Origin: Pseudomonas putida
GTDB taxonomy: Bacteria > Pseudomonadota > Gammaproteobacteria > Pseudomonadales > Pseudomonadaceae
Length of the DNA: 64,000 nt
NCBI GenBank assembly: GCA_041071465.1
Contig: CP163498.1
Location: 1,178,001-1,242,000 of the forward strand
Reading direction: 5' to 3'
Each line of letters opens with the position of its first letter. Position 1 is the first letter of the stretch. The notes below the pieces were generated by a model, which did not search any database, was not told where the DNA came from, and worked only from the letters and a program-made list of their open reading frames with translations. Both the position numbers and the translations under genes were made by a program. Shown here piece by piece: positions 1 to 64,000 of the stretch.

Positions 1-539
1 ACAACCAGTACGAAAGCAACCAGACCAACGACTCGGTGATCGCCCGCGGCGAAACTCGCCACCAGGGCATCGAGACCAGCGTGCGCTACGCGCTCGACGG
101 CCTGAGCCCCGCCCTGGCCGGTTTCGATGTGCATGCCAGCTATGCGTTCGTCGACGCCACTATCCGCGAGGACGGGCCGAACAAAGGCAACCAGGTGCCG
201 TTCTCGTCACGCCACAAGGGCAACCTGGGCGTGGGCTACACCGATGGCCCTTGGCAGCTGAACCTGGACGGCAGCTTCCAGAGCAGCCAGTACGCAGACA
301 ACGCCAACACCAGCACCGAAAGCGCCGACGGCAGCACCGGGCGCATTCCGGGCTACATGCTGGTCAGCACCCGCGCCGGGTACGACTTTGGCCCGCAGCT
401 GTCGAACCTGAAAGTGGCGGTTGGGGTGAAGAATCTGTTCAACCGCGAGTACTACACGCGCTCTTACGATGACAACAACAAAGGGAAGTACGTGGGTGAG
501 CCGCGTACCTTGTATGTGCAGACGTCGGTGGAATTCTGA
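1..539 (+). CDS. TonB-dependent siderophore receptor, FecA-like (C-terminal part)
   Basis: Only the last ~178 residues are in the window; the open frame begins at base 3 and the true start lies upstream. The visible part is the end of an outer-membrane beta-barrel, with alternating strands and turns, the family pattern NLFNREYYTRSYDD near the end, and a final segment GEPRTLYVQTSVEF. The last residue is phenylalanine, as expected for a barrel recognised by the Bam machinery. The GxPRTLY ending matches the FecA (ferric dicitrate) branch of TonB receptors, so uptake of a ferric-siderophore or ferric citrate is likely. The ligand cannot be read from this piece because the plug domain and any N-terminal signalling domain are outside the window. 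Confidence 0.85.
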   Translation, partial: NQYESNQTNDSVIARGETRHQGIETSVRYALDGLSPALAGFDVHASYAFVDATIREDGPNKGNQVPFSSRHKGNLGVGYTDGPWQLNLDGSFQSSQYADNANTSTESADGSTGRIPGYMLVSTRAGYDFGPQLSNLKVAVGVKNLFNREYYTRSYDDNNKGKYVGEPRTLYVQTSVEF

Positions 540-545
540 TCGACT

Positions 546-578
546 GCAAATGGGGGGCCGCTTTGCCGCCCCATTTGC
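546..578 (+). terminator. Stem-loop after the TonB receptor gene
   Basis: The arms GCAAATGGGG and CCCCATTTGC (10 bp, perfect) flank a short G/C-rich loop 6 bases after the receptor stop codon. There is no clean U-tract, only an A/T-rich stretch further on. It probably ends the receptor transcript. Confidence 0.6.
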
Positions 579-716
579 AACAAGACATTTATTTTCAAAA
601 AGGGCTTGAATTCGTTTCGTGGTTGCCTGACCTTAGAGTCAAGAGGCGCAGAAATTCCAAGGGTCTCAAGGGCCTAGGCGCGCCTCCATGCGAGCAAGCT
701 GAATAAGGATTGAATC

Positions 717-1064
717 ATGCAAATCCAGGTCAACAGCAGCAACCATTTCGAAGGCAACGCCCGGCTTGATCAGTGGGTCCGCAGCACACTGCAGAACTCG
801 CTGGAACGTTACGAAGAAGACCTCACCCGTATCGAGGTTCACCTGCGCGACGAGAACGGCGCCAAGCCCGGACCGCATGACAAACGCTGCCAGATGGAGG
901 CTCGCCCCAAAGGCCACCAACCGATTTCGGTGACCCACACCGCCACTTCGCTGGACCAGGCAGTGGACGGTGCAGCCACCAAGCTCAGCCACGCGCTGGA
1001 ACACTTCTACGGCAAGCTGCGCAGCAAGCGCGGCGCCCTGGAACTGAGTGACCCAGACGCCTGA
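717..1064 (+). CDS. HPF/RaiA-family ribosome-associated protein
   Basis: A 115-residue protein of the sigma-54 modulation/ribosome hibernation family. It starts with the typical strand MQIQVNSS and continues with a long helix (residues about 15-32), a second strand block with IEVHLRDENG, and a C-terminal helix. This is the beta-alpha-beta-beta-beta-alpha fold that binds the 30S decoding region. It is close in length to YfiA/RaiA and lacks the long-HPF dimerisation tail. It stands alone with its own terminator immediately downstream. A second family member, encoded near rpoN, is usual in Pseudomonas, so this one is probably an accessory stress or stationary-phase factor. The family is clear; the exact role is inferred. 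Confidence 0.8.
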   Translation: MQIQVNSSNHFEGNARLDQWVRSTLQNSLERYEEDLTRIEVHLRDENGAKPGPHDKRCQMEARPKGHQPISVTHTATSLDQAVDGAATKLSHALEHFYGKLRSKRGALELSDPDA

Positions 1065-1074
1065 TTGGCAATGC

Positions 1075-1104
1075 AAAACGCCCGGCCTAGAGCCGGGCGT
1101 TTTT
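1075..1104 (+). terminator. Rho-independent terminator of the HPF-like gene
   Basis: The stem ACGCCCGGC/GCCGGGCGT has a CTAGA-type loop and is followed by a T run (1100-1104), starting 10 bases after the stop codon. The A-tract before the stem would also allow some termination from the opposite strand. Confidence 0.85.
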
Positions 1105-1185
1105 ATTTGCAGCGATCAACGGCACTGAACCAACCCGCCGTTTTGCCAGTCAACTTCTGCACTCATTCGCTGCAGAAGCCTGAAC

Positions 1186-1476
1186 ATGAACAACCCATTC
1201 GAACTCATCAGTGCCGCATTTGCCCCCGAATACCGGGTCAACCTGAGCATCGAAAACCTCGATGGCAGCATCATGCTGACCCTGTCCGACGACGCAGGCG
1301 TGGTCGCCAAGCGCCTCATCACCCAGGCCCAGCGCAACGACCCGGTGCGCCTGCAGCGGGTAATCGACAGCATCCGCCTGGGCCTGGCCATCGAACTCAG
1401 CCAGAACCCCATGCAGGTGCTGGCCGCATTGACCCGCGATGCCCGCCACCACCCACGCCATGTCGTGGCCAACTGA
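1186..1476 (+). CDS. DUF3509 domain-containing protein
   Basis: A 96-residue protein with no signal peptide or membrane segment. It matches the small Pseudomonas-specific DUF3509 family: N-terminal MNNPFELISAAF, a strand-rich middle (VNLSIENLDGSIMLTLSD) and a helical C-terminal half. No function is established for the family. It is convergent with psiE, its stop codon lying 3 bases from the psiE stop. A cytoplasmic location is expected. Confidence 0.75.
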   Translation: MNNPFELISAAFAPEYRVNLSIENLDGSIMLTLSDDAGVVAKRLITQAQRNDPVRLQRVIDSIRLGLAIELSQNPMQVLAALTRDARHHPRHVVAN

Positions 1477-1479
1477 GGG

Positions 1480-1950
1480 CTACTTGCCCTCCTCCACTTC
1501 CTTGCCGTTGGCATCCAGCACCTTGGTCGAGGGGTAGCGGTACGAGGCGTAGCGCACCACCAGAATCGAGAAGGCCAGCAACAAGATGCCGCCGCACAGG
1601 TACAACAGCCCTTCGTCCGGCGCCTTGTGGTGCGAGACATCGCCGATCAGCAGACGGGTCAGCGCGGTAATCGCCACGTACAACAGGAAGCGGATCGGCA
1701 TGTGGTTGGTCTTGAAGTAGATACCGACCATCGCCCCCAGCTCCAGGTAGATGAACAGCAGCAGGATGTCATCGACACTGACCCCACCCTTGCCAAGCAT
1801 GTCCAGGAAGGTCACCACTGCCGCATAGGCGGTAATCGCGCCAATGCCGAACAGCGCCAGGTAATGGAAGGCCTCGACGCACAGGTTGCCCAGCGAGTCC
1901 GCCGAGCCGTGCAGGCCCTTGCGCAGCTTTTCTGCCCACTTGATGTTCAC
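1480..1950 (-). CDS. psiE: PsiE-family phosphate-starvation-inducible membrane protein
   Basis: A 156-residue inner-membrane protein with four predicted transmembrane helices (residues about 25-50, 60-80, 85-105 and 115-135) and the PsiE family core including LELGAMVGIYFKTNHMPIRFLLYVAITALTR-like segments. In E. coli psiE is induced by phosphate starvation through PhoB; its biochemical role is unknown. No convincing PHO box was seen upstream here, but a perfect inverted repeat lies about 36 bases before the start codon (1986-2003). The start is the ATG giving MNIKWAEKLRKG. The assignment to the family is strong; phosphate control is unproven here. Confidence 0.82.
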   Translation of the reverse strand: MNIKWAEKLRKGLHGSADSLGNLCVEAFHYLALFGIGAITAYAAVVTFLDMLGKGGVSVDDILLLFIYLELGAMVGIYFKTNHMPIRFLLYVAITALTRLLIGDVSHHKAPDEGLLYLCGGILLLAFSILVVRYASYRYPSTKVLDANGKEVEEGK

Positions 1951-1985
1951 GATGTTCCATTCCCCGATACGTCTTTAAGGATGAT

Positions 1986-2003
1986 GCGTCACCGATGTGA
2001 CGC
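1986..2003. promoter_or_regulatory. Inverted repeat upstream of psiE
   Basis: GCGTCAC-CGAT-GTGACGC is a perfect 7-bp inverted repeat with a 4-base spacer, 36 bases upstream of the psiE start codon. It could be an operator or a 5'UTR hairpin. It does not resemble the direct-repeat PHO box. No regulator can be named. Confidence 0.4.
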
Positions 2004-2124
2004 TTGTGCCATGCAGTTAAAGGGCCAGGCCCTTGGCTTGGAAGGCGACCGATTGCCGCAAGGCACCTGTGTACTAGGCTTTTGCCGTGAGAATCTGGTT
2101 GCGTGGTGATGGCAAATGCCATTA

Positions 2125-2140
2125 CTGTATATAGATACAG
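2125..2140 (+). promoter_or_regulatory. LexA (SOS) box of yebG
   Basis: CTGTATATAGATACAG matches the gammaproteobacterial LexA consensus CTG-N10-CAG with an A/T-alternating centre. It lies 41 bases upstream of the yebG start codon. yebG is a classical SOS gene in E. coli, so motif and gene support each other. Confidence 0.9.
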
Positions 2141-2181
2141 TAACCAGCAACACAACCAGCAAAAAGGCATAGAGGTGATGA

Positions 2182-2445
2182 ATGGCCGTCGAAGTGGTGT
2201 ACCGCAGCAGCCGCGACCCGGAGCGCTTGTTCATGGATAAGGCCGAAGCAGACCGTCACGACAAGATGCTCGAACTGGCCGAGCGCCTGGCCGAAGTGCT
2301 GCACAAGGCAGTGCCGTCGCTGAGCGAGCAACAGGTCGAGGAAGCCGGTATCTACATGGCCAAGAACCGCGATGTGTTCGCTCGGGCCTTCAAAAGCCAG
2401 CCGGATGCCCTGGCCGAGTTGCTAGAGGGTGGCGCTGCCGAGTGA
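2182..2445 (+). CDS. yebG: YebG-family DNA damage-inducible protein
   Basis: An 87-residue protein beginning MAVEVVYRSSRDPERLFM, the hallmark of the YebG family, followed by helical segments ending in GGAAE. The start codon is preceded by AGAGGTGATG. The upstream LexA box indicates induction by DNA damage. E. coli YebG is a small SOS protein of uncertain molecular function. It is a single-gene transcript here, with a REP-like hairpin just after the stop. Confidence 0.9.
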   Translation: MAVEVVYRSSRDPERLFMDKAEADRHDKMLELAERLAEVLHKAVPSLSEQQVEEAGIYMAKNRDVFARAFKSQPDALAELLEGGAAE

Positions 2446-2459
2446 TAGCGACGTTGCTG

Positions 2460-2481
2460 CTTCGCGGGTAAACCCGCGAAG
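2460..2481. repeat. P. putida REP-type palindrome
   Basis: CTTCGCGGGTAAACCCGCGAAG is a near-perfect palindrome carrying the TTCGCGGGTAAACCCGC core of the P. putida 35-bp REP sequence. It lies between the convergent yebG and leucine dehydrogenase genes. Related copies in this window are at 18911 and 27641. Confidence 0.8.
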
Positions 2482-2506
2482 AGGCCAGTAGAGCCAACAT
2501 CAACAG

Positions 2507-3525
2507 TCAGCCGTAGAGCAACCGCTCCGCCAACATCTGCGCCACCCGCGCCGGCGAACGTTTTTCCGCCTGCGCATGGCCAAACACTTCGGTCAGCCGT
2601 GACGGTATCCGCGCCAGGTGCGCGGTGATGGTGCCCAGGTCCTCGCCACGATGGGTCAGCGCCACGTAGATCAGCCCACCGGCATTGATAACGTAGTCAG
2701 GCGCATACAGTATCCCCGCGACTCCAGCTGGTCTGCCACCTGCAAGGTGGTCAGCTGGTTGTTGGCCGCCCCCGCCACTGCCGCGCAACGCAGTTGCATC
2801 ACGCTCTGCCCGTTCAGCACCGGCCCCACACCGCAGGGGGCGAAGATGTCGCAAGGGGTACTGATCAGTGCATCGTTGGTCACAGGCTTGGCATCGAACT
2901 GTTCCATCGCCAGCCGCACCCGCCCGGGGTCCAGGTCGCTGACCAGCAGTTCCGCGCCCACCGCATGCAGTTGCTCGGCCAGTGCATAACCGACATTACC
3001 CAACCCCTGCACCGCCACCCGCAGGCCCCTGAGGTCATCGCTGCCCAGGCGGAACGAGGTCGTGGCGCGGATGCCAGCGAACACCCCCATCGCCGCATGC
3101 GGCGAAGGGTCGCCCGAGGCAGTGGTGCTGGTCACATGGGGAGTACTCTGGGCGATGCAGTCCATGTCCAGGGTCGAGGTGCCGCTGTCCACGGCGATGA
3201 TGAAGCGCCCATGCAAGGTATCGATGAAGCGGCCAAAGGCCTCGAACAGCGCGGCACGGTTTTCCACGTGCGGGTTGCGCATGATCACCGCCTTGCCGCC
3301 ACCTAGCGGCAAGCCGGCCAATGCCGCCTTGTAGCTCATACCTTGGGCCAGGCGAATGGCGTCGGTCATGGCACTTTCGTCATCGGCGTAAGGCAGGTAG
3401 CGGCAACCGCCCATGGCCGGGCCCAGGTGCTCACTGTGGATCGCCACCACCGCCTTAAGGCCCGTAGGTGGGTCGTTGAACAAATGCAGTGACTGGGTCC
3501 GGGTACTTTGCATCAGTGCGAACAT
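2507..3525 (-). pseudogene. ldh: Glu/Leu/Phe/Val dehydrogenase (leucine dehydrogenase), frameshifted
   Basis: The N-terminal ~270 residues read from the ATG at 3525 and contain the dehydrogenase motif GLPLGGGKAVI (catalytic lysine) and the Rossmann motif VQGLGNVG. The NAD-dependent enzyme deaminates branched-chain amino acids to 2-oxoacids. At 2714-2717 the frame breaks. The natural continuation LESRG-ILYAPDYVINAGGLI is found one frame over, through to the stop at 2507. One G missing from a run of five (CCCC on the + strand where CCCCC is expected) restores the whole protein (~339 residues). Both parts look under coding constraint, so a sequencing error is at least as likely as a real mutation. 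It stands opposite the SirB1-family gene. Confidence 0.85.
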
Positions 3526-3649
3526 CGACAGGCTCCCCCACGAGGTGCTCCTTCCAGTATAGGCACGGCCCCGGCATTGACGCCGCCGCCGGACCACTGG
3601 ACGAAACCACGCGTCACAGCTAATACTCAAACGTGTGTGGAGATGCCCC

Positions 3650-4456
3650 ATGAAGCCACGTCAAGCCTGCCTGGCCTGCCTGGAACGCGAGCCTGTCGCC
3701 CTGCTGGAAGCCGCATTGTGGATTGCCGCCGAGCACGATCGTAGTGTCGAGCCCGCGGCCAGCCTTGCCACCCTGAACGAGCTGCAGCGCGAGATAAGCG
3801 CCAACCTGCCGATGCTGCCAGTGTGCGAACTGGCCCAGCCACTGCTGCGCCAACTGATTGCGCTGGGCTTTCAGCAGGATGAATACCACCCGTTACGCCC
3901 GCATGCGGCGATGATGGACAAAGTACTGCAGCGCCGCCGCGGCCAACCGCTGACCCTGGCCATTCTTTCCCTGGAGCTGGCCCGGCGCTTGTCCATACCG
4001 CTGGAGGGCGTGGGCTTTCCTGGCCATTTCTTGCTGCGCGTGCCGGGTGCCGACCACCTGCTCGACCCCTGTGGCGGTCGGCGCTTGTACCCGAGTGACT
4101 GCCGCGAACTGCTGGCACGCCAGTTTGGCCCGCATGTGGCGCTGACGGCAGAGCACATGCGCAGCGCTACGCCGCTGCAGATGCTGCAACGCCTGTCGCG
4201 CAACCTGCGTCAACTGCACATCAGCAACGATGACCACCTGGCCGCGTTGATCGACGCCGAGCGGGTCATGCAGTTGGGCCCGGTGCAAGTCAGCGATTAC
4301 GTGACCCGCGCTTCGCTCTACCAACAACTGGATTGCCCGCAGGCCGAGCGCTTCGACCTGGAGCATGCGTTGCTGCTGACGGAAGACCCGGTCCAGCGCC
4401 TGAAGCTGTCCGAGCGAATCGGCAAGCTTCCGGCGGCAAACCGTTCACTTCACTGA
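3650..4456 (+). CDS. SirB1-family protein (transglutaminase-like core plus TPR-like tail)
   Basis: A 268-residue cytoplasmic protein. The ATG at 3650 has TGGAGA upstream and gives MKPRQACLACLERE. Residues about 80-150 carry the Transglut_core2 signature: RRGQPLTLAILSLELARRL followed by GFPGHFLLR and a DPCGGRR block. The C-terminal part is helical, resembling tetratricopeptide repeats. Related proteins (SirB1/YchA) have no firmly established activity. The gene overlaps the 3' end of maiA by 7 bases in convergent orientation. Confidence 0.78.
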   Translation: MKPRQACLACLEREPVALLEAALWIAAEHDRSVEPAASLATLNELQREISANLPMLPVCELAQPLLRQLIALGFQQDEYHPLRPHAAMMDKVLQRRRGQPLTLAILSLELARRLSIPLEGVGFPGHFLLRVPGADHLLDPCGGRRLYPSDCRELLARQFGPHVALTAEHMRSATPLQMLQRLSRNLRQLHISNDDHLAALIDAERVMQLGPVQVSDYVTRASLYQQLDCPQAERFDLEHALLLTEDPVQRLKLSERIGKLPAANRSLH

Positions 4457-5082
4457 GCCGGGCTGTCCGGCTGCTGGGCGGGGTGGGCCTTGGCGAACGC
4501 CGGGTGCGCGGCCGCCAGTGCGGCAACCCGCAGGATGCGCGGGAAGCTGTCGAGGTCGATGTTGAAGCGCTCGGCCGCATACAACTGCGGGATCAGGTAC
4601 ACATCCGCCAACCCAGGCGTATCGCCAAAGCAGAAGCCGTGATCGCCAATCAGTCGCTCCACTGCTGCCAGCCCCTGGCTTATCCAGTAACCGATCCACT
4701 GATTGACCTGCCCTTCGTCCTGACCCGCCTGGCGCAGCCGGTTGAGCACGCTGACGTTGTGCAACGGGTGAATGTCGCAGCCGATGATTGCCGCCACACC
4801 ACGCACCTTTGCCCTTTCCACGGCCGTGGTCGGTAGCAACGCAGGTTGTGGATAAACCTCTTCCAGGTACTCGATGATGGCTGGCGACTGCACCAGCAAC
4901 TCACCGCCGTCAGTGCGCAAGGCTGGCACGCGGCCCTGCGGGTTGACGGCGGTATAGTCCGCACCGCGCTGCTCCCCCTGCAGCAGGTTGACTGGCAGGG
5001 ACTGGTAAGCCAGCCCCTTCAATGCCAAGGCAATGCGCACCCGGTAGGACGAGGTGGAACGGTAATAGGTGTACAGCTCCAT
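4450..5082 (-). CDS. maiA: Maleylacetoacetate isomerase
   Basis: A 210-residue zeta-class glutathione transferase. The N-terminal thioredoxin-like domain begins MELYTYYRSTSSYRVRIALALKG; its STSSYRVRIAL motif binds glutathione and corresponds to the family's SSxSWRVRIAL. The C-terminal helical domain carries the family's GDxPGLADVYLIPQ-like motif. It converts maleylacetoacetate to fumarylacetoacetate, the second-to-last step of tyrosine/phenylalanine breakdown. It is the third gene of the hmgA-fah-maiA operon; its start lies 12 bases after the fah stop codon. Confidence 0.95.
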   Translation of the reverse strand: MELYTYYRSTSSYRVRIALALKGLAYQSLPVNLLQGEQRGADYTAVNPQGRVPALRTDGGELLVQSPAIIEYLEEVYPQPALLPTTAVERAKVRGVAAIIGCDIHPLHNVSVLNRLRQAGQDEGQVNQWIGYWISQGLAAVERLIGDHGFCFGDTPGLADVYLIPQLYAAERFNIDLDSFPRILRVAALAAAHPAFAKAHPAQQPDSPAQ

Positions 5083-5094
5083 GCCCCTGCCTCC

Positions 5095-6385
5095 TTAGTT
5101 GGCCGCGATGACCGTGCCACGGCATTCGCCGAAGCCGATGCTGGCTACGCCGTCACGCGTGCAGCGGGCACGCAGGATAATTTCGTCGCCGTCTTCGAGG
5201 AACTTGCGCACCTCGCCGCTGGCCAGCTCAATCGGCAGCTTGCCGCCTTCGGTGATCTCCAGCAGGCTGCCGAACGAACCCGGCGTAGCACCCGACAGCG
5301 TGCCCGAACCGAACAGGTCGCCCGGCTGCAGCTGGCAGCCGTTGACGCTGTGGTGCGCCACCAACTGCGCCACGGTCCAGTACATGCTGCGGGTGTTGCT
5401 CAGGGTCAGGCGGTGCGGGGCAACACCTTGCTCGCGCATGCGCTCGGTCAGCAGCAACACTTCGAGTTCAATATCGAATGCACCGGCGGCCTGGTCACGC
5501 TTGTCCAGCAGGTACGACAGCGGCTGCGGGTCGCCTTCCGGGCGTGCAGGCTGGGCGCAGCGGAACGGCTCCAGCGCTTCGGCGGTAACCACCCAGGGCG
5601 ATATGCTGGTGATGAAACTCTTGGACAGGAACGGCCCCAATGGCTGGTATTCCCATGCCTGGATATCGCGCGCCGACCAGTCGTTGAGCAGGCACAGGCC
5701 CGCTACGTGTTCGGCGGCATCGCCAACCGGGATCGCCTGGCCCATGTCATTGCCCTGGCCAATCCAGATGCCCAGTTCCAGTTCGTAGTCCAGGCGTGCG
5801 CATGGGCCGAAACTTGGCTCGGTGTGCCCAGCCGGGAGGGTCTGGCCTTTTGGCCGGCGTACATCGGTGCCGGACGGGCGAATGGTCGAGGCACGGCCGT
5901 GATAACCGATCGGCACATATTTGTAGTTGGGCAGCAGCGGGTTGTCGGGGCGGAAAGCTTGCCCACGTTCTTGGCGTGCTCGATGCCTACGTAGAAGTCG
6001 GTGTAGTCCCGACCTGCGCTGGCACATGCAGTTGGCAGTCGCTGGCTGGATACAGTGCCGGCTGCAGAGCAGCCTGGTGCTCGCTGTGCTCGCCAAGCAG
6101 CACCTGCAGACGCTCGCGCAGGGCGACACGGGCGCTGCGGCCCAATGCGAAGTAAGCGTTCAGTGCCCCACCCCGAGTAGCCTCGACGGCGGCCTTGGCT
6201 TCCCCCGCGAACAGGCCGGCGGCCAACACCGCTTCCAGGTCGAGGATCGCGTCGCCGATGGCCACGCCACAGCGCCGGGCTTCACCCGGCCGGCTGAAGA
6301 TGCCCAATGGCAGGTTCTGCAGCGGGAAGTCGCTGTGCCCGTTGGCGTGCTCGACCCAGCTACGGGCATTGGCAGTGTGGTTCAT
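5095..6385 (-). pseudogene. fah: Fumarylacetoacetase, two single-base frameshifts
   Basis: The protein starts MNHTANARSWVEHANGHSDF at 6385 and is collinear with fumarylacetoacetase (~430 residues). This enzyme cleaves fumarylacetoacetate to fumarate and acetoacetate, ending the homogentisate pathway. The frame is lost at 6008-6010: VPAQVG should continue DYTDFYVGIEHAKNVGKL, which is one frame over. It shifts again at 5954-5956, after which FRPDNPLLPNYKYVPIGYHG runs normally to the stop. Each site is explained by one missing base, a G in a G run and a T in a T run. Downstream catalytic motifs are intact: YELELGIWIGQGN and DWSARDIQAWEYQPLGPF. Two independent slips in 55 bases of an essential pathway gene suggest sequence error. 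Confidence 0.88.
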
Positions 6386-6388
6386 CGG

Positions 6389-7690
6389 TTATCTCCGGTT
6401 CGGGTTGAAGGTGCTTGGCAAGGTTGCCCAGCAACTATCGTAGTCGGCCTGCAATTGCGGGCATTCAAGGGCTTGCAGGCTCGGGCGCAGCACCTGGCTG
6501 GTCTCGAACATGAAGGCCATGGTGTTGTCGATCTTGTGCGGCGCCAGGTCGGCGGCAATGGCTTTTTCGCAGGTTTCGGCGTCGGGGCCGTGGGCGCTCA
6601 TCACGCCGTGCAGCGAGGCACCGCCAGGCAGGAAGCCCTCGGCCTTGGCGTCGTAGGCACCATTGATCAAGCCCATGAACTCGTTCATCAGGTTGCGGTG
6701 GAACCATGGCGGGCGGAAGGTGTTCTCGGCCACCATCCAGCGTGGCGGGAAGATCACGAAGTCCATGTTGGCCAGGCCATGCACGCTGGTCGGCGAGGTC
6801 AGCACGGTGAAGATCGAAGGGTCCGGGTGGTCGAAACTGACGGTGCCGATGGTATTGAAGCGGCGCAGGTCGTATTTGTACGGCACGTTGCTGCCGTGCC
6901 AGGCCACCACGTCCAGCGGCGAGTGCTGCAGCTCGCAAGCCCAGTGTTCGCCCAGGAATTTCTGCACCAGTTGCACCGGCGCTTCGGCCTCTTCGTAGTG
7001 CGCCACCGGGGTGAGGAAATCGCGTGGGTTGGCCAGGCCATTGCTGCCGATCGGGCCCAGGTCTGGAATACGCAGCGGCGCGCCGTGGTTTTCGGCGATG
7101 TAGCCACGGGCCTGGCCGTCGAGCAGTTCCACACGGAACTTCATGCCACGCGGGATCACCGCAATTTCAAGCGGCTCGACTTCCATTACGCCCAGTTCAG
7201 TGGCAATGCGCAGGCGGCCCTGTTCCGGTACCAGCAAAAGTTCACCGTCGGCGTTGAAGAACACCCGCTCCATGGAACGGTTGGCGCGGTAGATGTAGAT
7301 GCTCACGCCAGCCGGTTTTTCCGCTGCGGCGTTGGCCACCATGGGCAACCAGCCCTCGATGAAATCGGTCGGTTCGGCGGGAATCGGCTGTGGGCTCCAA
7401 CGCAGGCGGTTGGGGTTGATGCCCCCCAGCGGCCCGCTCAGCGGCTGACGCGCCAGGCGCTCGAAACGAGGGTGCAAGGCAGACGGGCGAATGCGATACA
7501 GCCAGGTGCGACGCAGCTCGCTGCGGGCCATGGTGAACGCCGTGCCCGAGAGCAGCTCGGCATACAGCCCATAGGGTGCCTTCTGTGGCGAGTTCTGCCC
7601 GACCGGCAAGGCCCCTGGCAGCGCTTCGCTGGCAAACTCGTTGCCGAAGCCGCTGAGGTAGTGAAGGTCGGGTGAGGTGTCGCGATTCAT
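6389..7690 (-). CDS. hmgA: Homogentisate 1,2-dioxygenase
   Basis: A 433-residue Fe(II) dioxygenase that opens the ring of homogentisate to maleylacetoacetate. The N-terminus carries [20 protein letters not shown], a family signature. The C-terminal jelly-roll carries the metal ligands in [16 protein letters not shown] (His and Glu) and [12 protein letters not shown] (His). Length and motifs match intact family members. It is first in hmgA-fah-maiA, with 3 bases between its stop and the fah start. The 168-bp gap to divergent hmgR contains a 17-bp palindrome that should be the HmgR operator. Homogentisate released from the inactive enzyme would give brown pyomelanin, a simple phenotype. Confidence 0.97.
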
Positions 7691-7775
7691 CGATGCCTCC
7701 GGGCTCTGGCCGAGCCGTTGCGGGCAGCTGGCTGCTGGCCCGATGTGGGGTGGCAGCGCGTCTGCATTGTTTTTA

Positions 7776-7792
7776 TCGTAATCAGATTACGA
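7776..7792. promoter_or_regulatory. HmgR operator palindrome between hmgA and hmgR
   Basis: TCGTAATCAGATTACGA is a perfect 8-bp inverted repeat around one central base. It lies 84 bases upstream of hmgA and 67 bases upstream of hmgR. A further CGTAATT half-site follows at about 7797. The published P. putida HmgR operator is described as a 17-bp palindrome in this interval. IclR-family repressors bind such sites and here would be released by homogentisate. Confidence 0.85.
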
Positions 7793-7858
7793 ATAACGTA
7801 ATTTGCTCCACGCATGGCGTCAAGCTATAAAGGCCCGACTTGAAGAATCCAGAAGAAG

Positions 7859-8647
7859 ATGTCCATGACCAAAGCCAGCTCCCCCGCCGACAACGGCAAG
7901 CAGAAAGTCCGCTCGGCGGAGGTCGGCACCGACATCCTCAAGGCCCTTGCCGAGTTGTCCCCGTCCACCTCGCTGTCACGCCTGGCGGAACATGTGCAAA
8001 TGCCGGCAAGCAAAGTGCACCGTTACCTGCAAGCGCTGATCGCCAGCGGCTTTGCCGAACAGGATGCCGCCACCAACCATTACGGCCTGGGACGCGAGGC
8101 ATTGCGGGTGGGGCTGGCGGCGCTGGGCAGCATCGATGTGCTGAAAACTGCCGCACTGCCGCTGTCGCAACTGCGCGACGAACTTAACGAGAGCTGCTTC
8201 ATTGCCGTGTGGGGCAACCAGGGCGCGACCGTGGTCAGCATTGAACCGGCGGTGCGTGCAGTTACCGTGGTGACGCAGATGGGCTCGGTGCTGCCGCTGC
8301 TCACCTCCTCCACCGGCCTGGTGTTCGCCGCCTACCTGCCCGAGCGCGAAACCGTCGAGTTGCGTGACCGCGAACTGGCCGCCCTGCAGCACCACGCCGA
8401 CGATTACCAGCCGGTGCTGGCAGGCATTCGCGAACGTGGCCTGCACCATGTGCACGGCCTGCTGATGCCGGGCGTGGACGCCCTGTCGGCGCCGGTGTTC
8501 AATGCCATGGGGCAGGTGGCGGCGGTGATGACCGTGGTCGGGCCGACTTCGATCTTCCACGCCGACGAACATGGCCCAGCGGCGCAACGGCTACTGGCGG
8601 CAGCGCGGGAAACCAGCTGGCGCATGGGCTATTCGCCCGCTACCTGA
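7859..8647 (+). CDS. hmgR: IclR-family repressor of the homogentisate operon
   Basis: A 262-residue IclR regulator. It has an N-terminal winged helix (residues about 22-80, including SLSRLAEHVQMPASKVHRYLQ), a linker helix, and a C-terminal effector domain ending in AARETSWRMGY. The effector is expected to be homogentisate. It is divergent from hmgA with the palindromic operator in between, so autoregulation is likely. The ATG at 7859 follows AGAAGAAG; a second in-frame ATG at 7865 is equally possible. Confidence 0.93.
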   Translation: MSMTKASSPADNGKQKVRSAEVGTDILKALAELSPSTSLSRLAEHVQMPASKVHRYLQALIASGFAEQDAATNHYGLGREALRVGLAALGSIDVLKTAALPLSQLRDELNESCFIAVWGNQGATVVSIEPAVRAVTVVTQMGSVLPLLTSSTGLVFAAYLPERETVELRDRELAALQHHADDYQPVLAGIRERGLHHVHGLLMPGVDALSAPVFNAMGQVAAVMTVVGPTSIFHADEHGPAAQRLLAAARETSWRMGYSPAT

Positions 8648-8826
8648 GCGCTAGCGGCACTATTGCCCGATACGTAAAGGTGAATGTCATAAGCAGCTAT
8701 TTTTCCCAGCGGATCAAGCGCTTATTCTTAACTCACTGGCCGGCATGAAGGGCTCTCCCCCCGCCTTTCAGGCCTGCGAGGTTCACCGACGTAGATTTTG
8801 AAGCTCCTTGATCTAACGTCTCGATT
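8648..8826 (+). other. hmgR 3' region, possible small RNA
   Basis: There are 179 bases between the hmgR stop and a strong terminator at 8827, with no open frame of note. The segment may be an hmgR 3'UTR or an independent small transcript. The stretch TTGCCCGATACGTAAAGG near 8663 could form a weak promoter. No known sRNA family was recognised. Confidence 0.25.
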
Positions 8827-8856
8827 GGCCGCTGCGGCTTGCAGCGGCCTTTTTTA
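8827..8856 (+). terminator. Rho-independent terminator downstream of hmgR
   Basis: GGCCGCTGC and GCAGCGGCC form a perfect 9-bp stem around GGCTT, followed by six T residues. It sits 180 bases after hmgR and 18 bases before the end of the convergent SDR gene. Confidence 0.9.
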
Positions 8857-8873
8857 TTTGAGCGGATAAATCT

Positions 8874-9794
8874 TCAGCCCAGCGGGTACTTCTGCAGGTT
8901 CGCCATCATCTGCTGCAATGCCTGCAAACTGTCCTGAGGATGCACCGCCCCGTCAAAGTCGCCGATTTGCGCCCAGTGCTCCGCCACCTGCTCCGGGGTA
9001 AACCCCTCGCGCGGATCAAAACCCACTCCCAGGCTGCGCTCCCAACGCACCTTGCCCACCCAGCCGCCGCCCACCTCGAACAGCTCCCCCGTGCCCTGGC
9101 ACTGCTCGCTGCCCAGGTAAACCACCAGTGGGCTGACCAGCTCGGGCTTGAGCCGCTCGAATACCTGGGGTGGGATCAGCCCCTCGGTCATGCGGGTACC
9201 GCCCGTGGGAGCAATGGCGTTGACCAGGATGCCGTGCTTGCGCCCTTCGATGGCCAGCGTGCGGGTCAACCCGTACAGGCCCAGCTTGGCCATGCCGTAA
9301 TTGGCCTGCCCAAAGTTGCCGTAGATACCCGAGGTGGAAGCCGTGAAGATCACCCGCCCCCAGTTTTGCTCGCGCAAGTGTGGCCAGGCGGCGCGGGTGA
9401 CTTTGAAGGCCCCTTCGACATGCACCTGGTACACCTGCTCCCAATCGCTGTCGTCCATCTTGTGAAAGGTCTTGTCGCGCAGGATGCCAGCGTTGTTCAC
9501 CAGCACATCGACCCGGCCGAACGTGTCCAGCGCCTGCTCGACGATACGTGCACCGTGGCTGACCGAGTCATGGTTGGCGATGGCGCTGCCACCGGCGGCG
9601 CGGATCTCCTCCACCACCCGGTCGGCGGCCGAGGCGCTGGCACCTTCCCCGTGGGTAGAACCGCCAAGGTCGTTGACCACCACCCTGGCACCCCGCGCGG
9701 CGAACAGCAGCGCGTGGGCGCGGCCCAGGCCGCCACCGGCGCCGGTGACGATCACCACGCGATCTTGCAAATGGACGGGCTCGCTCATGCTCAT
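8874..9794 (-). CDS. SDR-family oxidoreductase (MFE-type 3-hydroxyacyl-CoA dehydrogenase-like)
   Basis: A 306-residue short-chain dehydrogenase. The nucleotide-binding motif TGAGGGLGRAHA is near residue 18, the structural motif is NNAGIL, and the catalytic YGMAK (YxxxK) is near residue 169. The block VVNDLGGSTHGEG is typical of the dehydrogenase domain of peroxisomal multifunctional enzyme type 2 and bacterial relatives, which act on (R)-3-hydroxyacyl-CoA. The ~60-residue C-terminal extension is also typical of that branch. It lies 97 bases downstream of the alpha/beta hydrolase gene on the same strand, so a lipid or acyl-CoA role is plausible. The exact substrate is unknown. Confidence 0.8.
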   Translation of the reverse strand: MSMSEPVHLQDRVVIVTGAGGGLGRAHALLFAARGARVVVNDLGGSTHGEGASASAADRVVEEIRAAGGSAIANHDSVSHGARIVEQALDTFGRVDVLVNNAGILRDKTFHKMDDSDWEQVYQVHVEGAFKVTRAAWPHLREQNWGRVIFTASTSGIYGNFGQANYGMAKLGLYGLTRTLAIEGRKHGILVNAIAPTGGTRMTEGLIPPQVFERLKPELVSPLVVYLGSEQCQGTGELFEVGGGWVGKVRWERSLGVGFDPREGFTPEQVAEHWAQIGDFDGAVHPQDSLQALQQMMANLQKYPLG

Positions 9795-9902
9795 GGCTCC
9801 AGGCAGGTTCAGGTCAGCCGAGTGTCCGCCGCCAGCGGCAGGCGGACAATCAAGCTCACACAGGCTGAATGCCTGGCAATAACGCAGGGCGATGAGGCCC
9901 CG

Positions 9903-10806
9903 TCAGGACCACGCCACTTTCGGCTGGTAGTAGCTGGACGGTTGTTCGCGAAAGGCCAGGTAGTGGCGCAGCACCTGCATCGGCGCTTCGGTATGGGGGT
10001 AATGGCCAATGCCGTGCAGCTGCACGGTGTCCGGCTCCGGCACCAGTTGCCGGTAACGCTCGAGCATGTGCCCGCCGGACAGTGGGTCGACCACGCCATT
10101 GATGAAGCGCAGTGGTACGCCTTTGCGCTGCATCGCCCCGACCCAGCGTTCACGGTGCAACCTGCGCTCGGGCATGTAGCCCACCAACTTGTGCAGGATG
10201 CGTGTACCCCGGTTGGTAGCGATCAGGCTCCAGAAGTCATCCAGCGCGCTCTCACTGGGGTGAGTGCAGGGGCCATAGACCTGGGTCACATTGCGCACCA
10301 GGTCGTCACGCCCGAACGAACGCCCCACCAGCCAGCCAAAGCGGCTGAGCAGCAGCTTCTGGATCAGCAGCATGCGGCAGCTTTCGGGGAACAGCCCGCT
10401 GTTGAGGAACACGCAACTGGCGATGTCGGCGCGCTGCTCATGATGGCGCGCCAACAATTCCTGGGCCACGCTGCCGCCATAGTCATGGGCCAGCAGATGC
10501 ACCGGCTGCTTGACCTGCAGGTGGGCAAGCAAGGCCTGCTGCAGGTCCGCTTGCTCCATCAGGCTGTAGGCATGATCAACCGGTTTGGCCGAATCGCCAA
10601 AACCGAGCATGTCGCACGCGATCACCCGGAAACGTTGGGTCAAAGGCCCCCACAGGTAGTGCCAATCCCAGCTGGCAGTGGGAAAACCGTGTAACAGAAG
10701 CAGGGGCTCTCCTTGCCCTGCGGTCCAGTAGCGGATGCTCTGGCCCCGGAAGATGAAACTCGTCCCGGGTACGCCAGACGCACAATGGAATTTCGGCCAT
10801 AGGCAT
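9903..10806 (-). pseudogene. Alpha/beta hydrolase with Asp nucleophile, frameshifted
   Basis: The main frame contains HDYGGSVAQELLARH (aspartate at the nucleophile elbow, as in haloalkane dehalogenases and epoxide hydrolases), an acid region, and GIGHYPHTEAP with the catalytic His. The N-terminal part MPMAEIPLCVWRTRDEF is one frame away. Removing one T from the run at 10756-10758 joins them through RGQSIRYWTAG and LLLLHGFPTASWDWHY, which supplies the HGxP oxyanion motif. This is the only slip in the window that looks like an extra base. The start is uncertain: a strong GAGGTGAC lies before another ATG near 10857, which would need a second correction. Confidence 0.75.
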
Positions 10807-10982
10807 CAGAGCGGTCCCGGAGAAGTGGTGTTGACGGAATAGGGCAAGGCTGCGGTCATTGCATGTCACCTCGGCACATACATGTGCTCTCTATGTCGAG
10901 GCAGAGTCTAGCCAGCAGCCCGTTGGCTGGAACTTGCGTTGCCAGCCAGCTTGATGACTGAGCGAGTCAGTGGCACGAACGG

Positions 10983-11669
10983 TCAGAGCAGCATGGCCAG
11001 CAGCGGCGCTGCGAACAGGTTGAGCAGCCCAGTCAGGACCATGACCAGGCCGGCCACCGAGCCTTCTTCGCGGCCCACCTCCTGCGCCCGGCTGACCCCG
11101 GCGCCATGCGCGCCAACACCAAACAGCGCACCCCGTGCCAGCGGTGTACGCAGCGGCAACCAGCGCAGCAGCACGCCGCCGAACATGGCGCCGAGCACGC
11201 CAGTGAACATCACGAACACCGCCGTCAGTTCCGGCACGCCACCCAGGTCGTGGGCCAGCGGCATGGCGAAGGGCGTGGTGATCGAACGCGGCACCAGCGA
11301 CAGGCTGGTTGCGCTGTCCAGCGCCAGCAGGTGCGCCAAGCCCCAGGAGCTGGCAATCGAGGCACAGCTACCAGCCACCATGCCCACCATCAGGGCTGGC
11401 CAATGGCGCGCCAGCATGGCCCGCTGCTGCCAGATCGGCACCGCGAAAGCCACGGTCACTGGGCCGAGCACGCTCATCAACCAGTGGGTGTTGCGGGCAT
11501 ACTCGGCATAGGCTGTATGCAGCGGCACGGCCACCGCCAGCAGCAAAACCGGCACCAGGATCAATGGCGACAGCAGGTAGCGCTTGCTGCGCCGGTACAG
11601 CCAGCGGCTACCCAGGTAGGCCAGCAAGGTCAGCGCCAGCCAGAACAGCGGCATGGGTTCAAGGCTCAT
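10983..11669 (-). CDS. lrgB: LrgB/CidB-family membrane protein
   Basis: A 228-residue inner-membrane protein with about six to seven hydrophobic helices and the LrgB core (RSITTPFAMPLAHDLGGVPELTAVFV and the GARGALFGVGAHGAGVSRA-type block). LrgAB/CidAB proteins influence murein hydrolase activity and, in several bacteria, pyruvate or short-chain acid movement. It follows lrgA with an 11-base overlap, implying translational coupling. The likely regulator is the divergent LysR gene at 12142. Confidence 0.88.
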   Translation of the reverse strand: MSLEPMPLFWLALTLLAYLGSRWLYRRSKRYLLSPLILVPVLLLAVAVPLHTAYAEYARNTHWLMSVLGPVTVAFAVPIWQQRAMLARHWPALMVGMVAGSCASIASSWGLAHLLALDSATSLSLVPRSITTPFAMPLAHDLGGVPELTAVFVMFTGVLGAMFGGVLLRWLPLRTPLARGALFGVGAHGAGVSRAQEVGREEGSVAGLVMVLTGLLNLFAAPLLAMLL

Positions 11670-12045
11670 GGCGTAACCTCCAACGGCACACCAGTTCCAC
11701 GGTCAATGCCGTCACCACCATCACCATCAACGTGCTCACAGCGATTACCAGCAAGATGCGCCAGCCCTCTTCACGGATCAGCGAGCCGTAGTCCAACAGG
11801 CTCATCAGCGCCGGGATGAAGAACAGCAGCATCTCGGCCATCAGCCAGCCGGCGCCCAATTGCAACATGGCCGGCTTGAGCACACCCGAAGCGAACAGTA
11901 TCAACAGCAGGGCCAGGCCCATCACGCCGCCAGGGATCGGCCAGCCCAACCAGCTGGCGAGCTGGCCGCCGAGCAGGAACAGGGCACAGAGGATCGCCAA
12001 CTCGATGAGCAGGCGCAGGGCTTTTTTCAATAAGGCGGGTTTCAT
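11659..12045 (-). CDS. lrgA: LrgA/CidA-family holin-like protein
   Basis: A 128-residue membrane protein with four predicted helices and the family segments LGGQLASWLGWPIPGGVMGLALL and GAGWLMAEMLLFFIPALMSLLDY. It is the first gene of the lrgAB pair. CidA/LrgA proteins are holin-like and act together with LrgB/CidB. Divergent transcription from a LysR regulator over a 96-bp gap matches the common cidR-cidAB or lysR-lrgAB arrangement. Confidence 0.88.
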   Translation of the reverse strand: MKPALLKKALRLLIELAILCALFLLGGQLASWLGWPIPGGVMGLALLLILFASGVLKPAMLQLGAGWLMAEMLLFFIPALMSLLDYGSLIREEGWRILLVIAVSTLMVMVVTALTVELVCRWRLRHEP

Positions 12046-12120
12046 GGCGGGTTTCCTCGACAGGCCCTCATTTTAAGATTCGACTGCCTAGGCCAGAAGC
12101 GAATTGTTAGACTGATCGCC

Positions 12121-12135
12121 ATTCCATAATGGAAT
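12121..12135. promoter_or_regulatory. LysR-type T-N11-A palindrome between lrgA and its regulator
   Basis: ATTCCATAATGGAAT is a perfect 7-bp inverted repeat with one central base that contains T-N11-A. It ends only 6 bases before the LysR start codon, so binding would repress the regulator itself while controlling divergent lrgAB. Confidence 0.6.
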
Positions 12136-12141
12136 CCAAGC

Positions 12142-13023
12142 ATGGAATTCAAACAACTGCGCAGCTTTATCGAAGTGGTCCACCGGGGCGGTTTTACCCA
12201 GGCCGCACAGACGCTGCACATCAGCCAGTCGGCGGTGAGCAAGCAGGTAGCCCAGCTGGAGCAAGATGTGGGCCAGCCGCTGCTGGAGCGTCAGGCCTCG
12301 CAACTGCACCTGACCGCTGCCGGGCGCATCGTGCTGGAGCGTGGCGAAGCCCTGCTGCGTCAGCGTCAGGCGTTGCTCAACGAACTGGACGATCTCAGCC
12401 TGATGGAGCGTGGCGAACTGCGCCTGGGTTTACCGATGCTAGGCAGCGACGCCTTGTTCGCCGGCCTGTTCGCCGAGTACCGACGGCGCCACCCGAACAT
12501 CGCCATCCAACTGCTCGAAGGCGGTAGCCGCAGCGTCGAACAGGCTGTCAGAAGCGGCGAGCTGGAACTGGGCGGCAGCTTGACGCCCAGTGACGAGGCA
12601 TTCGACTACCAGCCGTTCTGCAACGAACCCCTGGACGCCTTGCTGCCGGCTGGGCATGCCTTGTCGGGCTTGGCCGGAGTGGACCTGGGGCAACTGGCCG
12701 ATACGCCGTTCTTGCTGTACCAGCGCAGCTTCGTGCTTAACGATCGGCTGTTGAAGGCGTGTCAGCAGCAGGGCTTTACCCCGAAAGAAGGCGGGCGCAG
12801 TGGCCAGGCAGATTTTTTGGCGGCGCTGGTGGCGGCGGGCCAGGGTGTGGTGTTGCTGCCCCGGGTGGTAGCAAAAGCGCTGGAGCGCCCCGGGGTGGTG
12901 CGTGTGCCGCTGCGTTCGCCGGAAGACCTGCGGTGGGATATCGCGTTCATCTGGCGACGCGGGGCCTATCTGTCACGGGCGGCTCAGGCGTGGCTGGCCT
13001 TGTTGCGCGAGCTCAACGCCTGA
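12142..13023 (+). CDS. LysR-family transcriptional regulator of lrgAB (putative)
   Basis: A 293-residue LysR protein. The N-terminal winged helix reads MEFKQLRSFIEVVHRGGFTQAAQTLHISQSAVSKQVAQLE, followed by the dimerisation helix and a periplasmic-binding-like effector domain (residues about 90-290). It is divergent from lrgAB, with a palindrome in the intergenic region. CidR in Gram-positives is a LysR protein controlling the same gene pair, so control of lrgAB is a reasonable inference. The effector is unknown. Confidence 0.87.
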   Translation: MEFKQLRSFIEVVHRGGFTQAAQTLHISQSAVSKQVAQLEQDVGQPLLERQASQLHLTAAGRIVLERGEALLRQRQALLNELDDLSLMERGELRLGLPMLGSDALFAGLFAEYRRRHPNIAIQLLEGGSRSVEQAVRSGELELGGSLTPSDEAFDYQPFCNEPLDALLPAGHALSGLAGVDLGQLADTPFLLYQRSFVLNDRLLKACQQQGFTPKEGGRSGQADFLAALVAAGQGVVLLPRVVAKALERPGVVRVPLRSPEDLRWDIAFIWRRGAYLSRAAQAWLALLRELNA

Positions 13024-13057
13024 CACTGCCCCTGTAGGAGCGGCTCTACCTTGGGAC

Positions 13058-13558
13058 TCAGGCTTTGAAGGCACTCGCCAACTCAGCCAACCACGGCTCG
13101 GCATCTGCCTCCGGGGTCACTGTCTCGCTCGCATCCAGGCGCAGCATCGGCTGCACTTCGCGCACGCCCAGCTCGGCAAACAGCTCGCGCATCTGCTCGC
13201 CACCACCACAGTAGGTGTCACCATAGCTGGAATCGCCCAGCGCAATCACTGCGCCCGGCAGGCCGCGCCAGGCCGCAGGCAGGGTGTCACGAATGGCGCT
13301 GTACAGCGGCATGAGGTTGTCCGGCAGCTCGCCCATGCCGGTGGTCGAGGTCACGGCCAGCAAGGCGTCGGGGGCAAAGCCTTGAAGATCCTGAAGGGTG
13401 GCGCGGGCCGCATGCCAGGCCTCCAGCCCCGCTGCCTTGAGCAGCGATTCAGCGTGACGTGCGACTTCTTCGGCGGTGCCGTAGACCGATCCGGAAATAA
13501 TGACGACTTTATCGGGAAGAGGATTCCGAAACTGAGTGAAAACGTAGGATACTAGCAT
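13058..13558 (-). CDS. Flavodoxin (MioC-like)
   Basis: A short flavodoxin of about 150 residues. The FMN phosphate loop is ISGSVYGTAEEVA, the isoalloxazine loops are TSTTGMGELPDN and ALGDSSYGDTYCGGG, and the C-terminus is helical. It would shuttle electrons or act like MioC in biotin synthase support. The start is uncertain: the conserved region begins KVVIISGS at about 13513, with no start codon just before it. The ATG at 13558 is the nearest in frame and has no clear ribosome-binding site. A missing base near CCCGATAAAG would create a natural ATG there, in line with other slips in the window. Confidence 0.8.
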   Translation of the reverse strand: MLVSYVFTQFRNPLPDKVVIISGSVYGTAEEVARHAESLLKAAGLEAWHAARATLQDLQGFAPDALLAVTSTTGMGELPDNLMPLYSAIRDTLPAAWRGLPGAVIALGDSSYGDTYCGGGEQMRELFAELGVREVQPMLRLDASETVTPEADAEPWLAELASAFKA

Positions 13559-13638
13559 CCAGCGATGGCAAAAGGCCGCCTCTACCAAAGTCGCCGCCTT
13601 CAGCCCTGCTTCGCCCCTTCTTGCTCAATGGCCCGAAC

Positions 13639-14067
13639 ATGATCAACGCGCAATTGCTGCAATCGATGGTCGATGCGTCCAATGACGGGATCGTGGTCGC
13701 CGAACAGGAAGGCGACGACACTATCCTGATCTACGTGAACGCCGCCTTCGAACGCCTGACTGGCTACAGCCGCGACGAAGTCCTCTATCAGGATTGCCGC
13801 TTTCTGCAGGCCGACGACCGTGACCAGCTTGGCCGCGCGCGCATCCGCAAGGCCCTGGCCGAAGGCCGCCCGTGCCGCGAAGTGCTGCGCAACTACCGCA
13901 AGGATGGCAGCGCCTTCTGGAACGAACTGTCGATCACGCCGGTGAGAAGCGACGCCGACCAGCGCACCTACTTCATCGGCATCCAGAAAGACGTCAGCCG
14001 CCAGGTCGAACTGGAACGGGAACTGGCCGAAATGTGCGCTCGTCCGAAAACCGACGAACGCGCCTGA
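13639..14067 (+). CDS. Short LOV-domain blue-light photoreceptor (PpSB-LOV type)
   Basis: A 142-residue protein, exactly the size of the PpSB1/PpSB2-LOV proteins of P. putida. The PAS/LOV core carries the photoactive cysteine in YQDCRFLQ (canonical GxNCRFLQ), the FMN-contact segment NYRKDGSAFWNELSITPV, and FIGIQKDVS leading into the C-terminal J-alpha helix VELERELAEM. There is no effector domain. On blue light the cysteine forms an FMN-C4a adduct and the dimer rearranges. The start is the ATG of MINAQLLQSMVDASNDG. It is followed by a PilZ-like gene and a convergent MerR-type regulator, both plausible light-response partners. Confidence 0.95.
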   Translation: MINAQLLQSMVDASNDGIVVAEQEGDDTILIYVNAAFERLTGYSRDEVLYQDCRFLQADDRDQLGRARIRKALAEGRPCREVLRNYRKDGSAFWNELSITPVRSDADQRTYFIGIQKDVSRQVELERELAEMCARPKTDERA

Positions 14068-14126
14068 ACCAAGTACGCCACGCACGGTCAACCCCGTTGA
14101 AGAAATCGCCACCACCGAGTTCGATC

Positions 14127-14744
14127 ATGCAAGCAGACGTGCTCCTCACCCAGGACGAGCTGGACTTCATACAGAACATGCAACACTCGCCGCAATTGAA
14201 CCTGGCCGACTCCATGTCGAGCCTGCTGGTCAATGGCGACCGCCGCATCCAGAACTTGCTCACCCAGCTGGTGGCCAACGAGCAAGTGACCTTGCAGGCC
14301 CAGTTCAATAACCAGCAGATCAGTTTCCCGCTGCAACTGGTCGAGGACGAGTTTCACGCCCTGCACTTGCAACTGGGCTCACCGGAAATCTACGAAGACG
14401 GCCCCATGCTGCGCCCTTGGCGCCTGTCGATGGACCAGCCGAGCGCACTGCTTGATGCCCATGACCAGACCTGCGGCCTGTGGGTGCGTGATATTTCCTT
14501 CAAAGGTGTGTTGCTGGAAATCCGTGATCTGCCAGCGGCACCCGCCCGCTTCGAGCTTCGCTTCGCCCCAGGCGGCATCAGCCCGATCGAACTGCATGGC
14601 GTATTGGGCCGGCGCATCGGTCCAAACCTGGCGGCCTACGACCTCAGCCAAAGCCCGGCCGAAGAAATCGAACGGTTGCGGGACTACATCCTCCAGGCCC
14701 ATCGCCAGGCCCATCCCGAGCTGCACACTCAGGTATCGAGCTGA
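14127..14744 (+). CDS. PilZ-like protein downstream of the LOV gene
   Basis: A 205-residue cytoplasmic protein. The N-terminal ~110 residues are helical, then strand-rich, with no motif I recognise. Residues about 115-190 resemble a PilZ barrel: GLWVRDISFKGVLLEI has the (D/N)xSxxG pattern, followed by a hydrophobic strand and a C-terminal helix. The RxxxR motif needed for c-di-GMP contact is not evident, so it may be a degenerate, non-binding PilZ. It starts 59 bases after the LOV gene on the same strand and its end overlaps the MerR-type gene by 16 bases. A function with the photoreceptor is inferred only from position. Confidence 0.6.
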   Translation: MQADVLLTQDELDFIQNMQHSPQLNLADSMSSLLVNGDRRIQNLLTQLVANEQVTLQAQFNNQQISFPLQLVEDEFHALHLQLGSPEIYEDGPMLRPWRLSMDQPSALLDAHDQTCGLWVRDISFKGVLLEIRDLPAAPARFELRFAPGGISPIELHGVLGRRIGPNLAAYDLSQSPAEEIERLRDYILQAHRQAHPELHTQVSS

Positions 14745-15664
14745 CCGGCCAGGAACTGCCGCAAACGCTGGCGCATCACACTACCTTGCGCCCCCAGGCA
14801 AGCGACAAGGCTGCCAGCCAAGCTCTCCTGTGCCACTTCTGCCGCTTCGCCGGCCAGCAACAACGGGCATTCCAGCATCGCCGCCAGGCGCGTAACGTGC
14901 CGGGTAGTTTCTGCTGTCGGTGCCTGATGAGAAAACAGCACCAGAGCGTCCGGCTTCAGACGTTCGCAGACCAACGCCAGTTCTCGCAGCGGCTGCCCGC
15001 TCGCCAGTAGGGTCACACCTGTTTCCTCGCTGCTCAGAAGCAGGCTGGTTACCAGCAACTCAAGTTCATGACACTGCCCCGGCAACGGCGCCAACAACAC
15101 GTTACGGCTGCGCGGCACATGGGCAAGCTGCAGACGGGCGAACACCCGACCGCGCAGGAACTGGTCAAGGAACAGCCATTCACTGGTCTGCCCGTAGCCG
15201 CCTTGCCGCACGGCCATGTCGTGCCACACAGGCATGAACACTTCGGCGAAAACCTGATCCAGGGTGCTGGCGGCAAATACCATCTCGTAAAGGCGATCCA
15301 GGCCTGCCAGATCGAAGCTCTGCACCGCTAGACGAATCTGGTGCTGCCAACGCTGCCAGGCATCTGTCGCGCCACCCGCCTGCCCGGCAAGGGCATGGCC
15401 TCGCGCGAGAATACTACCCACCTTGCTGACCGACACACCGCGCTCCAGCCAGCCAAGGATACGGCGGACCTCGTCGATGTCGGCCTGTGAGTACAGGCGG
15501 TGGCCACTGTCGGTGCGAATTGGCTGGATCAGGCCATAGCGGCGCTCCCAGGCACGCAGGGTCACGGCGTTGACGCCAGTCAGGCGGGAAACTTCACGAA
15601 TCGGAAACAGCTCCTGCTGCTCGAAGCTGGCATCGATAACCGGACTACGTCCCTGTTCGTTCAT
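14729..15664 (-). CDS. MerR-family regulator, class II LitR-like photoregulator
   Basis: A 311-residue protein. The N-terminal MerR winged helix (residues 19-85) includes LFPIREVSRLTGVNAVTLRAWERRYGLI and HRLYSQADIDEVRRI. The C-terminal half has the helical and Rossmann-like layout of CarH/LitR B12-sensing domains. The block PGQCHELELLVTSLLL aligns with the CarH/LitR cobalamin-binding stretch, but the surrounding consensus is altered and no DxHxxG motif is seen. This fits class II LitR proteins, which do not use B12 and work with LOV partners in P. putida. The ATG at 15664 gives MNEQGRSPVIDAS. Convergent overlap with the PilZ-like gene keeps the light cluster tight. Confidence 0.82.
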   Translation of the reverse strand: MNEQGRSPVIDASFEQQELFPIREVSRLTGVNAVTLRAWERRYGLIQPIRTDSGHRLYSQADIDEVRRILGWLERGVSVSKVGSILARGHALAGQAGGATDAWQRWQHQIRLAVQSFDLAGLDRLYEMVFAASTLDQVFAEVFMPVWHDMAVRQGGYGQTSEWLFLDQFLRGRVFARLQLAHVPRSRNVLLAPLPGQCHELELLVTSLLLSSEETGVTLLASGQPLRELALVCERLKPDALVLFSHQAPTAETTRHVTRLAAMLECPLLLAGEAAEVAQESLAGSLVACLGAQGSVMRQRLRQFLAGQLDT

Positions 15665-15882
15665 CTGCACGGTGTACCCTGGGTGCGGAAGTTGAACACA
15701 TAGTCTACTACGACAGCACCCGCCGCAGGGTGCAGCCATTTGCCGGCTGACATTTGCCGGTGATCGCAACTGCGCGATAATCCGCGCCCGATTCTTGCAT
15801 GCACGCCTGCGTCGCCCACCACCCCGGGCCACGCAGCCAAAGGGGCCAGCTACCCGCCAGCCCCGTTGCCAGGAGATACACG

Positions 15883-16443
15883 ATGTCTACCCCACCCGTC
15901 ACCTTGATGGTGTCGCGCCGCGCCGCCCATGGCCGCTACCAGGACCTGCTGGCCTGGCTGCACGAAGGCGAGCAGCTGGCCACCGACTTCCCCGGTTACC
16001 TCGGCTCGGGCATCCTCGCCCCGCCACGCGATGGCGACGAATTCCAGATCATCTTCCGTTTCAGCGACGAGCCCACCTTGCATGCCTGGGAACATTCCGC
16101 TTCGCGGCGGGCTTGGCTGCAGCGCGGCAACGGCCTGTTCGAGCGCCCCAAAGAGGCGCGCATAAGCGGCATCGATGACTGGTTTGGCACCAACATGGTG
16201 CAAAAACCACCGCGCTGGAAGCAGGCCGTGGCCATCTGGCTGGCGTTCTTCCCGGTATCGCTGGCATTCAACCTGCTGTTCGGCCACTGGTTGTCGGCAC
16301 TCGACCTGATACCCCGCGTACTGCTCAGCACTTTGGCCCTGACGCCGCTGATGGTGTACCTGTTCATCCCGTTGTCCACCCGCTTGCTAGCCAGTTGGCT
16401 GCTGGCCTCCCCGGCCACCACTGGCGCCTTGCGCAGCCGCTGA
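15883..16443 (+). CDS. Antibiotic biosynthesis monooxygenase (ABM)-type membrane-anchored protein
   Basis: A 186-residue protein. The N-terminal ~100 residues form an ABM/dimeric alpha-beta barrel (VTLMVSRRAAHGRYQDLLAWL and FQIIFRFSDEPTLHAWEHS). The C-terminal part has two transmembrane helices (about 112-132 and 140-165). The ATG at 15883 has AGGAGA 8 bases upstream. Such fusions are common in Pseudomonas and have no defined substrate. The barrel should face the cytoplasm. Confidence 0.72.
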   Translation: MSTPPVTLMVSRRAAHGRYQDLLAWLHEGEQLATDFPGYLGSGILAPPRDGDEFQIIFRFSDEPTLHAWEHSASRRAWLQRGNGLFERPKEARISGIDDWFGTNMVQKPPRWKQAVAIWLAFFPVSLAFNLLFGHWLSALDLIPRVLLSTLALTPLMVYLFIPLSTRLLASWLLASPATTGALRSR

Positions 16444-16506
16444 GGCCAGGCCATACAACAGGGAAACAGTTCGGGTATGCTGGGTGGCAACCAAAGGACA
16501 GACAAG

Positions 16507-17214
16507 TTGACCGCCCCGAACATGAACAGCCCCATTCTCGTTACCGGAGCCAGCCAGCGCGTCGGGCTGGCCCTGGCCCTTGAACTGGCACAGGCCGGCC
16601 ATACGGTGGTCAGTGCCAGCCGCAGCATCCAGCCACAGGCGGCCCACCCGAACATCGTGCAGTTCCAGGCCGACCTGTGCCAGCCGGCCGACCGCCAGGC
16701 CCTGATCGACCACCTGCACACCCATTACGACGGCTTGCGCGCCATCATCCATAACGCCTCACTGTGGCTCGACGATGGCCTCGACAACCTCGACACCATG
16801 TTCCGCCTGCACGTCGAAGCGCCCTACCACCTCAACCTGGCCCTGGGCGACCTGCTGGCCAAGGTGGAAAAGGCCGACATCATCCACATCTGCGACGAAA
16901 CCTCTTCGCGCGGCAGTAAAAGCCACATCGGCTACGCCGCCACCAAGGCCGCGCTGCAGAACATGGTGCTGTCATTTGCCGAAAAATATGCGCCCAAGGT
17001 GCACGTGAACGGTATCCTGCCTGGGCTGCTGATCCTCAAGGAAGGGGGTGACGAAGCCTACCGCCAGCAAACCCTGAAAAAGGCCCTGCTGGAATTCGAA
17101 CCCGGCGCCGGCCCGCTGATCGAGACCGTCAAGTACCTGCTCGCCAGCCAGTACAGCACCGGCAGCCAGGTGGTCATCAACGGTGGCCGCCACCTGAAGA
17201 ACCGCATGACTTGA
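16507..17214 (+). CDS. folM: Dihydromonapterin reductase
   Basis: A 235-residue SDR enzyme that makes tetrahydromonapterin from dihydromonapterin using NADPH; tetrahydromonapterin is the cofactor for phenylalanine hydroxylase in Pseudomonas. Visible motifs are TGASQRVGLALAL, HNASLW and catalytic GYAATKAAL. I chose the TTG at 16507 because AAAGGA lies 8 bases upstream; the ATG at 16522 has no ribosome-binding site. It leads a tight run with the DUF1244 and HopJ genes, 9 bases before the former. A pterin supply gene near the homogentisate operon is fitting but probably coincidental. Confidence 0.88.
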   Translation: MTAPNMNSPILVTGASQRVGLALALELAQAGHTVVSASRSIQPQAAHPNIVQFQADLCQPADRQALIDHLHTHYDGLRAIIHNASLWLDDGLDNLDTMFRLHVEAPYHLNLALGDLLAKVEKADIIHICDETSSRGSKSHIGYAATKAALQNMVLSFAEKYAPKVHVNGILPGLLILKEGGDEAYRQQTLKKALLEFEPGAGPLIETVKYLLASQYSTGSQVVINGGRHLKNRMT

Positions 17215-17223
17215 GAGACACCC

Positions 17224-17520
17224 ATGACGCCACAACAACAGCTCGAACTTGAGGCCGCCGCGTTCCGCCGCCTGGTCGAACACCTGCAAAAGCGCACCGA
17301 TGTACAGAACATCGACCTGATGAACCTGTCCGGTTTCTGCCGCAACTGCCTGTCCAAGTGGTACAAGGCCGCGGCTGACGAGCGCCAGCTCGACCTGAGC
17401 CTGGATGATGCCCGCGAAGCGGTGTACGGCATGCCCTACGCCGAGTGGAAAGCCCAACACCAGAAAGAAGCCAGCGCCGAACAACAAGCGGCGTTCGAAA
17501 AAGGAAAACCTCGTGACTGA
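17224..17520 (+). CDS. DUF1244-family protein
   Basis: A 98-residue protein with the family core HLQKRTDVQNIDLMNLSGFCRNCLSKW, in which two cysteines are spaced CRNC, followed by YGMPYAEWK. It is widespread in Proteobacteria and has no proven function; some annotations call it SMc04008-like. It overlaps the next gene by 8 bases, indicating translational coupling. Confidence 0.83.
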   Translation: MTPQQQLELEAAAFRRLVEHLQKRTDVQNIDLMNLSGFCRNCLSKWYKAAADERQLDLSLDDAREAVYGMPYAEWKAQHQKEASAEQQAAFEKGKPRD

Positions 17521-17854
17521 TCTGAACACCCTGCGCGCCAGCCTGGCCAGCGGCCAACATGTCTTTGCCGATACCCTGGCGTTCATTGCCGACAACTACA
17601 GCTACCAGCCTCAGGCGTTCAACAATGGCGGCGTGGAGAATGCGGCCGGGCAAAACGAAGGTTCGTGCAAAACCCTGGGCCTAGCTTTGCTGGAAGGGCT
17701 GAGCGACCAGGAAGCGCTGCTGGCCTTTGGCGAGCACTACCGTGACGTGGTGGCCACGCCCGAGGGCAGCGACCATGGCAATATCCGCGCGCTGATCAAG
17801 CAGGGTCTGGCGGGCGTGAAATTTGCCGGGCAGCCCCTGTCGCGCAAGGCTTGA
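17513..17854 (+). CDS. HopJ-family protein
   Basis: A 113-residue protein of the HopJ type III effector family, with segments FIADNYSYQPQAFNNG and NEGSCKTLGLALLEGLS. The GTG start at 17513 overlaps the DUF1244 stop. Despite the family name, these proteins occur in many non-pathogens with no type III secretion system, and no such system is seen here. A housekeeping role is more likely. Confidence 0.82.
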   Translation: MTDLNTLRASLASGQHVFADTLAFIADNYSYQPQAFNNGGVENAAGQNEGSCKTLGLALLEGLSDQEALLAFGEHYRDVVATPEGSDHGNIRALIKQGLAGVKFAGQPLSRKA

Positions 17855-17863
17855 GATAGCCCG

Positions 17864-17905
17864 GGCCACTCCCACAAGGGGCGCATACTTCCTGTGGGAG
17901 TGGCC
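17864..17905. repeat. Intergenic inverted repeat (REP-like)
   Basis: GGCCACTCCCACA and TGTGGGAGTGGCC are perfect 13-bp arms separated by 16 bases, between two convergent genes. The TGTGGGAG core recurs at 31950 and 41641. It may also act as a bidirectional terminator. Confidence 0.75.
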
Positions 17906-17953
17906 TTGTGTCGCGATGGGCTGCAAAGCAGCCCCAAAATATCGATCCCACCC

Positions 17954-18856
17954 TCAATCCATGATGGTTCCAGGCCCCCCTTCTTTCAGCTCTCCCTGCT
18001 GCAGCCACTGCAAGGCCACCGGCCACAAGCTTTCGCGAAACCGGTCATGGAAAAACGCGAAATGGCCAATTTCGTCGACCGAGATATCCACAGGCGCGAT
18101 ACGCAGGTGCCGGGCACCCTGTAGATAACCCAACAATCGCTCGGTCGCCGCCACGGTGCCAAACGGGTCGTCAGTGAGGCTGATGGCCAGCGTCGCCGCC
18201 CGCACCTGAACGAACGGAAGCGTCGCCAGCGCCCGAGCGCTGGGGCGATGCTCGTAACGTGGGGTACGTGTGGTCCAGTCGTGCACCACGCCGGATGGCG
18301 TGTCTTCAAGCCAACCCAGGCGCTTGCCGGGGAAGTAGCCGAATAACCGCGTCAGTAGCGGCATTACCACATGCCATTTGCCGAGCAACTGCCAGCGCTG
18401 GTCGACAGCGTAGTCGCGCCAATAGGCAAACTGCGCGCCCACCATCACTACCCGGCGTACCTGGCCTGCCGACGCGGCCAGCCCTACTGCGCAGCCGCCG
18501 AAACTGTGCCCCACCACGTCCACTGGCTGACCGGGGAAATGCTCTGCCGCATGCGCCAGCATCGCTTCGAAATCCAGCCTGCCCCAATCGCTCCACGAGG
18601 CCTGGAAGCCGCGCAATGAAGCTGGGCGGGACTCGCCGATGCCACGGTAATCGTAGGTCAGCACATCGCAGCCATGGGCAAACAGGTAGTCGGCAAAGCG
18701 GGAGTAATAGCGGCAGCGTACCGAAGTGGCAGCGTTGATGATCACCAGCGGACGCTGGGGGTCAGGGCGAGCGTGGCGCCAGCAGAAGCCGCCGAGGCTG
18801 TAACCGTCGGCTGTGGCCTGGCGAAAGGGGGCGGCGGGTTGGGTGAGGCTACTCAT
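17954..18856 (-). CDS. Alpha/beta hydrolase
   Basis: A 300-residue hydrolase. It has the nucleophile elbow VVGHSFGGCAVG (GxSxG serine), an aspartate in the SLTDDPFGT region, and the histidine in VDEIGHFAFFHD. The YDYRGIGESRP block is typical of this serine hydrolase branch (COG4757-like). I chose the ATG at 18856 (MSSLTQPAAPF), which has CAGGGAA upstream. The substrate is unknown. It lies downstream of fabV on the same strand, across a REP element. Confidence 0.8.
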   Translation of the reverse strand: MSSLTQPAAPFRQATADGYSLGGFCWRHARPDPQRPLVIINAATSVRCRYYSRFADYLFAHGCDVLTYDYRGIGESRPASLRGFQASWSDWGRLDFEAMLAHAAEHFPGQPVDVVGHSFGGCAVGLAASAGQVRRVVMVGAQFAYWRDYAVDQRWQLLGKWHVVMPLLTRLFGYFPGKRLGWLEDTPSGVVHDWTTRTPRYEHRPSARALATLPFVQVRAATLAISLTDDPFGTVAATERLLGYLQGARHLRIAPVDISVDEIGHFAFFHDRFRESLWPVALQWLQQGELKEGGPGTIMD

Positions 18857-18910
18857 GGCGCATTCCCTGTTGTTGTGCGCCAAAGCTAGCAAAGATTTTA
18901 TAGCCTGTAC

Positions 18911-18945
18911 CGGCCTCTTCGCGGGTTTACCCGCAAAAGGGCCGG
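18911..18945. repeat. P. putida REP element
   Basis: CGGCCTCTTCGCGGGTTTAC followed by CCGCAAAAGGGCCGG gives the 35-base REP sequence with its inner palindrome, between fabV and the hydrolase gene. Confidence 0.85.
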
Positions 18946-18961
18946 TGCAGGTTAACTACGG

Positions 18962-20173
18962 TTACAGCTCGATGCAGTCGAACTTGACATCGGTGGCCAC
19001 GTCTTCGTCGTAGTTGACGTCAGCGCGCTCGAAACCGAACAGGTTGAGGAACTGCTTCTTGTAACCGGCGTAGTCGGTCAGCTCGAACAGGTTCTCGGTG
19101 GTCACTTGTGGCCACAGGGCCTTGCAGGCGGTCTGAACGTCGTCGCGCAGTTCCCAGTCGTCCAGGCGCAGACGGCCCTTCTCGTCAACGTCGGCCGGCG
19201 CACCGTCGGCACGGTACATACGGTCGCGGTACATGCGGTCGAGCTGGTTCTGAGTACCTTCGTGAATGCCTTTCTCCTGCATGATCTTGAAGACCATCGA
19301 CAGGTACAGCGGCATCACCGGGATGGCCGAGCTGGCCTGGGTCACCACCGACTTGAGCACGGCCACGTTGGCGCCGCCTTTCACTTCATCGGCCAGTTTC
19401 TGGTCCAGACGCAGGGCGGTTTCGTCCAGGTCCTGCTTGGCCTGGCCCAGGGCACCGTGCCAGTAGATCGGCCAGGTGATATCGCTGCCGATGTAGCTGA
19501 AGGCCACGGTGCGAGCGCCTTCGGCCAGCACGTTGGCGCCTGCCAGGGCATCGATCCACAGCTGCCAGTCCTGGCCACCCATGACGGTGACGGTGTCGGC
19601 GATTTCCTGCTCGGTGGCCGGCTCGATGCTGGCCTCGATGATGGTGTCCTTGTTGGTGTCGATGGCGGTCGACTTGTACGGCTCGCCGATCGGCTTGAGT
19701 GCCGAGCGAATCACTTCACCGGTCTGCGGCAGCTTGCGCACGGGCGATGCCAGCGAGTAGATGACCAGGTCGACCTTGCCACCCATTTCGTTCTTGATCA
19801 GTTCGATGACCTTGGCACGGGCTTCGTCAGAGAAGGCGTCACCGTTGATCGACTTGCTGTACAGGCCTTCGGCCTTGGCAAACTTGTCGAAGGCTGCAGA
19901 GTTGTACCAGCCAGCGGTGCCGGCCTTGGTCTCAGTGCCAGGCTTTTCGAAGAACACACCCAGGGTGTCGGCCTTGAAGCCGAACGCCGCGGTGATGCGA
20001 GCTGCCAGGCCGTAGCCGCTGGAAGCGCCAATGACCAGGACCTTCTTCGGGCCATCCTCGCGCACGCCCAGCTTGCGGGTGGCTTCGATCTGGTCACGGA
20101 CGTTGAGCTCGCAGCCCTTCGGGTGAGTCGTGGTGCAGATGAAACCGCGAACCTTAGGATGAATGATGGCCAA
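18962..20173 (-). CDS. fabV: Enoyl-ACP reductase FabV
   Basis: A 403-residue NADH-dependent enoyl-ACP (trans-2-enoyl-CoA) reductase, last step of each fatty acid elongation cycle. The N-terminus is [18 protein letters not shown]. The Rossmann motif [12 protein letters not shown] is near residue 50 and the FabV-specific YX8K catalytic motif is in [11 protein letters not shown]. Full length and motifs indicate an active enzyme. FabV is insensitive to triclosan, so this gene alone predicts triclosan resistance. The repeated [10 protein letters not shown] segment is a family trait, not a duplication. Confidence 0.96.
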
Positions 20174-20320
20174 TGTCTGTACCTCGTCAGGTTTATGCCG
20201 GGGAAGCGCCGCTTGGGGCGATTCCGATTGATCAGAGGGTGAGACTACCCCCGCAGGTTATCCGACACATATTACGGGGTGATCATGGGGATGCAAAACC
20301 GAGGTTCTTGCGTGCCGGCA

Positions 20321-21175
20321 TCAATCCAAGGCCAACGCGGCTCTCAACCAGTCCAGAAACTGCCGGGCCAGCGGATCCTCCTGACTCTCCCGATGCACCA
20401 GGCAAGCCCACGCAGGCCCCCGCACCCGCTGCGCCGACAACGCCTGCAAACGCCCCTCTTGCACGGCCCGACGCGCCAGCAACTGGCTGACCAACGCCAC
20501 CCCCACCCCCTCGCTCGCCGCATCCAGCAACAGCCCCGGGTCGGAAAAATTCAGCCCCTTGCCCTGCTGCCCAACATCCTCGCCGCCCTCCAGTTGCCAA
20601 TGGCTCCAGTCCATCTCCCGTTCGCCGTGCAAGGTCGTACGCGCGGTTGCAGTCGCCAGGGAAGGATGGCAAGCCGGGTACAGCTGGTCCTGATGCAGCA
20701 CGCTGAAGCTGCACTCAGCCTGGGCACTGAGATCATCGCGGATAGCCAGGTCGATGGTCTCGGTGGCCATGTCCGGCACCTCGAAACTGGTAAACAACCA
20801 CAAGTCGACCTGCGGACAGCGCTGGTGAAAGTCCGCCAGCCGCGGCAGCAGCCAGTGCCTGGCAAAAGCCGGGCTGGTGTTCACCACCAGCTGATTGGGC
20901 TTGCGGTACTGGTCTAGCCGGCGAATGCCTACGGCCAGGTGCTGCAACAGCGATTGCGTGGTGCTGAGCAGGTCGTGCCCGGCGTCGGTCAGGCTCACGC
21001 TACGGCCACTGCGATGAAACAGCGGCTGCTCCAGGTAGGTTTCCAGGCTGCGAATTTGTTGGCTGATGGCCGACTGGGTCAGGTTCAACGCCTCGGCGGC
21101 CTTGTGGAAGCTGCCTAGCCGCGCAGCGGCCTCGAAGCCGCGCAGGGCATTAAGGGGTGGCCAGTGTTTGAGCAT
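20321..21175 (-). CDS. LysR-family regulator (GcvA-like) of the polyamine cluster
   Basis: A 284-residue LysR regulator. The winged helix is LNALRGFEAAARLGSFHKAAEALNLTQSAISQQIRSLE and the GcvA-type features are LFHRSGRSVSLTDAG and WLLPRLADFHQRCP. It is divergent from the agmatine deiminase operon across a 135-bp gap holding an inverted repeat. It is therefore likely to control agmatine or polyamine use, with autoregulation. The effector (agmatine or N-carbamoylputrescine) is a guess. Confidence 0.85.
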   Translation of the reverse strand: MLKHWPPLNALRGFEAAARLGSFHKAAEALNLTQSAISQQIRSLETYLEQPLFHRSGRSVSLTDAGHDLLSTTQSLLQHLAVGIRRLDQYRKPNQLVVNTSPAFARHWLLPRLADFHQRCPQVDLWLFTSFEVPDMATETIDLAIRDDLSAQAECSFSVLHQDQLYPACHPSLATATARTTLHGEREMDWSHWQLEGGEDVGQQGKGLNFSDPGLLLDAASEGVGVALVSQLLARRAVQEGRLQALSAQRVRGPAWACLVHRESQEDPLARQFLDWLRAALALD

Positions 21176-21196
21176 GATTGATAAGACCCGCTAATC

Positions 21197-21213
21197 AGAT
21201 TTGCGCTAAATCT
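21197..21213. promoter_or_regulatory. Inverted repeat in the LysR/agmatine deiminase promoter region
   Basis: AGATTT-GCGCT-AAATCT has perfect 6-bp arms and sits 22 bases upstream of the LysR start and about 98 bases upstream of the deiminase start. Position and spacing fit a LysR recognition site. Confidence 0.55.
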
Positions 21214-21310
21214 ATCGTTTGTCGCCAGCCAAGCCTAGCCATAGCATGGACACCAACACCCGCGACGGCGGGCTTCGTTGATAAAAATCCTTAATAGATC
21301 GGAGTTCACT

Positions 21311-22351
21311 ATGCACCTGTCCCTCGACAGCGGCTGGCGTATGCCTGCCGAATGGGCCCGCCACGCGGCAACCTGGATGGTCTGGCCACACAACCAGGCC
21401 GTATGGGAAAGCGGCTGGCACGTGCGCCTGGCCGATGTACAACAGGACTACGCTCGTGTCGCAGCGGCCATCGCCCGTTTCGAACCGGTAAAGATGGTGG
21501 TCGACCCCTCCGCCATGGCCAGCGCCCGCGCCTTGTGCGGCGCCGATATCGAGCTGATCGAACTGGCCGTGGACGACAGCTGGTGCCGTGACAGCGGCCC
21601 AAGCTTCGTCTGCCACCCACAGCATGGCCTGGCCGGCCTGAGCTGGCGTTTCAATGCCTGGGGCGGCAAGTCGCACCACAGCCTGGACCGCAGCCTTGGC
21701 CGACGCATGCTCGACCAGCTGGGCCTGGACGGTTTCAGCACGTCCCTGTGCAACGAAGGTGGGGCGATCCATGTGGATGGCGAAGGCACACTGATCACCA
21801 CCGAATCGGTGCTGCTCAACCCTAACCGTAACCCAGGCATCAGCAAGGCTGAATTCGAGGCCTGTTTCGCCCGCTACCTGGGCATCAGCAAGACCATCTG
21901 GCTGCCGGGTGACCCGCAGTACGTCACCGGTGACATGACCGACGGCCACGTCGATGGCGTATGCGCCTTCGCCCGCCCAGGCGTGCTGCTGGTCGACGCC
22001 ACCCATGAGCAACACTCGGTGTACGCCGAGGTGGTGCGGGAAAACCGCCGCGCCCTGGAACTGGCCACCGACGCCCAAGGCCGCCATTTCGAACTGCTCG
22101 ACCTGTACGAGGCCAGCGCCGCCGTCGATCAGAATGCCGAGGTGTTCTGCGCGTCCTACACCAACTTCTACATCGCCAACGGCGCGATCATCATGCCGGC
22201 CTATGGCATCGCTGCCGACCAGGAGGCCGCTGCGCAGCTGGGCCACGCCTTCCCAGGCCGGGAGATCGTGCCGGTGCGCATTGACCACATCGCCTACGGC
22301 GGTGGCGGCATTCATTGCATCACCCAGCAGCAGCCCGAGGTACAGCCATGA
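21311..22351 (+). CDS. aguA: Agmatine deiminase
   Basis: A 346-residue amidinotransferase-fold enzyme that hydrolyses agmatine to N-carbamoylputrescine and ammonia. The motif DDSWCRDSGPSF binds substrate. The catalytic cysteine is Cys336 in GGGGIHCITQQQP, and the histidine lies in DGHVDG. The ATG at 21311 has CGGAG upstream. It is the first gene of a four-gene operon with aguB, a polyamine-binding protein and an exported paralogue. Intact length supports activity. Confidence 0.93.
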   Translation: MHLSLDSGWRMPAEWARHAATWMVWPHNQAVWESGWHVRLADVQQDYARVAAAIARFEPVKMVVDPSAMASARALCGADIELIELAVDDSWCRDSGPSFVCHPQHGLAGLSWRFNAWGGKSHHSLDRSLGRRMLDQLGLDGFSTSLCNEGGAIHVDGEGTLITTESVLLNPNRNPGISKAEFEACFARYLGISKTIWLPGDPQYVTGDMTDGHVDGVCAFARPGVLLVDATHEQHSVYAEVVRENRRALELATDAQGRHFELLDLYEASAAVDQNAEVFCASYTNFYIANGAIIMPAYGIAADQEAAAQLGHAFPGREIVPVRIDHIAYGGGGIHCITQQQPEVQP

Positions 22352-23244
22352 GCCAGTTGCGTATCGCCACCACGCAGATGCCGTGCAGTTGGAACCTGCC
22401 CGACAACCTCGACCGCGCCGAGCAACTGGTACGCCAGGCCGCTGCCAAGGGCGCCCAGGTGATCCTGCTGCAGGAGTTGTTCGCTACCCCGTACTTCTGC
22501 ATCGAGCAGGATCACCAGCACCAGGCCCTTGCCCAGCCCTACCCCGACAGCCCGATCCTGCAGCGCTTCGCCGCGCTGGCCGGCGAGCTGGGCGTGGTGC
22601 TGCCGCTGAGCTGGTACGAGCGCGCCGGCAATGCCTTCTTCAATTCGCTGACCGTGGCCGACGCCGATGGCCGCCTGCTCGGTGTGTACCGCAAGACCCA
22701 CATCCCCAACGCCATCGGCTACCAGGAGAAGGAATACTTCAGCCCTGGCGACACCGGCTTCAAGGTCTGGGATACCGCCTTCGGGCGCTTGGGCATCGGT
22801 ATCTGCTGGGATCAGTGGTTCCCCGAAACCGCTCGCTGCCTGGCCCTGATGGGCGCCGAGGTGCTGCTGTTCCCCACCGCCATCGGCTCCGAGCCGGGCT
22901 GCGCCGAACTGGACTCTCGCGACCATTGGCAGGTCGCCATGCGCGGCCATGCCGCCGCCAACCTGCTGCCGGTGGTGGCAGCCAACCGCGTGGGCGAGGA
23001 AGTTGCCGCCAGCGATGCAGCGCTAGCCATGCGCTTCTATGGCTCATCGTTCATCTGCGACCACAAGGGCGCCATGCTCGCCGAAGCCGACCGCGACAGC
23101 AGCGGCATCTGGCTGCATGACCTGGACTTGGCCGGCATGCGCGAAGACCGCCTGAGTTGGGGCATCTTCCGTGATCGCCGCCCGGAAATGTACGCAACGC
23201 TGCTGACCCTGGACGGTAAACACCCACACAGCCTGAGGGCCTGA
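22348..23244 (+). CDS. aguB: N-carbamoylputrescine amidase
   Basis: A 298-residue nitrilase-superfamily enzyme. The catalytic triad is visible as Glu in LLQELFATPYFC, Lys in YRKTHIPN and Cys in GICWDQWFPE. It converts N-carbamoylputrescine to putrescine, CO2 and ammonia, completing the agmatine route begun by AguA. The start codon overlaps the aguA stop (ATGA), so the two are translationally coupled. The IGYQEKEYFSPGD segment is typical of AguB. Confidence 0.94.
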   Translation: MSQLRIATTQMPCSWNLPDNLDRAEQLVRQAAAKGAQVILLQELFATPYFCIEQDHQHQALAQPYPDSPILQRFAALAGELGVVLPLSWYERAGNAFFNSLTVADADGRLLGVYRKTHIPNAIGYQEKEYFSPGDTGFKVWDTAFGRLGIGICWDQWFPETARCLALMGAEVLLFPTAIGSEPGCAELDSRDHWQVAMRGHAAANLLPVVAANRVGEEVAASDAALAMRFYGSSFICDHKGAMLAEADRDSSGIWLHDLDLAGMREDRLSWGIFRDRRPEMYATLLTLDGKHPHSLRA

Positions 23245-23246
23245 GC

Positions 23247-24332
23247 ATGAAACACCACGTTCTAGCCGCATTGGCACTGGCCGCCTGCGCTGGCCAGGCA
23301 CTGGCCGAACAGCCGGTGCTGCGCCTGTACAACTGGGCCGACTATTTTGCCGAGGACACCCTCAAGCAGTTCACGGCCGAAACCGGTATTCAGGTGATCT
23401 ACGACGTGATGGACGGCAGTGAAGTGCTCGAAGCCAAGCTGATGTCCGGGCGCAGTGGTTACGACCTGGTGTTCCCCGGCGATACCGTTGCAGAGCGTTT
23501 GATGCGCGCTGGCAGCCTGCAGCCACTGGACCACAGCCGCCTGGAGGCGCTCGACGATATCGAGCCCGGCCTGCGCAAGCTGCATGCCCAATACCCCAAG
23601 GCCAGCCAGGCCACGGTGCCCTACACCTGGGGCACCATCGGCCTGACGGTGAACGCCGACAAGGTTCGCCAGCGCATGCCTGGTGCACCGCTGGACAACC
23701 TCGACTTGCTGTTCAAGCCGGAGTTGGCGGCCAAGTTCGCTGACTGTGGTATCTCGGTCATCGACTCGCCCGATGAAGTGCTGGCCGTGGTACTCAACTA
23801 CCTGGGCCGCGAACCACGCAGTGCCAAGCGTGAGGACCTGGCCGCCGCCAGCGAACTGCTCAAGGCGATACGCCCGTATGTGCGCAAGTTCCAGTCCCAG
23901 CCGGTGACCGAATTGGTCAACGAGAACTTGTGCCTCTCACTGGGCTACAGCGGCGATGTGATCCAGGCCCAGCGTACCGCCGAGTCCGCTGGCAAGCACC
24001 TCGACTTCCAGTACCGCGTACCGCGCCAAGGCACCACGGTGTGGATGGACACCATGGCCATTCCGGCCGATGCCAGGCACCCGGAATACGCCTATCGTTT
24101 CATCAACTTCGTCATGCGCCCGGCGAACATGGCTGCCATCAGCAACTTTACCGGCTACCCCACGGCCAGCGCCAAAGCGCGCCAGGCGGTGGACCCACGC
24201 ATGCGCGACAACCCCGATATCTATCTCGACGAAGCCACCTATGCCCGGCTGATTCCGGGCCGGGATATTCCACAGGCCGACATGCGGGCACGCATGCGTG
24301 TGTGGACGCGCTTCAAGACTGCACAGGACTGA
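23247..24332 (+). CDS. Periplasmic polyamine-binding protein (PotF/SpuD-like)
   Basis: A 361-residue substrate-binding protein with a signal peptide cleaved after AGQALA. The mature start LRLYNWADYFAEDTLKQF and the block SGYDLVFPGDT are typical of PotD/PotF/SpuD. It should bind putrescine, spermidine or agmatine in the periplasm. No permease or ATPase genes are beside it, so it either feeds an ABC transporter encoded elsewhere or acts as a sensor. It begins 2 bases after the aguB stop. The ligand is inferred from the operon. Confidence 0.88.
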   Translation: MKHHVLAALALAACAGQALAEQPVLRLYNWADYFAEDTLKQFTAETGIQVIYDVMDGSEVLEAKLMSGRSGYDLVFPGDTVAERLMRAGSLQPLDHSRLEALDDIEPGLRKLHAQYPKASQATVPYTWGTIGLTVNADKVRQRMPGAPLDNLDLLFKPELAAKFADCGISVIDSPDEVLAVVLNYLGREPRSAKREDLAAASELLKAIRPYVRKFQSQPVTELVNENLCLSLGYSGDVIQAQRTAESAGKHLDFQYRVPRQGTTVWMDTMAIPADARHPEYAYRFINFVMRPANMAAISNFTGYPTASAKARQAVDPRMRDNPDIYLDEATYARLIPGRDIPQADMRARMRVWTRFKTAQD

Positions 24333-24335
24333 ACC

Positions 24336-25445
24336 ATGCCAAGCCGTAGAACCTTCCTGCAACTGTCGTTGGCCGCCGGCCTCGGCGCTGGCCTTGGCCT
24401 GCCCCTGGGGCTGGCCCGTGCCGAAGAACCGGGGCGCTGGTTCATGCCTGACGAGGGCGAATTGCAACAGCGCGCCTTCATCGCCTTTGGCGCCCAGGAT
24501 GCGATCTGGGAGGACTTCACCGCCGACGTGCAAGCCGCACTCGGTCGCATTAGCCAAGCCATCGCGCGTTATCAGCCGGTGACCGTGTTCTGCCGCGCCA
24601 GCGAGCGCCAGCTGGCCGAGCAGCACTGTGGCCACCACAACACACATTTTGTCGAATGCCAACTGGATGACATCTGGATGCGCGACATCGGTGCCAATTT
24701 CGTCGTCGACGATGACGGCGCCCTGGCGGCGGTGGACTTCAACTTCAATGGCTGGGGCAACAAGCAGCGCCACCGTAACGATGCCCAGCTGGCCAAACGC
24801 GTTGCCACCCTGGCCAACGCGCGCTACCAGCGCAGTGAGCTGGTGGGTGAAGGGGGCGCCATCGAGGTGGACGGGCACGGCACCGGCATCATGACCGAGA
24901 GCAGTTGGGTCAATGCCAACCGCAACCCGGACTGGAGCAAAGCCGAGGTCGAGGCCGAGCTGAAGGCGCGGCTGGGCCTGAGCAAGATAATCTGGCTGCC
25001 GGGCATCGCCGGGGAAGACATCACTGATGGGCATGTGGATTTCTACGCCCGCTTCGTGCGGCCGGGTGTGGTGATTGCCAACCTGGACAACGACCCGGAC
25101 TCCTATGACCACGCCGTGACGCGTAAACACCTGGAAATCCTGAAGCAGGCCACCGATGCCGAAGGCCGTAAACTGCAGGTTCACGTAGTGTCACCGCCGC
25201 TGCGCGGGCGGCGTAACAAGTTCAGCAAAGGTAATGACGACTTTGCAGCGGGGTACATCAATTACTTCGTGATCAACGGCGCGATCATCGCACCGCAGTT
25301 CGGTGATGCGCAGGCGGATGAGAAGGCCCGAGCACTGCTGGCGGCGTTGTATCCAGGGCGGGATATCGTGCAACTGGACATCGATGCCATCGCGGCTGGA
25401 GGTGGGGGGATTCACTGTGTGACCCATCAGTGCCCGGCCGTTTGA
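24336..25445 (+). CDS. Tat-exported agmatine deiminase-family protein
   Basis: A 369-residue paralogue of AguA carrying an N-terminal Tat signal (PSRRTFLQLSLAAGLGAGLG, with a cleavage site near LARA). The catalytic motifs are kept: DIWMRDIGANF, DGHVDF and GGGGIHCVTHQCP with Cys361. It should deiminate agmatine, or a related guanidino compound, in the periplasm. It begins 3 bases after the binding-protein gene, so extracytoplasmic agmatine could be turned into N-carbamoylputrescine and taken up for AguB. That flow is my inference. An exported deiminase beside a cytoplasmic one is unusual. Confidence 0.88.
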   Translation: MPSRRTFLQLSLAAGLGAGLGLPLGLARAEEPGRWFMPDEGELQQRAFIAFGAQDAIWEDFTADVQAALGRISQAIARYQPVTVFCRASERQLAEQHCGHHNTHFVECQLDDIWMRDIGANFVVDDDGALAAVDFNFNGWGNKQRHRNDAQLAKRVATLANARYQRSELVGEGGAIEVDGHGTGIMTESSWVNANRNPDWSKAEVEAELKARLGLSKIIWLPGIAGEDITDGHVDFYARFVRPGVVIANLDNDPDSYDHAVTRKHLEILKQATDAEGRKLQVHVVSPPLRGRRNKFSKGNDDFAAGYINYFVINGAIIAPQFGDAQADEKARALLAALYPGRDIVQLDIDAIAAGGGGIHCVTHQCPAV

Positions 25446-25466
25446 ATGAGGTTGCCTGGCCTGGCC

Positions 25467-26000
25467 TCAATCACGACGCCGCCGGCGCCCGGTGATCATC
25501 GACAACGGCAAGTTTTCGCGCAGCAGCACGCTTTCGTAGATGGCCGCCAGCACATGCACACACACCAGCGCCAGCACCGCATTGGCCAACCAACCGTGCA
25601 GGTCGGTCGGCCAATCGGCGCCCCACAGTGCATCCACTTCCTGCGACGCCCAACCAGTCAGGCCCAGGCCAGCGATACCCGCCAGCATCAACAGCATCAC
25701 CAAGGCGCCAATCGGCGAGTGCCCCAGACGATGGCAAGGCTCCCCACGCAGCACCTTGCGCGCGTGCCCGGCCAGGCGTGCCGGGGTTGGCCAGAAGTCG
25801 GCCCAGCGCGCACTGGCTGGCCCGACAAAGCCCCAGACCACGCGCACCACGACGCACGCCAGTGCGTAGTAGCCCAGCCACTGGTGCCAGTCATCGCCCT
25901 CTTCGTTGAAAAAGTAGTTGGCGAAGAACACCGCTGCGATCGACAGGTGGCACAGCCGCAGGAGGGGATCCCACAGCCGCACCATGCCGTCGCTGTTCAA
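25467..26000 (-). CDS. Cytochrome b561-family membrane protein
   Basis: A 177-residue diheme b-type cytochrome with four membrane helices. Candidate heme ligands are His in LWDPLLRLCHLS, in WHQWLGYY, in LGHSPIGAL and in DLHGWLANAVLALVCVHVL. Such proteins move electrons from the quinol pool across the membrane, often to periplasmic redox partners. The gene is coupled to the PepSY gene upstream by a 4-base ATGA overlap and is convergent with the deiminase gene. Confidence 0.85.
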   Translation of the reverse strand: MNSDGMVRLWDPLLRLCHLSIAAVFFANYFFNEEGDDWHQWLGYYALACVVVRVVWGFVGPASARWADFWPTPARLAGHARKVLRGEPCHRLGHSPIGALVMLLMLAGIAGLGLTGWASQEVDALWGADWPTDLHGWLANAVLALVCVHVLAAIYESVLLRENLPLSMITGRRRRRD

Positions 26001-26263
26001 TCGTGGTACTCGGACTTGACCGCTTTGCCGGTCACCGGGTCATGATAAATCTCGACCTTGCGACCGTCCTTGTCGAACCCATAGATCTCGTAGCAATTGC
26101 CCTTGGTAACCTTGAACTTGTTGATCTTGTAGCCCTGCTCCTTGAGCTGGGCCTGGAACTTTTCCTGGTCTTGCCAGGTGCTTTTATCCGCGGTGGTGCA
26201 TTGGGTGGCGGCGAATGCTGTGCTGCTGCCGATCAGGAGGGTCAGTGCGATCAGGATGCGCAT
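25997..26263 (-). CDS. PepSY-domain small periplasmic protein
   Basis: An 88-residue protein with a signal peptide (MRILIALTLLIGSSTAFA) followed by one PepSY-like unit: LKEQGYKINKFKVTKGNCYEIYGFDKDGRKVEIY, then DPVTGKAV. I chose the start at 26263, which has GGAG 9 bases upstream. Single PepSY proteins paired with cytochrome b561 genes are frequent in Proteobacteria and are often controlled by metal-responsive two-component systems. None is seen next to this pair. Confidence 0.82.
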   Translation of the reverse strand: MRILIALTLLIGSSTAFAATQCTTADKSTWQDQEKFQAQLKEQGYKINKFKVTKGNCYEIYGFDKDGRKVEIYHDPVTGKAVKSEYHD

Positions 26264-26438
26264 GGGTATGGGCTCCATTGGGTTGAGTGAAACAGCACGA
26301 AATTCAGCTTAGTTGGGGAGGACGCCAAGTGCCCATTGATTTGTTTTTCATATCATTCCGAAAGAAAAACAAACTTAACAAATAAGCCAAACCCGCCGAT
26401 GCTGGTGGCACTACGCCTATTGCCCGGAGAACAACAAC

Positions 26439-27616
26439 ATGAACGACGTGGTTATCGTCGCCGCAACCCGTACCGCCATTGGCAGCTTCCAGGGCGCCCT
26501 GGCCTCCGTGCCTGCGGTCGACCTCGGCGCCGCCGTGATCAAGCGGCTGCTGGAGCAGACCGGGCTGGACCCGGCGCAAGTCGACGAAGTCATCCTCGGC
26601 CAGGTGCTCACCGCCGGCGCCGGGCAGAACCCGGCGCGCCAGGCTGCGATCAAGGCCGGCCTGCCCTTCAGCGTACCGGCCCTGACCCTGAACAAGGTCT
26701 GCGGCTCGGGCCTCAAGGCCCTGCACCTGGCCACCCAGGCCATCCGCTGCGGCGACGCCGAGGTGGTGATTGCCGGTGGCCAGGAGAACATGAGCCTTGC
26801 TCCCTACGTGATGCCCTCGGCCCGTACTGGCCAGCGCATGGGCCATGGCCAACTGATCGACAGCATGATCACCGATGGCCTGTGGGATGCGTTCAATGAC
26901 TACCACATGGGCATCACTGCCGAGAACCTGGTGGACACGTACAGCCTCACCCGCGAACAGCAGGATGCCTTTGCCGCCGAATCGCAGCGCAAGGCGGTGG
27001 CGGCGATCGAGGCCGGCCGATTCGACGCGGAAATCACCCCCATCCTGCTGCCACAGAAAAAGGGCGAGCCCAAGGTCTTCGCCCGTGACGAGCAGCCACG
27101 CCCGGACACCACCGCCGAGTCCCTGGGCAAACTGCGCCCGGCCTTCAAGAAGGACGGCAGCGTCACTGCGGGCAATGCCTCCAGCCTGAATGACGGCGCC
27201 GCCGCCGTGTTGTTGATGAGCGCGGCCAAGGCCAAAGCCCTGGGCCTGCCAGTGCTGGCGAAGGTCGCCGCCTATGCCAGTGCCGGGTAGACCCGGCGAT
27301 CATGGGTATCGGCCCGGTTTCGGCGACCCAGCGTTGCCTGGACAAAGCCGGTTGGCAGTTGGCCGAACTGGACCTGATCGAAGCCAACGAAGCCTTTGCC
27401 GCACAGGCGCTGGCCGTGGGCAAGGCGCTGGAGTGGGATGCCGCGCGGGTCAACGTGAATGGCGGAGCGATTGCCCTGGGCCACCCGATTGGTGCTTCCG
27501 GGTGCCGCGTGCTGGTGACCTTGCTGCACGAGATGATCAAGCGCGATGCCAAGAAAGGCCTGGCGACCTTGTGCATTGGCGGTGGGCAAGGTGTGGCACT
27601 GGCGATCGAGCGCTGA
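26439..27616 (+). pseudogene. atoB: Acetyl-CoA C-acetyltransferase (thiolase), frameshifted
   Basis: A 393-residue biosynthetic-type thiolase, interrupted once. Motifs present are the acylated cysteine in [15 protein letters not shown], the histidine in [16 protein letters not shown], and the C-terminal proton-transfer cysteine in [14 protein letters not shown]. At 27285-27287 GCC GGG TAG stops the frame. Adding one G gives GCC GGG GTA GAC and the expected [15 protein letters not shown] continuation. The enzyme condenses or cleaves acetoacetyl-CoA, which links to the acetoacetate released by fumarylacetoacetase. Both halves look fully conserved. Confidence 0.9.
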
Positions 27617-27640
27617 TCTCAGATTGAGTAGAACAGGCTA

Positions 27641-27672
27641 GGCCCTTTCGCGGGGTTACCCGCGAAGAGGCC
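27641..27672. repeat. P. putida REP element
   Basis: GGCCCTTTCGCGGGGTTACC followed by CGCGAAGAGGCC is an imperfect palindrome of the REP family between the convergent thiolase and SDR genes. Confidence 0.8.
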
Positions 27673-27700
27673 GGGCCTGCTTGAACACCACTCTCAGGCT

Positions 27701-28420
27701 TCAGAACCGCTCATCGGCAATCGCCGGCAAGGTCAGCTCCCGCACATAACTGGCCGCCGAAAGCTCCAGCAGCGTGCGCACCATCAGCACCACATCGTGC
27801 AGCGGTATCAGCCCCCCTTCCCCACGCGCGGCAGCCTCTTCCACCGGCACATCCAGGCCGTCTTCGGTATTGAGGTACCCAAGGTTCAGGCACGTCACCC
27901 CAAGGCCTTGCCCTCGATAGCCTTCACGCAATGCTTCGGCGATGCCGCGCAGGCCGAACTTGGAGGCAGCGAAGGTCACTTCTGGGCGACCGCTTTGGGG
28001 CAGGCCGGAAGTGGAACCGGTCAGGATGATCCGTGGTTTTTCGCTTTCGAGCAGCAGCGGCAGCAGCCGTTTGACCAGCAGGATGGTGGCGGTGATGTTG
28101 CAGTCGACCATGCGCTGCAGCGCTGCGTCACAGTCATCAAGGAAGCTGTAGTGGTCTTCGAACGCTTCGGCCTCCCACAGGCCGAGGTTATAGATCAGCG
28201 TATCCACGCCACCCTCAGCCAGCGCTCGGGCTATCGACTCTACTGCAGCGGCAGGCTGGCCTAGATCGGCCTCGATCCACTGGGCGTCAATACCCTTGCC
28301 GACATTCACTGCCGCGGGTTTGCTGCGCGACACCCCAATCAACGTATCGCCGGGTTTGCCCAACCCTTCCATGAAAGCCTTGCCCAGGCCTTTACTGGCG
28401 CCGACTACCAGAACACGCAT
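27701..28420 (-). CDS. SDR-family oxidoreductase
   Basis: A 239-residue short-chain dehydrogenase starting MRVLVVGASKGLGKAFMEGL (nucleotide-binding GASKGLG). It has an NLGLW motif in place of NNAG and TGSTSG plus FAASKFGL around the active site. The usual YxxxK tyrosine appears replaced by phenylalanine (FAASK), which would weaken or abolish classical dehydrogenase chemistry. It lies downstream of the MetE-like gene on the same strand, 67 bases away. The substrate is unknown. Confidence 0.75.
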   Translation of the reverse strand: MRVLVVGASKGLGKAFMEGLGKPGDTLIGVSRSKPAAVNVGKGIDAQWIEADLGQPAAAVESIARALAEGGVDTLIYNLGLWEAEAFEDHYSFLDDCDAALQRMVDCNITATILLVKRLLPLLLESEKPRIILTGSTSGLPQSGRPEVTFAASKFGLRGIAEALREGYRGQGLGVTCLNLGYLNTEDGLDVPVEEAAARGEGGLIPLHDVVLMVRTLLELSAASYVRELTLPAIADERF

Positions 28421-28487
28421 CGCATCACTCCCTGTCGATTTGATCGGAGTCGGCATTCTAGGGGGTTTTAAGCGCCCGTGGCGATGA

Positions 28488-29288
28488 TCAAGCCGCAGCT
28501 CGGTTTTCGTCCAGCGCAGCTGCCAGCACGGCCACTTCCTGGCACTTCTGCACGGCCACTTCCACCGGGCTGCGCGACAACGAGCAGGCCGGCGCCAGCC
28601 ATAGCCGCTCCCCCAGACGCTCATGGGCATCGTGCAGCAGGCCCAGGGTTTCTCCCAAGTCGCAAGCAGCTGCAGTGCGGCCGTCGACCAGGCCCAGCGA
28701 CAACACCTTGTAGGTCGGTAGGCGGTCCAGAAGGGTCTGGTACTGCTCGGGTGCCTGTACCAGGTCGACATGCAGGCCATCGACAGGCAGGTTCACGGCC
28801 AGGCCGAGGTTGCCGTCAAGGCCACCGTAGTAGGTGGCAATCAGCTTTTTCAGCGGCGCGCGCTGAAGAATGTTGTAGACGCGCTCGTAAGCGTTTTTCC
28901 AGTCCTGCGGCAGGTCTTCGGCGAGAATCGGTTCATCGATCTGCACCCACTCCACGCCCATTGCAGCCAGGCGGTTGAGGTACTGATCGTACAGCGGCAG
29001 CAGGCGCTCGAGCAGTTCCAGCGTTTCGATGCTGCCGTTGTTTTCGCCCTGCCACAGATAAGTCAACGGGCCGATCACCACTGGCTTGACCGCATGGCCC
29101 AAGGCCTTGGCTTGTGCCACTTCATCAAAAAGCTGCGCCCAGCTCAGGTCGAACGGTTGATCATGCCAGGCAAAGTCACCCACTGGCAGCAATTGGATGC
29201 CGGCATCACGCTGAGCCTGCCAGTGACGGGCACGCGCCTCGCGGTCACCGCTGATGTGTGGAAAGCCCAGGTTGTGTGCCAGTGCCAT
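28488..29288 (-). CDS. Miniature MetE-like protein (N-terminal domain only)
   Basis: A 266-residue protein that aligns only with the N-terminal half of cobalamin-independent methionine synthase (~750 residues). It begins MALAHNLGFPHISGDRE, then jumps to ARHWQAQRDAGIQLLPVGDFAW. It skips a further ~70 residues and continues with EVAQAKALGHAVKPVVIGPLTYL, VEWVQIDEP and LPVDGLHVDLV. The catalytic C-terminal barrel with the zinc ligands is absent. The reading frame is clean and the start has AAGGGA 7 bases upstream, so it appears to be a functional, compacted protein rather than decay. It is divergent from an MTHFR-like gene, hinting at a folate or methyl-transfer role. Confidence 0.75.
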   Translation of the reverse strand: MALAHNLGFPHISGDREARARHWQAQRDAGIQLLPVGDFAWHDQPFDLSWAQLFDEVAQAKALGHAVKPVVIGPLTYLWQGENNGSIETLELLERLLPLYDQYLNRLAAMGVEWVQIDEPILAEDLPQDWKNAYERVYNILQRAPLKKLIATYYGGLDGNLGLAVNLPVDGLHVDLVQAPEQYQTLLDRLPTYKVLSLGLVDGRTAAACDLGETLGLLHDAHERLGERLWLAPACSLSRSPVEVAVQKCQEVAVLAAALDENRAAA

Positions 29289-29496
29289 GTTTTGTCCCTT
29301 AACCTGCATAAATGAATGAGAGGGATTTTCCGGCGGATAAACGCTTGAGACAAACTCATTAAATTTGAGATGAACCCAAGATTTCTTCATGATCATGCTG
29401 ATGTCTCATTCAGAGCATCACCCTGCGCATTCGGACATGACCCCGCCCGCCTTCTGCCGCACAATGCCACCCTGACCACACCGGGTGCCCAGCCAC

Positions 29497-30984
29497 ATGA
29501 GCCTGCTGAAAACCGCGCTGCGCGAAAAGAACTTCGTCTGCGTCATGGAATTCGTCCCCAAGCCTTCGGCTGAACGCTTCGCCGCCATGGAAGCGATCTT
29601 GGCCCGTGCGCACCTGTGCGGCTGGCCGATGACCGTGGCCATCGGCGATCGCGTCGGCAGCCCGCTGGACATGTCGCCGCTGGACGCCCTCGCCTCGTTC
29701 GCCAACCCTGTGCCTGCCCTGCCGCATTTTTCCGGCAAGGATCGCGAACGCCATCACCTGCTCGCGCAACTGCAGCGTATGGACGCCGCAGGCCTCGATC
29801 AGCTGTTGCTGCTTACCGGCGACCGCCTGCCCGGCCATGAACCAGGCCTGCGCCCGGTGCGCTACCTGGAATCGGTCGCCGCCCTGCAGATTGCCCGCCA
29901 AGCCTGTCCGCACTGGCTGCTGGGCGCGGCACTGAACCCGTTCAAGTACCACGAGGAAGAAGGCGGCGCCCAGTATTTCAAGGCCGAGAAAAAGCTGGCG
30001 GCTGGGGCTGACTTCTTCACCCTGCAACTGGGCTTTGATGCCGCCAAGCACCAGGAAGCCATGCTTTGGATGCGCCGCCAGCCCACGCCCAAGCCCATGC
30101 TGGCCTGCCTCATGAGCCTCACCCACGGGCGCGCGACGATGCTCGACCATGTGGCCGGCGTCACCGTCACCCCGTCCATGCGCGACATGCTCGAAGCGGA
30201 GACCGCGCTGTCCAAGGTATTTGCCCAGGCGCGCAGTGTTGACCGCCTGGCCTTGCAGATCATCGGTGTAAAGCTGATGGGCTACGCCGGTGTGCACCTC
30301 TCAGGGGTGCACGAACTCAAGCAGTTGCTGGCCCTGGAAGCCCGTATCGAGCACTGGCAAACCCGGGTTCACACGCTGGAGCAATGGGCGCCCGCCTGGC
30401 AGGCCAGCTGGCAGATGCCCGGCCTGCCGGCAGTGATCTTCCATCCGCCGCAGGCGAGCTGGCGCCAGGGCGAGTCACAGGTCGATGCCACGTTCAAGGA
30501 GAAAGCGCGCTATCACCTGATGCACGGCATGCATTCACTGCTGTTCAGCCGCCGCAACGGCCTGAGCAAGGCATTTGGCTGGGCGGTGCGCCAGCCTCTA
30601 TGGGCTACGCGCCTTGGCGCACTGGTGCTGCACAAGGTGGAGCGTGCTGTGAAACGGCCACTGGTGGGTTGCGATACCTGTGGCCGCTGCCGCCTCGAAG
30701 ATACCTTGTACGTCTGCCCAGAAACCTGCCCCAAAGGCCTGGCCAATGGCCCCTGCGGTGGAACCGCCCTGAACCGCTGCGAGTTCGGCGACCGCGAGTG
30801 CATCCACAGCGTCAAGTACCGCACCGCCAAAGCCGTGCGGCAAACTGCCGTGCTGACCGAGCGGCTGATCCCGTGCATCGAGGTCGAAACCCGCCACCGC
30901 AGCTCCTGGCCGCAGTGGTTCGCAGCGCAGACGCCGCGGCGGCTCAGCCCGCAGCCAACGCCTCGAAGCCAGCCCGAATCGTAG
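29497..30984 (+). CDS. Methylenetetrahydrofolate reductase-like protein with Cys-rich C-terminal domain
   Basis: A 495-residue protein. Residues 1-~290 form an MTHFR TIM barrel: VCVMEFVPKPSAERFAAMEA, LLLTGDRLPG, GAALNPFKYHEEEGGAQYFKAEKKLAAGADFF. A linker follows, then a Cys-rich module around 395-440 with GCDTCGRCRLEDTLYVCPETCP and GPCGG, ending RECIH. It matches the MTHFR C-terminal domain (PF12225) of MetV-type proteins, which bind zinc or Fe-S. It is distinct from ordinary MetF (~280 residues). Its 3' end overlaps the CobW gene by 41 bases in convergent orientation. It may work with the MetE-like protein in C1 transfer. Confidence 0.8.
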   Translation: MSLLKTALREKNFVCVMEFVPKPSAERFAAMEAILARAHLCGWPMTVAIGDRVGSPLDMSPLDALASFANPVPALPHFSGKDRERHHLLAQLQRMDAAGLDQLLLLTGDRLPGHEPGLRPVRYLESVAALQIARQACPHWLLGAALNPFKYHEEEGGAQYFKAEKKLAAGADFFTLQLGFDAAKHQEAMLWMRRQPTPKPMLACLMSLTHGRATMLDHVAGVTVTPSMRDMLEAETALSKVFAQARSVDRLALQIIGVKLMGYAGVHLSGVHELKQLLALEARIEHWQTRVHTLEQWAPAWQASWQMPGLPAVIFHPPQASWRQGESQVDATFKEKARYHLMHGMHSLLFSRRNGLSKAFGWAVRQPLWATRLGALVLHKVERAVKRPLVGCDTCGRCRLEDTLYVCPETCPKGLANGPCGGTALNRCEFGDRECIHSVKYRTAKAVRQTAVLTERLIPCIEVETRHRSSWPQWFAAQTPRRLSPQPTPRSQPES

Positions 30985-31921
30985 CTTCGGGTAATTCATC
31001 GGCGATGAACACCATCACACTCTCGCGCGTTTCGCCAGCGCCCCACTCGGCGTCCCAATCGAAGCCATAGAGCTTGAGCACACCTTGGAATACCAGCTTG
31101 CGCTCTTCGCCGGCAATGTTCAGCACGCCCTTGTAGCGCAACAGTTGTGTGCCGTGGGTTTCCAGCAGTTCGTTCATGAAGCCGCTGAGGCGATCGATAT
31201 CCAACGCAGTGTCCGTGCGCAGCACCATCGTGGAGATACGGTCCGGCGTGGCGGGTTTGAGCACCGGGCGCAGTGTCAGTTTCAAGTTCGCACCCAGGTC
31301 AGGGTTGAGGTTGAAACCTCGCACATCCAGTAGTTCAGCCAGGTCGATGCATCCGTGTTCAACCACCCGGATCGCGGCCCGACCATTGATGCGGGCCAGG
31401 CGCTCGCGCAGCGCGTCTACCGCAGCCGGCTCGACCAAGTCTGTCTTGCTCAGCAGCAAGCGATCGGCAAAGCCGACCTGGGCCTGAGCGATGGTCTGGG
31501 TCAGGTGCAGTTCGGCATGCGCGGCATCGACCAGGGTGATGATGCCGTCGAGGATGTAGCGCTCACGCAGTTCCTCGTCGATGAAGAAGGTTTGCGCTAC
31601 CGGCGCCGGGTCGGCCAGGCCGGTGCATTCGATCACCAGGCGGTCGAAGGCGATTTCCCCGGCATCCAGGCGCTCGAGCAGCAGGTACAGGGCGCGGGTC
31701 AGGTCGCCATGGATGCTGCAACACACACAACCGTTGGCCAGGGTCATCACCTGCACCGGCTGGTCGCCCAGCAATTGGCTGTCAATGCCGGCCTCACTGA
31801 ATTCGTTTTCGATCACCGCGAGCTTCAGGCCGTGCTCGGCCTTGAGCATGTGCTTGAGCAAGGTGGTCTTGCCGGCACCGAGGAAGCCCGTGAGGACGGT
31901 TACGGGAATAGGCGTCTGCAC
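30944..31921 (-). CDS. yjiA: CobW/COG0523-family GTPase (YjiA-like)
   Basis: A 325-residue G3E GTPase. Motifs are Walker A GFLGAGKTTLL, the metal-binding GCVCCSIH (CxCC), IECTGLADP, and SKTDLVEP (guanine specificity). The CobW C-terminal domain follows from ~residue 225. These proteins act as metallochaperones, mostly for zinc. I chose the GTG at 31921 (QTPIPVTVL follows) because GGAGA lies upstream. It is last in a row cstA-ybdD-yjiA, an arrangement conserved in many gammaproteobacteria, which may link it to the transporter. Its 3' end overlaps the MTHFR-like gene. Confidence 0.87.
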   Translation of the reverse strand: MQTPIPVTVLTGFLGAGKTTLLKHMLKAEHGLKLAVIENEFSEAGIDSQLLGDQPVQVMTLANGCVCCSIHGDLTRALYLLLERLDAGEIAFDRLVIECTGLADPAPVAQTFFIDEELRERYILDGIITLVDAAHAELHLTQTIAQAQVGFADRLLLSKTDLVEPAAVDALRERLARINGRAAIRVVEHGCIDLAELLDVRGFNLNPDLGANLKLTLRPVLKPATPDRISTMVLRTDTALDIDRLSGFMNELLETHGTQLLRYKGVLNIAGEERKLVFQGVLKLYGFDWDAEWGAGETRESVMVFIADELPEATIRAGFEALAAG

Positions 31922-31949
31922 GCAGAAAGTCTCCTGAATCTGAAAATGA

Positions 31950-31980
31950 CTGTGGGAGCCGGTTACCCAGGCTCCCACAG
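31950..31980. repeat. Inverted repeat between yjiA and ybdD
   Basis: CTGTGGGAGC and GCTCCCACAG are perfect 10-bp arms 11 bases apart. The sequence is similar to repeats at 17864 and 41641. It may attenuate transcription within the cstA-ybdD-yjiA row. Confidence 0.75.
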
Positions 31981-31999
31981 GTTCACACGTGTCGCAGGC

Positions 32000-32197
32000 T
32001 CAACAGCACTTGGGCCCGGACTTGCCGCCGTAACGCGCTTCTTGCCGTTCGCGGAAGAACGCTTCGTAGCTCATCACCGGCTTGTCCGGGTGCGTCTTCT
32101 GCATGTGCTCGACATAGTTGTCGTAGTCGGGCATGCCGACCATCAGGCGGGCTGCCTGCCCCAGGTATTTTCCCAGTCGACCCAAGTCGTTGAACAT
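32000..32197 (-). CDS. ybdD: YbdD/YjiX-family protein
   Basis: A 65-residue soluble protein with the family pattern [33 protein letters not shown] and a C-terminal KSGPKCC. It is nearly always encoded just after cstA-type transporters, as here (17 bases), and is thought to assist the transporter. E. coli BtsT/CstA import pyruvate and peptides. The mechanism is unknown. Confidence 0.9.
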
Positions 32198-32214
32198 AAC
32201 TGCAGTCCTCTCGA

Positions 32215-34281
32215 TTACGCGTCAGGCAACGCCTGGAACGGGGTTTCCTTGTCGGTGCGCTCCTTGCGGCCCAGGGCGGCGTAGCCGACCTTGATGGCGA
32301 AGAACAGGATGCTGAAGACCACCAGCAGGAACAGAATCGTCAGGCCCGCGTTGGTGTAGGCGTTGAAGATCACGTGCTGCATCTGCCCGATGTCCTTGGC
32401 CGGGGCCAGCACTTGGCCTGCGTCCAGCGCGGTGCTGTACTTCTTGGCCAGGGCCAGGAAGCCAACCGCCGGGTTCGGATCGAACAGCTTGATCAGGCCA
32501 GCAGCAGTGGTGCAGATCAGCAGCCAGACGGCCGGCAGCAGGGTGACCCAGATGTAGCGCTGACGCTTCATCTTGATCAGCACCACGGTACCGAGCATCA
32601 AGGCGATACCGGCCAGCATCTGGTTGGAGATGCCAAACAGCGGCCACAGGGTGTTGATGCCGCCCAGCGGGTCGATCACGCCCTGGTAAAGCAGGTAGCC
32701 CCAGAGTGCCACGCAGCCAGCGGTGGCGAGCAGGTTGGCACCCCACGATTCAGTGCGTTTGAGTGCTGGCACGAAGCTGCCCAGCAGGTCCTGCAGCATG
32801 AAGCGCCCGGCTCGGGTACCGGCGTCCACTGCGGTGAGGATGAACAGCGCCTCGAACAGGATCGCGAAGTGGTACCAGAAGGCCATGGTGTTTTCACCTG
32901 GCAACACCTGGTGCAGGATCTGCGCGATACCGACCGCCAGGGTAGGCGCACCCCCAGCACGGGCCAGGATGGTGTGCTCGCCGATGTCACGGGCGACGGC
33001 TTCAAGCTGCTCGGGTGTAATCAGGAAGCCCCAGCTGCTGACTGTCTGCGCCACCGACGCTACGTCTGCACCGACCACGGCAGCCGGGCTGTTCATGGCG
33101 AAGTACACGCCAGGCTCGATCACCGAAGCGGCGACCATGGCCATGATGGCGACGAACGATTCCATCAGCATGCCACCGTAGCCGATGTAGCGGGCGTTGG
33201 TTTCGTTATCCAGCAGCTTGGGGGTGGTCCCCGAGGAAATCAGCGCGTGGAAGCCGGACACCGCACCACAGGCAATGGTGATGAACAGGAACGGGAACAG
33301 GGTGCCCTTCCACACAGGGCCCGTGCCGTCGGTGAACTGGGTCAGCGCCGGCATTTTCAGCTCGGGGGCAATGATCAGGATACCGATGGCCAGGCCCACG
33401 ATGGTGCCGATCTTGAGGAAGGTCGACAGGTAGTCACGTGGTGCCAGCACCAGCCAGACCGGCAGCACGGCGGCGACAAAGCCGTAGCCCACCAGCATCC
33501 AGGTGATCTGCACCCCGGTGAAGGTGAACGCCGGGCCCCATACCGGGTCCGCAGCGATCACGCCGCCCAGCCAGATAGACGCCAGCAGCAGCACTACGCC
33601 AACCACCGAGATCTCGCCAATGCGGCCCGGGCGGATGTAGCGCATGTAGATGCCCATGAACATCGCGATCGGGATGGTCGCCATCACCGTGAACATGCCC
33701 CACGGGCTTTCGGCGAGGGCCTTGACCACGATCAACGCCAACACCGCGAGGATGATGATCATGATCAGGAAGCAGCCGAACAGGGCGATGGTCCCCGGAA
33801 TGCGGCCCATCTCCTCGCGCACCATGTCGCCCAGCGAGCGACCATTGCGGCGGGTAGACATGAACAGGACCATGAAGTCCTGCACCGCACCGGCCAGCAC
33901 CACGCCGGCAATCAGCCACAACGTGCCGGGCAAGTAGCCCATTTGCGCGGCAAGTACCGGGCCGACCAAGGGGCCTGCGCCCGCGATGGCGGCGAAGTGG
34001 TGACCGAAAAGAATGTGTTTGTTGGTCGGAACGTAGTCCAGACCGTCGTTGTTGAGCACCGCCGGGGTGGCACGGCGAGGGTCGAGTTGCATCACCTTGG
34101 TGGCGATGAACAAGCTGTAGTAACGGTAGGCAACCAGGTAAATGGCCACCGCCGCGACCACGATCCACAAGGCGTTGATTGCCTCGCCGCGACGCAGGGC
34201 AACCACACCCAGCGCGCAGGCCCCTATGACTGCCAGCGCCAACCACGGAATGTGGCGTAGCAGGCTATTATTGTTGTTCAT
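32215..34281 (-). CDS. cstA: CstA/BtsT-family pyruvate/peptide transporter
   Basis: A 688-residue inner-membrane protein with about 16-18 transmembrane helices. Family segments include [47 protein letters not shown] and [15 protein letters not shown]. The start is the ATG giving [16 protein letters not shown]. It was named for carbon starvation; relatives (BtsT, CstA) import pyruvate with protons. It is first in cstA-ybdD-yjiA and divergent from the PilZ gene across 177 bases. Confidence 0.92.
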
Positions 34282-34458
34282 GGTTAGCTTCCAGCTGGTG
34301 GATTGGAAAGACCGCCCACCGAGTCTAGGGCGAGTCATCGCGCATTGCCACACTTGCTTTGGTCTAGAGCCTCTGCGGCCAGATTGCGGTACCTGATGCA
34401 CATAACATTCTAACTATAGTCAGGATGTCACCTTAGGACCTACCCAAGGATCCATGCC

Positions 34459-34824
34459 ATGAGCGATCACGACGAACGCCGCCGTTTCCAGCGTATCCAG
34501 TTCGACGCCCCGACCAGGCTTTGCCAGGGCGAACGTTGCTGGGAGGTGAAACTGCTCGACCTGTCCCTCAAAGGCCTGCTGGTCGAAAGCCCGAAAACCT
34601 GGGATCCCGACCTGAGCCAGGATTTCGAAGCCTACATCGTGCTCAACGACGAAGTGACCGAGGTGCAGATGCAGGTCGAACTGCGCCACGAAGAACCGAG
34701 CCGGCTGGGCTTCATCTGCCTGTACATCGACATCGATTCGATGAGCCATTTGCACCGTCTTGTGGAATTGAACGTGGCCGACAGCACCGAAATGATGCGC
34801 GAGCTGCGCGAACTCATCGAATAA
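34459..34824 (+). CDS. PilZ-domain c-di-GMP-binding protein
   Basis: A 121-residue single-domain PilZ protein. The c-di-GMP-binding RRRFQR (RxxxR) is at residues 7-12 and DLSLKG (DxSxxG) about 30 residues later, followed by the barrel and a C-terminal helix. Both key motifs are intact, so binding is expected, unlike the degenerate copy at 14127. Targets are unknown; single-domain PilZ proteins usually act by protein contact. It stands alone. Confidence 0.92.
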   Translation: MSDHDERRRFQRIQFDAPTRLCQGERCWEVKLLDLSLKGLLVESPKTWDPDLSQDFEAYIVLNDEVTEVQMQVELRHEEPSRLGFICLYIDIDSMSHLHRLVELNVADSTEMMRELRELIE

Positions 34825-34871
34825 TGAAATCTCTTAGCTAGCTAATATCATTCCCACCGAGTGTTTCCTGT

Positions 34872-34899
34872 CTACCCAGACAGCTTTAAGCCTGGGTAG
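34872..34899. terminator. Stem-loop downstream of the PilZ gene
   Basis: CTACCCAG and CTGGGTAG are perfect 8-bp arms around a 12-base loop, 47 bases after the PilZ stop. There is no U-tract. It may be a weak terminator or RNA-stabilising hairpin. Confidence 0.4.
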
Positions 34900-35008
34900 C
34901 AGAACTTTGTACACAGCTTTCCAATACAGCTTCTGACAAGTTGGTACGCCTTCTGCATTGGGATTTAGCACCCCATGCGGTCGTATCTGTGCGCGCTCCG
35001 ATCAAAAT

Positions 35009-35020
35009 ATTGTATACAAT
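35009..35020. promoter_or_regulatory. Perfect palindrome upstream of the nucleobase permease gene
   Basis: ATTGTATACAAT is a perfect 12-bp palindrome, 67 bases upstream of the permease start codon. TTGTATACAA-like sites are typical of GntR-family repressors, including purine-catabolism regulators. It probably controls the permease. Confidence 0.55.
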
Positions 35021-35087
35021 TCTTGTGGCAATCATTTGAGGTAAGTGTCTACAGTAGCGGCACAACAATAAACAGAGAGCCTGCTCC

Positions 35088-36604
35088 ATGACTACGTCCC
35101 CTAGCACGTCTCCCGCCAAGCGCCCCGAGGATGAAAACCTCGGCCTTGGTGCCAACCTGGCTTATGGTCTGCAGCATGTGTTGACCATGTACGGGGGATC
35201 GTCGCGGTACCCCTGATCCTGGGGCAGGCCGCGGGCCTGAACGGTGCCGAAATCGGCATGCTGATCGCCGCCTCGCTGTTTGCCGGTGGCCTGGCCACCC
35301 TATTGCAAACCCTTGGCCTGCCGTTCTTCGGCTGCCAGTTGCCGCTGGTGCAGGGCGTGTCGTTCGCCGGTGTGGCGACCATGGGTGCGATCCTCAGCAG
35401 CGAGGGCGGCGGTGGCCTGCCTGGCGTGCTTGGCGCGGTCATGGCGGCGTCGCTGATCGGCTTCCTGATCACCCCGGTGTTCTCGCGCATCACCAAGTTC
35501 TTCCCTCCCCTGGTGACCGGCATCGTCATCACCACCATCGGCCTGACCCTGATGCCAGTGGCCGCACGCTGGGTGATGGGTGGCAACAGCGCCTCGCCAG
35601 AGTTCGGCAGCGTGGCCAACATCGGCTTGGCCGGGTTGACCTTCGCCATCGTGCTGCTGCTGAGCAAGCTGGGCAGCGCGACCATTTCGCGCCTGTCGAT
35701 CCTGCTGGCCATGGTGATCGGCACACTGATCGCCTGGTCGCTGGGCATGGCCGACTTCAGCAAGGTCACCGAAGGCCCGATGCTGGCCTTCCCCACGCCG
35801 TTCCACTTCGGCATGCCGGAGTTTCACATCGCCGCGATCCTGTCGATGTGCATCGTGATCATGGTAACCCTGGTGGAAACTTCGGCCGACATCCTCGCCG
35901 TGGGTGAAATCATCGACACCAAGGTTGACTCCAAGCGCCTGGGCAACGGCCTGCGTGCCGACATGGCATCGAGCATCCTGGCACCGATCTTCGGCTCGTT
36001 CACCCAGAGCGCGTTCGCTCAGAACGTCGGCCTGGTGGCCGTGACCGGGGTCAAGAGCCGCTACGTGGTGGCCACCGGTGGTGTGATTCTGGTGGTACTC
36101 GGCCTGCTGCCGATCATGGGCCGGGTGATTGCCGCCGTGCCTACCCCGGTACTGGGTGGCGCTGGCATCGTGCTGTTCGGCACCGTGGCGGCCAGCGGTA
36201 TCCGTACTTTGTCCAAGGTCAGCTACAAGAACAACGTCAACCTGATCATCGTCGCGGCCTCGCTGGGCTTCGGCATGATCCCGATTGCCGCGCCGACCTT
36301 CTACCACCACTTCCCGAACTGGTTCGAGACCATCTTCCACTCGGGCATCAGCTCGGCGGCGATCATGGCCATCTTGCTGAACCTGATCTTCAACCACTTC
36401 ACCACCGGCAACTCGGAAAACCAGTCGGTGTTCGCTGCGGCGTACGAGCGCACCATCCAGTATTCGGACATTTCCGCGCTGCGTGATGGCGACTACTTCA
36501 AGGACGGCAAGCTGTTCGATGCCGAGGGTAACGAAGTGCCGATGCTGGAGCTGGACGAGCATGGCAATGAAACGGTCAGGCGCGCAGCGGTTGCCGAGCA
36601 TTGA
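35088..36604 (+). pseudogene. Nucleobase:cation symporter-2 permease (uracil/xanthine/urate type), frameshifted
   Basis: An NCS2 permease of ~505 residues. The N-terminal MTTSPSTSPAKRPEDENLGLGANLAYGLQHVLTMYGG reads from 35088 and the frame is lost in the G run at 35193-35197. One further G gives GGIVAVPLILGQAAGLNG and a clean frame to 36604. The family motif region GSFTQSAFAQNVGLVAVTGVKSR is present, with about 12-14 membrane helices. Substrate is probably xanthine, urate or uracil. The start at 35088 follows AGAGAG. An internal restart at 35258 would lack the first helices and is unlikely to be functional. Confidence 0.87.
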
Positions 36605-36629
36605 CTGCTGACTGAGCGGTGAGGTGGAG

Positions 36630-36659
36630 GGGGCCGATGCGCATCATCGGCCCCTTTTT
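36630..36659 (+). terminator. Rho-independent terminator of the permease gene
   Basis: GGGGCCGATG and CATCGGCCCC form a perfect 10-bp stem around CGCAT, followed by TTTTT. It lies 26 bases after the stop codon. Confidence 0.92.
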
Positions 36660-36711
36660 CGTTTGCCTGTTCTGGCCTATTGCCGTCGATAGGGCCAGAA
36701 CAGGCTACAAG

Positions 36712-38082
36712 TTACTCGAACAATGCATCCAGGGCTTGCTCCAGCCGGGTCACGGCAATCACCTGCAACCCCGCCGGTGGCTCTTTCGGCGCATTGCCCT
36801 TGGGCACGATGGCCCGCTTGAAGCCGTGCTTGGCCGCTTCCTTCAAGCGCTCCTGGCCACTGGGCACCGGCCGCACCTCACCCGACAGGCCGATCTCGCC
36901 AAACACCAGCAGACCATGGGCCAGCGGCCGATTGCGCAGGCTGGACATGACCGCCGCCAGCAGCGCCAGGTCCGAAGCCGTTTCCAGCACCTTCACCCCG
37001 CCCACCACGTTGAGGAACACGTCCTGGTCATGGGTAGGAATACCGCCATGACGGTGCAGCACCGCCAGCAACATGGCCAGGCGGTTCTGGTCCAGGCCCA
37101 GGGTTACCCGCCGCGGATTGGCCAGATGGCTATCGTCGACCAGCGCCTGCACTTCAACCAGCATTGGCCGGGTGCCCTCCCAGGTAGCCATCACCACGCT
37201 GCCTGGCACTTCTTCCTGGGTACGGTTGAGGAAGATCGCCGACGGGTTGGACACTTCTTTAAGGCCACGGTCGGTCATGCCGAACACGCCCAGCTCGTTG
37301 ACCGCGCCAAAACGGTTCTTCACCGCCCGTAACAAGCGCAGACGGCCATCGGACTCGCCTTCGAAATACAGCACGGTATCGACCATGTGCTCCAGTACCC
37401 GCGGGCCGGCCAGCGAGCCTTCCTTGGTCACGTGGCCGACCAGGAAGATCGCCGTGCCGCTCTGCTTGGCGTAACGCACCAGCAACGCCGTGCTTTCGCG
37501 CACCTGGGCCACACCGCCGGGGGCCGATTGCAGCTGCTCGGTGAAAATCGTCTGGATCGAGTCGATCACCATCACCCTGGGTTTCTCGACGCGTGCCGTA
37601 GCGATGATGGTCTCGATGCAGGTTTCGGTCATTACCTTGAGCTGGTCCTGGGGCAGGCCCAGCCGCCGTGAGCGCATGGCAACCTGTTGCTGCGACTCCT
37701 CACCGGTGACATACAGCGCCGGCATGCCGACGGCGATGTTGCATAACGTTTGCAACAAAATGGTCGACTTGCCGATACCGGGGTCACCACCAATCAGCAC
37801 CACAGAGCCATCCACCAGGCCACCGCCCAGTACGCGGTCCAGTTCAGTGCTGCTGGTGGTGAAGCGCGGGATTTCTTCGACGCTGACTTCGGCCAAGGTC
37901 TTGATCTGTGCCTGCTGCCCGGTCCAACCCGCGCGGCCGCTGCTGGGCGCAGCGGCGCCGCCGCTTTCGATCATGGTTTCGACCAGCGTGTTCCAGGCCC
38001 CGCATTCGCCGCACTGGCCGGCCCATTTGGGGAAGGTCGCGCCGCACTCGGTGCAGCCATACAAGCGCTTGGCCTTGGCCAT
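36712..38082 (-). CDS. radA: DNA repair protein RadA
   Basis: A 456-residue RecA-like ATPase for branch migration in recombinational repair. An N-terminal zinc finger CTECG...CGECG is at residues 10-33, Walker A is GGDPGIGKST, the RadA-specific KNRFG motif is in RAVKNRFGAVNELG, and a C-terminal Lon-protease-like domain follows. Full length. It is convergent with the permease gene and followed by a 150-bp gap to mscL. Confidence 0.97.
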   Translation of the reverse strand: MAKAKRLYGCTECGATFPKWAGQCGECGAWNTLVETMIESGGAAAPSSGRAGWTGQQAQIKTLAEVSVEEIPRFTTSSTELDRVLGGGLVDGSVVLIGGDPGIGKSTILLQTLCNIAVGMPALYVTGEESQQQVAMRSRRLGLPQDQLKVMTETCIETIIATARVEKPRVMVIDSIQTIFTEQLQSAPGGVAQVRESTALLVRYAKQSGTAIFLVGHVTKEGSLAGPRVLEHMVDTVLYFEGESDGRLRLLRAVKNRFGAVNELGVFGMTDRGLKEVSNPSAIFLNRTQEEVPGSVVMATWEGTRPMLVEVQALVDDSHLANPRRVTLGLDQNRLAMLLAVLHRHGGIPTHDQDVFLNVVGGVKVLETASDLALLAAVMSSLRNRPLAHGLLVFGEIGLSGEVRPVPSGQERLKEAAKHGFKRAIVPKGNAPKEPPAGLQVIAVTRLEQALDALFE

Positions 38083-38258
38083 GGGTGGGGTCTCCTGGAA
38101 AAAATCGCCATGATAGCCGAGCAGGACGTGTCTCGAACGCTTCGGGATGCGACAAAACTATTCGTTCTAACTGCAGTCAGTAGCCCTGAACACAACGCAT
38201 GAAGCGTTTTAGTGGCTTACACTGCGTTAACCTTACCTTTTGTTACAAGGAACCAAAC

Positions 38259-38678
38259 ATGGGCATGCTCAACGAGTTCAAGGCTTTCGCGGTCAAAGGC
38301 AATGTCGTCGACATGGCGGTCGGTATCATCATCGGCGCGGCCTTCGGCAAGATCGTCTCGTCCTTCGTCGGTGACGTGATCATGCCACCACTGGGCCTGC
38401 TGATCGGTGGTGTGGACTTCAGCGACCTGGCCATTACCCTGAAGGCTGCCGAAGGTGACGTACCAGCGGTAGTGCTGGCGTATGGCAAGTTCATCCAGAC
38501 CGTGATCGACTTCGTGATCGTGGCCTTTGCCATCTTCATGGGGGTGAAGGCGATCAACAGGCTCAAGCGTGAGGAAGCCGTGGCGCCGACTACGCCGCCG
38601 GTGCCTTCGGCTGAAGAGACACTGCTGACCGAGATTCGCGACTTGCTCAAGACGCAGAATCAGAATCGCTTGCCGTGA
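38259..38678 (+). CDS. mscL: Large-conductance mechanosensitive channel
   Basis: A 139-residue channel protein. The N-terminal amphipathic helix [22 protein letters not shown] leads into TM1 ([25 protein letters not shown]), TM2 is about residues 75-95, and the C-terminal bundle ends in LLTEIRDLL. It opens under membrane tension to release solutes on osmotic downshock. AAGGAACC lies upstream of the ATG at 38259. Confidence 0.96.
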
Positions 38679-38711
38679 GGTAGCAGGGGGCTGCCTTGCA
38701 GCCCCCTGGCC

Positions 38712-39488
38712 TTACCAGTAGTTTTCGACCGCTACCTGCCCTGGCCGCTTGCTCAGGCTCAGTTGCAGGTCACGCGCTTTCAGCACTTTACGGGTTTCGT
38801 CGATCATTTCCGGGTTACCGCACAGCATCACCCGTGAATGCTCTGGCGACAGCGCCAGCCCCGCCGCCTTCTCCAGTTCACCATTCTCGATCAACGTGGT
38901 AATGCGCTGGTTCAACGCCCCTGGGTGTTGTTCACGGGTCACCACCGGAATGAACTGCAACTTGCCCGCATGCTCCGCCAGGTACTCGCGTTGCTCCAGC
39001 CCGGCGATTTCATCTACGTAGGCCAGCTCTTTGGCTTCGCGCACCGAGTACACCAGCTTGATGTTGTCGAAACGCTCCCAAGCCTCGAAGTCCTGCAGGA
39101 TCGACATGAACGGCGCAATGCCCGTACCCGTGGCCAGCAGCCACAGGTCGCGACCACCGACGAAACGGTCGAGGGTGAGGAAACCGAAAGCCTGACGGTC
39201 GATCAGCAAGGTATCGCCCGCACCCAGCCGGCTAAGCTCGCTGGTGAACTCGCCACCGGGTACCACGATGGAGAAAAAGTCCAGATGCTCATCATGGGGC
39301 GCGCTGACCATTGAATAGGCGCGCCACACCACGCTGCCATCGGCCTTGGTCACGCCAAGGCGGGCGAACTGACCGGAACGAAAGCGGAACCCCGCATCGC
39401 GCGTAACCCGCAGGCTGAAGAGGTTCGGCGTCAGCGGCTGAACATCGAGCAGGGTCTGGCGGGTGAACTTTTCGGCGCTAGCGGTCAT
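38712..39488 (-). CDS. fpr: Ferredoxin--NADP+ reductase
   Basis: A 258-residue FAD enzyme. The FAD-binding RAYSMVSAP (RxYS), NADP-binding GTGIAPF, and the C-terminal CGNPEMIDE with aromatic end VENYW all match bacterial subclass FprA-type reductases. It exchanges electrons between NADPH and ferredoxin or flavodoxin and responds to oxidative stress. In P. putida fpr is controlled by the LysR protein FinR, which is not visible beside it. The start is the ATG giving MTASAEKFTRQTL. Confidence 0.94.
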   Translation of the reverse strand: MTASAEKFTRQTLLDVQPLTPNLFSLRVTRDAGFRFRSGQFARLGVTKADGSVVWRAYSMVSAPHDEHLDFFSIVVPGGEFTSELSRLGAGDTLLIDRQAFGFLTLDRFVGGRDLWLLATGTGIAPFMSILQDFEAWERFDNIKLVYSVREAKELAYVDEIAGLEQREYLAEHAGKLQFIPVVTREQHPGALNQRITTLIENGELEKAAGLALSPEHSRVMLCGNPEMIDETRKVLKARDLQLSLSKRPGQVAVENYW

Positions 39489-39698
39489 ATCGGGCTCCAG
39501 GGTTGGCGTGTGCACAGTGTCGCTTAAAGTGGCTTGGATAAAAACCACCGCTTTGTAGGGCCTCACCAAGGGGGATCGTGCCGAACTGGCAGAAAACCCT
39601 AAGTGCTATAACAAAAAAATCCCAACACTAAGGTAGGACTTTCCTACAATCATCGGGTACCCAAATGGATTGGATCCTACGCCCCGAGGAATGTCTCG

Positions 39699-40406
39699 AT
39701 GCTTCACTGGAAACCCGAGCATCTTCATGCGTTCGTCAGCGAGCGCAACCCGCAGAAGCTGTTCGACATCGCAGTCCATCTGGCTCAGGAGCTGGGCATG
39801 GATTACCTTGGGCTGAATATCCGCATCCAGATCGCCACGCAAACACCAAGGCTGTACCTCTACAGCAACTACCCAAGTGAGTGGATCGAGCGCTATCAGC
39901 GCGACGATTTCTACAAGCAGGACCCGGCAGCGCACATGAGTCACAGTTCGACCACCCCCGTACTATGGACTGACGACCTATACCGAGACGCCCCTCAATT
40001 TCGCGAAGCGGCCTGTCAGCACGGCTTGCGTCACGGCTGGACGCAATCACTGCACGACCTGCAGCACAACGAAAGCCAGATCAGCGTGGCCAGGCCTGCC
40101 GAAAAGATCGACATCGTCGAGCTTTATGACAAGGCCGGCAGCGTCCAGTGGCTGTGCCATACCCTGCATGCCGTGCTTGGCGAACACCACCTGAACGCAC
40201 TGTGCCCACCTCAACCAAGAATGAGCGAGCGTGAACTGGAAGTGCTGAAATGGTCGGCTGCCGGCAAGACCGCTGCCGACGTTGCCTGCATCCTGTCGCT
40301 TTCGCAAAGCACGGTGAACTTCCACATCCGCAGCGTGATCACCAAGACCAACGCTGCCAACAAGGCTGGCGCCATCGCCATAGCCGCCCTGCGTGGCTGG
40401 ATCTGA
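39699..40406 (+). CDS. ppoR: LuxR-family quorum-sensing solo (PpoR)
   Basis: A 235-residue regulator with an N-terminal autoinducer-binding domain (residues about 10-165) and a C-terminal LuxR helix-turn-helix (SERELEVLKWSAAGKTAADVACILSLSQSTVNFHIRSV). The pattern Y-P-x-x-W...Y...D-P in YSNYPSEWIERYQRDDFYKQDP keeps the conserved acyl-homoserine-lactone pocket residues. No luxI-type synthase lies nearby, so it is a solo. Position beside fpr and length match P. putida PpoR, which binds N-acyl homoserine lactones. Confidence 0.93.
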   Translation: MLHWKPEHLHAFVSERNPQKLFDIAVHLAQELGMDYLGLNIRIQIATQTPRLYLYSNYPSEWIERYQRDDFYKQDPAAHMSHSSTTPVLWTDDLYRDAPQFREAACQHGLRHGWTQSLHDLQHNESQISVARPAEKIDIVELYDKAGSVQWLCHTLHAVLGEHHLNALCPPQPRMSERELEVLKWSAAGKTAADVACILSLSQSTVNFHIRSVITKTNAANKAGAIAIAALRGWI

Positions 40407-40510
40407 CCTTCACACCTGCGACCTTGGGCAAAGCCCTGTAGAATCGCCCGGCAAAGCCCGGAGCGAACCGCAACGGGCAGTTTCGTACCCGAGCCAGACG
40501 CCATGCCCCT

Positions 40511-41625
40511 GTGACCACCCCCTACGCCGAACTCGACCTGATCCGCCAGCCGGAGCAGGCCAACGACCCGCTGCAGGCCTTCGATGCCGCCGACGAGTAC
40601 CTGCTAGCGCAATTGCACGAACAGGCACCTGACGCCAACTGCCGGGTACTGGTGCTCAATGACAGCTTCGGCGCCCTGGCCGTCAGCCTGGCGGGCCGCC
40701 TGCAGGTGGTCAGCAGCGGTGACTCACATCTGGCGCACCTTGGCCTGGAAAAGAACCTGACGCGCAACGGTTTGACGTTCGATAGCGTGCCGTTCGTACC
40801 GGCCAGCGAGCACTGGCAAGGCCTCTTCGACCGAGTGCTGGTACGCGTGCCCAAGACCCTGGCCCTGCTTGAAGAACAACTGATCCGCCTGCAGGGCCAC
40901 CTGGCGCCTGGCGCGCAGGTGATTGCCGGGGCCATGATCAAGCACCTTCCACGGGCGGCCGGTGACCTGATGGAGAAGTACATCGGCCCTGTGCAGGCTT
41001 CGCTGGCACAGAAAAAGGCCCGCTTGCTGACCGCAACGGTGGCCGAACGCCCGCTCGCCCGCTCACCCTACCCTAGCCGCTACCACCTCGACGCGCCGGT
41101 GCTGGAGTTGGTCAACCACGCCAACGTGTTTTGCCGTGAGGGCTTGGATATCGGCACAAGGGCGTTCCTGCCCCACTTGCCCCGCGACCTGGGCAACGCG
41201 CGGGTAGCGGACCTGGGCTGCGGCAACGGCGTGCTGGCGATTGCCAGCGCCCTGGGCAACCCGGACGCTGAGTACACCTTGGTCGATGAGTCGTACATGG
41301 CCGTGCAATCAGCGCAGGAGAACTGGCGAGCTGCACTGGGCGAACGTGCCGCCAATTTCGTCGCGGCCGATGGGTTGGCCGGGTAGAGAAACAATCGCTG
41401 GACGTGGTGCTGTGCAACCCGCCGTTCCACCAGCAACAGGTGGTGGGGGACTTCCTTGCCTGGCGCATGTTCCAGCAGGCGCGAGAAGCGCTGGTGGTGG
41501 GTGGGGCGCTGTACATCGTGGGCAACCGCCACCTGGGCTATCACAGCAAGCTGGCGCGGTTGTTCCGAGGGGTTGAGCAGGTGGCGGCTACGCCCAAGTT
41601 CGTCATTCTGAAAGCCCGCAAATAA
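40511..41625 (+). pseudogene. rlmG: 23S rRNA (guanine1835-N2)-methyltransferase RlmG, frameshifted
   Basis: A ~370-residue duplicated methyltransferase of the RsmC/RlmG type. The SAM-binding motif DLGCGNGVLAIAS is in the C-terminal half. The frame stops at 41381-41386 (GGCCGGGTAG). Adding one G gives [23 protein letters not shown], with the NPPF catalytic motif, continuing to 41625. It should methylate the exocyclic N2 of a 23S rRNA guanine. RsmC is the alternative. GTG start at 40511. Confidence 0.85.
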
Positions 41626-41640
41626 GAGCCCGCGCCGCCC

Positions 41641-41727
41641 CTGTGGGAGCGGGCTTGCCCGCGAACACCGGCGAAGCCGGTGCCATCTATCGCGATGCCT
41701 GCTTCGCGGGCACGCCCGCTCCCACAG
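41641..41727. repeat. BIME-like inverted pair of REP elements
   Basis: CTGTGGGAGCGGGC and GCCCGCTCCCACAG form perfect 14-bp outer arms 59 bases apart, with an inner hairpin (CACCGGCGAAGCCGGTG). It lies between convergent rlmG and the DUF2474 gene and probably ends transcription from both. Confidence 0.85.
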
Positions 41728-41742
41728 GCGCCCCCGCTGCTC

Positions 41743-41898
41743 TCAATGGGTGGTCAATCCCGCAGCCCCCATGAACAGCCGCATCACCCATGCCGCCACG
41801 CCCAGCGCGGCAACACTCATCGCCCAAATCAGCAGTAGCCAACCCAGCCGCTGCCACAGCGGTTTCTTGTCTTCCAAGCCATGTTTGCCCGTCATCAT
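41743..41898 (-). CDS. DUF2474 small membrane protein of the cio operon
   Basis: A 51-residue protein with MMTGKHGLEDKKPLWQRLGW, then one transmembrane helix (WLLLIWAMSVAALGVAAWVM) and a short tail ending in GLTTH. It begins 9 bases after cioB on the same strand. DUF2474 proteins always accompany cyanide-insensitive bd-type oxidases and may be a small accessory subunit like CydX. The ATG pair at 41898/41895 makes the exact start ambiguous by one codon. Confidence 0.85.
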   Translation of the reverse strand: MMTGKHGLEDKKPLWQRLGWLLLIWAMSVAALGVAAWVMRLFMGAAGLTTH

Positions 41899-41907
41899 GC
41901 GGCCCTC

Positions 41908-42915
41908 CTAGTGATAACCGTCTTCGTGGGTCACCTTGCCGCGGAACACGTAGTAGCTCCAGAAGGTGTACATCAGGATGAACGGCAGGATGAACAGGGT
42001 GCCCACCAGCATGAAACCTTGGCTTTGCGGGGGCGCTGCGGCCTCCCAGATCGAGATCGACGGCGGGATGATGTTCGGCCACAGGCTGATGCCCAGGCCG
42101 CTGTAACCCAGGAAGATCAACACCAGGGTGAGCAGGAACGGCGTGTAGTGTGCATTGCGCGCTACCGCCTTCAGCAGCCCGTAGAAGGTCACCAGCACCA
42201 GCAGCGGCACCGGCATGAACCAGAGCAGGTTGGGCATGCTGAACCAGCGGTCGGCGATTTGCGGGTAGGCGATGGGGGTCCACAGGCTGACGATACCGAT
42301 CACCGCCAGCAGCACCAGCGCCAGCGGCCGGGCCATGTCGTGCATCTTCTGTTGCAGCGGCCCTTCGGTCTTCATGATCAGCCAGGTGCACCCCAACAAC
42401 GTGTAGGCAACGATTAGCCCCAAACCACAGAACAGACTGAACGGGGTAAGCCAGTCGAGTGTGCCACCGGCGAAATGGCGGTCGACCACTTTGAAGCCTT
42501 CGAGGAAGGCACCCAACGCCACACCCTGGAAGAAGGTGGCGACCAACGACCCCCAGATGAATGCCTTGTCCCAGATATGCCGCTTGTCGGCCTTGGCCTT
42601 GAAGCGAAACTCGAAGGCCACGCCACGGAAGATCAAACCGATCAACATCAGGATAAGCGGCAGGTACAAGGCCTCGAGAACGACGGCGTAAGCCATCGGG
42701 AAAGCCCCGAACAGCCCCGCCCCGCCCAGGATCAACCAGGTTTCGTTGCCGTCCCACACTGGCGCGACAGTGTTCATCATCACATCACGGTCCTGCTCGC
42801 CCTTGACGAAGGGGAACAGCATGCCGATGCCCAGGTCGAAACCGTCCATCACCACGTACATCATGACGCCGAAAATGATGATCACGGCCCAGATCAGCGG
42901 AAGGTCGATACCCAT
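41908..42915 (-). CDS. cioB: Cyanide-insensitive bd-type quinol oxidase subunit II
   Basis: A 335-residue membrane protein with eight to nine helices. It starts MGIDLPLIWAVIIIFGVMMYVVMDGFDLGIG and contains NTVAPVWDGNETWLILGGAGLFGAFP, the CydB family signatures. With CioA it forms a bd-type quinol oxidase that reduces O2 without pumping protons. Three bases separate it from cioA. The cyanide-insensitive assignment comes from CioA and the DUF2474 neighbour. Confidence 0.94.
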   Translation of the reverse strand: MGIDLPLIWAVIIIFGVMMYVVMDGFDLGIGMLFPFVKGEQDRDVMMNTVAPVWDGNETWLILGGAGLFGAFPMAYAVVLEALYLPLILMLIGLIFRGVAFEFRFKAKADKRHIWDKAFIWGSLVATFFQGVALGAFLEGFKVVDRHFAGGTLDWLTPFSLFCGLGLIVAYTLLGCTWLIMKTEGPLQQKMHDMARPLALVLLAVIGIVSLWTPIAYPQIADRWFSMPNLLWFMPVPLLVLVTFYGLLKAVARNAHYTPFLLTLVLIFLGYSGLGISLWPNIIPPSISIWEAAAPPQSQGFMLVGTLFILPFILMYTFWSYYVFRGKVTHEDGYH

Positions 42916-42918
42916 GGC

Positions 42919-44355
42919 TCAGTTCCCCTTGTTCAGGCTGGCAGAGGTGGCCTCTCGGCCATCATCGGCGGCGGACAACGGCCGCGCCGGAGTGCGTTTC
43001 TGGCCAGGGCCACCCGGCGTGTGCTCGTCACCTTCCCCGGTCTGCGGCCCTTTGCGCACCAGGCGCATCATGTAGCCAAGGCCGGTGCCGAACAGGGCGA
43101 AATACACCACCACGAAGGCCACCAGGGTGAAACCAAGCTGGGCGTAGCTGTGGTTGGACACGCCGTCAGCCGTGCGCATCAGGCCATACACCACCCAAGG
43201 TTGGCGGCCGATTTCGGTGGTGAACCAGCCGGCCAGCAGCGCGACCAGCCCAGATGGGCCCATCCACAGGGCCACATGCAGGAACGGGCGCGAGCTGTAC
43301 AGCGTGCCGCGCTTGCGCAACCACAGGCTCCACAGGCCGACGAAGATCATCAGGAAGCCGAGCCCGACCATGATCCGGAACGACCAGAACACGATGGTCG
43401 AGTTAGGCCGATCCTCGGGCGGGAACTCCTTCATCGCCGGCACCTGCTTGTCCAGGCTATGGGTCAGGATCAGGCTGCCCAGCGCGGGAATCTCGACCTT
43501 GAAGCGGGTAGTCTCGGCCTTCATGTCGGGGATGCCGAACAGAATCAGCGGGGTCGGCTCGCCGGGTACGTTCTCCCAGTGGCCTTCGATCGCGGCAATT
43601 TTCACCGGTTGATGCTTGAGCGTGTTGAGGCCATGGAAGTCGCCAATCACCGCCTGGATCGGGGCGACGATAAGCGCCATCCACATGGCCATCGACAGCA
43701 TCTTGCGCACGGCCGGGTTGTCACGCCCGCGCAGCAGGTGCCAAGCCGCCGAAGCACCGACGAAGAACGCGGTGGAAACGAACGCGGCTGTGGCCATGTG
43801 CATCAGGCGGTAGGGGAACGAGGGGTTGAACACCACTGCAAACCAGTCCACCGGCACCACCCGGCCATCGATGATCTCGTGGCCTTGTGGGGTTTGCATC
43901 CAGCTGTTGGAGGCAAGGATCCAGAACGTCGAAACCAGTGTGCCGAGCGCCACCATCACCGTGGAGAAGAAGTGCAGGCCACGGCCGACGCGGTTCCAGC
44001 CAAACAGCATGACACCCAGGAAGCCCGCCTCGAGGAAGAACGCAGTGAGAACTTCGTAGGTGAGCAGCGGGCCGGTGACGGCGCCGGCAAAGTCGGAGAA
44101 GCGGCTCCAGTTGGTGCCGAACTGGTAGGCCATGACCAGGCCAGAGACCACGCCCATGCCAAAGTTGACGGCGAATATCTTCGACCAGAAATGATAGAGA
44201 TCACGGTAGACCTGGTTGTGGGTCCTCAGCCAGAGGCCTTCGAGGACTGCCAGGTAGCTCGCCAAGCCAATGGTGATGGCCGGGAACAGGATGTGGAACG
44301 ACACGGTAAAGGCAAACTGCATTCGGGCGAGCTCTAAGGCCTCTATTCCGAACAT
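42919..44355 (-). CDS. cioA: Cyanide-insensitive bd-type quinol oxidase subunit I
   Basis: A 478-residue CydA-family protein. Heme ligands are in LARMQFAFTVSFHILFPA (His for b595), the Met/His region of the b558 site lies further on, and the conserved GRQPWVVYGLMRT segment is present. Its length and compact quinol loop match the CioA (short Q-loop) branch, which resists cyanide. It is the first gene of cioA-cioB-DUF2474. A perfect Anr/FNR-type box 147 bases upstream of the start codon suggests oxygen control. Confidence 0.93.
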   Translation of the reverse strand: MFGIEALELARMQFAFTVSFHILFPAITIGLASYLAVLEGLWLRTHNQVYRDLYHFWSKIFAVNFGMGVVSGLVMAYQFGTNWSRFSDFAGAVTGPLLTYEVLTAFFLEAGFLGVMLFGWNRVGRGLHFFSTVMVALGTLVSTFWILASNSWMQTPQGHEIIDGRVVPVDWFAVVFNPSFPYRLMHMATAAFVSTAFFVGASAAWHLLRGRDNPAVRKMLSMAMWMALIVAPIQAVIGDFHGLNTLKHQPVKIAAIEGHWENVPGEPTPLILFGIPDMKAETTRFKVEIPALGSLILTHSLDKQVPAMKEFPPEDRPNSTIVFWSFRIMVGLGFLMIFVGLWSLWLRKRGTLYSSRPFLHVALWMGPSGLVALLAGWFTTEIGRQPWVVYGLMRTADGVSNHSYAQLGFTLVAFVVVYFALFGTGLGYMMRLVRKGPQTGEGDEHTPGGPGQKRTPARPLSAADDGREATSASLNKGN

Positions 44356-44699
44356 GGTGCTTCCTCTTCAGATAATCCGGCGTCCGGGCTTGTGGCCCCA
44401 GTCGCCCACTGCCCCCACTGGGTCGAGTACGGCGCGTTGGAATTGTTCTGTTCGATCGCAGGGATTTCGGCCCAAGGGCCCGATCGTTACATCTGGAACG
44501 ATTGATCCAGATCAACGACTGCTAGGAAGCATAGTCCCGAATGGCCTGACGGGCCGTGTGGTTGATTGCCGCGTGACCGGTTGCCCCACCCTCTTTCATA
44601 AACCGTGGAAAAGTGCAGACCTGGGCAAACAGTAACCGTTTGTTACAAACAGATGATACGCTGCCCACCCCTCTACTGCGCCGAGGCCCCTGGTTTCCG
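44356..44699. other. cioA/MFS divergent intergenic region
   Basis: 344 bases without a gene. It contains the Anr-type box at 44502 and no other conserved element I can identify. The MFS side has no clear ribosome-binding site close to the chosen ATG. Confidence 0.6.
44502..44515. promoter_or_regulatory. Anr/FNR-type box upstream of cioA
   Basis: TTGATCCAGATCAA fits the TTGAT-N4-ATCAA consensus perfectly. It lies 147 bases upstream of cioA. In Pseudomonas Anr represses or modulates cioAB under low oxygen, so the site is probably functional. Confidence 0.85.
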
Positions 44700-45929
44700 A
44701 TGTCCGATTCCGCACCGCAGTTGTTGCGTCACCACCGCCCTTTCCTGGCCTTCTGGCTGGCCCGCGTGTTCACCGCCAGCGGCTTCCAGATGCTCACCGT
44801 GGCCATTGGCTGGCACCTCTACCAGTTGACCGGCAATGTGCTGGACCTGGGCCTGGTCGGTCTGGTCGAATTCGCCCCACGGGTGTTGTTCATGTTGCAC
44901 ACCGGGCATGTCGCCGACCGCTATGACCGGCGCAAGGTCGCTGCCTTGTGCCAGAGCCTGCAGGGGCTGATTGCCCTGGCGCTGGCGGTGGGCAGCGCGA
45001 CCGACAACGTCACCCGCGAACTGATCTTTGCCCTGGCCTTCCTGCTCGGAGCCACGCGCTCGTTCGAAATGCCGGCAACCCAGGCCTTGTTGCCCAATGT
45101 GGTGCCACCTGGGCTGTTCCCGCGGGCGGTGGCGGCTTCGGCGTCGGCCACCCAGTCGGCCACCATCGTGGCGCCGGCAGTGGGCGGTTTCCTGTATGCG
45201 TTCGGCAGCATCTGGGTGTACGGCCCGACCGTTGCCCTGTACGCCATTGCCTGTGTGCTGACCCTGAGCCTGCAGGCACGCGGCCAAGTCGCCCAACGTG
45301 GGCGCGCCAGCATCGAATCGCTGCTGGCCGGCATCCGCTTCATCCGCAGCCGGCCCGATATCCTCGGCGCCATCTCGCTGGACCTGTTTGCAGTGTTGCT
45401 GGGCGGGGCCACCGCGCTACTGCCGGTGTTCGCCAAGGACATCCTGCTGACCGGCCCGATGGGCCTTGGCCTGCTACGCTCGGCACCCGCGGTGGGGGCG
45501 TTGCTGATGTCGCTGTGGCTGGCACGCTTCCCGTTCGAGCGCAAAGTCGGGCGGACCATGTTCACCGCCGTTGGCGTATTCGGCGTGGCGACCATCGCCT
45601 TCGGCCTGTCGACCTCGTTCTGGTTCTCGCTGGCGGTGCTGGTGGTGCTGGGCGCGGCGGACATGATCAGCATGGTCATTCGCAGCTCGTTCGTGCAACT
45701 GGAGACACCGGATGAAATGCGCGGGCGGGTGAGTGCAGTGAACGGCTTGTTCATCGGTGCCTCGAACCAGCTCGGTGAGTTCGAATCGGGGGTGACGGCG
45801 CACTGGTTTGGCACAGTGCCGGCGGTGGTGATGGGCGGGGTGGGCACCTTGGTGGTGACCGGGGTATGGATAAAGCTGTTCCCGACCCTGGCCAAGCGCG
45901 ATCAACTGCACAGCAAGCCCACCAACTGA
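44700..45929 (+). CDS. MFS transporter (EntS-like)
   Basis: A 409-residue permease with about 12 transmembrane helices and the loop motif GHVADRYDRRKVAAL (GxxaDRxxRR) between helices 2 and 3. Similar proteins (EntS branch, COG0477) export siderophores or drugs. The start is the ATG giving MSDSAPQLLRHHRPFLAFWLARV. It stands alone, divergent from cioA. The substrate cannot be read from sequence. Confidence 0.85.
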   Translation: MSDSAPQLLRHHRPFLAFWLARVFTASGFQMLTVAIGWHLYQLTGNVLDLGLVGLVEFAPRVLFMLHTGHVADRYDRRKVAALCQSLQGLIALALAVGSATDNVTRELIFALAFLLGATRSFEMPATQALLPNVVPPGLFPRAVAASASATQSATIVAPAVGGFLYAFGSIWVYGPTVALYAIACVLTLSLQARGQVAQRGRASIESLLAGIRFIRSRPDILGAISLDLFAVLLGGATALLPVFAKDILLTGPMGLGLLRSAPAVGALLMSLWLARFPFERKVGRTMFTAVGVFGVATIAFGLSTSFWFSLAVLVVLGAADMISMVIRSSFVQLETPDEMRGRVSAVNGLFIGASNQLGEFESGVTAHWFGTVPAVVMGGVGTLVVTGVWIKLFPTLAKRDQLHSKPTN

Positions 45930-45954
45930 ACGCCGTGGCCCGATCGCTGGCCGC

Positions 45955-46434
45955 TCAGAGCATCAAGGTCATGCAACGTTCATGGCCGCTGCGGGCCGTG
46001 TAGCCATCGCCACTGTCCATCCAGCCGGTGGCGCGGTACAAACCCAACGCCGCATGGTTGTCGCGGTCCACTGACAATTGCAGGCATTCGACATCCGGCC
46101 ACATCGCGCGCACCACTGCCGGCAAGGCCTGCATGCACCCACGGCCCAAGCCACGCCCCTGCAAGCGTTTGTCGACCTGCAAGGCCGTTATCATCGCCGC
46201 ACCAGGCTTGGCCCAGGCGGGTAGAAATGCCCCGCACTGAAGCAACAGCAACCCCTGCGGCACGCTGTCGAGCACAATCACCAGTGCACGCCGTTGATCG
46301 CTTTTGCAGTTGAGCAGCAGATACAACGCACTGGCCACATCACCGGCATGGCGTTGCTGCGCTGGGTGCAGCTGGATATCGAGCAATTGGGCGCGCTGGG
46401 CCTGGTTCAGGTCACGGTAGTCAATCAACTGCAC
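45955..46434 (-). CDS. GNAT-family N-acetyltransferase
   Basis: A ~160-residue acetyltransferase. The acetyl-CoA site is QVDKRLQGRGLGRGCMQAL (Q/RxxGxG/A), followed by LQLSVDRDNHAALGLYRATGW. I chose the GTG at 46434 because GGGAG lies 7 bases upstream; alternative starts at 46458 or 46494 would add 8 or 20 residues of low similarity. The substrate is unknown. Confidence 0.8.
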   Translation of the reverse strand: MQLIDYRDLNQAQRAQLLDIQLHPAQQRHAGDVASALYLLLNCKSDQRRALVIVLDSVPQGLLLLQCGAFLPAWAKPGAAMITALQVDKRLQGRGLGRGCMQALPAVVRAMWPDVECLQLSVDRDNHAALGLYRATGWMDSGDGYTARSGHERCMTLML

Positions 46435-46633
46435 AGCGCTGCTCCCACGAGGCCGCATGCCGCGCGGCGCAGAATCGGCAGTATATCGCGACATTGATTA
46501 CCGCTCACCGAGCATGCTGGTATGATGCGCGGCTTTTTTCCTCCCCACACAAAACCACGGCAACCGGTACGGTCTGTGCTTTGCTGATGGGGTCGATACA
46601 TTCATGGCGCCGGGGGCGCCTTGGGGAGCGGGC

Positions 46634-47929
46634 ATGCTGGAAAGGCTGTTTCAACTAAAAGCACACAACACCAACGTGCGCACCGAGATTCTTGCGGGCG
46701 TTACCACCTTCCTGGCCATGGCCTACATCCTGTTCGTCAACCCGAGCATCCTCGGCGAGACCGGCATGGACAAAGGGGCGATCTTCGTCGCCACCTGTCT
46801 GGCTGCAGCCATCGGTTCCACCACCATGGGCCTGATCGCCAACTACCCGATTGCCCTGGCACCGGGCATGGGCCTGAACGCGTTCTTCACCTACACCGTG
46901 GTGCTGCACATGGGCCACACCTGGCAGGTGGCGCTGGGGGCGGTGTTCCTGTCGGCGGTGATGTTCTTCCTGCTGTCGATCTTCCGCATCCGCGAATGGA
47001 TCGTGAACAGTATCCCGTTGCCGCTGCGTTCGGCGATTGCCGCCGGTATCGGCCTGTTCCTCGCGCTGATCGCCCTGCATAACGCTGGCATCGTCGTCGA
47101 TAACCCGGCCACTTTGGTGGGCCTGGGCGACCTCAAGCAACCTGCACCGATCCTCGCCACCCTGGGTTTCTTCCTGATCGTCGGCCTGGAGTCGCTGAAA
47201 GTGCGCGGCGCCGTGTTGATCGGCATCCTGGCGGTGACCATCGCCTCGATCGTGATGGGCGTGACGCCGTTCGGTGGCATCGTCTCCATGCCGCCGTCGC
47301 TGGCCCCAACCTTCTTGCAGCTGGACATCGCTGGCGCGCTGGACGTCGGCCTGGTCAGCGTGATTTTCGCCTTCCTGTTCGTCGACCTGTTCGACAACTC
47401 CGGCACCTTGATCGGCGTGGCCAAGCGCGCCGGGCTGATGGGCAAGGACGGCCACATGCCGAAGATGGGCCGTGCCCTGATCGCCGACAGCACCGCCGCC
47501 ATGGCCGGTTCGCTGCTGGGCACCTCGACCACCACCAGCTACATCGAATCCGCTGCGGGCGTGAGTGCCGGTGGCCGCACCGGCCTGACCGCCATCGTGG
47601 TGGCCGTGCTGTTCCTGCTGGCGTTGTTCTTCGCCCCGCTGGCCGGTAGCGTACCGGCATTCGCCACCGCCCCGGCCCTGCTGTTCGTCGCAGTGCTGAT
47701 GGCCTCTGGCCTGGCGGAAATAAACTGGGACGATGTCACCGAAGCCGCACCGGTGGTGGTGACCGCCCTGGCCATGCCGCTGACCTACTCGATCGCCAAC
47801 GGCATTGCCTTCGGCTTCATCTCCTGGACCGCCGTCAAGCTGATTTCCGGCCGCCACCGCGACCTGAACCCGGCCCTGGTGATCCTTTCCATCCTGTTCG
47901 TCATCAAGCTGGGCTGGTTCAACGCATGA
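46634..47929 (+). CDS. NCS2 purine permease (AzgA/GhxP-type)
   Basis: A 431-residue permease with about 12-13 helices. It starts [37 protein letters not shown] and contains [25 protein letters not shown], the signature of the AzgA-like guanine/hypoxanthine/adenine branch. The ATG at 46634 has GGGGAG 5 bases upstream. It overlaps trmA by 4 bases (ATGA). Confidence 0.92.
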
Positions 47930-49011
47930 GTGCTGCTTTCGACCCCTCCTCCTACGCCACCCAGCTGGACGCCAAGGTGGCCCGGCTGCGCGAGCTGCTG
48001 GCGCCGTTCAGCGCGCCGGAGCCGGCCGTTTTCGATTCGCCGCGTGAGCACTACCGCCTGCGCGCCGAATTCCGCCTGTGGCGCGAGGATGGCCAGCGCC
48101 ACTACGCCATGTTTGCCCAGGGCGATAAGCACAAGGCGATCTTGATCGATGATTTCCCCATTGCCAGCCAGCGCATCAATGCCCTGATGCCGCGCCTGAA
48201 GGCAGCTTGGCAGGCCAGCGAGGAACTGGGCAACCGCCTGTTCCAGGTGGAGTTCCTCACCACCCTGGCTGGCGATGCGATGATCACGATGTGCTACCAC
48301 CGCCCGCTGGACGAGGCATGGGAAGTGGAAGCGCGGCAACTGGCTGAAGCGCTGGGCGTAAGCGTCATTGGCCGCTCCAAGGGCAAGCGCCTGGTGATCG
48401 GCCGCGACTACGCGATTGAAGAACTCGACGTGGCAGGCCGTGTGTTCAGCTACCGCCAACCAGAAGGCGCGTTCACCCAACCCAACGGTGCGGTGAACCA
48501 GAAGATGCTCAGTTGGGCCTTCGAGGCCATCGGTGAGCGTGAGGACGACCTGCTGGAGCTGTACTGCGGCAACGGCAACTTCACCCTGCCGCTGGCTACC
48601 CGTGTGCGCCAGGTGCTGGCCACCGAAATCAGCAAGACATCGGTCAATGCCGCGTTGAGCAACCTCGACGAGAACGCTGTGGATAACGTGCGGCTGGTGC
48701 GGTTGTCGGCAGAGGAGCTGACCCAGGCGCTGAATGAGGTGCGACCCTTCCGTCGACTGGAAGGCATCGACCTGAAAAGTTATGAGTTCGGTACCGTGTT
48801 CGTCGACCCGCCGCGGGCGGGGATGGACCCGGATACCTGCGAGCTGACCCGGCGCTTCGAGCGGATCCTGTACATCTCGTGCAACCCGGAAACGCTGGCG
48901 GCAAACATTGCCCAGTTGCAGGACACGCACCGTATCGAGCGGTGTGCGTTGTTTGACCAGTTCCCCTATACCCACCATATGGAGAGCGGGGTTCTACTGG
49001 TCAGGCGCTGA
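47926..49011 (+). CDS. trmA: tRNA (uracil-5-)-methyltransferase
   Basis: A 361-residue SAM-dependent enzyme that makes m5U54 in tRNA. The SAM motif is [14 protein letters not shown], catalytic [11 protein letters not shown], and the nucleophilic cysteine is in [15 protein letters not shown]. It is full length and co-translated with the purine permease gene upstream. Confidence 0.96.
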
Positions 49012-49019
49012 CCGTCGCA

Positions 49020-49048
49020 CCTTTGGGGCCGCTTTGCGGCCCCAAAGG
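49020..49048. terminator. Bidirectional stem-loop between trmA and pcaG
   Basis: CCTTTGGGGCCGC and GCGGCCCCAAAGG form a perfect 13-bp stem in the gap of two convergent genes. T residues follow on the + strand and A/T residues precede it. Confidence 0.85.
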
Positions 49049-49054
49049 TTTGAA

Positions 49055-49660
49055 TCAGAAGTCGAAGAAGACTGTCTCCCCTTCCCCCTGAATACGGATA
49101 TCAAAGCGATATGCCGTCTTCCCATCCACTTCGCAACGCTTGGCAATCAAGGTTTCACGCCGCTGTGGCTGTTCGATCAGGTTGAGCACCGGGCATTTGG
49201 CATTGGCCTGGGCCTCATCATCGAAATACAGGCGCGTGTGCAGGTGAATGTTGATGCCACGGGCAAACAGGCTGATGTTGATGTGCGGCGCCATTGGCAC
49301 GCCAGCAGCGTTGTTCACCACACCCGGCTTGACCGTGTGCAGCGTCCACTCACCGGCATCGAAGGTGGTAGCGGTGCGGCCAAAGCTGTTGAAGGCGTTT
49401 TCCAGGTTGTAGGCATCCTGGTACTCGCCGTTGGCATCTGCCTGCCACACTTCCAGGAACGAATCGCGCACCAGGTGGCCGTTACCGTCGTACACCTGGC
49501 CGATCAGCAGAATGTGCTCGCCCGGCGCGTCAGGCTTGGCCAGGCGGTTCCAGATTTCCTGGTCGCGGGTCGGGTTGCCGGCCGCTTCCAGGGCCAGGCC
49601 GATGTGCACGTAGGGGCCGGCAGTCTGCGAAGGGGTTTCCGGCAGCAGTTCGATTGGCAT
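49055..49660 (-). CDS. pcaG: Protocatechuate 3,4-dioxygenase alpha subunit
   Basis: A 201-residue subunit of the (alpha-beta)n ferric ring-cleaving dioxygenase, which opens protocatechuate to 3-carboxy-cis,cis-muconate. It starts MPIELLPETPSQTAGPYVHIGLA and carries the family core FLEVWQADANGEY. Its residues line the active site but it does not bind iron. It is 10 bases after pcaH on the same strand. The rest of the beta-ketoadipate genes are not in the window. Confidence 0.95.
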   Translation of the reverse strand: MPIELLPETPSQTAGPYVHIGLALEAAGNPTRDQEIWNRLAKPDAPGEHILLIGQVYDGNGHLVRDSFLEVWQADANGEYQDAYNLENAFNSFGRTATTFDAGEWTLHTVKPGVVNNAAGVPMAPHINISLFARGINIHLHTRLYFDDEAQANAKCPVLNLIEQPQRRETLIAKRCEVDGKTAYRFDIRIQGEGETVFFDF

Positions 49661-49670
49661 GGCGGGTTCC

Positions 49671-50390
49671 TCAGCAGTTTTCGAAGTGGGTCTTGCGCTG
49701 GCCACGCAGCACGATGTCGAAGCGGTAGGCCAGGCAGTCCATCGGGTTGGCATTGCTCATGTCGAGCTTGGCGATCAACTGCTGCACGGCTTCAGGGTTG
49801 GCGATCGACTTGACGATCGGGCACATCGGGATCAGCGGGTCACCCTCGAAATACAACTGGGTAATCAGCTTGGTGGCGATCGACGGGCCGCTGATGGCGA
49901 AGTGGATGTGCGCCGGGCGCCAGTCGTTGGGGCCATTGCGCCATGGGTACGGGCCCGGCTTGATGGTACGGAAGCTGTAGTAGCCGTCACGGTCGGTCAG
50001 GCAGCGGCCAACGCCACCGAAGTTCGGGTCCAGCGGCGCCAGGTAACGGTCGTTCTTGTGGCGATAGCGGCCGCCGGCGTTGGCTTGCCACATCTCTACC
50101 AGGGTGTTCGGTACAGGCTTGCCGTACTGATCGACGACACGGCCGGCGACGATGATGCGTTCACCAATCGGCAAGCCACCGTTGTTGAAGTTCAGCAGCA
50201 GGTCATGGTCGTGGGTACCGAAGCCCAAGTGGGAAAAGTCCGGACCAGTGGTTTCGCTGATCGACTGCGGAATGCTGACCAGTGCCTGGCGCGGCGAGCG
50301 GGCGATGGACGTTTTGTAGTCAGGCGTAAGGGCTTTGGGGTGCCAGTTGCGATCACGGATCACGAAGCGGCTGTTGTCCTGTGCGGGCAT
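49671..50390 (-). CDS. pcaH: Protocatechuate 3,4-dioxygenase beta subunit
   Basis: A 239-residue subunit that binds the catalytic Fe(III). Ligands are visible: Tyr109 in GGRYRHKND, Tyr148 in PGPYPWRNG, His161 and His163 in RPAHIHFAI. It is first in pcaHG. The 200-bp gap to the divergent metallopeptidase gene contains a palindrome at 50495 that may be its operator. Confidence 0.96.
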
Positions 50391-50494
50391 GCCGATTTCC
50401 TCTCTTGGAATTATCTGAACGCCTGGGCGTGGCAGGCGGACTTACAGTTTCCGACAGGTCGCGCACGATGAACATTGAAATCAACCACACGAAA

Positions 50495-50512
50495 CATAAC
50501 CAAATGGTTATG
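50495..50512. promoter_or_regulatory. Palindrome upstream of pcaH
   Basis: CATAACCA-AA-TGGTTATG is a perfect 8-bp inverted repeat with a 2-base spacer, 105 bases upstream of pcaH and 79 bases upstream of the divergent metallopeptidase gene. A regulator of protocatechuate metabolism could bind here. I cannot tell which gene it serves. Confidence 0.5.
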
Positions 50513-50590
50513 CCTAAACACTTTGCCCTGACACTCGCCGCTGTCGTGAACTAATCTTTGTCTTCTTGTTTCACGCTCGGGAGAGCACTC

Positions 50591-51484
50591 ATGGAATGGC
50601 GAAAAGGCCGACGCAGCGACAACGTGGTCGATGCCCGAGGCGAGGGTGGCGGTGGCGGCGGCATGCGTTTCGGCGGCGGCAAAGGGCTGGGGCTCGGGGC
50701 GATTCTGCTGATCGTCGGTATCGGCTGGCTTACCGGGCAGGACCCGTTGCAGATTCTTGGCCAGCTCACCGGCCAGATGGAACAGCAGCAGCAACAAACG
50801 GCGCCCAGTGGTGCGGGCGGCAAGGCGCCGCCGGCCAACGACCAGCAGGCCGATTTCGTCGCCTCGGTACTGGGCGATACCGAAGACACCTGGAAGGCCC
50901 TGTTCGCCGAGGCCGGCAAACAATACCGCGACCCCAAGCTGGTGCTGTTCAGCGGCCAGGTCAACTCGGCGTGTGGCTTTGCCTCCGCAGCGGTCGGGCC
51001 GTTCGATTGCCCGGCGGACCAGCGGGTGTACCTGGACATGTCGTTCTTCCGCGAAATGGAAACCCGCTTCGCTGCGGCCGGCGACTTTGCCCAGGCTTAT
51101 GTGATCGCCCACGAAATCGGCCACCACGTGCAGACACTGCTGGGCGTTTCGGCAAAGGTCGATGCCGCACGTCGCAGTGGCCAGCGGATGGAGGGCGACA
51201 ACGGCTTGCTGGTGCGCCAGGAGTTGCAGGCCGACTGCCTGGCCGGTGTTTGGGCCTACCAGGCCCAAAAGCGCCTGAATTGGCTGGAGCCAGGTGACGT
51301 CGAGGAAGCGCTGAATGCGGCCAATGCCATTGGCGATGACCGCCTGCAACAGCAGGGCCGTGGGCGTGTGGTGCCGGACTCCTTCACCCATGGCACTTCG
51401 GCGCAGCGGGTGCGCTGGTTCAAGACCGGGTTTGCCGAGGGTGAAGTGAACAGCTGCGATACCTTCAGTGCACGTAACCTCTGA
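50591..51484 (+). CDS. Neutral zinc metallopeptidase (YpfJ-like)
   Basis: A 297-residue membrane-anchored protein. A Gly-rich N-terminus (DARGEGGGGGGMRFGGG) precedes one transmembrane helix (about 38-58). The zincin motif HEIGHH follows in AYVIAHEIGHHVQTLLG, and ELQADCLAG supplies the third ligand. It matches YpfJ/putative neutral zinc metallopeptidase (PF04228). The catalytic domain should face the periplasm. The substrate is unknown. It starts with GGGAGAG upstream of the ATG. Confidence 0.9.
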   Translation: MEWRKGRRSDNVVDARGEGGGGGGMRFGGGKGLGLGAILLIVGIGWLTGQDPLQILGQLTGQMEQQQQQTAPSGAGGKAPPANDQQADFVASVLGDTEDTWKALFAEAGKQYRDPKLVLFSGQVNSACGFASAAVGPFDCPADQRVYLDMSFFREMETRFAAAGDFAQAYVIAHEIGHHVQTLLGVSAKVDAARRSGQRMEGDNGLLVRQELQADCLAGVWAYQAQKRLNWLEPGDVEEALNAANAIGDDRLQQQGRGRVVPDSFTHGTSAQRVRWFKTGFAEGEVNSCDTFSARNL

Positions 51485-51489
51485 CACGG

Positions 51490-51514
51490 ATTGGGGCCGT
51501 TTGGCGGCCCCAAT
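51490..51514 (+). terminator. Stem-loop after the metallopeptidase gene
   Basis: ATTGGGGCCG and CGGCCCCAAT are perfect 10-bp arms with a short loop, beginning 6 bases after the stop codon. There is no U-tract. Confidence 0.65.
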
Positions 51515-51656
51515 CATCCAGTTACAAATCTGCTGAAAAAGCGTTTCAGCTTCCCCATCATTGCCGATAACTCCTGCACGAGTCAGCGGGCATCCAGAAC
51601 AACAACGCCTGGCGATCGAAGATCAAAAGAGCGAAATCAACTTCTGGAGAGCGTGC

Positions 51657-53576
51657 ATGAACAGCTGGTTCGCCAACATCAGCGTCAACCTCAAACTCGG
51701 CCTGGGCTTCGGCCTTGTGCTGGTCCTCACTGGCCTGCTGGCCCTCACCGGCTGGACCAGCCTGGGCAGCCTGATCGACCGCAGCAACTGGATGGGCGAT
51801 ATCGGCCAGTTGAACAAGGATCTCACTGACCTGCGCATTGCGCGCCTGCAGTACATGATCGCCAACGGCGACGATACTGCCGCCGCCAACACCCAGGCCA
51901 AGCTGGACGCCTTCAGCAAGCAGCAAGCCTACCTGGCCACCACGTTCAAAAGCCCGGAAAACATCAAGCTGCTGGGTGAGCTGGGCGACACCATCAGCGC
52001 CTACAAGCTTTCGCTGAACAAGATGCGCCAGGGCTACGACGCCACCCGCAGCGCACGCGTTACCATGGACAGCTCGGCCACCCGTGCCGACCAGGCCATG
52101 GACGCCCTCAGCCAGGAAGTGATGGCACGCCCCGAGGCGGACAGCGTGCGCCTGGCCCAGTACCAACTGATCAGCAAGGCCCGCCAGCAACTGCTGCAGG
52201 TACGCATCGATGTGCGCGGCTACATCGCCGACAACAGCAGCGCCAACGAGCAGGCCGCCCTGCGCCAGCTGGATGCAGCGCTGGCCGACATCGACAACCT
52301 CAAGCGCCAGCTGCCCGCCGAAGACGCCCGCCTGCAACAGTTCGAAAGCTCGGTACTGGCTTACCGTGACGCCGTGCGCCAGTTCCGCGATGCGGTCGCC
52401 AACATCACCACCTCACGTGCCGAAATGACTGTGCAGGGCGCCGATATCGTCAAGCGAAGCGATGCGCTGTACCAGATCCAGCTGCAGCGCCGTGACATCG
52501 AGAGCACCCAGGCCCGCAGCCTGCAGGCCATCGCAACGTTGCTGGCGCTGCTGGTCGGTGTGCTGGCAGCGGTGCTGATCACCCGCCAGATCACTCGCCC
52601 GTTGCACGACACCCTGGTGGCCGTGGAGAAGATCGCCAGCGGCGACCTTACCCAGCACATGCGCGTCACCCGCCGCGACGAACTGGGCGTACTGCAGCAA
52701 GGCATCGCGCGAATGGGCACTACCTTGCGCGAACTTATCAGTGGCATCCGCGATGGCGTCACCCAAATCGCCAGCGCCGCCGAAGAGCTGTCGGCAGTAA
52801 CCGAACAGACCAGCGCCGGCGCCAACAGCCAGAAGGTCGAGACCGACCAGGTAGCCACCGCCATGCACGAAATGGCCGCCACCGTTCAGGAAGTGGCGCG
52901 CAATGCCGAGCAGGCCTCGCATGCCGCAACCGGTGCCGATGACGAAGCCCGCGCCGGTGACCGCGTGGTGGGCGAGGCGATTGGCCAGATCGAGCGCCTG
53001 GCCGAAGACATGCACCGCTCCACCGAGGCCATGACCCTGTTGCAGCAGGAAAGCCAGAAGATCGGTAGCGTGATGGACGTGATCAAGTCAGTGGCCGAAC
53101 AGACCAACCTGCTGGCACTCAACGCGGCGATCGAGGCGGCGCGCGCCGGCGAGGCCGGGCGTGGCTTTGCCGTGGTCGCCGACGAAGTGCGCGGCCTGGC
53201 CCAACGCACGCAGAAGTCCACCGAAGAGATCGAAGAGCTGATTGCCAGCCTGCAGCAGGGTACCCAGCAAGTGGCCAGTGCCATGCAGGGCAGCCGTAGC
53301 TTGACCGACAGCAGCGTCGAACTGGCGCGCAAGGCCGGGGCTTCGCTGGAGAGCATCACCAGCACGGTGTCGAGCATTCAGTCGATGAACCAGCAGATTG
53401 CCGCGGCGGCAGAGCAGCAGAGTGCGGTGGCTGAAGAGATCAGCCGCAGCATTCTGAATGTACGTGATGTGTCGGAGCAGACGGCGGCGGCCAGTGACGA
53501 GACGGCGTCGGCGAGCGTTGAGCTGGCGCGGTTGGGTGGGCAGTTGCAGACACTGGTCAGCCAGTTCCGCGTCTGA
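51657..53576 (+). CDS. mcpS: Methyl-accepting chemotaxis protein, McpS-like (HBM sensor)
   Basis: A 639-residue chemoreceptor. TM1 is residues ~12-32, then a ~250-residue periplasmic all-helical sensor of the HBM (two stacked four-helix bundles) type. A second TM is [20 protein letters not shown], with HAMP following ([22 protein letters not shown]) and the conserved signalling tip [32 protein letters not shown]. Size, sensor type and location next to pcaGH and the metallopeptidase match P. putida McpS, a receptor for TCA-cycle acids such as malate and succinate. The ATG at 51657 has GGAGAG upstream. Confidence 0.9.
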
Positions 53577-53607
53577 CTTGAAGCCCCTGGGGCCGCTTAG
53601 CGGCCCA

Positions 53608-53671
53608 TCGCGACGCAAGGCCGCTCCTACAGGAAATCGCGTTCCCCTGTAGGAGCGGCCTTGTGTCGCGA
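53608..53671. repeat. Inverted pair of REP-like sequences
   Basis: TCGCGACGCAAGGCCGCTCC... and its inverted copy ...GGAGCGGCCTTGTGTCGCGA flank a 12-base loop, with two mismatches, between convergent mcpS and ggt. The CTGTAGGAGCGGC core is also found near 13032. Confidence 0.8.
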
Positions 53672-53706
53672 AAGGAGGGCGAAGCCCTCCCAGCGCCCGA
53701 ACAGGC

Positions 53707-55373
53707 TTACTTGACGATCATCCCCACCCCACGCCCACGCGGATCAGAAGCGGTCTCGAGCTTCGCCCCATCCACCCGGATCGCCTGGATATCGCCCATC
53801 TCCCAACCCTGGTCCTCCAGCACGTAACCCATCTTCTTCAGTTCATCAGCTACCGGCCCGGTCAGGGGCGCATAGCTGTCAAAGTAGATGGTGTCCTTGG
53901 GCAGCAACTGATGGTGCACCCGCTGCGCCGCCACCGCCTTGTCCAACGGCATGCCGTAGTCGTACAGGTTGTTCATCACCTGGAAGATCGAGGTGAAGAT
54001 CCGTGAACCACCCGGGGTACCGATCACCAGCTCGACCTTGCCATCGCGGGTCATCAGGCTAGGGCTCATCGATGAAAGCATGCGCTTGCCCGGTTCGATG
54101 GCGTTGGCATCACCGCCGACCACACCAAAGGCGTTAGCCGCACCCGGTTTGGCGCTGAAATCATCCATCTCGTCGTTCAGCAGGAAGCCCGCGCCCTTCA
54201 CCACCACGCCACTGCCGTAGTCGAGGTTGAGGGTGTAGGTATTGCTGACCGCATTGCCTTGCTTGTCGACGATCGAGAAATGCGTGGTCTGGTGCGGCTC
54301 CAGCCCTGGCTTGACCTTGTCGGTGTCGGAAATGGCCTTCGGGTTGACCTGCGCGGCGCGCTTGGCCAGGTAATCCTTGGCCACCAGCTGGTCCACCGGC
54401 ACCTTGGTAAAGGCCGGGTCGCCAAGGTAGTCGGCACGGTCGGCGAACACCCGCTTTTCGATCTCTGCCAACAGGTGGATGTACTGCGCCGAGTTGTGCG
54501 CCACCCCTTTGAGGTCCGCCGCGCGGTCTTCCTTGATGCCCAGCAACTGGGCCAGTGCCACGCCACCGGAGCTCGGCGGTGGGGCGGTGTACACCACATT
54601 GCCGCGCCAGCTTACGGCCATCGGCTCACGCCACACGGCCTTGTAGTCCTTCAAGTCTTCTTTGGTGATCAGGCCTTTGTCGGCCTGCATCTGCGCCACC
54701 AGCAGGTCGGCGGTCTTGCCCTGGTAGAACTCGCTCACGCCCTTGTCGGCGATGCGCTCCAGGGTCTGGGCCATTTCCGGCTGTTTGAACAGCTCGCCAA
54801 CCTTCATGTTGCCGAAGTAGTCGTTGAAGTTGGTCGCTGTCTTGAACATGCCCTGGGCATCGTTGCGGTACTGGTACTGTTTTTCCGCCACCTTGAAGCC
54901 GTTTTTCGCATAGCCGATGGCCGGGTCAGCAACTCGCTCCAGGGCAGCTTGCCGAACTTCTGGTGCGCCTCCCACAAGCCCATCACCGTACCGGGTACAC
55001 CAGCGGCGCGTACACCAACCAGGCTCAGGTTCTCGATGACCTCGCCCTTGTCGTCCAGGTACATGTTGCGCGTGGCGGCCTTGGGCGCGACTTCGCGGTA
55101 GTCGAGGAAGTAGGGCTTGCCGTCGATGAACAGGGTCATGAAGCCGCCACCACCGATGTTGCCGGCCTCGGGGTAGGTCACCGCCAGGGTGAAGGCGGTT
55201 GCCACTGCGGCGTCCACCGCGTTGCCGCCCTTTTTCAGAATGTCGGCGGCTACCTGTGCACCATATTGATCAGGTGCGGCCACCGCGCCGCCCTCCAGGT
55301 TGGCGGCGTAAACCGAGGAACAGCTCAGAATCGCGGCTGCGAGAGCCAGGTACTGGAACGGGACAATACGCAT
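53707..55373 (-). pseudogene. ggt: Gamma-glutamyltransferase, frameshifted
   Basis: A ~555-residue exported enzyme that cleaves glutathione. A signal peptide (MRIVPFQYLALAAAILSCSSVYA) is followed by the large subunit (GGNAVDAAVATAFTLAVTYPEAGNIGGGGFM). The autocatalytic threonine lies in HQTTHFSIVD and SMSPSLMTRDGK follows. The frame breaks at 54923-54925: WSELLT should continue PAIGYAKNGFKVAEKQY. One missing C in a run of four restores it. The GGT fold is otherwise complete. It likely acts in the periplasm on glutathione or gamma-glutamyl peptides. Confidence 0.9.
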
Positions 55374-55490
55374 GACACTTCCTTGGTGTTGTTTTTGTTG
55401 AGCAGTCAGTAAGGCCGAAGCGCTTCGACTGTGCAATCAACCGTAGGAAGTTTCGCCGCCTGTGGGCAGGATTTGTCGCGTTCAGGCAAC

Positions 55491-56432
55491 TCAGCAGGCG
55501 TACATCGCCAATTTGCGCTGGATGAAGTCCAGGAAGCACTGGATACGCAGCGCCAGCTGGGTGTTGCGGTAGTAGACCGCGTGGATCGGCTGACGGTAGC
55601 CATTATTGGCTTCGCCCAGCAGCACTTGGAGGCGCCCGGTGCGGATGTCTTCGTGGGTCATGAAATGCGACAGGCTGACGATGCCCTCCCCGGCTAGCGC
55701 CAGCTGGCGCAGGGTCTCGCCACTGGAGGCGAGCAATGCCGGGCGGATGCTGAAGCGGTCGCCCTGGGCGTGGCGCAGTGGCCAATGGTTGAGCGATTCG
55801 GGCTGGCTGAAGCCGAGCAGGCAGTGGTTGGCCAAATCCTCGACGCGCTGCGGTGTGCCGTGCTGCTCCAGGTAGGCAGGGCTGGCCAGTACCTGCACGG
55901 GGCTGCAACCCAGGTTGCGCGCATGCAGGCTGGAGTCGGCCAGCTCACCGATGCGGATCGCCACGTCGGTGCTCTGCTCCAGCAGGTCGATGATCAAGTC
56001 GTCGGTGTTCAGCTCCAGCTCGATGCCCGGGTACTGGCGGCGGAACTCGCCGATCCACGGCAGGATGGCATGCAGCATGAACGGCGCAGCGGCGTTGATG
56101 CGCAGCCGCCCGGAGGGGGTCTGGCGGTTCATCGAGAGGCGCTCTTCCATCTCGTCCATCTGCTCCAGGATCAGCCGCGAACGCTCGAGGAAGAAACGGC
56201 CCTCCTCGGTCAGGTCCATGCGCCGGGTGGTGCGGTTGACCAGCGTGGTGCCCAGCTTGCCTTCCAGCCGCGACAGGGTGCGGCTGACGGCGGAGGGGGT
56301 CTGGCCCATCTGGTCGGCGGCGGCGGAGATCGAGCCGCAGTCGATGACGGCGACGAATACCTGGAGTTCTTCGGATCGGGTTATCACACGATTGGCCTTG
56401 GCAGGGGTATGCGGTGATTGATAGCGGGTCAT
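55491..56432 (-). CDS. LysR-family transcriptional regulator
   Basis: A 313-residue LysR protein. The helix-turn-helix is VFVAVIDCGSISAAADQMGQTPSAVSRTLSRLE and the effector domain begins about residue 100 (GRLRINAAAPFMLHAILPW), typical of the CrgA/DmlR branch. It lies downstream of mdaB on the same strand across a terminator-like hairpin. It may act on the inverted repeat between mdaB and the ABM gene. Its effector is unknown. Confidence 0.85.
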   Translation of the reverse strand: MTRYQSPHTPAKANRVITRSEELQVFVAVIDCGSISAAADQMGQTPSAVSRTLSRLEGKLGTTLVNRTTRRMDLTEEGRFFLERSRLILEQMDEMEERLSMNRQTPSGRLRINAAAPFMLHAILPWIGEFRRQYPGIELELNTDDLIIDLLEQSTDVAIRIGELADSSLHARNLGCSPVQVLASPAYLEQHGTPQRVEDLANHCLLGFSQPESLNHWPLRHAQGDRFSIRPALLASSGETLRQLALAGEGIVSLSHFMTHEDIRTGRLQVLLGEANNGYRQPIHAVYYRNTQLALRIQCFLDFIQRKLAMYAC

Positions 56433-56446
56433 CGGAGTCTGTGCAA

Positions 56447-56465
56447 GGGGCCGCTGCGCGGCCCC
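56447..56465. terminator. Stem-loop between mdaB and the LysR gene
   Basis: GGGGCCGC and GCGGCCCC are perfect 8-bp arms with a 3-base loop, 9 bases after the mdaB stop codon on the minus strand. It is similar to hairpins at 49020 and 51490. Confidence 0.65.
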
Positions 56466-56474
56466 AACCTCCCA

Positions 56475-57065
56475 TTACTGCGCCTTGCCGAATACCTTGT
56501 CCAGATGGGCTTCATACGCTGCCAAGGCAGCCGGCACATCCGGCCGCTTCATCACATCCACCGCCAGGAAGGTCGGCAGGCCGCTCATGCCAAGGAACTG
56601 GTTGGCCTTGTGGAACGGGAAGTAAACGGCATCAACACCCTTGCCTTCGAAGAAATCGCTCGGGTCATCGAACGCCTGCTGCGGCGCGTTCCAGGTCAAC
56701 GACAGCATGTACTGCTTGCCGTGCACCAGGCCGCCGCTGCCGTACTTTTGCGAGTGGTCCGAACGGGTGCGGCCATCATTGGCGTAGAGGCTGCCGTGGC
56801 CTGCCGTGAAGACTTCGTCGATGTACTTCTTAACCGTCCACGGCGCCCCCATCCACCAACCGGGCATCTGGTAGACGATCACATCAGCCCAGAGGAATTT
56901 CTCCACCTCTGCCTGCACATCGTAACCACCGTCAATGAATGTCTGCTGCACGTCGAACCCGGCGCGGTCCAGATGAGCGAGGGCCGCTTCGTGCAAGGTT
57001 GCGTTGAGACGGCCATCAGAGTGAGCGAACTGTTTACCACCATTGAGCAGAAGGATCTTTTTCAT
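56475..57065 (-). CDS. mdaB: NAD(P)H:quinone oxidoreductase MdaB
   Basis: A 196-residue flavodoxin-fold FAD enzyme. It starts MKKILLLNGGKQFAHSDGRLNATLHEAA, with the NGG(K)xF signature, and carries YQMPGWWMGAPWTVKKYIDEVF. It reduces quinones by two electrons, protecting against redox cycling. In E. coli mdaB and ygiN are adjacent and work together; here a YgiN-like gene is divergent from it. I chose the ATG at 57065 over 57077 because its context fits better. Confidence 0.93.
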   Translation of the reverse strand: MKKILLLNGGKQFAHSDGRLNATLHEAALAHLDRAGFDVQQTFIDGGYDVQAEVEKFLWADVIVYQMPGWWMGAPWTVKKYIDEVFTAGHGSLYANDGRTRSDHSQKYGSGGLVHGKQYMLSLTWNAPQQAFDDPSDFFEGKGVDAVYFPFHKANQFLGMSGLPTFLAVDVMKRPDVPAALAAYEAHLDKVFGKAQ

Positions 57066-57172
57066 GCTGGCCTCCACGGCCGAATCAAAATTCAGGCCGG
57101 CAGATTAGAGGCTCACGGGTGTGGGATACAGCAGTGACGGGGCAAAATACAATTGATCAGAAGTCACGAATT

Positions 57173-57189
57173 GGCAATGAATTATTGCC
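57173..57189. promoter_or_regulatory. Inverted repeat between mdaB and the YgiN-like gene
   Basis: GGCAAT-GAATT-ATTGCC has perfect 6-bp arms and a 5-base spacer. It lies 39 bases upstream of the YgiN-like gene and 108 upstream of mdaB. It is suitable for a LysR dimer, possibly that encoded at 55491. Confidence 0.5.
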
Positions 57190-57227
57190 GTAGAATCAGC
57201 TCACCAACCATCATCGAGTAGCGCCCC

Positions 57228-57542
57228 ATGAGTGAGCAGTTCGCCTTCATCCTCAAAGCCAAGACCCGCCCGGAAATGGCTGATGCGTTCGAAACCCTGT
57301 TCCGCCCCTACGTCGAGCCAAGCCGCCAGGAGCCAGGCTGCATCGAGTACCACATGCTGCGCGACAAGGAAGACCCGAGCCTGTTCGTGTTCTTCGAAGT
57401 GTGGGCCGACCAGGCTGCACTGGACGTGCATTCGGCCCTGCCGCACATGACTGCGTTCTTCGAAAAACGCATGGAATACCTGGAGCGCGATTTCGATATC
57501 CAGCGGGTCGACATGCTCAGCGCATCATCTGCTAACCGTTAA
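57228..57542 (+). CDS. ygiN: Quinol monooxygenase-like ABM protein (YgiN-like)
   Basis: A 104-residue dimeric alpha-beta barrel (ABM) protein with EQFAFILKAKTRPEMADAFETLFRPYVEPSRQEPGCIEYHMLRD and the FEVWADQAALDVHSALPHM motif. It matches YgiN/putative quinol monooxygenase. E. coli YgiN acts with MdaB in a quinone redox cycle. It is divergent from mdaB and convergent with the TauE gene (11-base overlap of the ends). Confidence 0.85.
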   Translation: MSEQFAFILKAKTRPEMADAFETLFRPYVEPSRQEPGCIEYHMLRDKEDPSLFVFFEVWADQAALDVHSALPHMTAFFEKRMEYLERDFDIQRVDMLSASSANR

Positions 57543-58296
57543 TCAGCAGATGGCCGCCGAGTACGGCCAGGCCGATGAAGAAGCAACGCTTGAACAGCAG
57601 CGCACTGATGCGCTGACGCAGCCACTGCCCGGCCAGCATGCCAAGCAGGGCCGGCGCCAGCATCAGCAGCGATGCCCCCAGCGCCTGGCCACCCAGGGCA
57701 TCCTGCCCAGCCAGGCCAACGGCCAAGGCCAGGGTCGAGACCGTGAATGATAGGCCCAAGGCCTGGATCATCTGCTCTCGGCTCAGACCCAGGCTCTGCA
57801 GGTAGGGCACAGCGGGCATCACGAACACCCCAGTCGCCGCCGTGACCACGCCAGTGACCAGGCCGCAAAGCGGCCCCAGCCAACGCTCGTGCCCCGCAGC
57901 CACATGAAAGCCCAGGCCGACCAACCCATACAACGCATAGACCAGCAAGGCGGCTCCCAACGCGTGGGCAGCCCACGGGCCGCTGTTGATTCCCAGCCAG
58001 GCGCTGCCCAGCCATGTACCGACAAAGATCATCACCAGCATCGGCCCCAGCCGCACCAGCAGCGCCCGCAGGTGCCCACCGCTGGCCAACTGCCAAAGAT
58101 TGGTGAGGGTCGAGGGCACGATCAGCAATGCGGCAGCCTGCGCCGGTGACATGGCCAGGCCCAGCAAGCCCATGGCAATGGTCGGCAGGCCCAGGCCGAT
58201 CACCCCCTTCACTGCACCAGCTAGCAGGAAAGTCAGTACCACCAGCAGCGAGAGTGCTGGGCCAATGTTCTGGAAGAAAGTGAGCAAGGTAGTCAT
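57532..58296 (-). CDS. TauE/SafE-family sulfite exporter-like protein
   Basis: A 254-residue membrane protein with eight predicted helices in two repeats. The first is LAGAVKGVIGLGLPTIAMGLLGL and the second GVVTAATGVFVMPAVPYLQSLGLSREQMIQALGLSF, the TauE/SafE (PF01925) pattern. It is an anion exporter or importer of unknown substrate. It is divergent from the LysR gene at 58375, a likely regulator. Confidence 0.87.
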   Translation of the reverse strand: MTTLLTFFQNIGPALSLLVVLTFLLAGAVKGVIGLGLPTIAMGLLGLAMSPAQAAALLIVPSTLTNLWQLASGGHLRALLVRLGPMLVMIFVGTWLGSAWLGINSGPWAAHALGAALLVYALYGLVGLGFHVAAGHERWLGPLCGLVTGVVTAATGVFVMPAVPYLQSLGLSREQMIQALGLSFTVSTLALAVGLAGQDALGGQALGASLLMLAPALLGMLAGQWLRQRISALLFKRCFFIGLAVLGGHLLING

Positions 58297-58374
58297 GGGG
58301 CCGATGATGGCGTACAGCGAACGAGGTGAAAATCTGCCATATACTCAGCCAGCCTCTTGCCAAGACAGAGCCAC

Positions 58375-59256
58375 ATGCACTTTGACCTGATCGACCTCAA
58401 GCTGTTCCAGCACACCCTGGAGTGCGGCAACATCACCGCCGGCGCCAGCCGCAGCCATCTTTCACTGGCAGCGGCCAGTGCGCGCATCCGCGCCATGGAA
58501 GCCTCGCTGGGTATTCCTTTGCTTGAGCGTAACCGTCGTGGCGTACAACCGACGCCGGCCGGCCAGGCGTTGTTGCAGCATGCGCGGCTGATAACCCAGC
58601 AAGTCGAGCGCTTGCAGTTCGACCTAAGCCAGTATGCGCAGGGGCAGCAAGGCCAGGTGCGCCTGCTGTGCAACACCGCTGCGCTTACCGAGTACCTGCC
58701 CGAACTGCTGGCCAGCTTCCTGGCGGAAAACCCCGGTGTCAGCGTGGACGTGCAAGAGCTGCCGAGCTTGCGCATCGTGCAGTCGATTACCCAGGGCATC
58801 GCCGACCTGGGCATCGTTTCCACCGCTGCCCCCAGCGAGCATCTGCAAACCCGGCCGTTTCGCGACGACCCGCTGGTGCTGGTGACACCGCTGGGCCACC
58901 CGCTGGCCCATGCAGCCGCGCCCAGCTTCATCGAAAGCCTGAGCCATGGCTATGTCGGCCTTGGGGCTGGCAGTGCGTTGGCGCTGTACCTGGAAGAGCA
59001 GGCGCTACGCGAGGGGCGGCGCATGCGGATTCGGGTGCGGGCAGAAGGGTTTGACGGGGTGATTCGCATGGTGGCGGGCGGTGCAGGTGTCGGGGTGGTG
59101 CCGCTGGCAGCGGTGCAGCGCTGGCAAGGGATGTTGCCGTTGCATTGGGTAGCGCTTGAGGAACCATGGGCCAACCGCAAGTTGCTGGTATGCGCGCGGG
59201 ATTTTACTGCGCTACCGGGCTATGCCGCAGGGCTGGTCACCACACTCTGCGGCTGA
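58375..59256 (+). CDS. LysR-family transcriptional regulator
   Basis: A 293-residue LysR regulator. The helix-turn-helix is LKLFQHTLECGNITAGASRSHLSLAAASARIRAME and the effector domain is collinear with CysB/YgfI-like proteins. I chose the ATG at 58375 (MHFDLIDLK). It is divergent from the TauE/SafE transporter gene with 78 bases between, the usual LysR-transporter layout. Immediately after it lies a decayed cation transporter fragment. Confidence 0.86.
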   Translation: MHFDLIDLKLFQHTLECGNITAGASRSHLSLAAASARIRAMEASLGIPLLERNRRGVQPTPAGQALLQHARLITQQVERLQFDLSQYAQGQQGQVRLLCNTAALTEYLPELLASFLAENPGVSVDVQELPSLRIVQSITQGIADLGIVSTAAPSEHLQTRPFRDDPLVLVTPLGHPLAHAAAPSFIESLSHGYVGLGAGSALALYLEEQALREGRRMRIRVRAEGFDGVIRMVAGGAGVGVVPLAAVQRWQGMLPLHWVALEEPWANRKLLVCARDFTALPGYAAGLVTTLCG

Positions 59257-59268
59257 GGCAAGCAACAA

Positions 59269-59447
59269 GTGCAGGTAGTGCCGGCCAGCATCACCGACCT
59301 GCATTTATGGCGCGTGGGCAAAGACCGGTACGCCTGCGTTCTCGGCTGGCCAGCCAAGTCGCTCTCAGCGCCAACAGCGTGCGCAAGGCTCTGGGCGGGC
59401 ACGAAGAACTGGCGCACATCACCGTCGAGGTAAAACGCCTGGCATAG
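59269..59447 (+). pseudogene. Remnant of a cation diffusion facilitator C-terminus (CDF/DmeF-like)
   Basis: About 60 codons resembling the last segment of a CDF metal exporter. They contain VVPASITDLHLWRVGKDRYACVL in one frame and ALSANSVRKALGGHEELAHITVEVKRLA in another, ending at the stop at 59447. The DLHLWRVG and HEELAHITVEV motifs are diagnostic of the cytoplasmic tail of DmeF-type proteins. The membrane part is missing: the fragment starts 12 bases after the LysR stop. A single missing C near 59346 separates the two frames. This is gene decay from a deletion or replacement, not just a sequence slip. Confidence 0.7.
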
Positions 59448-59543
59448 CGCGGGCAGGCAGCTGGACGTCGAGCCCAGGCAACTGCGGCTCGGCCGATGGG
59501 CCTATGGTGACCCGTCATTCAGCCAGTCACCAGGAGTTGTGCC

Positions 59544-59756
59544 ATGTCCGATTTCATCACCGTCCTGCGCGAAACCTGCCCGACGCCGGTCGTGGACGCC
59601 ACCAAGTGGAAGCGCATCGGCGGCGATCCGCACACCGTCAACCTCAATGCCTACCTGTCTGCCGACGGCAGCAAGATCATGGGCACCTGGATCTGCACCC
59701 CAGGCAAGTTCGAGGTCAACTACGAGAAGTGGGAGTTCTGCCACTTCCTCGCTTAG
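59544..59756 (+). pseudogene. Cupin-domain protein, truncated by island insertion
   Basis: The first ~69 codons of a small cupin (~115 residues expected): MSDFITVLRETCPTPVVDATKWKR, then DGSKIMGTWICTPGKFEVNYEKWEFCHFL. The cupin motif should continue with a glycine-rich HFLEGxC-type segment. Instead the frame reads one alanine codon and stops at 59754-59756, exactly where base composition falls. The start at 59544 has CAGGAG upstream. The missing 3' half is not in the window, which is what insertion of a mobile element into this gene would give. Confidence 0.75.
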
Positions 59757-59886
59757 TGAAACCAAAAATATCCCAAAACCAACAAAAATACGTTATCGAC
59801 TTGTTTTTCTTGATTTTTTTTTGGGAATAATTTTAGGATACCCCAGCATCCAGTTCCTAAATCGAAGCCACCGATAAGGCCCTTTG
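59757..59886. other. Island edge: AT-rich non-coding segment with inverted repeat
   Basis: 130 bases between the cut cupin gene and the first island gene, strongly A/T-rich, in contrast with the GC-rich chromosome. AAAAATATCCCAAAA (59764-59778) and TTTTGGGAATAATTTT (59819-59834) form an imperfect inverted repeat. AACCAAAAATA recurs in direct orientation as AACCAACAAAAATA. This could hold the recombinase recognition site or a terminator for the minus-strand island genes. I cannot separate the two. Confidence 0.5.
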
Positions 59887-60519
59887 CTAACCTCCCCTCT
59901 CCAAGGTCAACACTTTCTCAATCGCATCTCTGAATCCCGGTTTTTGAATGATACGGCCCTTGGAGTCCGAGACCTCGCCACGAGGCCCGATTGTCTGTCC
60001 CATCTGACGCAGATTATCCTCATCGATTGCAAACCTCAGCGCCGATAATTCAACCTCCCTCAGCCGAAAGTATGTTTCAGGTGTTTTCCCTTCAACCGCA
60101 CCTAAAAAAATGGGCGTCATGCCACTAGAAAGCTGTCGACGCATCTTTGATTTTAACGCCTTCAACTCCTTTACCAGCAAAGAAACATTTAACTTCAGCA
60201 CCGGATCTTCGATACTCGAGACCCAAGATAATGCATCAGAGAATTGATGCGTTGGAGCTGGCATCGATGCTTGTTTCCAAGCATGGATTAGCAATCTGTA
60301 ATGTTCCCCTGTAGGATTCACAATCGACTTTTCACTGGGTACTGCCAAGCCGCGAGCTTGTCCCATAGCCAGCAGAGCTCTGTATGAGAAGTCCTTTACC
60401 TCAAGGCTCGCAGCAATCTTACAAGCTTCGTTGATCGCCTCCAGACTTCGACGGCGTCGAGAGTCACTTGCTTCGGATGTCAACCTTTCAAATACCACTT
60501 CTGGAAGCTCACTCATCAT
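59887..60519 (-). CDS. Small protein of the recombinase operon (GmtX-like)
   Basis: A 210-residue, mainly helical soluble protein; no catalytic motif recognised. It begins MMSELPEVVFERLTSEASDSRRRRSLEAINEACK and ends with GRIIQKPGFRDAIEKVLTLERGG. Codon use is A/T-rich like the recombinase. Its start codon lies inside the last codons of the recombinase gene (11-base overlap), with GGAG upstream, so the two are co-translated. A large recombinase followed by a small uncharacterised gene at one edge of an island matches the Gamma-Mobile-Trio layout, where the small partner is GmtX. It could instead be a DNA-binding accessory factor like TnpC of Tn554. Confidence 0.6.
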   Translation of the reverse strand: MMSELPEVVFERLTSEASDSRRRRSLEAINEACKIAASLEVKDFSYRALLAMGQARGLAVPSEKSIVNPTGEHYRLLIHAWKQASMPAPTHQFSDALSWVSSIEDPVLKLNVSLLVKELKALKSKMRRQLSSGMTPIFLGAVEGKTPETYFRLREVELSALRFAIDEDNLRQMGQTIGPRGEVSDSKGRIIQKPGFRDAIEKVLTLERGG

Positions 60520-63500
60520 TCTCGTCTCCATGCGCACCAGAGGTAAGCGATACGTAATTCGAAAAAATCGCCTTGATTTCGGATGTTATGGGAGTCAAAC
60601 CGGCTTGATATTCATCAACATCCAATATCATTAACTTCCCTGAGATCAAATTATCGATTCTTTCCCAGGAATGCAGACGACTCATCAGCAACGAATTTAA
60701 CTGATTGCATGCAGCAAGCTTTTGCGCATTTGTAAGCTTATACATTGCTGGCCGCAACCCGTTATTAGCTGCCATCCTGTCGATCATTTCTGAAATCAAT
60801 GGCAAGGCACGAGATGGGTTCGCAGATCTGTAAATAGTTGCATTTTGACAGATTTCAGACAGCAGATGGTAGGTCGACTCTGAGGCCCTGAAGCTCATCT
60901 CCTTCAGGTCTTCCGAAACAACTAACTTAAGCTCTGCCTCACTATTTTCTGACTCAGTGTGATCGATTGCTTTTACGCAATCCATTACGTAGCGATTGAC
61001 AGCCCCATAGTCACGTAACAACACTTCGAGTTTTGCTGCACTTTGTTGCTGTTGAGCGACTGAACGTTTACGGTCCAGCTCCCGATCAAATGGTAGATCT
61101 TTGATGCTCGCATCGTACCAGGCGCTTTCCAACTCATCCAGTTCAGCTGTATAAGCTTGATATCTACCGCTTTCATCATGAATTTCAAGAGCTATCTCAT
61201 TCGCCAATGAAACCAATCCTCCTAAGAATGCTATCCCTGAAACAAAGAAACGACAACGAGGACAATTTTTCTGCCCTAGATACCCAGCTTCAACCGCGGC
61301 ATATACATTCTCAATGAGATCACCACCTATATTGCAGGCGGCAGCCGACATCGGGCATATTCCCCAATCAAAAATTACGTTTGCAGATTTTGTCGATGAC
61401 TTCTCGAAAAAAATCCTATTTCCGTCAGTTGCAATCAAATTCCTAGCTTGCGATTGCAAGCCATTGGCAAGCACGTCTCGCACCAAATTATCACAGGCGG
61501 TATATTCAGCACGCTTCTCGGCCTCTTGCATAGGCCTCCGCATTTGGTGTTCCTTAAGACTCACATAGTGAATGGTCATGACGAGCGCTGCATGCCCAAC
61601 CAGCTTCGACACTATATGTATCGGCGCATCCCCGTCCGCTATATAGGCGGTGATGAGACTTACCCTCAAGCAGTGAGGAGTGTAGTCACTAAGATAACGA
61701 GGTCCGTACTGACTGTTTTTCCTGGCTAGATCTTCCCCACCCCGTTGAATGAGATAAAGTAGCTTAGGCAATGTGGTCTGGAAGGCCGTTGCCGTAGTAA
61801 TAGGCTGACCCGTTTTATCTTGTCGAAAAAGAAAGCATTGGCTACCCCGAGATTTCAAAATCTCACTATTGATCTCTGCGTGTGTTTTTATCGAAGTCCA
61901 TGGTGTGGGGTAATCAAGCGGTGAGTATTTTTCCTGCCAGTCCCTCAACACCAACAACCAATACGCCAAATCCTCTGGAATCCATTCGACTTCGTATCCT
62001 TGATCACGAGCACCAGTTTTATTAGTTGTGCAATAGAACTTTGGATATCCATTTTTCCCTTTTTGAACTGCCGCCTGAGGTGTACTGCTCCTGGTGCCAC
62101 GCAAAGCAAGATGCCCAGTATTCTTCCTCCACTCAATTGTACCAGTTTCCATGTCAACAACTCCGACCTCTCGGTCAGCCTCTCCGCTATCCAGCCACAG
62201 AATCTGTTGCCCCCGTAATGGAAACCTTAGCAAGGTATAAAGCGCTACAAACCGAACCGGAGACCATACCTGATACACAACTACTCTGCGCCGTTTCCCA
62301 GCAACAACCCGCTCAATTCGCTCAAGCTTTCGCCATACCGTATGAGGATCATCGACATCAATTTTCGATAATGGGACATCAAGCCAGTCTCCGCGGCTAT
62401 CGAAGAACTCTTGGAGATGCTCTAACTGGCTTAGGGACACGCGTCGTGATAGAGACATCTCATAATCAGGAACGAGGTAGTTTCTAGCTCTCAAAATATA
62501 CTCGTAACCAAGCGAGGGTTTATTCGTCTGACCTAGTTTAGAATAGCCTAACCCTTTGGCGAATCCGGCGAGGATGCTAGAAAACGGATTTCTGAAGTCG
62601 TTTAGCACGACGCTCTCATCCCCATCGACATCTGTACATTCTTCGTCGAGAACCCACTGAAAAAATGTCGAAATTGACGTGTGTACCTGCTGCTTCAGGG
62701 ACTCTGCCTGAGACTCAATCAATGATATATACAGCGCAGCATTAAACTTATTAGCCCTTAATAATAAAAATTTTGGATCATCAGGTAAATTTAATTCGTG
62801 AAAGTATCCGTTTATCAGCACCCTCAACGCCATGCGACGTATTGCATAATTTGTTTGAAACCTCAAATGTTTCTCATATACATCACACAAGCATGGGTAG
62901 CTATCTGAATAATCAGGAGCTATTTCCAGCGAAAGAAAGTCTTGTATACTGATCCAGCCTTTGTGCTTGAAGGCTCGATAGGGAGCACTCGGCAGCCTAG
63001 GATCCTGCTTATATCCGTCTCTATACTCGGCATATGACTTAAAACCAAATTTTTCGGCAGCTTTTTTTGCTTCTTCATATGTTTTGTAATTCCTGTCGCG
63101 CTCAACCCCAAGGAAATTTGGCCATCCTGACCATGGAAGAAAGTGACTCTTAGGGTCGCACGGCAGACGAGGATCCAGTTTATATTTAGCTCTATAGTCA
63201 GACGCACTTATAATCCCCAACCGCTGAGCAGCGGCGCTAGCCTCGGCCAAATCACTATAAAAAAGCGGTTTAAAGAAACGAAACAAAAACTTCCAACTGA
63301 CCCAGCCTTTAGAAGCGTACTCCGACCAAGGCGCACAGGGTAATTTTTCGTCTTCCTTACGCCTAACCAAATACTCATCTTTACTCGTAATGCCCAATTT
63401 ATGCACCGCCTGCTCCATCTCTGAATAGGTGGGATAAAATTTAGATTTCTGCCTATCAAAAAAATCATACCAATTAGTCCAGCCGCGGCCAGAATAAGCC

Positions 63501-64000
63501 TTTTCAGGGCTAGATGGGAGCCTGGGATCTTCGTAGTATCTTTTCCGATAATCCGGAACACTCACAATCCCCAGCTTTTTTGTCGCTTGCTTAGCCTCTT
63601 CATAGCTCGCGTATATAGCAACCAGCTCATCTGAAAGGAACGGCCCCCACCCTTTCCAACCTGTTTTCGCGTAGACTTCATTTGGATTACTCCTCAGTTT
63701 TTTATCGGCTAAGTAACGGTTTTTATATTCTTTCGCGGTGTGTACACCTAGCCTTCTCGCTGCGCTTTTTGCTTCTTCATAGGTTGGATAAGCTTTCTCA
63801 TAATCCTCTTGGAAGAAATGCCTCCAAGATTTGCATTCATCGTAAAACCGTACGGGATCGGAAGGCAGACGTGAGTCTTCCTTATAACGAGCCACGTATT
63901 CTAGCTGAGTTGAAATACCTAGAAACCTTGCTGCAATCTGTGCTTGCGACAACGATTCGTATAAGTCTGGCTTTGCCTTGCTCAGAAACACATACCAACA
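60509..64000 (-). CDS. Giant tyrosine recombinase with N-terminal integrase repeats (GmtZ-like), 5' partial
   Basis: At least 1163 residues; the frame is open through the window edge, so the N-terminus lies outside. Numbering from the GTG at 63991: six tandem ~52-residue repeats occupy residues 10-353, a helical core-binding region spans ~360-560, and the tyrosine recombinase domain ~575-815. Catalytic residues are Arg593 (PLRGQQIL), Lys658 region (TTNKTGAR), His773-Arg776 (TPHCLR), His800 (KLVGHAAL) and nucleophile Tyr809 (TIHYV). A ~350-residue tail follows, with cysteines 879, 886, 910 and 913 (last pair in CPRC) that could bind zinc. It probably integrates and excises the island. The repeats match phage-integrase repeat units (PF14882). 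Confidence 0.85.
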   Translation of the reverse strand, partial: CWYVFLSKAKPDLYESLSQAQIAARFLGISTQLEYVARYKEDSRLPSDPVRFYDECKSWRHFFQEDYEKAYPTYEEAKSAARRLGVHTAKEYKNRYLADKKLRSNPNEVYAKTGWKGWGPFLSDELVAIYASYEEAKQATKKLGIVSVPDYRKRYYEDPRLPSSPEKAYSGRGWTNWYDFFDRQKSKFYPTYSEMEQAVHKLGITSKDEYLVRRKEDEKLPCAPWSEYASKGWVSWKFLFRFFKPLFYSDLAEASAAAQRLGIISASDYRAKYKLDPRLPCDPKSHFLPWSGWPNFLGVERDRNYKTYEEAKKAAEKFGFKSYAEYRDGYKQDPRLPSAPYRAFKHKGWISIQDFLSLEIAPDYSDSYPCLCDVYEKHLRFQTNYAIRRMALRVLINGYFHELNLPDDPKFLLLRANKFNAALYISLIESQAESLKQQVHTSISTFFQWVLDEECTDVDGDESVVLNDFRNPFSSILAGFAKGLGYSKLGQTNKPSLGYEYILRARNYLVPDYEMSLSRRVSLSQLEHLQEFFDSRGDWLDVPLSKIDVDDPHTVWRKLERIERVVAGKRRRVVVYQVWSPVRFVALYTLLRFPLRGQQILWLDSGEADREVGVVDMETGTIEWRKNTGHLALRGTRSSTPQAAVQKGKNGYPKFYCTTNKTGARDQGYEVEWIPEDLAYWLLVLRDWQEKYSPLDYPTPWTSIKTHAEINSEILKSRGSQCFLFRQDKTGQPITTATAFQTTLPKLLYLIQRGGEDLARKNSQYGPRYLSDYTPHCLRVSLITAYIADGDAPIHIVSKLVGHAALVMTIHYVSLKEHQMRRPMQEAEKRAEYTACDNLVRDVLANGLQSQARNLIATDGNRIFFEKSSTKSANVIFDWGICPMSAAACNIGGDLIENVYAAVEAGYLGQKNCPRCRFFVSGIAFLGGLVSLANEIALEIHDESGRYQAYTAELDELESAWYDASIKDLPFDRELDRKRSVAQQQQSAAKLEVLLRDYGAVNRYVMDCVKAIDHTESENSEAELKLVVSEDLKEMSFRASESTYHLLSEICQNATIYRSANPSRALPLISEMIDRMAANNGLRPAMYKLTNAQKLAACNQLNSLLMSRLHSWERIDNLISGKLMILDVDEYQAGLTPITSEIKAIFSNYVSLTSGAHGDENDE
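62933..63964 (-). repeat. Six tandem ~58-residue integrase repeats within the recombinase gene
   Basis: Repeat starts are at residues 10, 68, 127, 186, 244 and 302 of the visible protein, a period of 58-59 residues (~175 bp). The shared pattern is aromatic-x-x-(Y/L)xEAxxAAxxLGI, then (E/D)Y...RY..D.(R/K)LP..P...Y...GW..W..FL. The residues just before residue 1 (WYVFL) look like the end of another copy beyond the window. The repeats have diverged at DNA level, so they are ancient rather than recent duplications. Confidence 0.85.

Follow-up and report, generated by a model that had tools for sequence, protein, structure and literature searches.

Gamma-Mobile-Trio (GMT) islands were reportedly described by Mahata et al. 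in 2024 (doi 10.1038/s41564-024-01840-5). Their hallmark genes gmtY, gmtZ and gmtX stand side by side, an arrangement that is also seen in relatives. In the accessible text of one paper, their cargo is described as rich in defence and antibacterial genes (PMC12039261). Several other systems come close, and are given here from the accessible parts of the corresponding papers. Site-specific islands commonly restore their target by providing one of its ends, as established for islands in tRNA genes (PMC4383910). Tn552-II, a Tn554-like tnpABC element, uses a short att within a gene as its insertion site and brings the donor att and a homologue of the target gene named tgl (target-gene-like), which may have a role in rescue according to Wan et al. 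(2025, PMC12486829). GInts encode several tyrosine recombinases, have short imperfect border repeats, a circular form and core heteroduplexes, and insert in protein genes (PMC5385486). SE elements, which are gammaproteobacterial and common in Vibrio and Pseudomonas, combine two tyrosine recombinases with accessory proteins and recombine at a short spacer.

We analyzed a window of 64,000 nucleotides of Pseudomonas putida (GCA_041071465.1, CP163498.1, positions 1,178,001-1,242,000; hereafter genome G000, contig C1), the end of which is the left edge of an integrated mobile island. This island resembles GMT islands by its GmtX and GmtY, both above the cut-offs of their family models, its GmtZ-like giant recombinase, its cargo and its site-specific borders. 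It differs from them by the distance of gmtY from gmtZ-gmtX (62.8 kb), by a cargo that is, in the part scanned, devoted mainly to metal resistance, and in that it breaks its target gene and brings a complete second version of it. In the accessible part of the literature, a precedent for such a copy is the tgl of Tn552-II, and the G000 island likewise brings a homologue of its broken target. However, Tn552-II is described there as one 9-kb Staphylococcus transposon with tnpABC, whereas the islands considered here measure 22-69 kb, use GMT-type recombinases and hit three unrelated targets. The several tyrosine recombinases, short border repeats and protein-gene target are shared with GInts; the latter differ by their ginABCD set and by insertion at gene ends with an outward promoter, and the accessible text describes no complete spare gene (PMC5385486). 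SE elements differ by having intA-tfp-intB-srap together at one end, GMT and SE elements being set apart here by their accessible descriptions and not by sequence. Our literature search, which covered listed papers and accessible passages of articles citing the original GMT description, came across no mention of spare target copies in GMT islands.

Borders and gene content of the island

The base composition drops at about position 59751 of the window, with a GC of 0.63 over 59250-59749 and of 0.45 over 59750-60249. The last host base before the island is 59751, inside a chromosomal cupin gene whose frame (59544-59756, forward strand, 70 aa) crosses the border: residues 1-69 of a 114-residue protein are of host origin, followed by one residue and a stop. 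The missing 3' part of this gene, which a sequence-only reading of the window had proposed to look for past position 64000, is present at the far junction (C1:1306510-1306653, residues 67-114), outside the window. In alignments with the island-free genome G289 of the same species, the left host flank matches up to and including the CTTCCTCG of 59744-59751, and on the other side the right flank restarts with the identical 8 bases at C1:1306512-1306519. These 8 bases are common to both junctions and to the empty site. Given the empty site in G289 and the 8-bp core at both ends, the integration is site-specific with defined borders, and the island edge placed near 59751 by the sequence-only reading is confirmed by these borders, the empty site and the 3' half of the cupin gene at the far junction. 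Between the two copies of the core, the island is 68,768 bp long (G000:C1:1237752-1306519), and its first 4.25 kb (59752-64000) lie within the window.

Both genes announced at this edge were found, on the reverse strand: gmtX (59887-60537) and a gmtZ-related giant tyrosine recombinase gene with N-terminal integrase repeats (60509-64000 in the window). The frame of the latter extends past the window to C1:1242192 (window-equivalent 64192), corresponding to 1227 aa from the first start codon, and its overlap with gmtX is 29 bp or less, according to where translation really starts. Next beyond gmtZ and divergent from it is a complete cupin gene (C1:1242436-1242780, forward strand, outside the window), absent from the earlier account, whose start is 244 bp past the first gmtZ start codon. 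A second tyrosine recombinase had been expected beyond position 64000, just upstream of gmtZ. GmtY was indeed found beyond it, but its gene (C1:1305038-1306420, reverse strand, outside the window) is located at the other end of the island, about 90 bp from the border. The trio is therefore split, gmtZ and gmtX being adjacent and gmtY being separated from them by cargo dedicated mainly to metal resistance. Defence or toxin genes had been predicted in this cargo: one AbiEi-like gene adjoins gmtY, and in the part of the cargo that was scanned, 7 out of 10 proteins belong to metal- or arsenic-related families and the remaining 3 have no family.

An HMM search assigned GmtX to NF040692 (173.6 bits for a cut-off of 40) and GmtY to NF040693 (492.3 bits for a cut-off of 340). 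GmtZ aligns with NF047926 over 21-782 of 784 positions (E 1.7e-160), but its score of 535.6 bits is below the cut-off of 600. This cut-off is narrow, because a relative located between annotated gmtY and gmtX on plasmid NZ_CP084414 likewise goes without the GmtZ name. The proposed GMT identity thus stands at the level of protein families, GmtZ covering nearly all of its model at a score under the cut-off, and the layout of the trio is different from that predicted. As the side-by-side order of gmtY, gmtZ and gmtX is not found in G000, gmtY being so distant from the two other genes, we call this element a split-form GMT-kind island and not a standard member. Both tyrosine recombinases display motifs that we take to be recombinase motifs. 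The predicted fold of GmtX (mean pLDDT 83.2, pTM 0.44) has no PDB match at E <= 0.001, and for this reason no function was assigned to it; a PDB search with the GmtZ sequence gave a single match (E 0.054), which was not used.

Second copies of interrupted genes

From the 23 GMT islands examined in Pseudomonas, 16 carry a second copy of the gene that they interrupt, i.e. cupin (3 islands), greB (9 islands) or an endonuclease gene (4 islands, one copy being broken), cases sharing one target gene being related and not independent. In the 7 other islands, no spare copy was found, and the idea that every GMT island has one was therefore rejected. In nine genomes, the break in the host greB falls near codon 47-53, and the GMT genes are accompanied by a complete greB. 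The endonuclease gene is cut in G307 and G243; G004 has its N-half and a copy, and G299 has both halves and a copy that is itself interrupted. Outside the genus, one greB case was found (G512), and 4 out of 5 GMT regions have no spare copy. A strict scan had returned 9 regions, missing G000 and G307, and its thresholds were then relaxed. The relaxed scan detected the pattern around GMT genes in 11 of 19 GMT regions and in none of 4 control 100-kb stretches, together with six matches of no interest.

The island-borne greB copies display dN/dS values of 0.020-0.080 (four usable pairs), which show purifying selection. Moreover, these copies track gmtY rather than host greB, their identities being correlated with those of GmtY (Mantel r 0.49, p 0.0007) and not with those of host greB (r 0.09, p 0.25). 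GmtY is correlated with host greB as well (r 0.37, p 0.015), and the co-travel of island greB and gmtY is not strict, some greB copies being 94-98% alike where GmtY proteins are 52-66% alike. Between the island cupin genes of G000 and G399, there are 9 synonymous changes and 1 non-synonymous change. The island cupin gene has CTTCCAAG in place of the CTTCCTCG of P. putida-type hosts. The idea that the islands generally protect their spare copies by a recoded core was not retained, as other Pseudomonas cupin genes are near-identical to that of the island at this place and the greB copies are target-like.

Mode of insertion and rival explanations

What we observed comprises the island borders, the empty site in a relative, the split cupin gene, its spare copy and the recurrence of such copies, with constraint on those of greB, and we consider it fairly probable that the locus is a split-form GMT-kind island with a self-rescuing site-specific insertion in cupin. 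Its tyrosine recombinases, presumably active in catalysis, would insert the element at one short core inside the host gene, probably through a circular intermediate and with strands exchanged inside a stretch of about 8 bp, in the manner of Tn554, GInt and SE elements. The insertion destroys the host cupin, and the complete, diverged cupin of the island, if expressed, would replace the function of the broken gene, so that the recipient cell keeps a cupin. The same design is found in the GMT islands that break greB or the endonuclease gene. Entry by homologous recombination between the island cupin and the host cupin would also account for a target homologue aboard the island. It is highly improbable and was ruled out by the junction sequences, as the cupin of the island is intact and lies in its interior, only 8 bp are common to the junctions, and neither flank contains island-cupin sequence; in addition, the two cupins are 67-73% identical in protein.

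The spare copies might also be ordinary cargo, retained for a use of their own or as accessory alleles and unrelated to the broken target. Islands hold many genes, 7 of the 23 examined in the genus have no copy, and the same cupin adjoins metal-resistance genes and a gmtZ fragment on plasmids, without any sign of a broken cupin in the plasmid stretches seen around it. This explanation is nevertheless unlikely: an island homologue of a control host gene was found in 18 of 3270 gene-island pairs (0.55%), a number that falls to 5 of 3270 when at least 45% identity is required, whereas three unrelated targets each come with a copy, in 16 out of the 16 islands having those targets. The split trio itself could be debris, the GMT recombinase genes having been parted by a later insertion or recombination that left the element immobile. 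We find this rather unlikely, although gmtY adjoins gmtZ in all 20 other Pseudomonas genomes examined, P. monteilii has the start of gmtZ alone, at a contig end, with no gmtY found, and SE elements need an intact intA-tfp-intB operon according to the accessible part of PMC10214605. Indeed, all three trio genes are full-length open frames matching family models, and one Serratia plasmid also has a distant split trio. Moreover, P. sichuanensis WCHPs060039 and P. entomophila 6C6 carry the same element, inserted at the same place in cupin, with island cupins 99-100% identical and gmtY beyond the cargo in each; the split element thus interrupts cupin in three strains of different species, with differing core states and cargo. 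This recurrence argues for movement in the split form, descent with later change being the alternative.

Meaning for GMT islands

From the split trio, it seems that the recombinase genes do not have to be neighbours. Here, whole diverged replacements accompany mid-gene insertions in three unrelated genes, with purifying selection on the greB copies. Such spare copies would explain how large islands land harmlessly in conserved genes. They also provide a rule for locating island ends and targets, namely to look for a split gene with an intact homologue within the island, and make element addiction testable. It is possible, and we propose it tentatively, that GMT islands are self-rescuing, addictive insertions in at least three unrelated genes. 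If true, a lineage of islands would settle on a conserved host gene, break it and bring a foreign functional replacement; gaining the island would then be free of cost, and losing it by deletion would cost that function. GMT islands would thus be nature's equivalent of cleave-and-rescue gene drives, tied to metal-resistance and defence cargo.

Borders and genes of the Pseudomonas putida island

The window belongs to a single contig of 6.32 Mb (C1; contig positions carry this prefix, window positions do not). As a reference for the flanks, we used a genome of the same species in which the GmtZ search gave no match (G289). GC content falls from 0.63 to 0.45 at position 59750, and in the interrupted cupin frame (59544-59756) 69 of 114 residues are those of the host. 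The left-flank alignment ends with the 8-base core CTTCCTCG (59744-59751). On the right, host sequence aligned with the same reference opens with the same CTTCCTCG at C1:1306512-1306519. The island is 68,768 bp long, one core copy counted.

Genes matching the three family models of the Gamma-Mobile-Trio (GMT) were found in this island. The minus-strand gene gmtX (59887-60537) passes its model (NF040692; 173.6 bits for a cut-off of 40). The giant recombinase, which starts at C1:1242192, 192 bases beyond the window, is 1227 aa long when read from the first start codon; it matches positions 21-782 of the 784 of the GmtZ model NF047926 (E 1.7e-160), with a score of 535.6 bits that is below the cut-off of 600. 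It contains Integrase_2 and INT_rpt domains and an HxxR...GH...HY pattern, read here, like the other recombinase motifs, from what is generally known of tyrosine recombinases. The gmtY gene (C1:1305038-1306420, minus strand; NF040693, 492.3 bits for a cut-off of 340, passed) lies about 90 bp inward from the right island end, and its product displays RLSEA, HGHR, HH and Y motifs.

A complete cupin gene is located on the plus strand at C1:1242436-1242780, divergent from gmtZ, and shares 67% identity with the 5' part of the host cupin and 73% with its 3' part. Among ten cargo proteins scanned, seven matched a family (a CDF exporter, a heavy-metal response regulator, two heavy-metal P-type ATPases, a CusA/CzcA pump, and ArsJ with its GAPDH) and three matched none at E 1e-10. 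Of seven proteins tested against a defence library, only the AbiEi/DUF6088 protein encoded next to gmtY (C1:1304133-1304813) was matched. A DUF6088 and AbiEii pair is also found a few kb from gmtY on plasmid NZ_CP084414. Elsewhere in the window, two overlapping minus-strand frames (53707-54975 and 54804-55436) look like one frameshifted gene, presumably encoding a gamma-glutamyltransferase.

Split and adjacent trios

At an E limit of 1e-20, GmtZ matches were obtained in 30 of the 398 genomes of the genus sample, P. putida included; eight lower-scoring ones (G276, G082, G197, G204, G005, G309, G089 and G055) were left out. The gmtY gene was found in 23 of the 26 genomes searched, and not in G289, G227 and G400. 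G400 is the genome of P. monteilii NBRC 103158; its cupin matches coincide in position with those of G227, which belongs to the sampled genus, and this identifies the genus as Pseudomonas. Three of the 23 genomes have the split element, with gmtY apart from gmtZ-gmtX: it is on one contig in P. putida and G399, and across two contigs in G398. G398 and G399 also possess a second, different gmtY elsewhere. In the other 20 genomes, gmtY adjoins gmtZ, with a gap of at most about 1.3 kb between the matched parts, except in G235, which has a short gmtZ frame and a gap of 2.6 kb. The gmtZ gene of G270 and G280 is spread over more than one contig, with its start next to gmtY. For plasmids, coordinates were compared only where both searches listed the same record, and the two genes are adjacent in most of the pairs listed. 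On the Serratia marcescens plasmid NZ_CP053379 (2978-22327), gmtY is separated from a GmtZ relative (26% identity) and gmtX by genes for a two-partner secretion transporter, a very large hemagglutinin-repeat protein and a glycosyltransferase. This is a second, distant split trio.

The same element occupies the same cupin position in P. sichuanensis WCHPs060039 (GmtZ 100% identical) and P. entomophila 6C6 (96%). The P. putida island and that of G399 (about 40 kb) are alike (94-97% identity) over three stretches: the leftmost 15 kb or so, the rightmost 4 kb and, in the interior, a block of 11.5 kb. The remaining cargo gave no match at the limits of that search. In G398, the cores differ (left CTTCCGTC, right CTTCCTCG), which fits the model described for Tn552-II and Tn554 (PMC12486829), where the att site is brought in by the element.

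Four plasmids also carry the cupin gene, together with a gmtZ fragment that stops after residue 168-180. In all three of those viewed (Pseudomonas; L128, L129 and L130), metal-resistance genes lie beyond the cupin; an IS3 transposase is found at the gmtZ break in L128 and L130, and none is annotated in L129. In P. monteilii NBRC 103158, a contig end (L118) carries the island cupin with gmtZ residues 1-161, the host cupin is intact and a search for gmtY found none. This piece is perhaps a remnant like the plasmid ones.

Spare copies of the interrupted genes

In the island flanks read in G190 and G272, a greB gene directly follows gmtX. We searched 21 whole genomes with this GreB protein, and nine (G190, G272, G342, G065, G259, G031, G146, G239 and G274) possess both a greB cut near codon 47-53 and a complete greB accompanying GMT genes; the two parts in G342 and G146 lie on different contigs, where the island extent is not visible. 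When G190 and G272 are compared with G239 and G274, the spare greB directly follows gmtX in some islands and is tens of kb from the trio in others, and host DNA borders gmtX in some and gmtY in others. Thus, the place of the trio in the island varies.

We then scanned GMT regions for a complete reading frame accompanied by two fragments, apart from each other on the same strand, that each match one of its parts. Under strict limits, this pattern was present in 9 of 19 regions, P. putida and G307 being missed; with relaxed limits, it was present in 11 of 19 regions vs. none of four control stretches of 100 kb. Six other hits obtained with the relaxed limits were of no interest (two each in G307 and G243, one each in G274 and G065, the last being the antisense of the same greB). 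It was the scan that first revealed a cut endonuclease gene (PF01223) in G307 and G243. Using tblastn, we added G004 (copy and N-part; C-part absent from the 40 kb covered) and G299 (both parts; copy in two pieces). This one gene is cut at two sites, near residue 140 in G243, G004 and G299 and near 175 in G307. In G299 (C1:105600-153697), the copy pieces are about 1.6 kb apart, and a second GmtZ-like frame is also present.

In total, 16 of the 23 islands of the genus have a spare copy (3 cupin, 9 greB, 4 endonuclease). Outside the genus, a cut greB with a copy was found in one of five regions (G512), and stretches of 27 and 28 kb from two plasmids did not display the pattern. Among the islands without a spare copy, G288, G270 and G280 have near the gmtY end an N-terminal 40-residue piece of one gene, which we take to be radical-SAM-like from its CxxxCxxC motif; the piece has no other match in each genome, a search liable to overlook copies whose start differs greatly. 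In G353 and G235, a truncated gene near the gmtY end has no second match in the genome. In G363, the gmtY end follows a complete gene, presumably sspB, and G228 shows no pattern within 100 kb; these two islands, which may break no gene, are counted as lacking a copy.

Chance, selection and proposed self-rescue

As a background, 327 control host genes were compared with ten islands. A homologue at 70% coverage or more was found in 18 of the 3270 gene-island pairs, and in 5 when at least 45% identity was also required. By our estimate, in which lineages are not formally separated, copies for three of about seven target choices are far above this background. The island greB copies are under constraint: four pairs gave dN/dS values of 0.080, 0.042, 0.024 and 0.020, one of them at a dS of 1.7, near saturation (three further pairs were saturated). 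The island cupins of P. putida and G399 differ by 9 synonymous and 1 non-synonymous changes, and the endonuclease copies of G243 and G004 by 12 and 4, respectively. Identities between island greB copies track those of GmtY (Mantel r 0.49, P = 0.0007), whereas they do not track host greB (r 0.09, P = 0.25). GmtY is likewise correlated with host greB (r 0.37, P = 0.015). Certain greB copies are 94-98% alike despite GmtY proteins only 52-66% alike, so that copies may also pass between islands.

The safest statement is that the P. putida element is a GMT-kind island in split-trio form, integrated site-specifically and with an intact homologue of the broken gene aboard. Spare copies of broken genes recur in other GMT islands. 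A target-like gene acting as rescue was proposed in 2025 for Tn552-II (PMC12486829); our literature search, which did not extend to the original GMT paper, found no such statement for GMT islands. We favour self-rescue as the mechanism: the island copy would be expressed and would complement the broken gene, and the element would thereby benefit from its spare copy.
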